From the NCBI GenBank assembly GCA_013360185.1, contig JABWCO010000017.1, forward strand, positions 1-39,525: a stretch of DNA of 39,525 nt. The letters are read 5' to 3'. The first letter of the stretch is position 1, and each line of letters starts with the position of its first letter. This DNA comes from Bdellovibrio sp. (GTDB lineage Bacteria > Bdellovibrionota > Bdellovibrionia > Bdellovibrionales > Bdellovibrionaceae). The translations under genes and the position numbers were made by a program. This document shows, piece by piece, positions 1 through 39,525 of this stretch. The notes under the pieces are model-generated. The model worked only from the letters and a program-made list of their open reading frames with translations. It did no database searches and was not told where the DNA came from.

Positions 1-1617
1 CGACTCAGCCGCTTTAGTCTTGTCCCATTTAAAACGGCGCAGCACCCGTTCAATATGAATTTTCTCTATTTCGTCTAAACTAAGCAATTCATCGTTTTGC
101 ATTTGCGCGTCGTCATTTTGCTTTTTTATGAAAATATTCTCTTTTAACAGTACATCGCCTTTTGTGAGTACGATTGCCTGCATAAGGAGGTTTTCCAGTT
201 CTCTCACGTTCCCAATCCAGTTATATTCCTGCAGGTAAACAATAACTTCTTCCGGAACTTTTTTTACACTTTTATGAAGCTCAGTATTTATTTTATTGAT
301 GAAATGATTTACCAATAATGGTATATCTTCTTTTCGGTCGCGCAGGGGCGGAATTTCGAAATTTACCACGTTCAGCCTGAAATATAAATCTTCCCGGAAT
401 TTATTCTGATGAACCAGCGCTTCCAGGTTTCTGTTTGTCGCGGTTATTATTCTTGCTTTCATTGGAATTGTTTCAACTCCGCCGACACATTCAAATTCCC
501 GTTCCTGTAATACCCGCAGTAATTTTGCCTGAAGGTTTGGCGACATTTCGGAAATTTCATCCAGGAAAATCGTACCCTCTCCTGCAAGTTCAAATTTCCC
601 TTTTTTATCTTTTATTGAACCGGTAAACGCGCCCTTAACATGGCCGAATAGCTCGCTTTCCAAAAGTGTTTCCGTGATCGCGGTGCAATTTACTGCCACG
701 AATGGCAAATTTTTTGTTACTCCGCCATAATGAATCGCTTTTGCCACCAATTCTTTTCCGGTGCCGCTCTCTCCCTGTATCAGAACCGTTACACGGTTGT
801 CTGACACTGACCCGATTTTCTTAAAAATCTCCTTCATGCTGTCTGTTTTACCGATTATCGTGTTTTCAATATTGAAATCTGCATCGGCAGTTATTACTTC
901 AATGGTCTCGCTGAGTTTTTTATTTTCTAATGCCCGTCTAATCGAAACTTTAAGTCGCTCGACTTCAATCGGCTTTTCAATAAAATCATAAGCCCCTTTT
1001 TGCATGGCTTCTTTCGGACCCATAATACGCTTTTGATCGCCGGAATTTTGCATACTAAAGCGAATTCCCGGAGTGACAAGGTAAAGATCGCGATTTTGTA
1101 AAAGGTCTAATTCATGCGGAGAGCAAACGACACTGGATAAACCCGCGTCTTTCACGAGTGTCGCCAGATCCGTCACGTGCTGAGCGATCGACTGGTCTTT
1201 CATATTTTTCGGCAGAGAGTCCTCGCCCCACGAAGTCAAGATCGTCACGGCTAAAACTTTGAAAGGACGTTTTTGATTTAGCTCTTTTTCAATCTCCGCC
1301 ATTTTCTTTAAAGCCTCAGCCCCGCTCAGGGCATGGACCGTCACAAGCGATGCGCCCGCCTCAAAGCTCGCGCGCACTGCGGCCTCCATCGTTGAAGGTA
1401 TATCGAAGTGTTTATTATCAAGGAAGATGGGTGCCCTTTGCGCCACTTCTTTCACGAATTCCATACCGTATCGCAGACACAGTCGAGGGCCGAGCTTAAT
1501 GCCACCAATAATTTCGGCGACTTCATCCGCGATTTTCAGCGCTTGATCACGGGTGTCTACGTCCAAAGCCAGAATGATCGGATTTTTCATTGGCGCTGAG
1601 CGCGCGTTGCGAATCAT
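1..1617 (-). CDS. Chimeric frame: PyrF N-terminal part joined to sigma54 response regulator, 3' end cut by window
   Basis: One frame of 539 codons runs from ATG 1617 (GGGGG five bases upstream) to the window edge. Residues 1 to about 205 are orotidine-5'-phosphate decarboxylase, with the D-x-K-x-x-D active site (FLDNKHFDIP) and the late VTPGIR and GDQKR motifs. PyrF should continue as GAD-YLVVGRPI-like sequence to about 235 residues. Here it turns at EAMQKGA into YDFIEKPIEVERL, the last strand and helix of a receiver domain. An AAA+ sigma54 domain follows: Walker A GESGTGKE near residue 282, GAFTG near 330, Walker B FLDEI near 350, then WIGNVRELEN and the start of a Fis-type helix region. The receiver lacks its first 80 or so residues, including the phosphorylated Asp, and PyrF lacks its phosphate-binding end. 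Codon use changes at the join (more ATA, AGA, CGG and GTA). Assembly chimera is the likeliest reading; a natural fusion is not excluded. Confidence 0.85.
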   Translation of the reverse strand, partial: MIRNARSAPMKNPIILALDVDTRDQALKIADEVAEIIGGIKLGPRLCLRYGMEFVKEVAQRAPIFLDNKHFDIPSTMEAAVRASFEAGASLVTVHALSGAEALKKMAEIEKELNQKRPFKVLAVTILTSWGEDSLPKNMKDQSIAQHVTDLATLVKDAGLSSVVCSPHELDLLQNRDLYLVTPGIRFSMQNSGDQKRIMGPKEAMQKGAYDFIEKPIEVERLKVSIRRALENKKLSETIEVITADADFNIENTIIGKTDSMKEIFKKIGSVSDNRVTVLIQGESGTGKELVAKAIHYGGVTKNLPFVAVNCTAITETLLESELFGHVKGAFTGSIKDKKGKFELAGEGTIFLDEISEMSPNLQAKLLRVLQEREFECVGGVETIPMKARIITATNRNLEALVHQNKFREDLYFRLNVVNFEIPPLRDRKEDIPLLVNHFINKINTELHKSVKKVPEEVIVYLQEYNWIGNVRELENLLMQAIVLTKGDVLLKENIFIKKQNDDAQMQNDELLSLDEIEKIHIERVLRRFKWDKTKAAES

Positions 1618-1628
1618 ATTTCCCCCAT

Positions 1629-1643
1629 GTCTCAGGATGAGAT
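1629..1643. promoter_or_regulatory. GTCTCA-N3-TGAGAT inverted repeat upstream of pyrF
   Basis: An inverted repeat matching 11 of 12 arm bases of the GTCTCA-N3-TGAGAC palindromes at 26561 and 27626 lies 12 bases before the pyrF start codon. At that place it could bind a repressor or form part of the leader. With a single mismatch and a different distance from the start, membership in the same operator family is only a possibility. Confidence 0.3.
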
Positions 1644-1800
1644 TTTCGAAAAGACACACCTTTTAAGTCAAGGATTACTGTGGACTCAGACCCGCGTCGC
1701 AGAGTGGGACCTTACAGCAAGAAAATAGCCTGCCCCATAGGAGAAATCACATTTTTAGCACCAGCTAAGATATAATAATGGCTAAGGAGAAAATAATTCC

Positions 1801-2226
1801 ATGATGGATGATTTAAAGCGTCGCAGACGTCTTATTGTTAATCGCGAGGTCCAATACGATGTTCTAATGTACGTGGGAGTCTTCGTGGTCTCCCTTTTTG
1901 CCGTACAGGTCGTTACCGCCTATCTTTTTTTAGATCAGGTCCAGCGTAACGTAGGATCGATGAGCGCCCTCGAGTTTATTTCACGCTATAAGGTCAGCTT
2001 TATGGTGTATCAAATTATCCCAGTCACATTTTGCCTGGTGATCGGCGCTTTTATCTTCAATCGTTTGACCAGTCGAATTGCCGGTCCACTTTATAACATG
2101 CGCCGGACTTTGCAACGCGTTCGCAACGAAGAGCTGGACAGCGCTGTGATAAAATTGCGCGAAGATGACTATTTTCAAGAGGAAATTGAAGATATCAACG
2201 CGATCTTAAAGAAGCGCGTAAAATAA
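1801..2226 (+). CDS. Two-helix inner-membrane protein with HAMP-like domain
   Basis: This 141-residue protein has a basic N-terminus (KRRRRL), a first membrane helix at about residues 24-46, a short external stretch, a second helix at about 72-92, and then a cytoplasmic HAMP-like segment (SRIAGPLYNMRRTLQRV) ending in an acidic helix. HAMP domains relay signals across membranes, but no kinase, cyclase or methyl-accepting domain follows, so it may act as a partner subunit or a solitary transducer. AAGGAG at 1784-1789 supports ATG 1801; ATG 1804 is a less well spaced alternative. The gene stands alone between the divergent pyrF and a convergent operon, and ends at a strong terminator. The exact function is unknown. 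Confidence 0.75.
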   Translation: MMDDLKRRRRLIVNREVQYDVLMYVGVFVVSLFAVQVVTAYLFLDQVQRNVGSMSALEFISRYKVSFMVYQIIPVTFCLVIGAFIFNRLTSRIAGPLYNMRRTLQRVRNEELDSAVIKLREDDYFQEEIEDINAILKKRVK

Positions 2227-2243
2227 ACCACATAAAATCAAAC

Positions 2244-2278
2244 AAAAAAAGGGAGGCTTTGGGGCCTCCCTTTTTTTT
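2244..2278. terminator. Bidirectional intrinsic terminator
   Basis: A seven-pair GC stem (GGGAGGC with GCCTCCC, loop of six) is flanked by seven A on the left and eight T on the right. It can therefore stop both the plus-strand HAMP gene and the converging SPFH operon, whose last codons overlap the T run. Confidence 0.9.
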
Positions 2279-3233
2279 AATTTTTGCTGCCAGCTAAAAG
2301 CTCCTTGATCGAACCCATCGCACCCAAAGCCGTACTCGCTTCGTAAGGAACAAAGATCTTGTCCCCGTCTTGGGCGACGAACTCACCGAACTTTTGGATA
2401 TAGTCAGTCGCAATCAAATATTTTGCCGTAAGATCTGAATCACCCATCGCTGACTTAACCAAGGTGATGGCTTCTCTTTTTGCATCGGCAACACTTTTAA
2501 TCGCCTGTGCTTCACCCTCTGCTCTGCGGATTTGTGCTTCTTTTTCACCTTCCGCTAAATTGATTTGCTCTTGGCGAATACCTTCAGAACGAGAAATACG
2601 CGCTTGTTTGTCACCCTCTGCTTCCAGAACCTTCGCACGACGCTCACGTTCTGCTTGCATTTGCTTTTCCATCGCCACTTGAATTTCACGTGGTGGTGTG
2701 ATGTTTCTAAGCTCCACACGGTTTACTTTCGTACCCCATTTATCAGTCGCTTCATCTAAAATCGCTTTCAACTTCGCATTAATAACATCACGCGAGGTCA
2801 ACGTTTGATCCAGATCCATTTCACCGATCACGTTACGCAGAGACGTCTGCGCCAACTGGGCAACGGCTAACGGTAGGTTCGCGATTTCGTACGCGGCTTT
2901 GACCGGATCAATCACTTGGACATATAACAGGGCATCGATTTCGATTGATACGTTATCACCCGTGATAACTTTTTGACTGGGAACATCGAAAACTGTTTCA
3001 CGCAAGTCTAAGCGTGAAGAGGTCGTCAAGACATCATGGTCTAACCAGTAAATGCGGCGAGGCTGATCAAAAAACGGGATCACGAAGTTCAAGCCATTTT
3101 TTAAAGTGCGCGAATAGCTTCCTAAACGTTCTACGACCATGCATTCACTCTGCTGGATCACGTACACGGTTTTTGACAAAGCTAAAATCGCGAGAGCGAC
3201 AATCACTAAAAGTACTACAAAAGTAATTTCCAT
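2277..3233 (-). CDS. qmcA: SPFH/band 7 membrane protein, QmcA/stomatin-like
   Basis: This 318-residue protein starts with one membrane helix (residues 3-24), followed by the SPFH core (QQSECMVVERLGSY, then GLNFVIPFFD and the ITGDNVSIEIDALLYVQV signature). A long charged coiled coil lies at about 190-260, rich in AEGE and RAEGE repeats, and a short C-terminal tail follows. These proteins oligomerise into membrane microdomain scaffolds and often bind membrane proteases. An NfeD protein lies just upstream in the same operon (51-base gap), the classic SPFH-NfeD pairing. Length and motif order are normal. The symbol follows the E. coli homologue and is an assignment by family; other stomatin-like names would also fit. 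Confidence 0.88.
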   Translation of the reverse strand: MEITFVVLLVIVALAILALSKTVYVIQQSECMVVERLGSYSRTLKNGLNFVIPFFDQPRRIYWLDHDVLTTSSRLDLRETVFDVPSQKVITGDNVSIEIDALLYVQVIDPVKAAYEIANLPLAVAQLAQTSLRNVIGEMDLDQTLTSRDVINAKLKAILDEATDKWGTKVNRVELRNITPPREIQVAMEKQMQAERERRAKVLEAEGDKQARISRSEGIRQEQINLAEGEKEAQIRRAEGEAQAIKSVADAKREAITLVKSAMGDSDLTAKYLIATDYIQKFGEFVAQDGDKIFVPYEASTALGAMGSIKELLAGSKN

Positions 3234-3284
3234 TTTTCCTATTTCCTTTCAAAAGAAATCTTCAAATATTTTTTCAATCGTGGT

Positions 3285-3740
3285 CTAAGTCTCTTCATTC
3301 AACGGCTGGACCCACACCTTGTTGCCATCCATTTTTGTGATGGTCACTAGGGTGCCAACGCGCAGTTCTCTTTCACTGTAGCTACGCGCTTGCCAAGTAT
3401 CGCCGTAAAGTTTGACGTAACCCGTTTTACCCGGCGCAATCGGTTCAATCACCGACGCCTCAGCGCCGATCATTCCATCTGCCGTGGTTCTTGCCCTTGG
3501 CAAATGAGCAAACTCCTTTAAGTACTTGCGAACAAAAAAGAAAGCGGCAAATTGAGCGACAATCAAAATCGGCACCAAGATAAATAAATTATTAGTAAAG
3601 GCTGCTGCACCGGCTGTGATAATAAAACCCAAGCCGATTGGAAGAATGACGAACCCGGGAACGACGGCTTCGGCTAAAACCAGCACCAGACCCACTGCTA
3701 AAAATTGCAACCAGAGGTTGTCCTGTAACATCATAACCAT
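3285..3740 (-). CDS. NfeD family membrane protein, short form
   Basis: This 151-residue protein has an N-terminal hydrophobic region with three to four predicted membrane segments (about residues 8-70). A soluble OB-fold-like domain of about 70 residues follows, containing GAEASVIEPIAPGKTGYVKLYG and a terminal WVQP. That is the short NfeD form, without the N-terminal ClpP-like protease domain of long NfeD. Short NfeD proteins partner with SPFH proteins such as the one encoded next. AGGA seven bases upstream supports ATG 3740, although ATGs at codons 3 and 4 are possible. It sits nine bases after the stop of the RHH gene, so the three are probably co-transcribed. Confidence 0.85.
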   Translation of the reverse strand: MVMMLQDNLWLQFLAVGLVLVLAEAVVPGFVILPIGLGFIITAGAAAFTNNLFILVPILIVAQFAAFFFVRKYLKEFAHLPRARTTADGMIGAEASVIEPIAPGKTGYVKLYGDTWQARSYSERELRVGTLVTITKMDGNKVWVQPLNEET

Positions 3741-3749
3741 TTTTAGTCC

Positions 3750-4043
3750 TTACTCGAATTCTGATTTCAAAGATTTAATCTTGCTTAAACGCACATCCAG
3801 GAGATCCTTCAATACCTGCACTAAGAGGGGTTCAATATCCTTGTCCGTGGCGCCGGTATTTGAGACTATCTTTTCATACAAGTCTCGTGTTTTACGGCTT
3901 ACAGATAATGTGATTTTAGTGTCGCTGAAATAGTCTTCTAATAAGTCGCGAATTAAACCACTGACATTGATTTGCGCCTTACTTAAGCGCTCATATTGAT
4001 CTTCTTCAATTAGTACGCTGATTCTTTTTACATTGTCAGACAT
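3750..4043 (-). CDS. Ribbon-helix-helix type small protein, putative regulator of the NfeD/SPFH operon
   Basis: The chosen start (codon MSDNVKR) has GGGAG six bases upstream, giving 97 residues. A longer frame from 4064 would overlap the repeats described next. Residues 4-35 (VKRISVLIEEDQYERLSK, then NVSGLIRDLLEDYF) fit one beta strand plus two helices as in Arc/CopG/MetJ proteins, which bind DNA as dimers. The remaining 60 residues form charged helices, perhaps for oligomerisation. The gene heads an operon with NfeD and SPFH and has repeated half-sites directly upstream, suggesting autoregulation. The family call rests on pattern alone. No toxin partner is seen, so an antitoxin role is not supported. 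Confidence 0.65.
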   Translation of the reverse strand: MSDNVKRISVLIEEDQYERLSKAQINVSGLIRDLLEDYFSDTKITLSVSRKTRDLYEKIVSNTGATDKDIEPLLVQVLKDLLDVRLSKIKSLKSEFE

Positions 4044-4053
4044 AACACTCCCG

Positions 4054-4094
4054 TTGATACGCATGAATATGCATCAATATTATTTGATATGCAA
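4054..4094. promoter_or_regulatory. Three alternating TTGATRYGCA-like half-sites before the RHH gene
   Basis: TTGATACGCAT occurs at 4054-4064, its inverted relative at 4067-4077 (TTGATGCATAT on the minus strand) and TTGATATGCAA at 4084-4094. The outermost copy lies 11 bases from the start codon. Clustered short half-sites in alternating orientation over an AT-rich promoter are typical of operators for RHH dimers. Confidence 0.45.
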
Positions 4095-4147
4095 TAAGTA
4101 TTATCGGAAGCGCATGTTTTCGAAAAAAACGCTTTTATTCCCTTAAT

Positions 4148-5152
4148 TTAGGACCATGCGCAAGACATCGATATTTGCCCCGTCCCGGAACGGATAGCAC
4201 CCAAGCGCCAGGCTTTGACGTTGTTTTTAGTTAAGTGGGACAAGACGGCCGCCGCGTCGGCTTTTTTCACTAAAATGGTTAAACCCACGCCCATGTTGAA
4301 CGTCCGAAACAGTTCTTCTTTCGGAATATCGACTCGTTTTAAAATTGTTTTAAAGACGGGTGCCATTTCATCCGTGCTGGGCCAATAGGTCAGGTCGTAA
4401 TCAAAGCTTTCGCTTATGCGTGGAATATTGTCGACACCTCCGCCTGTCATATGGGCGGCAGCCAGTATCGAAGAGGAGAATTTTTTTCGTAAGTCATTAA
4501 ATGTCTGCACATAAATTTTTGTCGGCTCCAACAGTTGCTCAATCAACGTCGTTTCATGGTCATCCACGAGCTTGCGCAACAGCGAATAGCCATTCGAATG
4601 AAAACCGCTTGAGGCTATTCCCAAAAGGACATCACCTTCTGCCATATCCTTGTCCGTGAACATTTCTTCTGGCGATAAGTCGCCGACACTGAAACCTGCT
4701 AAGTCGTACTCCCCGTCTTGATAGACCCCTGGCATTTCGGCGGTTTCACCACCGATCAAGGCCATGCCGGACTGTTTGCAACCATCAACCATCCCGGCAA
4801 TCAATTCTTCACTGACCCGAGTGTCGAGTTTACCAAAGGCCATGTAGTCTAAAAAAAACATGGGTCGCGCACCGACACACAACAAATCATTCACACACAT
4901 CGCGACCAGATCAATACCGATGCCATGATGTCTGTTGGCTTTTTGCGCGAGTTTTAATTTGGTGCCAACCCCGTCCGTGCATGATGCCAGGTACTTTTGT
5001 TCGTTTAATTTGTAAACGGCCGCAAAACCACCAATGCCTTGCAGAACCTGGTCATTAAAGGTGGTTGGCACTAAGGTTTTGATACGATCCACGAAGGCAT
5101 CAGCTTTGTGAACATCGACACCTGAAGTTTTGTAGTCCATGGATTTCGTCAT
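4148..5152 (-). CDS. purM: AIR synthetase (phosphoribosylformylglycinamidine cyclo-ligase)
   Basis: PurM closes FGAM to aminoimidazole ribonucleotide using ATP, the fifth step of purine synthesis. The 334 residues match the usual 330-350. They show the GVDVHKADAFVDRIK start, YLASCTDGVGTKLKLA, the dinucleotide-binding DLVAMCVNDLLCVGARPMFF region, GGETAEMPGVY, and GGGVDNIPR late in the protein. AAGGAG seven bases before ATG 5152 fixes the start. It is the last gene of the purine operon, 63 bases after purH. That is the widest gap in the operon, which may explain why it has its own strong ribosome site. No clear terminator follows before 4107. Confidence 0.96.
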   Translation of the reverse strand: MTKSMDYKTSGVDVHKADAFVDRIKTLVPTTFNDQVLQGIGGFAAVYKLNEQKYLASCTDGVGTKLKLAQKANRHHGIGIDLVAMCVNDLLCVGARPMFFLDYMAFGKLDTRVSEELIAGMVDGCKQSGMALIGGETAEMPGVYQDGEYDLAGFSVGDLSPEEMFTDKDMAEGDVLLGIASSGFHSNGYSLLRKLVDDHETTLIEQLLEPTKIYVQTFNDLRKKFSSSILAAAHMTGGGVDNIPRISESFDYDLTYWPSTDEMAPVFKTILKRVDIPKEELFRTFNMGVGLTILVKKADAAAVLSHLTKNNVKAWRLGAIRSGTGQISMSCAWS

Positions 5153-5215
5153 TTTGTCTCCTTGTCATTTAAAAATACTTTGCGATCTGTGACATCCAAA
5201 AATAGGAAGGCACCC

Positions 5216-6739
5216 CTAGTGAAGAAAGTGTCTTCGTCCCGTGAACATCATGGCTATGCCAAGCTTGTTGGCCTCGTTGATGACTTCGTTGTCTTTTACG
5301 GAGCCCCCTGGCTGGATGATGTATTTGATCCCGAGCTTCGCAGCCACTTGCACAGAGTCCGCAAAAGGGAAGAAGGCGTCAGAGGCCAATACCACGTGAG
5401 AGACATCCTTGATGCCCTTGTCCTGCAAACGGGAGGTGATTAATTTTTCAATGCAGTCGATGCGGTTCGTTTGACCAGAACCCATCGTTAAGAGTTCGAA
5501 CTCTGGCCCCTCTTGCTGACAAAGAGCGATGGCATTGCTTTTTAAATTTTTCACTGCGAGCATTGCAAAGCCTGCAAGCTTTTGTTTTTCGGAATTGAAG
5601 GTATTTGTTGTCACGACCTTCTCATTGCTAAGATCAAAGGAGTCTTGCTGCTGCAACAAAAGCCCCCCTTCGATAGAACGAGTCTGCCACGCGGACTGAG
5701 CTTGCAGATTTACTTCCAGGACGCGGCAGTTCTTTTTCAGTTTTTCGCGGGCACTGTCAGTAAAGGATGGCGCAAGAATCACCTCTATGAATTTTGCTGA
5801 GAAAAAATTTGCGACTTCTTCAGTGACTGGGAAATTCAAAGCGATGATGCCTCCGAAAGAGCTTTTCTGATCACCCTTCCAGGCTTTTTCTAAAGCTCGT
5901 AACGGCGTTTCTGCCACCGCCAACCCGCAAGGCGTATTGTGTTTCACCACGACCGCCGTGGGTAAAGCGTTACCTGACTGCCATGCGTGGACATCCTGTA
6001 AGGTCTTTAAGGCAAAATCGGCATCTAAATAATTATTGTAAGACATCTCTTTCCCCTGCAGCGCTTGCGCGTGTGCCAGTCCGGGATGAAAAGGATCTTT
6101 TAGGACCAGAGCTTTTTGATGAGGATTTTCACCATAACGAAGCACGTCTTCAGACTGTTGAGTTAAATAGCCTGCAATGGCCATATCGTAAAAAGCGGTC
6201 ATCGTATAAACTTTAGCAGCGCATTTTTGGCGAAAGGCCAAAGTAGTTTTTCCGTGATGGGCCGTGAATTCTTTTTGAAATTCCGCGTATTGTGAAGGTT
6301 CACAAAGCACAGTCACAGAGTGGAAGTTTTTTGCGCCTGCTCGTAACATTGTTGGTCCGCCGATATCGATATTTTCCACGCACTCTTCCAAGGCCGCCTG
6401 TTTTATTAGGGTTTCATGAAAGTGATATAAATTAACGACCACCAAGTCGATGGGATTAACACCCAGTTGAGCCGCCTGTGCGACATCTTGCGGATCATCG
6501 CGGCGATATAATAATGCCGAGGCAATTTCGAAGCTGATTGTTTTCATGCGACCTTGAAAAGCTTCGCCGTTGCCACTTAGATTTTCGACAGGCGTGACCT
6601 TAAAGCCTGCCTCGGAGAGGGCTTTTGCTGTGCCTCCGCTAGCGATCAGTTCTACGTTTTGGCTGGCCAAAGTTTGTGCTAAGGACAGCAAGTTGGTTTT
6701 ATCTGAAACACTCAGCAAAGCTCTTTTAATAAGAATCAT
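5216..6739 (-). CDS. purH: Bifunctional AICAR transformylase / IMP cyclohydrolase
   Basis: PurH performs the last two steps to IMP: formyl transfer from 10-formyl-THF to AICAR, then ring closure. The 507 residues hold an MGS-like cyclohydrolase domain (about 1-190, with [19 protein letters not shown] and GRMKT) and the transformylase domain (about 200-507, with RYGENPHQ). The catalytic pair Lys266-His267 lies in [10 protein letters not shown]. The start overlaps the purQ stop as ATGA, and AAGAGG precedes it. Length, domain order and catalytic residues are all regular, so a functional enzyme is expected. Confidence 0.97.
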
Positions 6740-7470
6740 TTTTTACCTCTTAAAAATTCAACAGCACTTTTAAAAAATTCTAAACCCCAAGCTTTGCCTG
6801 TAAATGGCAAGTGCCAATCATGCAAGGCGGCCTCTGGATGCGGCATCAAAGCAAACACCAAGCCAGAAGGGTCGCAAAGGCCGGCGACACGACCTTGAGC
6901 ACCGTTCACGTCTTCTTGATATTTCAAAACAACTTGTTGCTGCCCTTGCAAACGCGCGAAAAGCTCTTCGCTTTGACAGACGAAGCGCCCCTCGCCATGC
7001 CGAATCGGCAAAACGAAATCCTTCGGTAAACTTTTCGTCCAGACACACGGTGATTTTTCATTGCGCTCAACTGTCACCCAGCGATCGATGAAATGACCTT
7101 GCTCATTTTTCACTAAGGCACAGCTTCTTTGAAAATCTGCATCGGGCAAAAGACCCAGACGAATCAATGTTTGAAAACCGTTGCAAATTCCTAGGACGGG
7201 GCGAGTTTTTACAAACTCCTGCAGCTCGGCCTTTAAGGTGTTTTCTAATTTTAATGACAGAATCTGCCCACTGCCAAGATGGTCGCCAAAAGAGAAACCT
7301 CCTGGGAACACCAGGGCTTCGTAACTTTGCAACGAATGGGGATTTTTAAGAAGTTCGTTGACGTGAACTTTATAAGCCTCGCCCCCGGCAAGCTCGATAG
7401 CCCGGGCGGTTTCGTTTTCGCAGTTAATTCCATCGCCCCATAAAACTAGGAACTTAGGCTTGGTAGACAT
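6736..7470 (-). CDS. purQ: FGAM synthase glutaminase subunit
   Basis: This 244-residue class I glutamine amidotransferase supplies ammonia to PurL. The nucleophile Cys96 lies in GICNGFQ, and the His/Glu pair in MPHPEA near residue 220; GGFSFGDHLGSG forms the oxyanion region. It overlaps the end of purL by 17 bases and purH by four. Stand-alone PurQ normally partners with small PurL plus PurS, but the adjacent PurL here is about 1014 residues, so this looks like a long-type FGAM synthase whose glutaminase domain is a separate chain. Confidence 0.96.
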   Translation of the reverse strand: MSTKPKFLVLWGDGINCENETARAIELAGGEAYKVHVNELLKNPHSLQSYEALVFPGGFSFGDHLGSGQILSLKLENTLKAELQEFVKTRPVLGICNGFQTLIRLGLLPDADFQRSCALVKNEQGHFIDRWVTVERNEKSPCVWTKSLPKDFVLPIRHGEGRFVCQSEELFARLQGQQQVVLKYQEDVNGAQGRVAGLCDPSGLVFALMPHPEAALHDWHLPFTGKAWGLEFFKSAVEFLRGKK

Positions 7471-10400
7471 TTTGAACTCCTTGTGCCCAGATATTCTGCA
7501 AATCTTTTACGGGAACCGTCAGTGTTTGCTGCGCAAACTGCCAAGTGATCGTGGCCGCTGCTGTAACCACGCCCAAGTGCACAGCGTCTGTTTTAAAATG
7601 CGCTTCGAAGCCTGCTTTTTTTTCTGCAGGGACGCTGACGACGAAGAATGATCCGGTTTCAGACCAAAGCTGATTCCAGTTCAGGGATTCTAAGTTTATA
7701 TTCATTCCCAAGCTGTTGCCGAAACAAGATTCTGCCAGAGCTGTCATCAAACCCCCTTCAGAAATATCATGACAGGAGTTCATCAGGTCTTGCTGATGCG
7801 CTTGGTATATTTGCATATATAGCGCTGCGTTTTGCGTAAGGTTGGGATACTCAGGCAAAAGTTCATCATTGGTCACAAATTCTTGCGCAAGGATTGAGGC
7901 GTACAAACTTTGTGTCAATTTTCCGATAATATAAATTTCATCACCGGCTGATTGAAAAAATCCTGCGCAGGTTTTTTCAGCGTCAGGAATTTGACCAAGG
8001 GCTGTCACCAACAATGTCGGGGGTACCGAAATTTTGACGGTGTCCCCGCCTTTAGTTTTTCCGATGAAGTCATTTTTCATACTATCTTTGCCGCTAACGA
8101 AGGGCGCTTTGAAAGCTTGGGCGGCATCGTAAAGACCTGCGCACGCGCGCACAAGCTGCGCCATCTTATGATGTGCATCGGGATTTGAAGATTTCGGCGT
8201 GGGATCTGGCCAACAGAAATTATCCACTAAAGCCATCCGCAATGGATGGACGCCCGTGGCCACCAAATTTCGGACGGATTCATCCACCGCTTTTTGGGCC
8301 ATCAAATAAGTGTCGTAATAAGAATATTGCGGGCACAGCCCGTTGGCGACAGCAATGGCATTGTTTTCTTCCCCACCATGCACGGATAAATCGATGACCC
8401 CTGCATCATTGGCACCTTGTTGCGTTTTTCCCCCATAGGGTTTCAAACGAGTCGCTCCTTGCACTTCGTGATCGTAATAACGAATGATCGGTTCCCGCGA
8501 AGCAACGTTAGGCGATGCCAAAACTTTCTTCAGGGCCTCGAGTATCCCGTGCGCGGTTTTGCTCGGGGAATTTTGTTTCGCCGTTTTACGAAAGTACTCT
8601 GTGTATTTTTGCGGCCCCGAAAAATGTGCTTTCAAATTCATGCGGCTGAGTCCCTCATGCAAGAAATGCAAATCTAAAATGGCCAAAGGTGTTTCACCGT
8701 GGGTTACTTCGAAAAGTCCACTGTCGGTGAACTCTCCTAAGACGCTGGCTTCGACGCCTAAGTCTTGCGCGAGTTTTAAAAAATCTTTGATATCACTTGG
8801 TTTCACGGCATAAGACATGCGTTCTTGAGATTCGCTGATCAGCATTTCCCAAAACTCTAGGCCGTCGTATTTTTGTGGATGCTTTTGCAAATCCATCCGT
8901 GCACCGCCAGAAAACTGCGCCATTTCACCAATGGACGAGCTGACTCCCCCGGCTCCGTTATCGGTAATCGCTTGAATCCATCCGCGGTCACGGGCTTGCA
9001 AGGTGAAATCTAAAAGGCGTTTTTGCGTGATACTGTCCCCGATTTGCACAACATTTGAAGCCACGTGATCATGCAATGCCAGCGAGCTAAACGTCGCCCC
9101 GTGCACGCCGTCTTTACCTAAGCGTCCTCCGGCCACAACGATCAGATCCCCGGCGCTGATTTTTTTTGTTTCAGAAGGACGACCTTGGATCGTTTTTGGC
9201 ATCACCCCTAAAGAGCCGACAAAAATTAAAGGCTTTGCTGCGAACTCACTGGCAAAATAAAAAGCGCCATTGATCGTAGGAATTCCGCTTTGATTTCCGC
9301 CCTCTTCAACACCTTGATGAACGCCGCGAAAAATAATTCCAGGATCTTTGAGAAGTTCAGGACGCTCTGGACTGTCACTTTCGGGAAAGAGATCTTTTTT
9401 CGAAAGACAAAAGACATCTGTATTCGCAATTGGCTTTGCGCCCAGGCCGCAACCTAGAATATCGCGGTTCACGCCTAAAATTCCGGTCAAGGCCCCGCCG
9501 AAAGGATCTAAGGCCGAAGGACTGTTGTGAGTTTCAACTTTGATACAGACGTTGATGTTTTTATCGAAATCAACGATACCGCCATTGTCTTTGAAAACGG
9601 AAACTAAGTAACCGCAATCAGAAAGATCTCGGGTCGCTTTCTGAATATAGCTTTTGTAAAGGCTTGTTACTTTCATTTCGCCTAAAGCGGGATACGCGCC
9701 CGAGTCTTCGCTGTACTCCACTTCCGCTGCGAAAATTTTATGTTTGCAGTGTTCGCTCCAGGTTTGTGCCAGACATTCCAGTTCAACTTCTGTGATTTTG
9801 CCCGCCCACCCTTTGCCTGCGCGAAAGGTATTTTGTTCCGGCGATGAAAGGTGTCGAATGATGGTCTGAATTTCTTGGTCGCTTAGGGCCAAACCACGCT
9901 CTTGATTGATTTTATTTAAGACAGCGGCGTCTAGCGCAAAAAGCTGCAAAGTGCGACTTGCTAAGGGAGCAGCCTGCCAGAAGAACGGGAAATTCTGCCA
10001 AGTGTTTTTTTCTTTTAAGTCTTTGCCTCGTTGGATATCGACTTTGTTTAAAAGTGGGTTGGCTAAAGATTGGAATAAAACTTTTTCGATTTGTTTTTGT
10101 GAAATGTCGCCGAGAATTTCAACTTCCCAACCACTGTGCACTTGCAAAGGAAAGTCTTGCCAAGAAGTATTATGTTGCGAAGAGAACAGCATTAAAGCTT
10201 CGGTTGCTGAGCGTGCCAAATTGTCAGTCACGCCCGCCAAGAATCTGACTTCTGCGTAGGTCGCCTCTGCTTTAAATTCGGGAAAGCCGTGCTGGGCTTC
10301 TTCGGCGATCGGATCAAAAAAGATTTTATCCATTAAATTTTGAACTTTGAACTCTTTTGCAAAGCCTGGGGTTTCTTCAACCAACCAATAAACTCGGCGC

Positions 10401-10498
10401 AAGCGTAAATCTGTGACTTGTCCCTCTTGGGCTAAAACTGCCCGTAACGACTTTTCAGTACTGAAATCATATAAACTTCGGACAGATATTCTGTGCAT
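7454..10498 (-). CDS. purL: FGAM synthase, synthetase subunit of intermediate length
   Basis: PurL makes FGAM from FGAR, ATP and ammonia. The 1014 residues begin with a PurS-like region fused in one chain (residues 1 to about 160), a linker, and then the two tandem ATP-binding AIRS-like halves, with KVETHNSPSALDPFGGALTG near 320 and later ITDNGAGGVSSSIGEMAQ and SGKDSMKN. No C-terminal glutaminase domain is present; it is encoded by purQ next door. Large proteobacterial PurL is about 1300 residues with that domain, and small PurL about 740 without the PurS part, so this protein is in between. The start codon overlaps the purN stop. All signature motifs look intact. Confidence 0.95.
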   Translation of the reverse strand: MHRISVRSLYDFSTEKSLRAVLAQEGQVTDLRLRRVYWLVEETPGFAKEFKVQNLMDKIFFDPIAEEAQHGFPEFKAEATYAEVRFLAGVTDNLARSATEALMLFSSQHNTSWQDFPLQVHSGWEVEILGDISQKQIEKVLFQSLANPLLNKVDIQRGKDLKEKNTWQNFPFFWQAAPLASRTLQLFALDAAVLNKINQERGLALSDQEIQTIIRHLSSPEQNTFRAGKGWAGKITEVELECLAQTWSEHCKHKIFAAEVEYSEDSGAYPALGEMKVTSLYKSYIQKATRDLSDCGYLVSVFKDNGGIVDFDKNINVCIKVETHNSPSALDPFGGALTGILGVNRDILGCGLGAKPIANTDVFCLSKKDLFPESDSPERPELLKDPGIIFRGVHQGVEEGGNQSGIPTINGAFYFASEFAAKPLIFVGSLGVMPKTIQGRPSETKKISAGDLIVVAGGRLGKDGVHGATFSSLALHDHVASNVVQIGDSITQKRLLDFTLQARDRGWIQAITDNGAGGVSSSIGEMAQFSGGARMDLQKHPQKYDGLEFWEMLISESQERMSYAVKPSDIKDFLKLAQDLGVEASVLGEFTDSGLFEVTHGETPLAILDLHFLHEGLSRMNLKAHFSGPQKYTEYFRKTAKQNSPSKTAHGILEALKKVLASPNVASREPIIRYYDHEVQGATRLKPYGGKTQQGANDAGVIDLSVHGGEENNAIAVANGLCPQYSYYDTYLMAQKAVDESVRNLVATGVHPLRMALVDNFCWPDPTPKSSNPDAHHKMAQLVRACAGLYDAAQAFKAPFVSGKDSMKNDFIGKTKGGDTVKISVPPTLLVTALGQIPDAEKTCAGFFQSAGDEIYIIGKLTQSLYASILAQEFVTNDELLPEYPNLTQNAALYMQIYQAHQQDLMNSCHDISEGGLMTALAESCFGNSLGMNINLESLNWNQLWSETGSFFVVSVPAEKKAGFEAHFKTDAVHLGVVTAAATITWQFAQQTLTVPVKDLQNIWAQGVQNVYQA

Positions 10499-11118
10499 TA
10501 TGCAGGCTCCTGAAAAGGGTGACTAGAAATTTGGCCTGAAGCCAGAGATTCTAAAAATTGACCGTAAACTTCGTGCTCAAGGAGGTGAAACTTTTGCTTC
10601 CAAGTCTCTAAGGACTCGCTCTTCGCAAGGGGCAAAGATTTTTGCAGCAAAATTTTTCCCGTGTCCATGCCTGCGTCGACCAAATGCAAAGTCACGCCAC
10701 TTTGACTAACTTGGTCGTGGTAAGCCCGCGCAATGGAATCTAAGCCCGGATAACCCGGAAGCAAAGAAGGATGAATATTAACGATTTGTGGGCAGCCACT
10801 GTGCCAGTCGGCGAAGGTCCTTAAAAAAGACGGCGAAATAAGACGCATGTAACCCGCCAGAAAAATCCAATCAATTTTATATTCCTTGGTGAGGTTTAAA
10901 ATTTCTTGTTCTTGGTTTGCACGCCCCTTATGAGGCGTCACTAAAAACGTGCGAATGTTTTCATTTTTGGCTTTTTCTAAAACAGGGGCCTGGGCATTGT
11001 CGGAAAGCACGAAAGTGATTTCAATTTTATGCGCCGACAGCTCTTGCGCTTTTTTTATAAGTGCCAAGGCATTTGAACCTGTTCCTGACGCAAAAATGGC
11101 GATACGCAGTGGTTTCAT
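10498..11118 (-). CDS. purN: GAR transformylase, formyl-THF dependent
   Basis: PurN transfers a formyl group from 10-formyl-THF to GAR, the third step of the pathway. The 206 residues include the phosphate loop ASGTGSNAL at about 10-18, the active site VNIHPSLLPGYPG (Asn114, His116) and an Asp in the MDTGKI segment near 152, at the position of the third catalytic residue of this fold. The start overlaps the purD stop by four bases (ATGA), and the stop meets purL by one base. No formate-dependent PurT appears in the window. Confidence 0.96.
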   Translation of the reverse strand: MKPLRIAIFASGTGSNALALIKKAQELSAHKIEITFVLSDNAQAPVLEKAKNENIRTFLVTPHKGRANQEQEILNLTKEYKIDWIFLAGYMRLISPSFLRTFADWHSGCPQIVNIHPSLLPGYPGLDSIARAYHDQVSQSGVTLHLVDAGMDTGKILLQKSLPLAKSESLETWKQKFHLLEHEVYGQFLESLASGQISSHPFQEPA

Positions 11119-12353
11119 TCAGCTATATCCTCGCGGTAATACATGCCTTCAAAGAAAGTCCTTTTAAGATCGCTGTAGGCAACTTCACGAGCTTCTGCTT
11201 TCGTCCCCGCCAGGGCCGTCAATCCTAAAACACGGCCCCCGGAGTTCACTAAATCCTCGGCCTGCTTTGCCACGCCCGAAAAATATAACTGTGTTTTAAG
11301 AGTGTTCATCGCCGGAAGCGAAATCGGACGTTGTAACAACATCTTTGCCTGTGGGTATCCCTGACTGACGGCTACGACATGAACACAGGTTTGAGTCGAG
11401 ACTTCACATTTTTGATTTTTCAATTCGTGTTTTACTGCAGCAACTATCAAACTTAATAAATCAGATTTAAGGCGAGGCAGTAACGCTTGAGTTTCCGGGT
11501 CCCCCATCCGCACATTGAATTCAAGGACATAGATTCCTTGGGACGTCTTCATCAGTCCTGCAAAAAGGAACCCTTGATAAGAAAGCTTCTTCTGTGAAAG
11601 TGTTTGCAGGGTTTTAGAAAAAACATTGTGGATGGCTTTTTCATCCTCGGCAGAAATAAAATCGCAAGGACTGTAAGCCCCCATTCCGCCCGTGTTCGCG
11701 CTGTAAGGATCTGGCGTTATGCGCTTGTAATCGCAAGCTGTGCCTAAGACTACAAAGTCGTTTCCATCACATAATGCAAAGGCAGAAAGCTCTTGTCCAA
11801 TTAAACACTCCTCAAATAACAGAGGATACCCAAACTGTTCAGCTAAAGCATCCACGGCTTCTGTAGCATGGGCCTTACTGGAACACACCCAAACACCTTT
11901 GCCTTGGGCTAAACCATCGGCCTTCACAACGATCGGCTGGGTAAAATCGTGGGTGTTCACCACAGAAAGGGCCTGCTCGTAATTCTGAGCAACGGCCCCT
12001 TTTGCGGTCGGGATGTCTGCTGCGTCGAGAATACTTTTGCAAAAAATCTTGGAAGATTCTAGCTTCGCCACCTGTGGGTGAGGAGCAAAACAAGGGATGT
12101 CATGTTGAGCTAAGCGCTCTTTGAGGTCGGAAAGAATTAACGACTCAGGCCCCACGACGACTAAAGAAATATTATTTTTTATGCAGAACTCGGTGATTTC
12201 TTCTGCGGTCTCGACGGGCGCACAGCGCAAACCCGCCAAGGTCATTCCGGGATTTCCCGGGCAAACCCAAAGGTCCGATAGCAAAGAGGACTCTTTGAGC
12301 TTCCATGCGAGGGCATGCTCCCGTCCTCCTTTACCGACGACAACGACCCTCAT
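11115..12353 (-). CDS. purD: GAR synthetase (phosphoribosylamine-glycine ligase)
   Basis: This 412-residue ATP-grasp ligase joins glycine to phosphoribosylamine, the second step of the pathway. It shows MRVVVVGKGGREHALAW at the N-terminus, VVVGPESLILSDL, the ATP-grasp segment VVKADGLAQGKGVWV, and the metal-binding EFNVRMGDPETQALLPR near 290. Length is regular (about 420-430 in E. coli). Start and stop overlap neighbouring genes by four bases each, implying translational coupling. It is not fused to purM or purN, unlike the eukaryotic protein. Confidence 0.96.
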   Translation of the reverse strand: MRVVVVGKGGREHALAWKLKESSLLSDLWVCPGNPGMTLAGLRCAPVETAEEITEFCIKNNISLVVVGPESLILSDLKERLAQHDIPCFAPHPQVAKLESSKIFCKSILDAADIPTAKGAVAQNYEQALSVVNTHDFTQPIVVKADGLAQGKGVWVCSSKAHATEAVDALAEQFGYPLLFEECLIGQELSAFALCDGNDFVVLGTACDYKRITPDPYSANTGGMGAYSPCDFISAEDEKAIHNVFSKTLQTLSQKKLSYQGFLFAGLMKTSQGIYVLEFNVRMGDPETQALLPRLKSDLLSLIVAAVKHELKNQKCEVSTQTCVHVVAVSQGYPQAKMLLQRPISLPAMNTLKTQLYFSGVAKQAEDLVNSGGRVLGLTALAGTKAEAREVAYSDLKRTFFEGMYYREDIAE

Positions 12354-13387
12354 AGGGACCTCTGCAACACATCTTGGGCTTTTTTATGCCACAGTTTTAA
12401 ATTTATTTCTGCGGCAAAGGGTTTTGTGCCTCCGACATGAGCGGCAACTTCATTGGCTAACGCTTGATAAAGTAAAGAACTGACTTCGATTTGTTCAGTA
12501 CTTAAATGTTGCGGTACTTGTTTAAGCTCTGCAGTACAAATCGTTTTCCAGTCTTGGGTTTTACGTTCTTTGGCGAGGTCTTTGGCTTTTTTTACAGCCT
12601 CACTCCACGGTGAAGATCCGTAAAGCTGGCGCAAGAATTCTTTTGATAGTGGCAGATCTTCGTATGTCAGGCGAAGTTCATCAGGTCCTATGGAGTCCAC
12701 TAATAACAACGACCGTTGCCCAGAAGCCTGCTTTTTGCCAAAGGCAAATTCCAATTTTCCGTCCCAAAGTTTGACCCCGAAAGAGGCAAAAAGTTTTTCT
12801 AACTCGGCCACCACCGTTTGCGTTTGTTCGCGCATCGCTTGCATTTCTGAATCAGAAATTACATTCATCGCCAAAATTTCGGCGCGGCTAAGATATCTGT
12901 CGGAGGTTTCTAGCTTGGTAGAAACCTCCACTAGGGCAGGGTTAAAACTAGTCGCGGCAGAGGGCATTTCTTTAAGTCCTAAATCTTTAAGATAGTCAGG
13001 ATTTTTTTTAAGGCGGCCTTCTAAAGAATTACCCTGGCCTAAATGGCGACGAAAGATAACTTCTAAAGGAACCAAACAATGTGTCGGCTTATCCGCATAC
13101 ATCGAGTAATCGTATTGTCCTTCGATCCATAACGGCCGTAAAACATTTACCTCTTGCACAGCTAAGGTGTTTCCCCCTAAGGAGGCGATATAATGCGAGG
13201 AAATTCCTTTGCTTTTCAGATACTCAAAGAATGAAGCTGCCAGCGAGGCCAAAGCTTCACCTTTATGTGGTATCTGGTCCGGCATCTCGCCCCAGTCAAA
13301 TATGGAATAGCGATCGCTGTACTGAAAAACCAAACCTGTTGTATTTTTGCAAAGGTCCTTCACCGAACCGCGATAAATTAATTCCAT
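12350..13387 (-). CDS. purC: SAICAR synthetase, long form
   Basis: PurC condenses CAIR with aspartate, using ATP. At 345 residues it is about 100 longer than the common 237-residue enzyme and resembles the long PurC class of some gammaproteobacteria. Recognisable parts are the N-terminal YRGSVKDL and FQYSDRYSIFDWG (the usual KVRD..VF..DR segment), GKLEFAFG, and the late LVDSIGPDELRL with LSKEFLRQ. The stop region overlaps purD and the start overlaps the end of purE by 10 bases. The extra length is spread through the middle and the C-terminus. Confidence 0.92.
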   Translation of the reverse strand: MELIYRGSVKDLCKNTTGLVFQYSDRYSIFDWGEMPDQIPHKGEALASLAASFFEYLKSKGISSHYIASLGGNTLAVQEVNVLRPLWIEGQYDYSMYADKPTHCLVPLEVIFRRHLGQGNSLEGRLKKNPDYLKDLGLKEMPSAATSFNPALVEVSTKLETSDRYLSRAEILAMNVISDSEMQAMREQTQTVVAELEKLFASFGVKLWDGKLEFAFGKKQASGQRSLLLVDSIGPDELRLTYEDLPLSKEFLRQLYGSSPWSEAVKKAKDLAKERKTQDWKTICTAELKQVPQHLSTEQIEVSSLLYQALANEVAAHVGGTKPFAAEINLKLWHKKAQDVLQRSL

Positions 13388-14097
13388 GCTGTCTTACCCA
13401 TTTCATTAAGCTTTTTCCACTGCAGAACAAAGTTCGTGACATTATTAGCACCAACCCACAGCCCCTCGTGCCGAGCTTTGGCGTAAAAATCCAAAGCTAA
13501 GTTAGAGCTTGCGAGCTGTTCCTTTTCACACAGGAACAAGTTTAAACCTTTCACTCTTGGCAATTCCCAAGGGCTGACGATTTCGCCGAATGCTTGCGCA
13601 TCTTGTGGCGAGCACCAAAGGACCTCGGCTCCGCTTTGCGTACTAATTTCTTCAATCGCTTTTTGGATCGGCGAATAGGACTCAAGATTTCTGTTCCAAT
13701 GCAGATGTATTTTGTCAGAGGAAAGATTCCGCCAAGAATTGATGATGTCAGCAACACCATTGGCATTTTCTTCCGTCACGGCCATGACAGGAATCCCGCG
13801 AGGCATTTGCACGATTGATAAGAATGAATCAAGTCCTGCAAAAGCACCGTTCACAGAAACACCAATCACAGGTTTTTGGGTCAATGAAGCCACCACACCT
13901 GGCAAGTGAGCCGCTAAACCAGCGCCTGCGACAAAAAGATCTGCGCCACAATTTTGTACGATGTCGCGCACTCGTTCGGGATCACGATGGGCCGACGCCA
14001 CTTCCATCTTCACAGACCCACATTTCTCTAAAGATCTGCACAACGGACCGTAGACTCTTTCGTCGTTGGCGCTGCCAAAAAGCACTTGGATTTTCAT
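13378..14097 (-). CDS. purE: PurE carboxyaminoimidazole ribonucleotide mutase with C-terminal extension
   Basis: The start MKIQVLFGSAND is chosen because its ATG overlaps the purF stop (TTATGA), in line with the rest of the operon; the frame stays open upstream but only within purF. Residues 1-125 form the PurE domain, with His37 in SAHRDPE, AGAGLAAHLPGVVA and GLDSFLSIVQMPRGIPV. About 115 further residues (from KIHLHWNR to the end, with NLALDFYAKARHEGLWVG) match no domain I recognise. PurE usually works with PurK, which is absent from the window. The extension could support oligomerisation or a second activity; this is unknown. Confidence 0.9.
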   Translation of the reverse strand: MKIQVLFGSANDERVYGPLCRSLEKCGSVKMEVASAHRDPERVRDIVQNCGADLFVAGAGLAAHLPGVVASLTQKPVIGVSVNGAFAGLDSFLSIVQMPRGIPVMAVTEENANGVADIINSWRNLSSDKIHLHWNRNLESYSPIQKAIEEISTQSGAEVLWCSPQDAQAFGEIVSPWELPRVKGLNLFLCEKEQLASSNLALDFYAKARHEGLWVGANNVTNFVLQWKKLNEMGKTAWN

Positions 14098-15551
14098 AAA
14101 GGCACCTCGCTTTTCCCATTTCCACCGATATTGTGTTTTCGTGTGTTCATAAATTTTTCTGTCGCCACAGGAACGGGGTAGTCTCCATCGACGCAGGCAC
14201 TGCACAGGCTGGATAAACCAATTCCTTCTTTCAGACGCTCTAAAGGCAAGAAGACCAGGCCATCGACCTCAAGAATTTTAGCCACTTCGTCCTCGGTCTT
14301 TTGATGAGCCACCAGGGACTCTCCATCTGGAAAATCGATCCCATAAAAACAAGGATGACGAATGGGCGGACACGTACTGGCCAAATAAACCTTTTCAGCG
14401 CCGGCTTCACGCAGCAAACGCACAATTCGTGCGGAGGTTGTTCCGCGCACAATACTGTCATCCACCAGTAAGATTTTTTTACCGCGAATTTCACTTTGTA
14501 CCGGCGAAAGCTTCAAATTCACCATCATCTTGCGCAATTCGGGCTGATTAATAATAAAACTTCTTTGCACGTAGCGATTCTTTATTAGGACCTCGCGATA
14601 GGGCTTTCTTAAAACTTCAGCCAAGCTGCAGGCGGCTGCACGAGAGGTATCAGGCACTGGAGCGACTAGATCGACTTCAAAGCCCTTGGCCTTGCACTCT
14701 TCTGCTAAAATTTTGCCAAGGTTTAAACGCACTTCGTAAACGGGACGTCCATGCCATTCCGTTTCAGAACCGGCAAAGTAAATCCATTCAAACATGCACG
14801 GACGAGGTTTCTTTTCCGTAAGTTGAAAGCTGTGCAAGTTTAATTCTTTATCAACCATCACCAATTCGCCGGGGCGAAGGTCACGCCAGTACTCGTACCC
14901 TAAACCGAAAAACACCTGCTTTTCAGAGGCAAAGCAATAGCTGTACTTATCACCGTTCTTTTTTCTGCCTAAGAGTAAAGGCCTGATACCATTGCTGTCG
15001 CAGAATGCAAAAAGCCCGTGATCTGCGAGTATGCCGATTGCGCTATAAGCCCCTTGGACTTTTTCTAAAAGCTCTTTAATGGCGACAGCTAAATTTTGCG
15101 GCAGACTTTGCGAGTCTTTGCGCGCCCCTAAACCCACTGCTGTCATATGCAACAAAATTTCTAAGTCATTGTGACTAAAGGTCCAGCGTAATTTGCCCTT
15201 GCGCAAATAATCGACGACCTCGTCATAGTTCGTGACGTTGCCATTATGGATCATACCAATGCCATAGGGATAACTTAAAAAAAGCGGCTGAAGGTCTTCC
15301 TTATCAACTGTCCCTATCGTTGAATAGCGCGTGTGTCCTATCGCCATGGACCCTTTTAGCTGTTGCATACGCTCGGGGCTGAAAACGTCTTCGACAAGAC
15401 CTAAATCTTTTTCCAAGTGAAACTGTGTGCGTTCGAAGTCATAGCTTAGAATTCCCGCGGCATCTTGACCACGATGTTGAAGTGCGAAGAGTGCCGGATA
15501 CAATTTTTCGCCGGCTTTGTCTTCGCCGATAAGTCCTACGACACCACACAT
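14094..15551 (-). CDS. purF: Amidophosphoribosyltransferase
   Basis: PurF commits PRPP to purine synthesis by swapping pyrophosphate for ammonia from glutamine, and is normally inhibited by AMP and GMP. The 485 residues begin MCGVVGLIGED, so Cys2 becomes the N-terminal nucleophile; GHTRYSTIG and IGMIHNGNVTNYDE complete the Ntn-hydrolase half. The C-terminal phosphoribosyltransferase half has the PRPP loop ILLVDDSIVRGTTS near residue 360. The start follows AAGGAAG with good spacing. It is the first gene of the operon, and its 5' region carries the leader hairpin described separately. Confidence 0.97.
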   Translation of the reverse strand: MCGVVGLIGEDKAGEKLYPALFALQHRGQDAAGILSYDFERTQFHLEKDLGLVEDVFSPERMQQLKGSMAIGHTRYSTIGTVDKEDLQPLFLSYPYGIGMIHNGNVTNYDEVVDYLRKGKLRWTFSHNDLEILLHMTAVGLGARKDSQSLPQNLAVAIKELLEKVQGAYSAIGILADHGLFAFCDSNGIRPLLLGRKKNGDKYSYCFASEKQVFFGLGYEYWRDLRPGELVMVDKELNLHSFQLTEKKPRPCMFEWIYFAGSETEWHGRPVYEVRLNLGKILAEECKAKGFEVDLVAPVPDTSRAAACSLAEVLRKPYREVLIKNRYVQRSFIINQPELRKMMVNLKLSPVQSEIRGKKILLVDDSIVRGTTSARIVRLLREAGAEKVYLASTCPPIRHPCFYGIDFPDGESLVAHQKTEDEVAKILEVDGLVFLPLERLKEGIGLSSLCSACVDGDYPVPVATEKFMNTRKHNIGGNGKSEVPL

Positions 15552-16033
15552 ACATAACTTCCTTGTTGAGATTTTTTCTTGCTAGCTTTGAAAAGACTGA
15601 AGACAGGTGCAGAAAATAAAAAAGGCGTCGATACGACGCCTTTAATATTAGTAACTATATTCAAATTTTTCTGACACTTCGGATTCGCAGAGACACGAAG
15701 GGTGTTGAGTCGGGATTTATCCCCCGGACTACCCCCTGATGGAGGCCAATAAAGCGATTTTTCTCTTAAAAAACGCGGGACCATACGACTCTCTTTTGAG
15801 TAAGTATTTAACTTTGTTTTCAACACGCTGTCGGATGACCAAAGCTAGCGAGCATGACAGAGTTCGGTCAAGAGCCCTAACACAATCCTAACAAATCAAC
15901 TCTTCGCGTCTTTAAAAACAGGAGTTTCAGCTGCTCTACGATTTCATCAACTTCATAGATAGAGCCCCAATTCAGGACATCTCAAAGCGGCCTAACAAAC
16001 CCCCTAAGAACAGCCACCCGACAAATTTCCTTA
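15552..16033 (-). promoter_or_regulatory. purF leader and promoter region, no protein gene supported
   Basis: These 482 bases separate the barrel-protein gene from purF. A weak promoter (TTGACC at 15866-15871 and TAGCTT at 15842-15847, minus strand, spacer 18) would start a leader of roughly 280 bases. The leader contains several GC-rich paired segments (CCTCCATCAGGGGG; a second around GGGGGATAAATCCCG; ACACCCTTC with GAAGTGT) and then the terminator. I could not match it to the purine, ZTP, PRPP, THF or T-box consensus. A minus frame from ATG 15777 runs through the leader but lacks a convincing ribosome site. Positions 15881-16033 show nothing recognisable. Confidence 0.5.
15615..15643 (-). 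terminator. Intrinsic terminator-like hairpin in the purF leader
   Basis: On the minus strand a perfect 9-10 pair stem (AAAGGCGTCG with CGACGCCTTT) is followed by TTTTTTATTTT, the form of an intrinsic terminator. It lies about 65 bases before the purF ribosome site and no upstream gene is near. It either attenuates purF transcription or ends a small leader RNA. Confidence 0.75.
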
Positions 16034-17017
16034 TTAGAAATGCAGACCAATAACCATATTCACACCAGGGTTTACGACAAAACCATAGGCCTGACTGAAA
16101 TCGATATTGGGGATCAACTTATAATCCAACATATCCTTATATAAGATGTGATGCCAACTCAGCGAAAAGTTATAACCATCCAGCTGGTAATTCGGCTGAT
16201 TGATGGAGGTGATAAACATATTGTAACCTAGGGCCATCCGCGGATTGAATTGCTGCCCCAAGGACAGACCTTGAGTGACGGTGTAAAGATGCGGTCGACT
16301 TTGATAGTCGCCCTCATTCACCCATGTCAAACTCCATATCTTTGTCAGTATCCAATTAAAGTTCAAAGAATGGAAAATTCCCGCACCTTTCGATGGCGTT
16401 GCATAGAGCTCAAGCTCTGGGTTCACCTTATAGGTACGCATATCGGCGATACTTTCAAACTTCAGCGAATGAGAAATCGCAGGCGTCCCTTCAAAGGTAA
16501 TACGAGGGCGAAAGGAGGTTTTCACTTCACCCATTTTTTTAATCAGGCCCAATGAAGCCCCGTAATTTGTCGTTCGACGATTTTGACGAAGATATTTTTG
16601 CCGAGCACCGCGCTCTTCGGCATCATCGTAACTGGTAAACGTCAAAAGCCAGTACTCTTCAACATTTGGTAAACGTAAATTGCCGTTAAAGTTAACACCG
16701 CTGCTGGTATTATCAAAACGCGTATAGGCGCCCTCAAATTCTATGGTCACAGACGTCTTATTTGTTTTCTTGGTGTAGCGCTGCCCCGCCAGAAACATAT
16801 CCAAACCGTCCGCCATGTCGACAAACCATTCCGAAATCGAAGCATTCGTTTCTAAAAATGACTCCTCGATAGTTTTATACTCCCCTTGGCCTTGGCCGCC
16901 GGAAAGCGGTTCTTCAGATCTGCTAAACGGAGAACTAAAAATACAAAACAAAAACAGTACAGTCCTCAAACTGAACATTTTCTTGTCTAAAGATTTTAGT
17001 TGTATTTTTCCGTTCAA
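16034..17017 (-). CDS. Predicted outer-membrane beta-barrel protein
   Basis: This 327-residue protein carries a signal peptide (basic start, then FSLRTVLFLFCIFSS, cleavage near SRSEE). The remainder has alternating hydrophobic/polar strands with many aromatic residues, and the final residues VIGLHF end in phenylalanine, the usual signal for barrel insertion. The start is a TTG, chosen because AAGGAG lies eight bases upstream; the internal ATG at 16978 has no such site and would shorten the signal region by 13 residues. The ligand or pore role is unknown. Its start lies only 16 bases from the start of a divergent gene. Confidence 0.72.
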   Translation of the reverse strand: MNGKIQLKSLDKKMFSLRTVLFLFCIFSSPFSRSEEPLSGGQGQGEYKTIEESFLETNASISEWFVDMADGLDMFLAGQRYTKKTNKTSVTIEFEGAYTRFDNTSSGVNFNGNLRLPNVEEYWLLTFTSYDDAEERGARQKYLRQNRRTTNYGASLGLIKKMGEVKTSFRPRITFEGTPAISHSLKFESIADMRTYKVNPELELYATPSKGAGIFHSLNFNWILTKIWSLTWVNEGDYQSRPHLYTVTQGLSLGQQFNPRMALGYNMFITSINQPNYQLDGYNFSLSWHHILYKDMLDYKLIPNIDFSQAYGFVVNPGVNMVIGLHF

Positions 17018-17033
17018 ATCTTAATCTCCTTAC

Positions 17034-17669
17034 ATGAACAACTTTAAACTGATTCTTATAGGGTTGTCCTCCTCTTTGTTACTTGGCCTGCCGCCAAGTA
17101 GCTCTGCTTACACACCGCAAAGGGGAAATGTTCATACGATCCTAGGCCCACTAGCCTATAAAACCAACTATGGTGGTGTTGCGGCCAAAGACGCCATCAC
17201 CTTTCAAGGCATTTCGTGGATCATTTTAGGAGATGTCAGCGACCATGGCAGCGTGAAGATCACGACAAGCTTTATGGATAAGATCTTCTTTTTACGTGAT
17301 GGCAACTATGTGGTTGCGGAACGTGCGCAAGTGGTGCAAGCCTCCGCCGGTTACATGTACTGGTTTAACAAGCGCTTCGGCACTTCGTTAAGTCTTTACA
17401 CCTCATATCCTTTGGGAGCTTCCGATAAAATTCACGACGACTTTCCCACGACCATAAACACCCCCAAAACAACCGCCCAAGAAAATTCTGAAACCGGTTT
17501 GGATTTCGCTATTCAAGGGGAATTGTGGCAGTCCGGCCGCTATGCCTTAATCACTGAAGGCCGCTATCTGTGGTCCCTTACAAAAAAATCTGGAGAGTTC
17601 GCCGATCAATACGGCTTTATGATTGGCATTCGCTACTTCTTCCAGGGCCAAGACACCCCTAGAGAATAA
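17034..17669 (+). CDS. Predicted secreted or outer-membrane barrel protein
   Basis: This 211-residue protein begins with a clear signal peptide (residues 1-25, ISLEUCINE/leucine-rich core LILIGLSSSLLLGL, cleavage near SSSA-YT). The rest is rich in beta strands with glycine and tyrosine (SAGYMYWFNKRFG and YGFMIGIRYFF), like small OmpA/OmpW-type barrels, although no specific family is recognised. No Shine-Dalgarno sequence precedes ATG 17034 on the plus strand, because that space is taken by the ribosome site of the divergent gene. Its promoter must lie inside that gene, or the transcript is nearly leaderless. A terminator stands just downstream. Confidence 0.7.
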   Translation: MNNFKLILIGLSSSLLLGLPPSSSAYTPQRGNVHTILGPLAYKTNYGGVAAKDAITFQGISWIILGDVSDHGSVKITTSFMDKIFFLRDGNYVVAERAQVVQASAGYMYWFNKRFGTSLSLYTSYPLGASDKIHDDFPTTINTPKTTAQENSETGLDFAIQGELWQSGRYALITEGRYLWSLTKKSGEFADQYGFMIGIRYFFQGQDTPRE

Positions 17670-17672
17670 AAA

Positions 17673-17699
17673 AAAGGGAAGAGCCCAGCCCTTCCCTTT
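17673..17699 (-). terminator. Intrinsic terminator for the rib-ntrYX-proS run
   Basis: A nine-pair stem (AAAGGGAAG with CTTCCCTTT, loop of nine) is followed on the minus strand by eight T, just past the proS stop. On the plus strand the T run is short, so it terminates the plus-strand gene less well. Confidence 0.85.
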
Positions 17700-17720
17700 C
17701 CTCAAATTTTAGAACAAATC

Positions 17721-19220
17721 TTAGTACGATTTCGCGAACAATACCCACTTGGTCGCCGGCTTGCCTGAGAAAATACAGTTCCCCTGGATCGGCTCTTGTT
17801 GCAGAGGAATGCAACGTGGAGTGACTTTTAACTTTCCTAAAAGGTCATGACCGACACCCTCTTCACACCAGGGCACCATCGCAAAACCGGGGGCTGAAGC
17901 GTCGTCGCCTTTGAAGTAAGCCTCAAAGTCCGCCAAAGAATGAATGCGCTTGATATTATCATCACGGAACTTTTTTGCTTTTGCCAAAAGACCATCTTGG
18001 ATTTCTTGCAAGATATGAGGCACACCCGCCACAAAGTCAGCGCGCGCTTGCGAAGCTTTTTCTTTAGGACCTTTATCACGACGACCCACAAAAACTTCAC
18101 CTTTGGCCATATCACGAGGTCCCACCTCAACACGCAAAGGAACACCTTGTTTGATGTACTGCCATGCTTTTTCGCCACCGCGCATATCACGGTCGTCGAT
18201 TTTCACACGCAGTCCAGAGCCTGAATAATTTTGCTGTTTAAGCTCTTTTGCTAACGATTGCACGTACTCTAAGACTTGGGCCTTTTCTTCGTCGTTACGA
18301 TAGATTGGAATGATCACGACATGTAACGGTGCAATTCTTGGTGGCGCGACAAAGCCGTTGTCATCACTGTGGGTCATGATCAAACCGCCAATAAGACGAG
18401 TCGAAACACCCCATGACGTCGTCCAAGCGAACTCCTCTTGCCCTTCAGAACTAAGATATTTAATCTCTGAGGCTTTAGCAAAATTCTGTCCTAAGAAATG
18501 AGACGTTCCGGCTTGCAAGGCCTTACGATCTTGCATCAGAGCCTCAATGGTATAAGTGTCCACAGCTCCAGGAAATCTTTCATCTGAGGTTTTCATGCCC
18601 TTGATCACTGGCATCGCCATGTATTGTTCAGCGAAGTCCGCGTAAACATCTAACATTTGTAAGGTCTCAGCTTGCGCCTCTTTCGCCGTCGCATGCACGG
18701 TGTGACCTTCTTGCCAAAGGAACTCGGCCGTGCGCAAGAACATGCGGGTGCGCATTTCCCATCTCATCACGTTACACCATTGGTTAATTAAGATTGGCAA
18801 ATCACGATATGACTTTACCCACTTCGCGAACTGATGACCGATGATCGTTTCGCTGGTTGGGCGAATGATCAAAGGTTCTTCTAATTCACCATCGGGAACT
18901 AGTTTACCGTGACCATCACCTTTAAGACGATGATGGGTTACCACCGCGCACTCTTTGGCAAAGCCTTCGACGTGGGCCGCTTCTTTTTCTAGGAAGCTTA
19001 AAGGGATTAGCAATGGAAAATATGCATTCACGTGTCCCGTATCTTTGAACATACGGTCTAGCACACCCTGCATGTTTTCCCACACGGCATAGCCCCAGGG
19101 CTTAATGACCATACAGCCACGTACCGGCGAATTTTCTGCCATGTCAGCAGCGATAATCACCTGTTGGTACCATTCAGGATAGTTTTGTTCTCTTGTTGGG
19201 GTTATTGCTGTATCTGCCAT
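17721..19220 (-). CDS. proS: Prolyl-tRNA synthetase, type 3 (archaeal/eukaryotic-like)
   Basis: The protein charges tRNA-Pro. At 499 residues, without the 180-residue editing insertion of the common bacterial enzyme, it is the short type 3 form. It shows the N-terminal class II core (NYPEWYQQV, GCMVIKPWGYA), RPTSETIIG, motif 2 around FLRTAEFLWQEGHT, the anticodon-binding domain (HVVIIPIY, RDMRGGEKAW), and the extra C-terminal domain ending in AKSY, whose terminal Tyr is typical of the type. It follows ntrX by 20 bases and is the last gene before the terminator. Confidence 0.96.
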   Translation of the reverse strand: MADTAITPTREQNYPEWYQQVIIAADMAENSPVRGCMVIKPWGYAVWENMQGVLDRMFKDTGHVNAYFPLLIPLSFLEKEAAHVEGFAKECAVVTHHRLKGDGHGKLVPDGELEEPLIIRPTSETIIGHQFAKWVKSYRDLPILINQWCNVMRWEMRTRMFLRTAEFLWQEGHTVHATAKEAQAETLQMLDVYADFAEQYMAMPVIKGMKTSDERFPGAVDTYTIEALMQDRKALQAGTSHFLGQNFAKASEIKYLSSEGQEEFAWTTSWGVSTRLIGGLIMTHSDDNGFVAPPRIAPLHVVIIPIYRNDEEKAQVLEYVQSLAKELKQQNYSGSGLRVKIDDRDMRGGEKAWQYIKQGVPLRVEVGPRDMAKGEVFVGRRDKGPKEKASQARADFVAGVPHILQEIQDGLLAKAKKFRDDNIKRIHSLADFEAYFKGDDASAPGFAMVPWCEEGVGHDLLGKLKVTPRCIPLQQEPIQGNCIFSGKPATKWVLFAKSY

Positions 19221-19241
19221 GTCTTGTCTCTTTCTTCCTGA

Positions 19242-20618
19242 TTAATTTTCTTTTGTATCTATACCGTAGGCTTTGATTTTTCTGTGAAGATAGCTTCTTT
19301 CCAGACCAATCACCTCGGCTGTCTTGCTAATGTTCCCGCTATTCTCGGAAATCTTACGTAACAAGTATTCTTTTTCAAATTGAGCCCGGGCTTCTCGGAA
19401 CGTCGAAAGATCTTGCATCTCGACGGCCTTTTCGTCTTCTTTGTCGATCAAACCCGCAAAACGCAAGTCATGCACATCGACAAAATCACCCGGAGTTAAA
19501 ATGTACACACGCTCAATAAAGTTTTTTAATTCGCGCACATTGCCAGGCCAAGAATACTGACCCATTTTTTCAATGGCTTTTTCAGAGAACGCTTTTTTCG
19601 CATAGCCACTTTCCCGCGACACACTGTCGGAAAAATAGGAAACCAAAACTGGAATGTCTTCGACATGCTCTTTCAATGAAGGGACGCGGAACGGGATGAC
19701 GTTTAAGCGATAGTATAAGTCTTCTCGGAAACGCCCTTCTTTGACTTCTTTTTCTAGATCTTTCGACGAAGCTGCGATCACGCGCACATCATTTTCAATC
19801 AGCTCACGACCACCGACCCGAGAATATTTTTTCTCGTCTAAGTATCTGAGAAGTTTTGCCTGAGCTGGCATGTTCATATCGCAGATTTCAGCGATATACA
19901 GAGTTCCGCCATGTGCTAGATCCAATTTGCCTTTTTTCAGACGATCCACGCCGGGCATCGCCCCTTTTTCAATGCCGAAAATTTCTGATTCTAAAAGATC
20001 TTCCGGAATGCCGCCGCAGTTGATTTCGACAAATGGACGCCCCGCACGCGCACTCATGTAATGCACGTTCTGGGCAACCAGCTCTTTGCCTGTGCCGGCC
20101 TCGCCCTGAATTAAAACCCACGAATTCGTCGGCGCCACGCGCGCAATGATTTGTTTCGTTTGCACAATCGCCGGGGCTTCGCCCACTAACGCGATCGACT
20201 TACGCAATTTATTCAATAACAAGGCTTTTTCTTCTTTTTGTTGCTGATAGCTTAGGATATTCGAAATTACGATTAAGATTTTATCCATCGACAACGGTTT
20301 TTCGATGAAGTCCCAAGCGCCTAACTTGGTCGCCTTCACGGCTGTCTCAATCGTGCCGTGTCCTGAAATCATCACGAACTCAACGTGGGGAAATTCTTTT
20401 CGCGCCATTGTAAGGACTTGAATGCCATCATATTTTCCCGGCATCCAAATATCTAAGAACACGACCTCAGGTTGAAAATCGCGAATGGCTTGCAAACCGG
20501 ACTCACCGTCGTGAGCAAAGGAAACTTGATAGCCTTCGTCTTTTAAAGACGCCGACAAGACATCGCGAATGGGGGCTTCATCATCGATAATTAAAATTTT
20601 TGTATTCAAAGCCGTCAC
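19242..20618 (-). CDS. ntrX: NtrX-like response regulator with degenerate sigma54 motifs
   Basis: The 458 residues have a receiver (1-125: acidic pair IDDE, phospho-Asp56 in FLDIWMPG, Lys107 in IEKP), an AAA+ domain (about 140-375) and a Fis-type DNA-binding end (NISKTAEVIGLERSYLHRKI). Walker A GEAGTGKE at 172-179 is intact. The sigma54-contact loop reads GAMPGV (219-224) instead of GAFTGA, and Walker B reads LYIAEI with Ala243 for the catalytic Asp. ATP binding may survive, but ATPase-driven sigma54 activation should not. It probably acts as a conventional activator or repressor under NtrY, encoded 14 bases upstream. The family assignment rests on the NtrY pairing and sequence style. Confidence 0.9.
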   Translation of the reverse strand: MTALNTKILIIDDEAPIRDVLSASLKDEGYQVSFAHDGESGLQAIRDFQPEVVFLDIWMPGKYDGIQVLTMARKEFPHVEFVMISGHGTIETAVKATKLGAWDFIEKPLSMDKILIVISNILSYQQQKEEKALLLNKLRKSIALVGEAPAIVQTKQIIARVAPTNSWVLIQGEAGTGKELVAQNVHYMSARAGRPFVEINCGGIPEDLLESEIFGIEKGAMPGVDRLKKGKLDLAHGGTLYIAEICDMNMPAQAKLLRYLDEKKYSRVGGRELIENDVRVIAASSKDLEKEVKEGRFREDLYYRLNVIPFRVPSLKEHVEDIPVLVSYFSDSVSRESGYAKKAFSEKAIEKMGQYSWPGNVRELKNFIERVYILTPGDFVDVHDLRFAGLIDKEDEKAVEMQDLSTFREARAQFEKEYLLRKISENSGNISKTAEVIGLERSYLHRKIKAYGIDTKEN

Positions 20619-20632
20619 CAGGACCTTCTTTC

Positions 20633-22840
20633 TTATTCACCCGCAGGCTTCCACGCGCCCACTTGGTTCACCGGCATTTCGATCACCATCTTCACACCTT
20701 GAGGCTCATTGGCCGTGGCACGAATGAATCCGTTATGATCCTCAATAATCCGTTTTACAATGGCTAAGCCTAACCCAGTTCCGCCCTCTTTTGTAGAGTA
20801 GTAAGGCTCAAAAATACGACTTCTATCTGACGCGGGAATGCCCTCGCCATTGTCAGCCACGGTTAAGCGCACCGTCTTGATGTCCTTGTCGTATCGAGTC
20901 ACGATTTCAACCTTAGATTGTGGCTCTTTAGCCACAGCGGCGACTGAGTTATCCACTAAATTTACCAAAACACGCTTGATCTGATCCGGGTCAAATTTGA
21001 AATCCGGCAGTTCGTTGTCTTTGTTAAAGATGAACTGCACTTGCGGGTGAGCTTGGCGATAAAGACCCAAAGATTCCTCGACCACGCTGTTTAGGTTCGC
21101 AACCACGGGGCGGGCTTGCGGCAAACGCGCAAAGTTGCTGAACTCGTTCACCAGATTTTTTAAGCCATCAACTTGCTTCACAATCATGGTCGTGCACTCA
21201 CTGAATGCTGGATCCGTGATCGAGGCCCCGAATTTTCTTTGCAGTCGTTCCGCAGAGAGCTTAATCGGGGTCAAAGGATTTTTAATTTCATGAGCAATAC
21301 GACGAGCCACTTCGGTCCAAGCCGCCGCACGTTGCGCGTTGGCAATCGGAGTCAGGTCATCAAACACCAAGATCTTACCCATCTCGCGACCCTTTTCGTC
21401 TTTCAACATTGAAAGAGTCATCAGCAATGGCAAAGCCTCTCCCTGAACGTTGATGCGCAATTCTTTTTGAATACTTTCGACTTTGTGGTCGGTCATGGTT
21501 TTTTGTAGCTCTGCAAAAGTACGGAAGTATTCTAAGGTCAAAAGATCCCGGACCGACTTGCCGATATATTTTTCTGTTTCAATTTTTAATAACTCTGCAG
21601 CATGACGATTGATCGTCGTCACATAGCCGTGTTCGTCCACTGATATAACCCCGGCGCTAACGTTCTTTAGCACAGTATCCGTATATCGCGCGTGCTGATC
21701 CAGCTCTTGCAACGACTTTTCCAAAGCCACCGTCATCTGATTAAAACTTTGAATCAGGTCACTGATTTCTTCAGAACCCGACTTAATTTTTAGTGGCGTA
21801 TAATCCCCGCCAGCCACTCGACGAGTCGCCTGCCCCAGTTGCACAATCGGGATCGCCAGTTGTTTAGCTAAGTAAAAACCAAACCAAGTGGCCGCAAGCA
21901 AAATCACGAAAGTCATCAAAACTAAGATATAAAGATAAATAGACTTAAGAGGATATTCGAGGGGATTGATATCGCGAAACTCATCATACGCTGTCGAGAT
22001 ATCGTTCATTTTTGAAATCAAGGACAACGGCAAGAAGCTTGAAACAACGATAGCACCTTTGTCTCCGCCCTCTTGCACGGGCACAATGACTCGCACCAAG
22101 TTCCCATCACCAAACTGATGGATAAGACTTGCTTCGGCTTGCAGCTTAATACCTTTTTGCAAGAACTCTAAGGACACTGCCGGAACAGTCGGCACTGTAT
22201 CGTCTTCGGCTGAAACCACCACGCGCTTACCAAAAAGGGACGGATAGTATTCCACCGCATCCAGACTGAACTCTTTGCGCAAACGCTCAACCCGGCTTTT
22301 GATTTCGCTTTGACTTTTCAACGGACGAATCGAGTCCGCAATTTGATGAGCAAAGTGATAGTTCTTTTTCTTGGCATTAAAATAATAGGCGTTAGTAACT
22401 TCAATCGAGCTTTTTAATACGCCCGCCATCTTAACGCTGAACCATTTATCAAAGCTCGAGTTAATGTAAAACACCGAGATAATAAACATCAGCACAGTCG
22501 GTACGAAGCTGAAAGTTGTAAAGGCCGCGATGAGTTTCGCCTTTAAACTGCTGCCAAAGACTCGCCCCTGTCGTTCGACGAAAACTTTGACGACGTTACG
22601 GAAAATCATGAACAGCAATAACAACAACAAAATGATGTTAAAGTTGACCAGACCAAAGAAGAAAATACTGTGTACGAAAGGAAGCTGCTGGCTGGTTGCA
22701 AACAGACGGATTTCAAACCATGTTAACAGACCAAAAAGAAACGACACCACCAAAACCAATATGATTTCGCGGCGTCGTTTTTTAAATTCCTGGGAACCAG
22801 GAAGGACAAGAGAATCGTCTTTAGGGGGTGTTTGTTCCAT
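20633..22840 (-). CDS. ntrY: NtrY-like sensor histidine kinase
   Basis: This 735-residue membrane kinase has about four membrane helices (residues 25-48, 58-80, 102-125 and about 303-325), the last two flanking a periplasmic sensor region. A HAMP domain follows (KQLAIPIVQLGQATRRVAGGDY), then a PAS domain (about 390-500), the phospho-His in RIAHEIKNPLTPIKLSAERL near residue 520, and an ATPase domain with DNSVAAV, DNGEGIP and GGTGLGLAI. This layout is that of NtrY. AAGGTG precedes ATG 22840. NtrY/NtrX pairs respond to nitrogen, redox or envelope cues in different bacteria; the stimulus here is unknown. It lies 37 bases after ribH. Confidence 0.93.
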   Translation of the reverse strand: MEQTPPKDDSLVLPGSQEFKKRRREIILVLVVSFLFGLLTWFEIRLFATSQQLPFVHSIFFFGLVNFNIILLLLLLFMIFRNVVKVFVERQGRVFGSSLKAKLIAAFTTFSFVPTVLMFIISVFYINSSFDKWFSVKMAGVLKSSIEVTNAYYFNAKKKNYHFAHQIADSIRPLKSQSEIKSRVERLRKEFSLDAVEYYPSLFGKRVVVSAEDDTVPTVPAVSLEFLQKGIKLQAEASLIHQFGDGNLVRVIVPVQEGGDKGAIVVSSFLPLSLISKMNDISTAYDEFRDINPLEYPLKSIYLYILVLMTFVILLAATWFGFYLAKQLAIPIVQLGQATRRVAGGDYTPLKIKSGSEEISDLIQSFNQMTVALEKSLQELDQHARYTDTVLKNVSAGVISVDEHGYVTTINRHAAELLKIETEKYIGKSVRDLLTLEYFRTFAELQKTMTDHKVESIQKELRINVQGEALPLLMTLSMLKDEKGREMGKILVFDDLTPIANAQRAAAWTEVARRIAHEIKNPLTPIKLSAERLQRKFGASITDPAFSECTTMIVKQVDGLKNLVNEFSNFARLPQARPVVANLNSVVEESLGLYRQAHPQVQFIFNKDNELPDFKFDPDQIKRVLVNLVDNSVAAVAKEPQSKVEIVTRYDKDIKTVRLTVADNGEGIPASDRSRIFEPYYSTKEGGTGLGLAIVKRIIEDHNGFIRATANEPQGVKMVIEMPVNQVGAWKPAGE

Positions 22841-22877
22841 TACACCTTATGCTAGTCTCTGACGAGACCAGCGACTA

Positions 22878-23414
22878 TTACTTTCTAGTTTTTTTTGTCT
22901 TTTTTTGTGCTTTTGCCGCAGGCTTTTTGGCTTTCGCGGCCTTAGCAGGTTTTGCCTTCGTCATCATTTGCGCCGTTTTCAAGGTCGCAGGGATTTCGTG
23001 CGTCAAACCAATCATTTCCATAACAACTTGAGCCGCTTCGGCACCCTTGTTGCCATGTTTGCCACCAGCTCTGTCCAAGGCTTGTTCTTCGTTTTCAGTG
23101 GTTAAAACGCCAAAGCCAATCGGCTTTTTATAGTCCAACATCAAACGTGTCACTCCGTCAGTCACAGAATTGCATACGTAGTCATAGTGCGAAGTCTCGC
23201 CACGAACAACTGCTCCTAAAGCAACCACGCCGTCACATCCTGCATCCAGAAATGCTTGGCACGCCAACGGCAATTCGACTGCGCCCGGTACAAGGGCTGC
23301 GAAAATTTCAACGCCTTCACAAGACTCTAGGTAGCTGATGGCACCTTCTTCAAGTTTTGTTGTGATTTCGTTATTAAAGCGTGCTGTAACAACGCCGACT
23401 TTGATTGTTCCCAT
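22878..23414 (-). CDS. ribH: Lumazine synthase with Lys/Ala-rich tail
   Basis: RibH condenses the ribityl-pyrimidine with dihydroxybutanone phosphate to give lumazine, and forms a hollow capsid. Residues 1-148 show the family motifs: VVTARFNNEI, VPGAVELPLA, GAVVRGETSHYDYV with its His, and FGVLTTENEEQALDRAGGKHGNKG. The C-terminal 30 residues are an added basic tail (AKPAKAAKAKKPAAKAQKK and more) like those of histone H1-type proteins. In 60-mers or pentamers the C-terminus can face outside or inside, so the tail might bind nucleic acid; that is inference. The start overlaps the ribB stop (TAATG). Confidence 0.94.
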   Translation of the reverse strand: MGTIKVGVVTARFNNEITTKLEEGAISYLESCEGVEIFAALVPGAVELPLACQAFLDAGCDGVVALGAVVRGETSHYDYVCNSVTDGVTRLMLDYKKPIGFGVLTTENEEQALDRAGGKHGNKGAEAAQVVMEMIGLTHEIPATLKTAQMMTKAKPAKAAKAKKPAAKAQKKTKKTRK

Positions 23415-24544
23415 TATTTGTGCCCCTTTACATTTTCAATCGCTACAATTTCAACAATTTCGATATCGAAGGCTTTTAGGCCGACTTTTTTCTCTGGCTT
23501 ATTTGTTAACAGACGCACCTTACGGGCACCAATTTCACGCAAGATCTGTGCACCAATGCCGTAATCGCGTTCGTCCATCAGTGGTGTCGGCGGACGAACA
23601 TCTTCTAGTCCCATTAACACTTGCAGCTCAGGCGCTAAACCTTGTGTACGGTTGTTACCACGCAAAAGGACGAAGGCTCCACTTTTTGCTTTGCTGATAA
23701 GTTTCATGCTTTCCAAAACAGTCGAAGCCCCTCTTTGCACAACGGCTAAGAAGTCGCGGGTGAAATTATCCACGTGCACACGCACCAAGGTTTCTGTGTC
23801 TGGAGTGATCTCCCCTTTTTGAATAACAAGGTGCTCAAGGCCATCGACTGTGCTTCTAAAAACACGGGCCTTCATGCCTTCGCCATAGGAGCTAGGCAAA
23901 TCCATTGTTGCGATCTCTTCAACCAAAGTTTCATTCGCCAAACGATACGCGATCAAATCAACGATGGTCCCAACTTTCAAATCATGCTTTTTTGCAAAGG
24001 CTTTCAGATCATTTACTCGCGCCATGCTGCCATCAGGATTCATCACTTCGCAGATCACGGCCGCAGGATTTAAGCCCGCCAAGCGTGCCAAATCAACGCT
24101 GGCTTCAGTGTGACCCGCGCGTTTTAAAACTCCGCCTTGTTGAGCGCGGATTGGAAAGATATGTCCCGGCATATGTACGTCTGTTGCCTTGGCCTGCGGA
24201 TTGGCCGCCACACGCAATGTATGCGCACGATCCGCCGCAGAAATGCCTGTGGTGATTCCTTCTGCCGCTTCGATACTCACCATGAAAGCTGTTTTGTTCG
24301 GAGCGAAATTTAATTCATCACGTACCATCAATGGCAAGTTCAAACGTTCAATCTGCTGACCTGTTAAAGTCAAGCACACCAAGCCGCGCGCCTCGGTGAT
24401 CATAAAGTTCACCGCTTGCGTGGTCACGTGGTCCGTTGCCATAATCAGATCGCCTTCGTTTTCACGATCTTCATCGTCCACCAAGATGACCATTTTACCT
24501 TTACGAATGTCTTCGATGATTTCCGGAATTGTATTGAAAGACAT
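23414..24544 (-). CDS. ribB: DHBP synthase with degenerate GTP cyclohydrolase II-like domain (RibBX type)
   Basis: Residues 1-205 are a complete 3,4-dihydroxy-2-butanone-4-phosphate synthase (DDEDRENEGDLI, HTEASVDLARLAG, EVMNPDGSMAR). Residues about 210-376 align in outline with GTP cyclohydrolase II (VRVHVDN, RDYGIGAQILREIGARKVRLLTN). However, the zinc cysteines (normally CLTGD then CDCG) are absent: the segment reads NFTRDFLAVVQRGAS. QEGRGIGL is replaced by RGNNRTQGL. The second domain therefore should not hydrolyse GTP and may be structural or regulatory, as in known RibBX proteins. An active RibA must be encoded elsewhere. The gene lies one base after ribE and overlaps ribH. Confidence 0.93.
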   Translation of the reverse strand: MSFNTIPEIIEDIRKGKMVILVDDEDRENEGDLIMATDHVTTQAVNFMITEARGLVCLTLTGQQIERLNLPLMVRDELNFAPNKTAFMVSIEAAEGITTGISAADRAHTLRVAANPQAKATDVHMPGHIFPIRAQQGGVLKRAGHTEASVDLARLAGLNPAAVICEVMNPDGSMARVNDLKAFAKKHDLKVGTIVDLIAYRLANETLVEEIATMDLPSSYGEGMKARVFRSTVDGLEHLVIQKGEITPDTETLVRVHVDNFTRDFLAVVQRGASTVLESMKLISKAKSGAFVLLRGNNRTQGLAPELQVLMGLEDVRPPTPLMDERDYGIGAQILREIGARKVRLLTNKPEKKVGLKAFDIEIVEIVAIENVKGHK

Positions 24545-24545
24545 C

Positions 24546-25142
24546 TTACTTCCTCACTTCAAGCGAGCGTTGAATAGCTCGGGCCATATAGTCAGGCTCA
24601 ACATTAATAACGGAACCTGGCTTCATATCGCCCAGATTTGTACGCTTCATTGTTTCTGGAATTAAACAAACGGAGACAATGTCGCCGTTCAAATCATTTA
24701 CCGTCAAACTGACGCCATTCAAAGTGACACTGCCCTTTTTCCACACGTAAGGCAGGATTGTTTCTTTCACTTGGACGTCTAAAAAGAACGACTCGCCCTC
24801 AAGGGATGCCCGAGTCACGGTCCCCAAACTGTCGACGTGGCCCGTGACCAGATGACCGTGGATGCGGTCGCCAAAACGCAAGGATCTTTCAAGATTCATT
24901 TTCTTGCCGACCCAGCTTTGCGGATTCCATTGCAAAACTTTGATAGATTCGGCCGCCAAGGCAAAGGTCATTTGCTCGTCATCAAAGGCTTCAACGGTTA
25001 AACATACGCCATCACAAGCAATGCTGTCGCCGTTTTTTATATCATTGAATTCACTAGGTTTTTTTACTTTGATTCGATACGCATTCGGCAGCTCTTGCGA
25101 GCTTAAAATGGGCATAACAGACTCTACGATTCCTGAAAACAT
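24546..25142 (-). CDS. ribE: Riboflavin synthase alpha chain
   Basis: The enzyme dismutates two lumazines into riboflavin and a pyrimidine that is recycled by RibH. The 198 residues show the duplicated lumazine-binding fold: MFSGIVE at the start, SIACDGVCLTV, GHLVTGHVDSLGTV, then the second repeat with VTLNGVSLTVND and PETMKRTNL. Length is regular (about 200-215). It starts the rib-ntrYX-proS run. I looked for an FMN riboswitch in the 120 bases upstream and saw none, only the repeat at 25197-25259. Confidence 0.95.
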   Translation of the reverse strand: MFSGIVESVMPILSSQELPNAYRIKVKKPSEFNDIKNGDSIACDGVCLTVEAFDDEQMTFALAAESIKVLQWNPQSWVGKKMNLERSLRFGDRIHGHLVTGHVDSLGTVTRASLEGESFFLDVQVKETILPYVWKKGSVTLNGVSLTVNDLNGDIVSVCLIPETMKRTNLGDMKPGSVINVEPDYMARAIQRSLEVRK

Positions 25143-25196
25143 AAAGGGCCTCAGCTTGTGGCCGAGACCCTACACTTTCGCTCTTTAAATGGCAAG

Positions 25197-25259
25197 CTGC
25201 TTCAGCTTACGCGCCAGAGGCGCTTCAGCTCTGCGACCTGCCGGTCCAAGCTGAAGCAG
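25197..25259. repeat. Structured intergenic repeat, copy 1
   Basis: Perfect 12-base arms (CTGCTTCAGCTT and AAGCTGAAGCAG) enclose two small hairpins (GCGCC-AGA-GGCGC and GACC-TGCC-GGTC), giving a cloverleaf-like fold. The left half recurs nearly base for base at 38015-38050. It lies between the FlgT-like gene and ribE and has no T run, so it is not a simple terminator. A REP-like dispersed element is likely. Confidence 0.7.
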
Positions 25260-25263
25260 AACC

Positions 25264-26448
25264 CTAGCCGCGGCCTGGCTTCGTAGAGGCGCCCGTTTGT
25301 TGCCCAGAAGAGCTTTCAGCAGCGCTGGAGTTGGAGTTCGAGCCTTCAACACCGGCCTCTTCTCCTTTATAGTCTTTCGCGTGGAATTTAAACAGAACTA
25401 CGCGAGCACCGACTTCCGGCTTATCGTCGTTTTGCTCGATCACTCGGGCGCGGGAAATCTCATCACCTACCCAGTCGATCTCAACTTTGGCAACCGCTGA
25501 GCTGACTTTTGATCCGCCCCCGATATAAGCCGAGTTGCACGGCTCTCCTTGCCAATAATGCAAGTCATTGTAAATCAAAAGCTGGTCACCAGCTTCAAGT
25601 CCCACATCAGAACCGCCAATGATAACCATGTGCGTATCGTGATCAGCCAAAACGCGTGTGTGCCATTCTTCTTTTTTTAATTCATCACTTAACAAATCCA
25701 CAGACTTGATCAGAGCGTTCTTAGTAACTTGCGCTAATGGCGTTTGATAGTAGGCACTTGGGCCAATATTAAACGCACCAAAGTTCAAACCAAAATTCAC
25801 GCGCGTTTTAGTTTGCTTAGAAGTCACGTTGCCAGCTGCCATTACTTTTGAGGTTAAGGGACGAGTCGCACGCAATGACAAATCAAGTTGCGAAAACTCA
25901 ACATTGAAACCCGCCGAAGTAAGTCCATTCGTTGGCAAAGCACCGTTCGGAGTAAAGCCGATCGTCAAACCTCCACCACCGATTAATTCAAAAGAATTTA
26001 CTGCGCCAGAAATTTTTGCTTGAGGAATGTTCACCATACACCAAGCCGTTTTTGCGTACTCGATGTTGTAATTATCCTTACCCGCTGCTTGCGAAAAAGA
26101 CTTCATCATCTGACCGTCAGCTTTAGTAAGGCTAAAGAAATTGGTGTCACCCGTTGCTTGTTGCGGAGGAACCGCAATGACGGGGTTGTACTTTAAAGTG
26201 AAGGACTTGCTATCTAATAGCACGCCATAAATTTGTTGGTTGGCGACAAATTGAAAGTCGAAAGAGCTGCCACCCGGAAACATGATCGGGCTTGAGCGTA
26301 TGGAACCCAGTTCAACAATCTTCTTCAGGGAACGTTCCGCAGTGGGTGCTTGTTCGCACTTTTGATTTCCCATGGTCATCGCAGCACCTAACATCATCAC
26401 TGATGCTTTCGCTAACTTCTTCGACCAGTTCTTGCTTTGTGAGTTCAT
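25264..26448 (-). CDS. Exported protein with FlgT/CsgG-like C-terminal region
   Basis: The 394 residues begin with a basic stretch and hydrophobic core (KKLAKASVMMLGAAMTMG) suggesting export; Cys31 follows, but the preceding residues do not form a good lipobox. The middle has glycine-rich beta-type sequence. Around 235-300 the pattern ALIKSVDLLSDELKKEEW, then a hydrophobic strand and GGSDVGLEAGDQLLIY, matches the C-terminal part of FlgT and CsgG-family periplasmic proteins. Residues 365-394 are low-complexity Ser, Gly and Glu. AAGGGA precedes ATG 26448. A GTCTCA palindrome lies 113 bases upstream. An envelope role is likely; the molecular function is not known. Confidence 0.68.
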   Translation of the reverse strand: MNSQSKNWSKKLAKASVMMLGAAMTMGNQKCEQAPTAERSLKKIVELGSIRSSPIMFPGGSSFDFQFVANQQIYGVLLDSKSFTLKYNPVIAVPPQQATGDTNFFSLTKADGQMMKSFSQAAGKDNYNIEYAKTAWCMVNIPQAKISGAVNSFELIGGGGLTIGFTPNGALPTNGLTSAGFNVEFSQLDLSLRATRPLTSKVMAAGNVTSKQTKTRVNFGLNFGAFNIGPSAYYQTPLAQVTKNALIKSVDLLSDELKKEEWHTRVLADHDTHMVIIGGSDVGLEAGDQLLIYNDLHYWQGEPCNSAYIGGGSKVSSAVAKVEIDWVGDEISRARVIEQNDDKPEVGARVVLFKFHAKDYKGEEAGVEGSNSNSSAAESSSGQQTGASTKPGRG

Positions 26449-26488
26449 CGGTTATCCCTTCCGTGTCCATTTCTTACAGATCCATCAC

Positions 26489-26494
26489 AGTATA
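26489..26494 (-). promoter_or_regulatory. Possible -10 box for the FlgT-like gene
   Basis: TATACT on the minus strand sits 41 bases before ATG 26448 and follows the GTCTCA palindrome by about 67 bases. No good -35 box is present at 16-18 bases, which fits a promoter that needs an activator. Confidence 0.35.
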
Positions 26495-26560
26495 CGGACA
26501 ATAAGCCCTAGACCTTAAACCTGAGCTAAGTAATTGAGGACACTTGAAAAAGTAAAACCG

Positions 26561-26575
26561 GTCTCACCCTGAGAC
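26561..26575. promoter_or_regulatory. GTCTCA-N3-TGAGAC palindrome upstream of the FlgT-like gene
   Basis: A perfect 6-3-6 inverted repeat lies 113 bases before ATG 26448. The same perfect repeat with a different spacer stands 110 bases before the neighbouring gene. Same arms and same distance point to a shared dimeric regulator. No T run follows on either strand, so a terminator is unlikely. Confidence 0.6.
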
Positions 26576-26742
26576 GCGCTAAGTATTTGAATTTATAGGG
26601 CAGAAAGAAAAATTAAAGAGCTTAAAAAAAATGCGCTTGTCAAAACTATCGACTCTTTTACTCAACCTCGAATAGAAATTTCCTGACGACTACCGAGGTC
26701 CTGTAAAAATATTTTCCACTATCAAAAACAATCAGACATTTT

Positions 26743-27516
26743 TTAGAAAGTGATTCTGAGCCCAAGCATCGCACCACCACTGGCGATGGGCAATAAAGCG
26801 GGATGGAAAGTGATTTGATCCTCACCCATGCGAGAGCGAATTTCGCGATAGCGACGATTGTGCTCTGGTGGCACGGCCCACAAGTCGACAATCTCCCAAA
26901 CTTTAAAAGCGATAAATCCGATTGCACCCGCAACAATGGCTCCACCATCGTTGCAGCTTTCATAGTAAGACCCTTGCCAGCAATCACGAACGCCAGAGAC
27001 CATCAATACAATCGATGCAGCTTCCCCAACGGTAAAAATCCAACCTGTATCCAAATAACGACCTTGAATGGCTTGCCCGATGCCAAAGCCCAGAGGATAA
27101 GTTCCCAAGATGCCCCCAACCACATAACGAGTCGGCGTGATCTCACCGATCTGTAAGATCTTGCGCTCACGTTCAGACAAAGAACTGTAAGAAATTTGCT
27201 CGTTGCGATTATTGTTCTTTTCCAGGGTCTTTTCTTTTGTCGCCCCCAAGGTCTTCTTTTCCAACGTCATCCCGACTTGCACCTTGCCTGAAAGAATTTT
27301 TACTAAAGCTTTCTGGCCGCCTGCAGAGACTTTGGTGACTTCACCTTCACCTGACAAATCAAGGTCCTTCGTAAGGAACAAAACACGATCCCCCACTAAA
27401 AGATTTTCGGAGTTTTCTAAATTCACAGAGGCTTCGTTATTCTGTACACGCATCACGGTCTGCGCGAAAGAGATTGTGGAAAAAAGAAACATCGCTAAGG
27501 CTAATGCAGCTTTCAT
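26743..27516 (-). CDS. Exported membrane protein, P13-like
   Basis: The start at 27516 is chosen because AGGAG lies four bases before it and the signal peptide (MKAALALAMFLFSTISFAQ) follows directly; an ATG at 27546 would add ten residues and has no ribosome site. The 257 residues contain a small beta-rich region (about 20-90, with two GDRV/GM-type turns), a charged linker (KEKTLEKNNNRNEQ), and hydrophobic segments with LGTYPLGFGIGQAIQGRYLD, a pattern that recalls the spirochaete P13 porin family. The end GLRITF has a terminal Phe as in barrel proteins. The family call is tentative. It carries the palindrome 110 bases upstream. Confidence 0.68.
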   Translation of the reverse strand: MKAALALAMFLFSTISFAQTVMRVQNNEASVNLENSENLLVGDRVLFLTKDLDLSGEGEVTKVSAGGQKALVKILSGKVQVGMTLEKKTLGATKEKTLEKNNNRNEQISYSSLSERERKILQIGEITPTRYVVGGILGTYPLGFGIGQAIQGRYLDTGWIFTVGEAASIVLMVSGVRDCWQGSYYESCNDGGAIVAGAIGFIAFKVWEIVDLWAVPPEHNRRYREIRSRMGEDQITFHPALLPIASGGAMLGLRITF

Positions 27517-27625
27517 AAAACTCCTAAACGGTTTGTCAATATACAAAGCCTAGAGGCGTGCTGGTGGCAAAGCAAACACTTTGCTGAACTAACTAAAAAA
27601 ATGTTTCGTCTTAAAAAAAGGTCAA

Positions 27626-27640
27626 GTCTCAAAATGAGAC
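27626..27640. promoter_or_regulatory. GTCTCA-N3-TGAGAC palindrome upstream of the P13-like gene
   Basis: A perfect 6-3-6 inverted repeat lies 110 bases before ATG 27516, matching the one at 26561-26575 in both arms. It is also 166 bases upstream of the divergent gene at 27806, so a regulator bound here could affect both directions. Confidence 0.6.
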
Positions 27641-27750
27641 ACTGCCTTTTACAAAGTAAATTCCCCTGTCTAAAAGATTCTATCTTGATGCCCTTTCGCG
27701 GCCCTAGCCACTCACCACAACTTTAAACTCAAATTTACGAGGGCCATAGC

Positions 27751-27766
27751 AGGCACAACTCTGGCA
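27751..27766 (+). promoter_or_regulatory. Possible sigma54 -24/-12 promoter
   Basis: AGGCAC, six bases, then GGCA gives GG and GC separated by exactly ten bases, as sigma54 needs; most other consensus bases agree, except one T in the -12 box. The start codon at 27806 lies about 40 bases downstream. It is a single weak-to-fair match. Confidence 0.35.
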
Positions 27767-27805
27767 CCACAAGGTGTTGGATAAAACCGAATCAAAGGAG
27801 AGAGT

Positions 27806-28279
27806 ATGGAAAAACACGTTCTATTGGCAATGGCCGTTATCATGGTACTGGGTTCAGTAAAAGCACTAGCCATGTCGGATCAAGATCTGATGGATATGAA
27901 TCAACAATCTAAAGTTGAAGCGATGGTTCGCAATCAACAAATGGATCGATTAGACGAGGTCGCTCACGGCAATGGCCAAATTCAAGCAGCACAAAAAAAC
28001 CACATCAGAGACCTTCGCATAAAATCAGCACAAACCATCAATGCGCTTGTCAAGTTAGACCAAAATAGCATCTTAAGCGAGAGCGGCATCGGGCAAGTTG
28101 AAGATATGCTTAGCCGCGCTTTCAAAGTTAGTAAAGACTCAGAAAGTAGCAATCTGATTCAAAATGCCTGGGAACTTTCAGAACTCGCAAGACCTGACCT
28201 TGAAAACATCATTAACGTTTACAACCTAAAATTAGAAGAACTCAGTCCTCGCGAAATGAACGATCTTGAACTTTTTTAA
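27806..28279 (+). CDS. Small secreted alpha-helical protein, unknown function
   Basis: The 157 residues begin with a signal peptide (HVLLAMAVIMVLGSVKALA, cleaved near residue 22). The mature part is almost wholly helical, acidic, rich in Gln, Asn, Met and Leu, and has no cysteine. AAAGGAGAG upstream fits ATG 27806 well. It is transcribed divergently from the P13-like gene, and ends at a strong shared terminator. I recognise no family. A periplasmic or secreted role follows only from the signal peptide. Confidence 0.75.
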   Translation: MEKHVLLAMAVIMVLGSVKALAMSDQDLMDMNQQSKVEAMVRNQQMDRLDEVAHGNGQIQAAQKNHIRDLRIKSAQTINALVKLDQNSILSESGIGQVEDMLSRAFKVSKDSESSNLIQNAWELSELARPDLENIINVYNLKLEELSPREMNDLELF

Positions 28280-28311
28280 TTTTTTTTGAAATAAAATCTC
28301 TTAAAATTTGA

Positions 28312-28340
28312 AAATCCCCACAAAAGCATTGTGGGGATTT
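28312..28340. terminator. Bidirectional intrinsic terminator
   Basis: A perfect 12-pair stem (AAATCCCCACAA with TTGTGGGGATTT, loop AAGCA) is followed by CTTTTT on the plus strand and by a T-rich run on the minus strand. It separates the secreted-protein gene from the convergent pmbA, whose stop is four bases away. Confidence 0.92.
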
Positions 28341-28344
28341 CTTT

Positions 28345-29688
28345 TTACGCCCCCGCCACACTCATGGGCTTCACCAAGACATCTGGGCAGATTTTAGAAC
28401 TGCCCGGTTTATTGTATTCATTGCCTAGCTCTTCAATATTCTGCAAAAGTTCAAGAACATTGCCCGCAACAACAAATTGCTCCACCGGACCGACGCACTT
28501 GCCATTTTCATACAAAAAGCCAGACGAAGGCATCGAGATGTCGCCCGTTGAAGATTTAAACGATGAATGCAATCCCGCTTCAAACTCTGTGATATGCAAA
28601 ACCTTGTCATAACGGCGCACTAATTCCGAAAAATCAGCAGAACCTTTGGCCATCACTAGATTCGATGGGGAGATATCTAATTCTGAAGCCGGACTGCGAC
28701 TGGCGCTGGCCGTATGGGGAAGCTTCATTTTTTGTGCGTACTCTAGATTCGTTAAAAAGTTTTTCAAAACTCCATTTTCAAACAAAACAGTTTTTTGCGA
28801 AGGAGCTCCTTCATCATCAAACGGACGCACGGCAGAACCCGTAATTTCAAAAGGATTGTCGACAAGCTGAAACTTTTCGCTGACGATCTTTTGTCCTAGC
28901 TTGCCCTCCAAAAGGGATTTTCCCTGATGAACTGTTTTCGCTGACAGATAAGAACTTAGCATTTGCAAAATCATGGGAAACTGTGAGCGATCAATCACCA
29001 CTGCGTATTTGCCTGTGGATAACTTTTGCGCTCCCAAGTTTGCCAAAGCCTTCCGCACACCTTCATCGACGACCTCATCGACCTTGATATCCCCAAATGA
29101 ACGCACAAAGAAACCTTCACCGCTGGTTTTTGTGGAATCCCCTTCTTTAGCTAGAGGATAAACGTAACCAGAGTAATAGTTCTGCTTAAATTCTTGATCT
29201 AAACCTTCTGAGTTCAAAATGCGTTTAAAGCTGAGTGAATCTGAAAAGCCTGAATAAGGAACAGATTGAATGCGCGCGTCCTTACTTAAACACTTTTCTT
29301 CCAAATCACGAGCGACTGCAATCTTTTGCTCCATAGGAACTTCTTGCGGTTTAAACAATCCATCCATCGCCTGAACAGGCTGAGGCTTCACCATTGGCAC
29401 TTCCGTGTTATTGGCAGCACGCACAGTTTGCGCATTGTTTAAAGCTTCACGATAGGTGCGTAGCAAGGACTCCTCCGAAAGGTTTTCGGTGTACGCGTAA
29501 CCTTGCTTAGCACCCGCGATCACGCGCAGCCCCGCCACTTGGGACTGTGTTGACTCGAAGGACTCTAACTTTTTCTTAGAAAAACCAATGCTGATTGTTT
29601 CGCCGCCAGCAATCAGCATTTCCACTTTCGCATGATCTTGACGGGCTTGTTCTGATATTTTTTGAAAGTTCGCCTTGATTGTGTCCAT
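28345..29688 (-). CDS. pmbA: PmbA/TldE, partner of the TldD protease
   Basis: With TldD this protein forms a heterodimeric metalloprotease that degrades unfolded peptides and can mature modified peptides; PmbA itself lacks the metal site. The start MDTIKANF is chosen because its ATG overlaps the tldD stop (TAATG) and GGAGAG precedes it; the frame open further upstream lies inside tldD. The 447 residues show the usual order: an N-terminal IGFSKKKLESFESTQ strand region, the central YVYPLAKEGDS, GKYAVVIDRSQFP and KLGQKIVSEKFQL segments, and the C-terminal SPSNLVMAKGSADFSEL. Confidence 0.94.
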   Translation of the reverse strand: MDTIKANFQKISEQARQDHAKVEMLIAGGETISIGFSKKKLESFESTQSQVAGLRVIAGAKQGYAYTENLSEESLLRTYREALNNAQTVRAANNTEVPMVKPQPVQAMDGLFKPQEVPMEQKIAVARDLEEKCLSKDARIQSVPYSGFSDSLSFKRILNSEGLDQEFKQNYYSGYVYPLAKEGDSTKTSGEGFFVRSFGDIKVDEVVDEGVRKALANLGAQKLSTGKYAVVIDRSQFPMILQMLSSYLSAKTVHQGKSLLEGKLGQKIVSEKFQLVDNPFEITGSAVRPFDDEGAPSQKTVLFENGVLKNFLTNLEYAQKMKLPHTASASRSPASELDISPSNLVMAKGSADFSELVRRYDKVLHITEFEAGLHSSFKSSTGDISMPSSGFLYENGKCVGPVEQFVVAGNVLELLQNIEELGNEYNKPGSSKICPDVLVKPMSVAGA

Positions 29689-31076
29689 TATTTTGCTCTC
29701 CCACCGACCATCAAACTTGAAACCAAGATTTGGGGCTGCCCCACGGCTGCCGGAATGCTGCCGCTGACAGATCCGCACATTCCCCGGGCTAATTTCAAAT
29801 CGTCTGAAACTTTCGTGATTTTTCCCAGAGTGTCGATCCCGCGACCAATCAAACAAGCTCCTTTCACGGGCTCTTCGATACGGCCGTTACGAATAATATA
29901 GGCTTCCACCGCTTGGAAGTTATAATCCCCTGTCCCGGGATTGACAGAACCACCACCCAGTTTTTTTGTATAAAGACCATAATCAACGTCACGAACCATA
30001 TCTTCAAACTTGTCTTTGCCTGCAGCAATATAAGTATTACGCATACGTGACGCTGGAGCATATTTGTACGACTGACGACGGCCACTGCCTGTCGCTTCAT
30101 AGCCCGTTTGGCGCGCACCCATTTCATCAACTATATAGGATTTCAAAACTCCATTTTCAATCAGAGTCGTCTTTTTTGTGGCGTTCCCTTCGTCATCGAC
30201 CATCAATGAACCCCACCCATTGGCGATAGTCCCATCATCAATAGCGGTAACACTTTCATGCGCAATTTTTTGCCCCAACTTACCACAAAAGACCGAGGCC
30301 TCTTTTGCCACACTGGTGGTTTCTAAACCGTGCCCACAAGCTTCGTGGAAAATCACTCCACCAAAGGCATTATCAATAATGACTGGCATTTCACCTGCTG
30401 GAGCATAGTCAGCTTTTGCCAATAGCAAAGCTCTGTCCACACTTGTGTCAGCCAAGTCTTTTAAATTAATTTGATCATAAATTTCTGAGGTGCCCATGTG
30501 TCCTTCGTCTTCGTAGGCACTTTCTTTAACTCCGTTTGTTTCAACGAAAGTTTCAAAACGCAAGCGCGTGTACGCTCGCTCATCATAGGACATGACACCC
30601 TTCGAGTTCGCAATTTGCACACGCTGATACTTTTCATTCAAACCGGCTTCAACTTGTGTCACCGCAGAGCTACGAGCGCGCGAATGCTGATCTAAAGACG
30701 CCAGCCAGCGAAACTTACGATCGCGATTCATCTCCCACGGTTTTTCCCCATAAGTATGAATGGAATCAAACGGCACTTGCATTAAAGGCAAAGTCTTTTT
30801 CGCAGCCCCCACACCACGCGTCTGCGCAGCATTCAACGCGGCCTTGACCAAGCCGGCCTCGGACAAATCATTGGTGGTTACGTAAATGATCTCATGGCCA
30901 AAGAACAAACGAATGCCTGCTCCGTAAAGTTGTCCAACAATGGCTTTATCAGGTTGGGAATTCAGCAACGACAAATTGGAAGAGTAAGTATCTTCAAGAA
31001 AAATATCCGCGAAATCAGCGCCCGTGCTTAAAGCTGCATCCAGAGCTTTTGTAAGAATTTGAGGTTGTACAATCAT
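29688..31076 (-). CDS. tldD: TldD metalloprotease
   Basis: The 462-residue catalytic subunit carries the zinc motif HEACGHGLE (HExxxH) near residue 242 and the late Cys in MCGSVSG, the position of the third metal ligand in E. coli TldD. Other family parts are VIIDNAFGGVIFHEA, GSLMVDDEGN, and the end QPQILVSSLMVGG. AGGAGG eight bases before ATG 31076 is a strong ribosome site. It is coupled to pmbA by a one-base overlap, which fits a 1:1 complex. No small peptide substrate gene is visible nearby. Confidence 0.95.
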   Translation of the reverse strand: MIVQPQILTKALDAALSTGADFADIFLEDTYSSNLSLLNSQPDKAIVGQLYGAGIRLFFGHEIIYVTTNDLSEAGLVKAALNAAQTRGVGAAKKTLPLMQVPFDSIHTYGEKPWEMNRDRKFRWLASLDQHSRARSSAVTQVEAGLNEKYQRVQIANSKGVMSYDERAYTRLRFETFVETNGVKESAYEDEGHMGTSEIYDQINLKDLADTSVDRALLLAKADYAPAGEMPVIIDNAFGGVIFHEACGHGLETTSVAKEASVFCGKLGQKIAHESVTAIDDGTIANGWGSLMVDDEGNATKKTTLIENGVLKSYIVDEMGARQTGYEATGSGRRQSYKYAPASRMRNTYIAAGKDKFEDMVRDVDYGLYTKKLGGGSVNPGTGDYNFQAVEAYIIRNGRIEEPVKGACLIGRGIDTLGKITKVSDDLKLARGMCGSVSGSIPAAVGQPQILVSSLMVGGRAK

Positions 31077-31195
31077 GAGGGCCTCCTAATTCGTCTAGAA
31101 TAACCAGAAAACACCTCTGCCAAAAGAGATTTCCCAAAGAATATGACGATACGACGCAGGTATTACCCTGTAAAACCTTGGCTCACTTGACCTAA

Positions 31196-31227
31196 TAAAA
31201 AAACCCACACCTTGCGGAGTGGGTTTT
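31196..31227 (-). terminator. Intrinsic terminator after the small basic gene
   Basis: AAAACCCAC and GTGGGTTTT pair around a ten-base loop that can itself pair partly; on the minus strand the stem is followed by seven T. It lies 30 bases past the stop of the 31-residue gene. Confidence 0.85.
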
Positions 31228-31257
31228 GTACGCAAATCGTATTTTTCAGAAAAATTC

Positions 31258-31353
31258 TTACTTACGGACTTTCGCTTTGTACATGCGTTTTTTCGTCAAG
31301 ATTCTTTTCTTTCTGTGACGGATACCTTTTTTAGATTTACCTTTTGCAGCCAT
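31258..31353 (-). CDS. 31-residue highly basic protein, ribosomal-type
   Basis: A complete ORF (start MAAKGKSKKGIRHRKKRI, end YKAKVRK) has AAGGAG seven bases before its ATG and a terminator after it. More than half of the residues are Lys or Arg and none are acidic. Size and composition fit a tiny ribosome-associated protein of the AURKAIP1/COX24 (bS22-like) kind; bTHX and L34 signatures are absent. It sits alone between the tex terminator and tldD, so it is likely expressed from its own promoter. Family identity is unsure. Confidence 0.75.
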   Translation of the reverse strand: MAAKGKSKKGIRHRKKRILTKKRMYKAKVRK

Positions 31354-31382
31354 TATAAACTCCTTGTTTTAAAATCAAAACA

Positions 31383-31409
31383 TCCCAAGACCTTTTGCAG
31401 ATCTTGGGA
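31383..31409 (-). terminator. Hairpin between tex and the small basic gene
   Basis: TCCCAAGA pairs with TCTTGGGA around a hairpin loop of about 11 bases, followed on the minus strand by a modest TTTTGATTTT run. It lies just after the tex stop and 30 bases before the small gene, so it may end tex or act in the small gene's leader. Confidence 0.65.
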
Positions 31410-31414
31410 ATTTA

Positions 31415-33766
31415 TTATTTTTTGGTTGGTGGAACACTCATCAACGCCGCAAAAGGGTTGTTGAATGGATTTGAAGGCTTCGGAGGAGGCGCTGAAGGGC
31501 GCTGTCCACTTGGCTGAGGACGATTGCCCGAAGGCGTCGGTCTTTGGCCACCCGCACGTTGATCTGGACGACGTTCACCGCGAGGTGCTGCCATTTCTGG
31601 CGCATCATCCATCTTCATCGTCAAAGAGATCTGGTTTTTAACCACATCGACTTTTAGAACCTTCACAGTCACATGATCACCAGGATTTACCACTTTACGA
31701 GGGTCATCCACGAACTTGTGTGACAATGCAGAGATATGCACCAAACCATCTTGGTGAACACCGATATCCACGAACGCACCGAAATTCGTTACGTTAGTCA
31801 CGATACCTGGGCAGATCATGCCCTCTTTAAGATCTTTCACTTCCATGATGTCATCGCGGAATTGGAAAACTTTGAACGGATCACGTGGATCGCGGCCTGG
31901 TTTTTCTAACTCTTTTACGATGTCGTCAAAAGTAAACTCACCTACAAGCTGCGCCCATTTCGTTCTTTGTGCTAGAAGCTTCTTAGCTCCTTCACCGATG
32001 ATTTCAGACAAAGACACACCAGTGTCTTTCGCCATATCCGTCACCGCTTGGTAACGCTCTGGATGGATACCTGTTGAATCAAGAACGTGCTTGCTGGTTG
32101 GGATCCTTAAGAAGCCCGCCGCTTGCTCGAAAACTTTTGCTGAAAACTTAGGAACTTTTAAAAGCTCACTGCGATCTGCAAACAAAGTTTTCTTACGGTG
32201 TTCAACAATACCCTTCGCTAATGCCGGACCAATGCCCGCCACATGCGAAAGTAGCGCCGCAGAAGCTGTATTCACATCGACACCCACGTTATTCACGCAA
32301 GATTCGACCACGGCTTCCAATGATTTTTTAAGTTGTGATTGATTCACATCATGTTGGTACTGACCAACGCCAATAGATTTCGGATCTACTTTTACAAGTT
32401 CCGCCAACGGATCTTGCAAACGACGCGCGATCGAAATCGCTCCTTTGACCGTCAAATCTAAATCTGGGAACTCTTCACGAGCCACTTCCGACGCCGAGTA
32501 CACAGAGGCACCTGATTCAGAAACCATGACAACCGGAATATTTTTACCAAGATCTTTTAAAACTTTGCGCAAGAATGCTTCCGTTTCACGACCGGCAGTT
32601 CCGTTACCAACAGCAATCGCTTCGATTTGGATTTGTTTTAAAACATCACCGAAAAGAGCTTTCGCTTTTCGGTCAGCATCATCACCAAGGGTGTAAAGCA
32701 CAGTGTGAGAAATAAACGCACCAGATTTGTCAATCAACGCCACCTTACAACCCGTGCGCAACCCAGGGTCAACCCCAAGAACGCATTTTGGTCCATACGG
32801 AGAAGCCAATAAAAGCTTACGCACGTTTTCAGCAAATACGGTGATCGCATCAACATCAGCTTTTTCTTTAAGCAGACGGTGCACTTCGTTCACAACAGAA
32901 GGAAGTACGTAAACGTTCAATGCCAAACGCGCACACTGTTTTAAGTAATCACCAATAGCATCGTCCGGAGTCGTCGTCGCAAATCTTTCGTAAGATCTTA
33001 AGTTGTCTTCGTCGTCCGCTTTCACGTCAACAGACAGCTCTTCTTCTTGCCAGCCACGTCTCATCGCCAAATAGCGGTGATTGTTTTTAGCATCCATCAA
33101 ATTTTTCACAGGTTCTTCGAATTCTTTATACATTTCGTATTTAGAATTTGGTTTGTAACCTTTCGCAGCTTTCGCCACGATACGACCTTTTTCATGATAA
33201 TTTTTTGCGACCATGGCCCGAAGCTCAACGTCATTGGCGATTTTTTCGACCAAGATGTCTTGGGCACCTTTAAGTGCTTCTTCGTAAGTAACAATTTTGG
33301 CTGTTGGGTTTAAGAAGGCTTTCGCTTTCATTTCCATGGTCAGCGTGTCCTTAATAAGACCGTGTCCCATATCCCAAATCCATTGCGCCAAAGGCTCCAA
33401 GCCCGCTTCGCGCGCGATTGTTGCTTTGGTTTTTTTCTTTTTCTTGAATGGTTTGTAGATTTCCTCAAGCTCCCCCAGATCCCACGACATTTCGATGCGC
33501 TTTTGCACTTCGGCCGTCAGATTGTTTTGCTCGCCGATTTCTTTTATCAAGAACGCTTTGCGCTTAACAATTTCGTTGAAAGTTTCGTGACCTTCGATCA
33601 CCGCGCGAATTTGAACCTCGTCCAAATTGCCGGTTTTCTCTTTACGGTAACGTGCGATGAATGGGACAGTAGCACCCTCTGCTGCGAGCTCAATAACAGC
33701 CTGAGCTGATTTTGCATTAACAGTAGGAGCAATACGCGCCAAATAACTCTGAAGAGCCTGATCCAT
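31415..33766 (-). CDS. tex: Tex, S1-domain RNA-binding transcription accessory protein
   Basis: The 783 residues follow Tex order: helical N-terminal part (PFIARYRKEKTGNLDE near 35), YqgF/RNase H-like domain (LGVDPGLRTGCKVALID near 335), the helix-hairpin-helix region (NTASAALLSHVAGIGPALAK near 505), and an S1 domain (about 650-720, GMICPGIVTNVTNFGAFVDIG). The last 55 residues are Pro, Arg, Gly and Gln-rich low complexity (GERRPDQRAGGQRPTPSG) and are not part of the standard family; they may extend RNA binding. Tex is a soluble nucleic-acid-binding factor linked to transcript processing. AGAGG precedes ATG 33766. Confidence 0.95.
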   Translation of the reverse strand: MDQALQSYLARIAPTVNAKSAQAVIELAAEGATVPFIARYRKEKTGNLDEVQIRAVIEGHETFNEIVKRKAFLIKEIGEQNNLTAEVQKRIEMSWDLGELEEIYKPFKKKKKTKATIAREAGLEPLAQWIWDMGHGLIKDTLTMEMKAKAFLNPTAKIVTYEEALKGAQDILVEKIANDVELRAMVAKNYHEKGRIVAKAAKGYKPNSKYEMYKEFEEPVKNLMDAKNNHRYLAMRRGWQEEELSVDVKADDEDNLRSYERFATTTPDDAIGDYLKQCARLALNVYVLPSVVNEVHRLLKEKADVDAITVFAENVRKLLLASPYGPKCVLGVDPGLRTGCKVALIDKSGAFISHTVLYTLGDDADRKAKALFGDVLKQIQIEAIAVGNGTAGRETEAFLRKVLKDLGKNIPVVMVSESGASVYSASEVAREEFPDLDLTVKGAISIARRLQDPLAELVKVDPKSIGVGQYQHDVNQSQLKKSLEAVVESCVNNVGVDVNTASAALLSHVAGIGPALAKGIVEHRKKTLFADRSELLKVPKFSAKVFEQAAGFLRIPTSKHVLDSTGIHPERYQAVTDMAKDTGVSLSEIIGEGAKKLLAQRTKWAQLVGEFTFDDIVKELEKPGRDPRDPFKVFQFRDDIMEVKDLKEGMICPGIVTNVTNFGAFVDIGVHQDGLVHISALSHKFVDDPRKVVNPGDHVTVKVLKVDVVKNQISLTMKMDDAPEMAAPRGERRPDQRAGGQRPTPSGNRPQPSGQRPSAPPPKPSNPFNNPFAALMSVPPTKK

Positions 33767-33820
33767 AGTACCTCTAGATTTAATTGGAAGTTTTGAGTGA
33801 TTAAATCAAATTGTCAATTT

Positions 33821-33841
33821 CACTTCGACATTGTCGAAGTG
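33821..33841. terminator. Perfect hairpin between infA and tex
   Basis: CACTTCGAC and GTCGAAGTG form a nine-pair stem with a three-base loop, seven bases past the infA stop. On the minus strand, where infA and tex lie, the following bases are AAATTGACAATTTG, a poor T run, so termination there would be weak; the good T run is on the plus strand. It might instead be an operator or a processing site. Confidence 0.5.
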
Positions 33842-33847
33842 TTTTAT

Positions 33848-34066
33848 TTATTTATGACGGAACATGATGAGGCCGTGACTTGGATCGTAAGGTGACACAC
33901 CCACGCTCACACGGTCGCCGACAACCACGCGAATATTAAAGCGTCTCATTTTTCCGCACAATTTGGCGTTAATGATAGCCTTATTTTCAAGTTCAATCTT
34001 GTAAAGACCCCCAGCGAGGGCGTCGATTACTTTTCCGTCTATTTGTACTAAATCGTCTTTTGCCAT
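33848..34066 (-). CDS. infA: Translation initiation factor IF-1
   Basis: The 72-residue OB-fold protein has the IF-1 pattern: MAKDDLVQIDGKV, GGLYKIEL, CGKMRRFNIRV, VVGDRVSVGVSPYDPSHG, and a basic end FRHK. It binds the 30S A site and helps start codon selection. Length is exactly that of the family. It lies alone rather than in a ribosomal protein cluster, so it may be one of two infA copies; the window cannot show this. The ribosome site before ATG 34066 is weak. Confidence 0.92.
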   Translation of the reverse strand: MAKDDLVQIDGKVIDALAGGLYKIELENKAIINAKLCGKMRRFNIRVVVGDRVSVGVSPYDPSHGLIMFRHK

Positions 34067-34129
34067 GCAGGTAAATTAGTAGGTCAGATTGCAGCGCCTT
34101 GCAATATTTTTCTGCGCTAATCTTCTGCC

Positions 34130-34696
34130 CTACGATAACTTCCTATTGCTAATAAGCATTCGTTTTCCATCCTGAAAAAGTACTTCCAAGCGGTCGTATT
34201 CATTAGAAAGGATGTATCCCCAACCAAAAATTTTGTGCTGCAGCGGGGTTTTGGCCTCAAATTGTCCACCAATACTATACGCCGGAGCCTTCACGCCCTG
34301 ATACTTTTCATGCAACTCAGTCCATTTCGCCTGATCTTCAGAAAGACCGGACTTATCGACTTTTGCTTTTTTGCCCTTTTTCGCCGTGGGTTCTTTAGCC
34401 GCAGTGGTCGCGCTTTTCTTTTCCGCTTTTGCTGGCTTTTCGACAACGACAGGCGCCACCGCTTTCGGTGCCGCCGCCGCCACTGGTTTTTCAACCTTTG
34501 CTGGCTTAGCGCCTTTTTGAGGCTTTGCCCCGACAGGTGCGGGAGCTTTCGCTTTCACTTCCTTAGCAACCGGTTTTGCAACTTTCGCAGGAGCCTTCTT
34601 TGCCGTAGGTTTTGCAGCCGCTTTCGCCGCTGGTTTTGCTACAGCCTTCTTTGCTTTTGCCGCAGGTGCTTCCTTTTTCGCTGCCTTTTTAGCCAT
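34130..34696 (-). CDS. Histone H1-like Lys/Ala/Pro-rich protein with conserved C-terminal domain
   Basis: The start MAKKAAKKEAP (188 residues) has AGAGG upstream; a longer frame from 34753 is open but runs through the promoter zone. Residues 1-115 are AKKA, PAKKA and AKPA repeats with almost no acidic residues, like H1-type DNA-binding tails. Residues 120-188 form a separate folded-looking domain (WTELHEKYQGVKAP, GWGYILSNEYDRLEVLF, DGKRMLISNRKL), a beta-rich SH3/KOW-like pattern that I cannot name. Binding nucleic acid via the tail is likely. It is divergent from lpxD, and the two starts are 126 bases apart. Confidence 0.75.
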   Translation of the reverse strand: MAKKAAKKEAPAAKAKKAVAKPAAKAAAKPTAKKAPAKVAKPVAKEVKAKAPAPVGAKPQKGAKPAKVEKPVAAAAPKAVAPVVVEKPAKAEKKSATTAAKEPTAKKGKKAKVDKSGLSEDQAKWTELHEKYQGVKAPAYSIGGQFEAKTPLQHKIFGWGYILSNEYDRLEVLFQDGKRMLISNRKLS

Positions 34697-34775
34697 CTCA
34701 TTTCCTCTCAAATTTAAAGGTGAGAAAAGATCGAAAAGTATTTCATTAAGCACATTTATACTATCACCCAGTGAC

Positions 34776-34802
34776 TTGACATCAAAAAAATATTAGTAAA
34801 AT
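34776..34802 (+). promoter_or_regulatory. Possible lpxD promoter
   Basis: TTGACA (34776-34781) and TAAAAT (34797-34802) have a 15-base spacer, shorter than usual. If real, the -10 box covers the ATG at 34801, which argues for the later lpxD start at 34822. Confidence 0.4.
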
Positions 34803-34821
34803 GTTAGCGCGAGGCATCACT

Positions 34822-35868
34822 ATGATTACAGCTGAAGTTATTAAAGAGTTAAATTCATCCGACCTTACTTTCATTTCTGGAAATTTGAGTGCTGTGGCAA
34901 GCAAAGTTCTGCCACCAGACTTAAGCGATTCCGAAAGCTTGGTCTTCGCCGGCAAACCGGATCAATTAGCCGCAGCCTTAAAAGCCAAAGCTCCGATTCT
35001 GGTTTTACACAAATCGCTGCCCCTACCGCAAGATGCGAACGTCACCATCTTTCAAACAGGCTCGGTGCAACTTGCGATGGCCGCCATTTTGCCTCTTTTT
35101 GACGGCAAAATGAATCGCTTCACGCAAGAGACCAAAATTCATCCCACCGCACTTATCCATCCTTCAGCACATATAGGAAAAAATGTCGGTGTGGGCCCTT
35201 ATGTGGTGATCGGCGAACACGCCAAAATTGGCGACGGGACAACTCTTGGCGCTCACTGCGTGATCGAAAGTTTTGCTGAAATCGGGGATCACACTTTGTT
35301 GCACCCACAGGTTTTCGTCGGCGCGCATTGCTCCCTCGGATCTCATTGCGAAATTCATCCCCATACCTCGATTGGTTCTGACGGATTTTCATTCGCCATG
35401 ACTCGTGAAGGTGTGTATAAAAAAGTGCCACAAATCGGCAGAGTCGTTATCGGAAATAATGTGGAAATCGGCAGCAACTGTGCAATTGATCGCGCCGCTT
35501 TGACAGAAACCAAAATCGGCAATGGCACCAAGTTGGACAATCTTTGCCACATTGCTCACAACGTAGTGATCGGCGAAAACTGTGCGATTGCGGCGGGCTT
35601 TAAAGTGGCTGGATCTAGTAAAATTGGCAACAACTGCATGTTCGGTGGCGACACGGCTGTCGCTGACCACTTAACCCTTTGCGATGGGGTGATTGTTGCC
35701 GGGCGCAGCGCTGTGACTTCTCATGTAACAGTGCCTGGACAATACGGTGGCTATCCACTTGAACCACTGCGTGATGCCCTAAAAACTTTAGCTAACAAAA
35801 CCCACCTTACTCGTATAAGAAAAGACCTAGCCCGAGTCATGAAGCACTTGGGCCTTCAATCAGAGTAA
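34822..35868 (+). CDS. lpxD: LpxD, UDP-3-O-acyl-glucosamine N-acyltransferase
   Basis: LpxD adds the second acyl chain in lipid A synthesis, using acyl-ACP. The start [10 protein letters not shown] (348 residues) has GAGG eight bases before it. An N-terminal uridine-binding domain (about 1-100) is followed by hexapeptide repeats of a left-handed beta helix ([20 protein letters not shown] and many I-G-x-x-x repeats); the catalytic His sits in [10 protein letters not shown] near 246. The end is a short helix. It is a stand-alone gene here, not in the usual lpxD-fabZ-lpxA-lpxB cluster, and is followed by a membrane protein gene ten bases on. Confidence 0.95.
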
Positions 35869-35878
35869 GGGAGATTTC

Positions 35879-36244
35879 ATGTCTTATCAGTTTTATAAAG
35901 TCCTACATCTTCTGGGTCTTATGCTTTTGTTTTTCGGTTTCGGCGGCTTGCTAGTGACTCACTATGCAAAATTAGAACTGAAAAAAGCTGCACGCATTAT
36001 GGCTTACGCCACACATGGCTTAGGTCTTTTCTTTATTCTTCTGTCTGGCTTCGGGATGGCGGCACGTTTGGGTCTTGTGGCAGGCCTTCCAGCGTGGGTG
36101 CAAGCAAAAATCGGCATCTGGGTCGTTCTAGGTGTGGGTATTTCTTTGGTGAAACGCAAAGGTTATATCGGCTGGCCCGTCGCAGTTTTATTATTGGGAC
36201 TTGGTACGACAGCGGCGTTTATTGCGATAAATAAACCCTTCTAG
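35879..36244 (+). CDS. Four-helix inner-membrane protein, unknown function
   Basis: The 121 residues contain four hydrophobic helices (about 9-28, 42-60, 75-92 and 97-116). Lysine and arginine residues lie in the first and third loops, which suggests both ends in the cytoplasm. The pattern recalls SirB- or CopD-like small membrane proteins, but conserved His residues beyond those in VLHLLG and THYAK are few, so no haem or copper role is claimed. GGGAG precedes ATG 35879. It follows lpxD by ten bases, and a terminator follows it, so the two probably form an operon. Confidence 0.75.
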   Translation: MSYQFYKVLHLLGLMLLFFGFGGLLVTHYAKLELKKAARIMAYATHGLGLFFILLSGFGMAARLGLVAGLPAWVQAKIGIWVVLGVGISLVKRKGYIGWPVAVLLLGLGTTAAFIAINKPF

Positions 36245-36266
36245 TTTTATTTTTTATAGATTCAAA

Positions 36267-36304
36267 AAAAACGGAGCAAGACACTCATCTTGCTCCGTTT
36301 TTTA
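36267..36304 (+). terminator. Intrinsic terminator after the lpxD operon
   Basis: ACGGAGCAAGA pairs perfectly with TCTTGCTCCGT across a six-base loop, preceded by eight A and followed by TTTTTTTATTTT. It also serves the convergent gene at 36359 on the other strand. Confidence 0.92.
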
Positions 36305-36358
36305 TTTTGTCTTGTCACAATCGCGGGGTATTGCACTTACCGCCTTTAAATACTTCTT

Positions 36359-36805
36359 TTATTCAACCGAACACTCGGCTTTGTAGTGTTGATTCTTGAT
36401 ACTTAGCGATACGACATTTTCGGCAACGAATTCAGAAGAGATTTCTTTGTCATTCACCGCAAAGTTAACTAACACATTGATCGCGGTTTCAGATCTTTTT
36501 TGAAAGTCTTCTTCCAACAAAACCTGCAGTTGAATTTGATCTAAACCTGATTGCAGGCGCATTTGGCGAAACAAACCTGGATGGTCATCCATTTTAATGA
36601 CCATGAACTTTTCTTTAAAAGTCGCAAGCTCTTCTCCGTCCGCAGCCAGAATCGAACAGGCCACCGCAGAGTATTCATGAAAAGCTTTCGCCTTGTTTTT
36701 TGTTTCACTGGCTACAGCTGGTGCCACAGCCTCCGCAGAAGCCCAAGAAGTTCCGAAGACACCTAGTACTAAACCTAAAGTAAGAATCACAGACTTCACA
36801 TTCAT
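36359..36805 (-). CDS. Small secreted protein, unknown function
   Basis: The 148 residues begin with a signal peptide (SVILTLGLVLGVFGTSWASA, cleavage near residue 24). A helical linker follows, then a beta-rich domain with two cysteines (VACSILA and AECSVE) that could form a disulphide. AAGGGG directly abuts the ATG at 36805, so the GTG at codon 3 (36799), six bases on, may be the real start; either keeps the signal peptide. It lies seven bases after rlmL on the same strand. No family recognised. Confidence 0.72.
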   Translation of the reverse strand: MNVKSVILTLGLVLGVFGTSWASAEAVAPAVASETKNKAKAFHEYSAVACSILAADGEELATFKEKFMVIKMDDHPGLFRQMRLQSGLDQIQLQVLLEEDFQKRSETAINVLVNFAVNDKEISSEFVAENVVSLSIKNQHYKAECSVE

Positions 36806-36812
36806 CCCCTTT

Positions 36813-37937
36813 TTAGAACATCGAGTATTTTAAGAAGCGGCACTCAATGTTGCCATTGAATACGAAATGCTTGCGGGTTGATTTCAATTTTAAATCAGCA
36901 ATCAGCTCTTTGTTGCCAGAAAGGATCCACGCATCCCAACCTTTAAAACGATGTTTCAACGTAAAACTTAGATCACGATACACGTCGCGCAGGTTATCTT
37001 CATCACCGATACGCGCACCATACGGTGGGTTGATGATGATCATGCCCTTTTCGACAGGAGGTTCCACGGTGGCAACGGGCTCTTTTTTAAATTCAATCAC
37101 ATCGTCAACGCCGGCACGCTTGGCATTGTCTTTAGCATTATTAAGAACCTTGCGATCAATATCAAAGCCATAGAACTTAAATGGCAATTCTTCGATTTCT
37201 GCATCCATGGCTTCTTGCACAACTTTATCCCAAGCTTCTGGCTCATAGTTCAGCCAGTTTTGGAAACCAAAACGCTTACGACTGATCCCTGGCGCGATAT
37301 TTTTTGCCATCATTGCCGCTTCAATAAGGAAAGTTCCAGAGCCACACATAAAGTCCACCAATGGGCTTTGCTTATCCCATTCTGTGACCATAATTAAGCC
37401 CGCAGCTAAGTTTTCTTTTAGTGGAGCTTCGCCCACTTCTTTGCGATAGCCGCGCTTAAACAAGCTGTCTCCAGAAGTATCGATCGCAACATTGAATTGA
37501 TTTTTAATCGCACGCACGTGGATGCGCAAAGACGGATTTTCATTGTCTACGTCAGGACGTACACCGAACTTATCGCGGAACTGATCAACGATAGCGTCTT
37601 TCACTTTCATCGCAACATAGCGCTGATCACGCATCATTGATTCCGTGACACTGGCATCGATAGAAATCGTCTGCGTCGGCTTAATGTACTTGGTAAAATC
37701 ATGACGAAGAATTTGGTTATAAAGTTCTTCAGGTTGGTAAGCCGTAAAATCCAAAACGGGTTTTAAGATACGACTTGCTAGACGTGAATGCAGGTTCGCT
37801 TTGTAACAACCTTCCCAGTTTGATTCAAAGAAAACGCCACCGATATACTTATCGGTTACTTTAAGACCAAGGTCTTTTAATTCTTTTTCTAGAGGTTCTA
37901 CAAGTCCACGAGCTGTGGAAGCGAAAAATTCAGGCAT
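36813..37937 (-). CDS. rlmL: RlmL-type 23S rRNA guanine-N2 methyltransferase
   Basis: The 374 residues have a ferredoxin-like/THUMP N-terminus (MPEFFASTARGLVEPLEKEL, then DASVTESMMRDQRYVAMKVKD, about 60-160) and a Rossmann SAM domain with DFMCGSGTFLIEAAMMA near 210, YGFDIDRKVL, and the catalytic NPPYG near 302. This corresponds to the N-terminal half of E. coli RlmKL (m2G2445). The RlmK half is absent, as in the single-domain Gram-positive homologue YpsC. It is separated from ETF-QO by the intergenic repeat. Confidence 0.93.
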   Translation of the reverse strand: MPEFFASTARGLVEPLEKELKDLGLKVTDKYIGGVFFESNWEGCYKANLHSRLASRILKPVLDFTAYQPEELYNQILRHDFTKYIKPTQTISIDASVTESMMRDQRYVAMKVKDAIVDQFRDKFGVRPDVDNENPSLRIHVRAIKNQFNVAIDTSGDSLFKRGYRKEVGEAPLKENLAAGLIMVTEWDKQSPLVDFMCGSGTFLIEAAMMAKNIAPGISRKRFGFQNWLNYEPEAWDKVVQEAMDAEIEELPFKFYGFDIDRKVLNNAKDNAKRAGVDDVIEFKKEPVATVEPPVEKGMIIINPPYGARIGDEDNLRDVYRDLSFTLKHRFKGWDAWILSGNKELIADLKLKSTRKHFVFNGNIECRFLKYSMF

Positions 37938-38014
37938 GGGGCTGTCCTTTCTGTTGTTCAGAAAGCCCAGTCCCTATGCGCTGAGCCTTCTATTGATTCG
38001 AAAGCACCGACGCC

Positions 38015-38064
38015 GCTTCAGCTTCCGCGCCACCAGGCGCTTCAGCACTGCCCCCTTCCGGGGC
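38015..38064. repeat. Structured intergenic repeat, copy 2
   Basis: GCTTCAGCTT, then CGCGCC, three bases and AGGCGC, then TTCAGC and CTGC repeat the left half of the element at 25197-25259 in order and spacing. The right half differs: instead of GACC-TGCC-GGTC it has GCCCC-CTTCC-GGGGC (38050-38064). It abuts the stop codon of ETF-QO. The same plus-strand orientation, in both cases downstream of a minus-strand gene, suggests a dispersed element. Confidence 0.68.
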
Positions 38065-39525
38065 TAAGTTTCTCGGTATTGAGGACCGCCGCCACCTTCT
38101 GGCACAGTCCACTCGATGTTTTCGAATGGGCACTTGATATCACAAGTTTTGCAGTGAATACAGTTCGTATAATTGATTTGTAAGTCCTTCTTACCTGCAT
38201 CAACCTTTGACGGCACCATCTCGTACACCGAAGCCGGGCAGAAATGGTTGCACGGAGACTTGTATTGAGGCTCACATACCGTGCGACAAATATCCCCGTC
38301 CTTCAATATAAGGTGGTTTGGCGAATCTTCATCGTGCATGGTGCCCGTTAAATAGACGCTAGAAAGCTTATCAAAGAACAACTGACCATCTGGCTTAGGC
38401 AGCTTATTGTCCTCGTGATCCAGGCCGTACGGACCCCAAACATCGACGACTTTTTCCGTGGTTTCGGCATCAATATGCTCAATTTTCATGTCGTCCATCA
38501 AACCTCGGCCGCCCGAAATCTCTTGCAAAGCAATCAAAGGCAAGGAAGCAAACATGCCCTTAGAAAGGGTCTGATGGAAGTTACGCACACGATACAATTC
38601 TTCTTTCACGAAGCTGCTTTCAATACGCTTTTCATAGCCCTGAGTCGTCGCTGCAGAAAAATCCGCGCCTTTTAGAAGGCCATCCATGACTGTCTCCGCC
38701 GCCTGCATCCCTGACTTCATCGCCAAATGGATACCTTTAAGCTTTTGCACGTCGACCATGCTGGCAGAGTCCCCGCACACCATAAAGCCATCGCCGTAAA
38801 GTTTCGGCATAGAATACCAACCGCCCGCTGGTAAAGTTTTACCACCGTAAGCGATCACTTTACCGCCCTTAAGCATGCTTTGCAGGAACGGATGAGTTTT
38901 TAATTTTTGCAGCTCACGATGTGGATCTAACAATGGGTCATTAGAGTCAAGATACGCGACCAAACCGACAATCACTTTATCGCCAGGAATCGTGTAAATA
39001 AAAGTTCCACCAATAGACTTTGACAAAGGGAAACCCAAAGTATGGATCACCTGCCCCGCTTCAACAGTCCCTGCTGGCATCTGAATCACCTCCTTAACGC
39101 CTTCTTCGAAGACTTCAGGATTTTTCCCGGCACGCAAATTCAATTTCTTTTCAACTTGCTTGAATAAAGAACCGCGCGTTCCTTCCGCAAAAATCGTAAC
39201 TTTAGACTTTAAAATAAGGCCCGCTTCAAAGTTTGGCTTTGGCTTACCGTTTTTATCACGGCCTTTGTCGCCCGTGCGCACACCGACGATTTTGTCGCCT
39301 TCATACAAAGCTTCAACGGCAGCAAAACCTGGAAAAATATTGATGCCTTTTTCTTCACACTTCGTCGCCAACCAGCGATTTACTTTGCTGATGGAAGCGA
39401 TGTAATTGCCTTCGTTATGAAAGGGCGGCGGAGTGATTGGCAGTTTGAAAGAAAAATCAGAACCTAGGTAATAAACTGCATCTTTTTTTACTTCAGTGTC
39501 TAATGGACAACCTTCGTCTTTGAAG
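38064..39525 (-). CDS. Electron transfer flavoprotein-ubiquinone oxidoreductase, N-terminus cut by window
   Basis: ETF-QO passes electrons from ETF to the quinone pool during fatty- and amino-acid oxidation at the inner membrane. The visible 486 residues (family about 550) lack the FAD-binding start, which lies beyond 39525. The reading frame enters as FKDEGCPL at the edge. Seen are the flavin region (VTIFAEGTRGSLFKQVE), AYGGKTLPAGGWYSMPKLYG, GDSASMVDVQKLKGIHLAMKSG, and the C-terminal 4Fe-4S cysteines (HFCPASVYE, then NCIHCKTCDIKCP). The frame may look shorter because a TTG at 39371 is a possible but false start. No terminator with a T run follows. Confidence 0.93.
   Translation of the reverse strand, partial: FKDEGCPLDTEVKKDAVYYLGSDFSFKLPITPPPFHNEGNYIASISKVNRWLATKCEEKGINIFPGFAAVEALYEGDKIVGVRTGDKGRDKNGKPKPNFEAGLILKSKVTIFAEGTRGSLFKQVEKKLNLRAGKNPEVFEEGVKEVIQMPAGTVEAGQVIHTLGFPLSKSIGGTFIYTIPGDKVIVGLVAYLDSNDPLLDPHRELQKLKTHPFLQSMLKGGKVIAYGGKTLPAGGWYSMPKLYGDGFMVCGDSASMVDVQKLKGIHLAMKSGMQAAETVMDGLLKGADFSAATTQGYEKRIESSFVKEELYRVRNFHQTLSKGMFASLPLIALQEISGGRGLMDDMKIEHIDAETTEKVVDVWGPYGLDHEDNKLPKPDGQLFFDKLSSVYLTGTMHDEDSPNHLILKDGDICRTVCEPQYKSPCNHFCPASVYEMVPSKVDAGKKDLQINYTNCIHCKTCDIKCPFENIEWTVPEGGGGPQYRET

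Follow-up and report, generated by a model that had tools for sequence, protein, structure and literature searches.

The purF operon and its promoter region

The window, by which we mean the whole stretch of 39,525 nucleotides from Bdellovibrio sp. that was analysed, carries a compact purine operon on its minus strand. Behind a terminator hairpin the genes follow in the order purF-E-C-D-N-L-Q-H-M, as named by NCBIfam and Pfam. The first of them, purF (14094..15551, minus strand), scores above the cut-off of NCBIfam TIGR01134 and is preceded by a ribosome-binding site, AAGGAAG, read from the sequence at 15558..15564 of the same strand. The remaining genes purE, purC, purD, purN, purL, purQ, purH and purM occupy positions 4148..14205 (minus strand; NCBIfam and Pfam names). 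The genes behind the hairpin thus serve nucleotide synthesis, as do those of attenuated operons of the pyrBI type.

Upstream of the leader, a sigma-70-like promoter is predicted at 15844..15871 (minus strand), composed of TTGACC (15871-15866), a 16-nt spacer and GCTAGC (15849-15844). This promoter was overlooked by a simple promoter scanner. Since the block is strongly conserved, with TTGAC[CG] and a -10-like element kept in all 20 PurF-bearing genomes of the genus, it is not a chance match. Directly 5' of the -35 element lies a further conserved block (15872..15899, minus strand), in which the consensus of the 20 genomes displays two TGTYAGG elements 11 nt apart. These approximately 28 nt are almost invariant in 20/20 PurF-bearing genomes, which exceeds the promoter's own needs, and by its conservation the block looks like the site of a dedicated regulator.

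The region 5' of the promoter varies between species, and the leader and purF therefore seem to be retained together as one unit. In the window, this region contains an ORF on the same strand (16034-17017, minus strand, 327 aa, TTG start) for which no Pfam match was obtained.

The terminator hairpin

The leader ends in an intrinsic terminator (15612..15643, minus strand), the candidate attenuator, which was defined by folding, conservation and covariation. Its stem-loop, AAAGGCGTCG-TAT-CGACGCCTTT, extends from 15643 to 15621 and is followed by a T-tract that reaches about position 15612. In isolation, the 39-nt hairpin folds with -17.1 kcal/mol (z -6.2), and none of 200 shuffled sequences folds as well. 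With this hairpin and the promoter found in 20/20 genomes, the order of promoter, leader of about 230 nt and intrinsic terminator before purF on the minus strand, as given in a preliminary description of the locus, is borne out.

An inverted repeat with a T-tract precedes purF in all 20 PurF-bearing genomes. The distance between the end of the hairpin and the purF ATG is 16-26 nt in 15 of these genomes and 51-69 nt in the other five, to which the window belongs with a distance of 69 nt. As most genomes leave no room for a separate promoter in between, transcription of purF must pass the hairpin. In an alignment of the hairpin from all 20 genomes (19 distinct sequences), a standard pair is found in 171/171 cells, and two pairs have changed on both sides, in seven cells altogether; when the alignment was slid as a control, pairing amounted to only 24-75%. 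Judged by this alignment, the hairpin is maintained at the RNA level. Three genomes (G011, G021 and G022; loci L050-L052) contain a second inverted repeat, GTGGCATCRTTGACGATGCCAC-like, between the terminator and purF, directly in front of the purF ribosome-binding site.

Folding of the remaining leader

The preliminary description had mentioned GC-rich stems ahead of the terminator and had read the layout as that of a riboswitch or an attenuator. The stems proved to be nothing unusual: the 191 nt of the leader that remain after removal of the hairpin show no excess folding (z -1.3, 23 of 200 shuffles as good), and RNAalifold predicts the terminator as the sole helix in an alignment of 14 of the 20 leaders (G004, G005, G011, G016, G021 and G022 were omitted from this alignment and its fold). 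Accordingly, neither RNAalifold on the 14 leaders nor shuffle folding of the window's own leader revealed a conserved, covarying aptamer. The covariation check suggested for purF leaders is therefore positive for the terminator and negative for the rest of the leader.

A search of Rfam with the window and 19 related loci gave no match at the gathering score, in agreement with the earlier statement that the leader fits none of the known purine, ZTP, PRPP, THF or T-box patterns. Low-threshold matches within the leader were attributed to chance; most correspond to the terminator itself and none comes near the gathering score. A 6S RNA had been suspected from the position of the leader, and the only RF00013 match of the genome lies elsewhere, on contig C227. 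Because the terminator is the sole predicted helix and Rfam gave no match in the window and the 19 loci, an aptamer is disfavoured and a riboswitch is unlikely. Of the two proposals, the attenuator is the one retained, given that transcription of purF has to run through the hairpin. In the search for an antiterminator, the 20 leaders were folded one by one with the hairpin's 3' arm removed; the 5' arm then either pairs with various upstream segments or stays unpaired, and none of its partners is consistent among the leaders.

A leader ORF extends through the terminator

The leader is filled by a small ORF of 82 codons (15536..15784, minus strand; sequence comparison), which starts with an ATG at 15784, spans the terminator and has its stop 13 nt into purF. 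It is preceded by a Shine-Dalgarno-like element, AAAAGAGAG (15789..15797, minus strand), and a purine-rich element is present at this place in 19/20 leaders. The preliminary description had seen no gene to terminate in front of the hairpin; this view has to be corrected, as the hairpin itself lies within the conserved ORF that occupies the leader. The presumably translated ORF also largely replaces the small RNA gene considered there; a short, terminated RNA would be produced all the same.

An ORF of 45-82 codons that stays open as far as the final hairpin base is found in all 20 PurF-bearing genomes. It starts 38-87 nt past the first base of the -35 element. Counted from the purF ATG, its stop codon begins between positions -15 and +19, and it lies 3' of the hairpin in 20/20 cases. 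In each genome the terminator thus lies within the frame of the leader ORF, which is the arrangement of a pyrBI-type attenuator, and the distance from the leader start to the hairpin (92-204 nt in the 20 genomes) is on the scale of pyrBI. Seven of the 20 stop codons (+10 to +19) fall into conserved purF sequence and are weak evidence for a tuned end point, because purF's own conserved sequence supplies them.

Across the hairpin, the leader frame is free of stop codons in 20/20 genomes, the other two frames in 0/40 cases. According to dinucleotide shuffling, a frame would be open through the hairpin by chance with a probability of 0.02-0.26 per genome, values that are not to be multiplied since the 20 genomes are related. 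In G016 (locus L045), the leader ORF begins 38 nt past the first base of the -35 element and, unlike the other 19, lacks a Shine-Dalgarno-like element; from its sequence, the leader mRNA of this genome may be leaderless or nearly so.

Evolution of the leader ORF

Protein-guided alignments were used for the codon-position and dN/dS tests. In five pairs sharing no sequence, mismatches are distributed over the three codon positions as 28/20/55 (chi-square p 5.6e-5), and dN/dS ranges from 0.10 to 0.65 in 11 pairs of leader ORFs. Nucleotide-only alignments likewise show an excess at the third position in most of the diverged pairs, for example 4/7/21 with gaps of 3, 3 and 6 for G000/G013. In such nucleotide-only alignments the coding signal is absent or non-significant for G006/G023, G018/G001, G020/G013 (p 0.37), G012/G013 (p 0.13) and G005/G013 (p 0.12). 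Judging by this pattern of evolution, the leader is probably translated.

Fifteen genomes of the genus share the peptide MxQRLFLRxKSLYxPPSGGSPGxKSRLxTLRVSxxPKCQKNLNIxxxxNGVxxTPFLF, always in front of purF. In a search of 140 genomes of the order for relatives of the peptide, all 15 matches belong to the genus, are single-copy and precede purF; a weak match in G048 with three internal stops was taken as chance. Ten leader peptides were aligned, several rows being cut after the hairpin-coded part; omitted were the near-duplicates G001, G002, G003 and G023 and the diverged G004, G005, G011, G016, G021 and G022. None of ten leader peptides matched Pfam or NCBIfam.

Largely different peptides are encoded in G004, G005 and G011/G021/G022, and the frame is nevertheless open through the hairpin. 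In G004 the ORF has a TTG start and a different frame at the hairpin. An open frame across the terminator combined with a freely changing protein is what a coupling mechanism requires, and hence the frame matters beyond the peptide.

Distribution of the layout

A DNA search of 59 related genomes detected the same leader in front of purF within the genus, where a PurF search located the gene in 20 of 24 genomes, leaving four without PurF. In addition, 73 regions upstream of purF were scanned, derived from 80 loci after exclusion of six without a found start and one that was too short. Terminator-like hairpins are present in four of the 73, all from the same genus (L083-L086), and the layout occurs in 0/69 purF upstream regions from outside the genus. 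By these searches, the layout seems to be confined to the genus.

Neither purF nor purH was found in G009 (88% complete), G010 and G019. G015 has purH and lacks purF, and no pur gene lies in the 6 kb around the expected place of purF. De novo purine synthesis has apparently been lost in some members of the genus.

Proposed mechanism of attenuation

Taking terminator and ORF together, we consider it fairly probable that transcription of the de novo purine operon is attenuated in this leader by a translation-coupled mechanism like that of E. coli pyrBI (pyrL), and on the pattern of conservation translation of the leader ORF probably decides purine gene expression in Bdellovibrio-type predators. 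A ribosome following close behind RNA polymerase would cover the emerging hairpin, resulting in read-through and expression of purF-E-C-D-N-L-Q-H-M. A polymerase running ahead of the ribosome would allow the hairpin to form and transcription would stop.

The likeliest signal would be the supply of purine nucleotides. A run of A residues (15666..15670, minus strand) lies in an AT-rich tract 5' of the hairpin and is a weak candidate for an ATP-dependent pause region. The mean A fraction of the 40 nt before the hairpin is 0.44; at 14 further terminator-like sites of the window and four related loci it is 0.37. The longest A-run comprises 4-8 nt and reaches p<=0.05 in roughly half of the 20 leaders. 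Terminators are often preceded by A-rich sequence, and with its modest enrichment the tract is compatible with an ATP sensor. At low ATP or GTP, polymerase might be slowed in this tract, allowing the ribosome to catch up, which would switch the operon on; with plentiful purines, for instance when the predator feeds inside its prey, ribosome and polymerase would be uncoupled and the operon would be off. It is conceivable, and put forward here tentatively, that the leader is the purine counterpart of pyrBI in the full sense, with the A-rich tract tying the speed of polymerase to ATP, the terminator-spanning ORF providing on/off control, and the predator making purines while hunting and stopping when it feeds on prey nucleotides.

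Published proteomics data are of interest in this context. Passages of PMC12546842 report that the amidophosphoribosyltransferase Bd3009 is low from the time of invasion and, 2 h into prey, stands at 0.06 (6%) of its level in attack phase, and the authors propose that it is suppressed during the use of prey purines; the figure concerns protein, and these passages do not state whether the drop originates in transcription. We infer that Bd3009 is the purF studied here, because the purF of G006, a genome that carries the leader, is located at 2.907 Mb, about the position to be expected for gene number 3009. It is the sole PurF in G006, the other match being GlmS-like. The drop of PurF inside prey has the direction predicted by a purine-repressed attenuator. 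A gate set by translation capacity alone, off in attack phase and on during growth, is disfavoured, as the same passages report lower PurF during growth in prey. In the open-licence literature on Bdellovibrio purine genes, purF and purine attenuation, no paper on this leader was found.

If attenuation is coupled to leader translation as proposed, it would offer a testable mechanism for the published, unexplained collapse of PurF on entry of Bdellovibrio into prey and would explain the predator's switch from making to stealing purines. It would also illustrate that a real attenuator ORF can escape notice, in this case owing to its overlap with the terminator and the following gene.

Alternative explanations

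The leader might instead be a nascent-peptide or codon-sensing attenuator, in which a conserved peptide (…YPKCQQNLNI…, with a PP motif) stalls the ribosome on a metabolite or charged tRNA and the position of the stall decides on terminator formation. Conservation of the peptide under purifying selection in the main clade speaks for such a role, and a YPxCxQNL-like motif is in frame in G011/G021/G022 as well; G004 and G016, however, lack the motif. Moreover, there is no run of regulatory codons, the longest run of a single residue being two in 19 of the 20 leaders and KKK in the remaining one, and the absence of a consistent antiterminator weighs in the same direction. Altogether we regard a peptide sensor as rather unlikely, and note that the conserved peptide of the main clade may itself act, e.g. 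by stalling ribosomes.

A similarly low probability is assigned to control at initiation, with a purine-responsive regulator binding the block 5' of the -35 element and terminator and ORF adding only constitutive damping. The near invariance of the block is in favour of a regulator, which could by itself account for the repression of PurF. Yet a search of the window's own genome for a regulon with the TGTYAGG repeat yielded a perfect match only at this site and no second good copy, the three others having two mismatches, compared with six matches for the reversed pattern used as control; nor does regulation at the promoter explain why the ORF is retained through the terminator. Initiation control could operate together with attenuation or instead of it.

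Less probable still is a gene for a functional small protein whose own terminator is the hairpin, with purF transcribed by leaky read-through. Values of dN/dS down to 0.10 and the single-copy occurrence in constant position before purF would suit such a gene. A terminator is normally placed 3' of the stop codon, though, whereas the ORF spans it in 20/20 genomes, and G004, G005 and G011/G021/G022 have not kept the peptide. An unrecognised riboswitch or small RNA, suggested by a leader of about 230 nt that ends in a terminator, is highly improbable in view of the terminator being the sole conserved, covarying fold, the unremarkable folding of the leader without it (z -1.3), the lack of Rfam matches and the codon-like evolution of the leader.

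Comparison with known systems

Purine, PRPP, ZTP and related riboswitches control pur genes by premature termination. The purF leader would share this outcome at the same class of genes and differs in having neither an aptamer nor an Rfam match. With attenuators of the trp/his type it has in common a leader peptide and an intrinsic terminator; unlike in these systems, the leader contains no run of regulatory codons, no antiterminator was found in it, and its ORF stops 3' of the hairpin in 20/20 genomes and not before the terminator.

A closer parallel is the ATP-responsive leader of Salmonella mgtCBR, where, according to passages of PMC3641672, a short ORF (mgtM) overlaps conserved adenines and encodes a non-conserved peptide. 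Transcription of mgtCBR is switched on by high ATP, whereas high purine should turn the pur operon off, and mgtM works via alternative stem-loops.

The leader ORF of E. coli pyrBI stops shortly before the first structural gene, and the purF leader ORF likewise ends at the first gene of its operon. Both operons serve nucleotide synthesis and have an intrinsic terminator inside the leader ORF: for pyrBI, passages of PMC4824070 describe the terminator as lying within a leader ORF of 135 bp and as not repressed at normal UTP. Passages of PMC3641672 add that the pyrBI leader ORF overlaps a uridine-rich stretch through which UTP alters coupling, and those of PMC5021804 that the terminator is prevented when ribosome and polymerase are tightly coupled across pyrL. 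The purF leader differs from pyrBI in controlling purine instead of pyrimidine genes, in its A-rich instead of U-rich tract, in its unrelated peptide and in its occurrence in another phylum, with purine supply as its presumed signal. If the proposed mechanism is correct, a leader ORF spanning the terminator would control purine synthesis as pyrBI controls that of pyrimidines, and would do so in a distant phylum, using another nucleotide tract.

Follow-up and report, generated by a model that had tools for sequence, protein, structure and literature searches.

The palindrome GTCTCA-N3-TGAGAC, present in two perfect copies in a 39,525-nucleotide stretch of Bdellovibrio sp. DNA (contig JABWCO010000017.1; hereafter, the window), is most likely, judging from its distribution and placement across genomes, the operator of a regulator specific for the order Bdellovibrionales. 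Its binder is probably an order-specific protein of ~144 aa, which carries a Fis/NtrC-type HTH_8 domain and no AAA+ motor. To our knowledge, no regulator has been described for this site, and a search of open-licence papers revealed neither the motif, nor Fis-family proteins in Bdellovibrio, nor a matching regulon. The switch between attack and growth in Bdellovibrio has been described as largely unknown (PMC3627812); an order-wide site, frozen before fliA in the genus, and a small candidate protein together offer a directly testable regulator.

Both palindromes were found with the coordinates and spacers given in the initial annotation (Table 1), and its estimate of about 0.002 chance occurrences per window, making two improbable, was reproduced: 0.0024 perfect sites are expected, and the probability of at least two is ~3e-6. 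The draft genome to which the window belongs contains eight perfect sites against 0.2 expected and none for a reversed-pattern control; with up to one mismatch, the numbers are 53 and 8, respectively. All 24 genomes of the genus bear between 1 and 25 perfect sites, with almost no control matches. Across the order, perfect sites are present in 128 of 141 genomes and amount to 1,007 against 19 for the control (both obtained by summing the per-genome listing), while the 228 genomes from the rest of the phylum hold 43, near the control level. This order-wide enrichment, along with the placement of the sites upstream of genes, bears out the earlier view of a genuine regulatory element with a regulon.

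Among 55 distinct perfect sites, the only further informative base on each side is an outer T before and an outer A after the palindrome (51%), giving the extended consensus tGTCTCAnnnTGAGACa with the arms tGTCTCA and TGAGACa; the spacer and flanks are free of conservation, and the invariance of the arms is partly by construction, the set having been chosen as perfect sites (copies with one mismatch are also common). Since the arms are invariant, the centre is free, and the flanks are random, the element looks like the site of a dimeric protein rather than an RNA hairpin or a repeat. A perfect inverted repeat could indeed form a 6-bp stem with a 3-base loop, but a hairpin, terminator, or mobile repeat is a very improbable reading, largely refuted by the random flanks, a T-run that is not conserved, the location of the sites upstream of starts, and the arm codons frozen at the DNA level before fliA (see below). 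A one-mismatch copy, GTCTCAGGATGAGAT, is located at 1629-1643 of the window, just 5′ of a minus-strand gene whose start, MKNPIILALDVDTRDQALK, resembles pyrF. In L059, L080, and L098, a perfect copy lies within a response-regulator gene over the peptide SHPET, maybe as a coding coincidence.

The sites are not spread at random through coding DNA, an outcome that the initial annotation had named as contrary to its proposal: 98 of the 116 distinct perfect sites are outside genes. For 56 unique sites with a single target, the median distance to the ATG is 106 bp, with quartiles of 75 and 139 bp. The 113 and 110 bases previously counted from the window sites to the two start codons are correct (112 and 109 intervening bases when counted edge to edge), but given this distribution the equal distances are unremarkable, and a conserved, special spacing of about -110 was not borne out. 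Exported-looking products are encoded by 48 of the 56 targets versus 57 of 119 control genes nearby (p=1e-6; simple scripts assigned the gene starts and signal peptides), in agreement with the suggestion that the sites precede genes for exported proteins. In one genome of the set (G001), the targets include a polysaccharide deacetylase, papain-like and subtilisin-like proteases, a PhoD phosphatase, an HD-domain protein, and a PilZ protein. The anticipated regulon is seen in upstream sites across the genome; it reaches far beyond the two envelope genes and takes in fliA.

Two classes of promoters accompany the sites. Sigma-54-like promoters lie within 115 bp of the start in 27 of 117 targets versus 16 of 205 controls (p=3e-4), and sigma-28-like promoters in 25 of 112 versus 11 of 205 (p=1e-5), after five repeated orthologues of the 394-aa gene described below had been removed by hand from the latter count; sigma-70-like promoters show no enrichment in targets versus controls over the same 115 bp. 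The significant sigma-28 test used the published consensus over the fixed 115 bp; because an earlier test with TAAA-N15-GCCGATA over a wider region was not significant (p=0.13), the apparent association with sigma-28-like promoters is graded as moderate. Only one target has promoters of both kinds, and roughly one in two has neither. The centre of the site lies at a median of -75 from the inferred start sites of sigma-28-like promoters and of -114 from those of sigma-54-like promoters, these start sites being consensus matches. As the distances to promoters vary widely, a single activation geometry is insufficient to describe them. Helical phasing is weak relative to sigma-54 start sites (p ~0.04) and was not detected relative to sigma-28 start sites (R=0.07). 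Two further arrangements were considered and rejected: no sigma-70 promoter was found at a fixed distance from the site, and an overlap of the palindrome with a -35 box, hinted at by a T at +37, proved unsupported once the sequences were read.

Table 1. Location of the two palindromes and of the neighbouring genes and promoters in the window
Feature	Position	Strand	Remarks
Sigma-28(FliA)-like promoter, TTTAAG ... CCGTATAC (TTAAG-N16-CCGTATA)	26490..26519	-	In a conserved block of the orthologue alignment; close to the published consensus
394-aa exported protein ("FlgT-like" in the initial annotation)	25264..26448	-	Sub-threshold CsgG match only
Site 1, GTCTCA-CCC-TGAGAC	26561..26575		Perfect palindrome, 112 bp before the 394-aa gene
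257-aa exported protein	26743..27516	-	Borrelia P13 match below threshold; site 2 is 109 bp away
Site 2, GTCTCA-AAA-TGAGAC	27626..27640		Perfect palindrome between two divergent genes; no counterpart before P13-like orthologues
Sigma-54-like promoter, AGGCACAACTCTGGCA	27751..27766	+	110 bp after site 2, 39 bp before the 157-aa ATG
157-aa exported protein	27806..28279	+	165 bp from site 2; more likely the site 2 target

The two sites of the window differ in their conservation. The 394-aa gene is found in 20 genomes of the genus, its own included, and 18 of the 20 copies are preceded at -97 to -125 by a site with at most three mismatches, so that the conservation upstream of orthologues proposed for site 1 is indeed observed. 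The conserved block 5′ of these orthologues holds, besides the site, the sequence TTTAAG-N16-CCGTATAC, which is close to the published FliA consensus; in the window, this sigma-28-like promoter is situated between site 1 and the gene, with site 1 at about -84 relative to it. In many of the orthologues (L176-L187), the site is directly followed by CCGGTTTTGnTTTTGCAAG, whose GG-N10-GC spacing may mark a sigma-54-like element that overlaps the operator; after site 1, the GC of this element is lacking. The "FlgT-like" label of the product rests on a match below the Pfam cut-off (CsgG, E=0.03).

The same applies to the "P13-like" label of the 257-aa protein (Borrelia_P13, E=0.002, 18.5 bits versus a 25-bit cut-off). 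Site 2 does precede the ATG of its gene as described earlier, but it is also located 5′ of a divergent plus-strand gene for an exported protein that had not been mentioned (Table 1). None of the P13-like orthologues in the five other genomes of the genus with relatives (0/5) is preceded by a site, which leaves joint control of this gene unsupported. A weak homologue of the 157-aa protein in L028 (BLASTP E=1e-4) has a site, there at 161 bp, together with a promoter-like block of similar kind, and site 2 may serve the divergent 157-aa gene.

A constrained copy is found in front of fliA, a gene named here, in line with the Bdellovibrio literature, after its sigma-70 domains and position. In 24 of 24 genomes of the genus, the site is located near the 3′ end of the preceding gene (flhG by position and an ATPase-type N-terminus), at a distance of 187-236 bp from the start of fliA; 18 copies are perfect and the remainder have one or two mismatches. 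Arg and Leu each have six codons. The codons of the arms are frozen (CGT in 24/24, CTC in 21/24, GTG in 21/21 Val, and AGA in 24/24), while variation is seen in the Ile codon over the spacer and in many codons of the flanks, and this pattern indicates that the copy is under selection at the DNA level, independently of any promoter model. The stretch from the end of the upstream gene to the start of fliA holds a block, TTGGACTTT...TGTTTGnTAACAT, that is strongly conserved in 24 of 24 genomes (L195-L218); it looks like the fliA promoter, and no standard sigma consensus tried by eye fits it.

Which protein might recognise the palindrome is suggested by its occurrence in front of a regulatory gene. 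The gene of a ~140-aa protein ending in ...GNLTEAAKALGIGRATLYRKVKQY.ID has a perfect site in front of it in two other genera, and the genome of the window carries the corresponding gene at G000:C83:10231-10659. The C-terminus of this candidate matches Pfam HTH_8 (49 bits versus a cut-off of 22, E=5e-13), and its N-terminus has no Pfam match. AlphaFold predicts a beta-alpha-beta-alpha-alpha arrangement, a disordered linker, and an HTH (pLDDT 72, pTM 0.35), the latter matching the DNA-binding domains of NtrC and Fis in Foldseek, with phmmer hits to Fis structures. The gene is single-copy in 126 of the 141 genomes of the order and absent from all 228 genomes from the rest of the phylum. The median number of perfect sites is 6 in genomes with a good copy versus 1 in those where it is lacking or diverged (p=1.5e-5, a value that ignores phylogeny, which the association partly follows). 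There are mismatches in both directions, several of them in drafts: sites occur with the candidate undetected in G018, G112, G114, and G101, and the candidate occurs with the perfect site absent in G044, G060, G062, G097, and G120. A separate 99-aa Fis-like protein is present in L235 and L236, where the candidate is an additional Fis-type protein and not the Fis of the genome.

In 19 of 29 orthologues, the 330 bp before the candidate gene itself contain the site with two mismatches or fewer. Within the genus, this copy is degenerate (TTCTCA-N3-TGAWAC or GTCTCACGATGGAAC) and falls precisely into the spacer of the sigma-28 promoter CTAAA-[site]-GCCGATA; the genus alignment displays this promoter as TAAA-N15-GCCGATA. 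Among 60 further, distant orthologues, 16 have a site (two mismatches or fewer) versus 1 in the reversed control and 1.4 expected, 44 are without a recognisable upstream site, and most show a sigma-28-like promoter (score of at least 9/11) ~50-90 bp before the gene. The half-site TGTCTCAAAAAAA, another conserved element, is seen ~25 bp before the sigma-28 promoter of the candidate gene in L154:1281-1500 and its genus relatives.

Conceivable, but quite improbable, is a binder from some other family with no relation to the HTH_8 protein, for example a LysR-type regulator. The geometry of the palindrome is also compatible with LysR-type boxes, and GTCT-N7-AGAC fits a T-N11-A box at about -65. Yet the only DNA-binding regulators noticed directly 3′ of the sampled sites are the HTH_8 protein and fliA, and it is the HTH_8 protein that has a matching genome range and sites at its promoter.

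More weight should be given to the possibility, still unlikely, that the sites are enhancers of an NtrC-family sigma-54 activator combining an AAA+ domain with HTH_8 (e.g., the 452-aa protein at G001:2804764 with the HTH FEAHAI...SRSSLYKKIKDYKI), so that the small Fis-like protein would be a competitor or co-regulator. HTH_8 domains of this class recognise the 17-bp frame of the palindrome, each of two genomes has more than 12 HTH_8 genes, and the sigma-54-like promoters enriched near the sites are at a normal enhancer distance. However, sigma-28-like promoters are equally linked to the sites, and an NtrC-type sigma-54 activator cannot open sigma-28 promoters. Moreover, none of the other HTH_8 genes examined in the genome of the window (G000) and in G001 has an upstream site, and eight genomes without a site or an intact candidate still carry rpoN, a gene that nearly all genomes possess and whose presence does not separate those with sites from those without. 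In the window, an NtrC-type response regulator (458 aa, HTH_8) and a sensor kinase (735 aa) are encoded in tandem at 19242-22840, with no copy of the motif upstream of the regulator.

If the small HTH_8 protein is the binder, the following scheme may be envisaged. In this protein, a flexible linker would join a short beta-alpha-beta piece at the N-terminus to the C-terminal Fis/NtrC-type HTH_8, and a dimer of it would contact tGTCTCA and TGAGACa without reading the 3 bp of the centre, in the manner of NtrC at TGCACCAnnnTGGTGCA. Because its gene has a sigma-28 (FliA) promoter, the protein would be made in the attack phase. When bound, it would act mostly 45-145 bp 5′ of the sigma-28-like and sigma-54-like promoters of genes for exported proteins, positions that are most simply explained by a role of an upstream activator or a DNA-bending helper. 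The site inside the gene before fliA might allow feedback of the candidate on fliA, of either sign, and in the genus the degenerate site between the -35 and -10 elements of its own sigma-28 promoter would suit negative autoregulation. It is a tentative and somewhat doubtful extension of this scheme that the candidate forms a feedback loop with sigma-28, brings the sigma-28 and sigma-54 promoters of genes for exported proteins, some of them predatory, under one programme, and is a missing regulator of the attack/growth switch.

Comparison with known systems places the palindrome closest to NtrC and Fis. The NtrC box is TGCACCAnnnTGGTGCA (PMC8743547), and eight of its positions (T1 G2 C6 A7 / T11 G12 C16 A17) are identical to those of tGTCTCAnnnTGAGACa; the two share the 17-bp palindromic frame TGnnnCAnnnTGnnnCA (the outer T/A pair being present here at 51%) and the unread 3-bp centre and differ in the inner bases of the arm, CAC in the NtrC box and TCT here. 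From this likeness, the palindrome is expected to work as an NtrC/Fis-type operator, with binding by an HTH_8 domain as the prediction. NtrC-family activators have the DNA-binding fold in common with the candidate, and sigma-54-like promoters are found near part of the sites; however, these activators contain an AAA+ sigma-54 interaction domain, whereas the candidate matches HTH domains only and the sites here also accompany sigma-28-like promoters. At 144 aa and without the AAA+ domain, the candidate is not itself an NtrC-type activator. Fis is likewise a small protein with a C-terminal HTH_8 and offers a parallel for a possible role of an upstream activator or DNA bender, but its N-terminal part is unlike that of the candidate, whose site is a strict palindrome, and the score of the candidate against the NCBIfam Fis equivalog (28.5 bits versus a cut-off of 99) rules out Fis proper. 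The LexA site attributed to Bdellovibrio, TTAC-N3-GTAA, is also a short palindrome with a 3-bp spacer; its arms differ from those described here, as the initial annotation had recognised, and so does its gene class. Finally, the FliA (sigma-28) consensus of B. bacteriovorus is TTAAG-N16-CCGATA, a third of its mapped attack-phase promoters showed no strong motif, and the mapping, with 140 attack-phase start sites, did not extend to growth-phase promoters (PMC3627812). The FliA attack-phase regulon (PMC3627812) overlaps with the targets of the palindrome in gene classes (surface proteins, proteases), the consensus lies near many of the sites, the candidate gene has a FliA-type promoter, and fliA has a conserved site.
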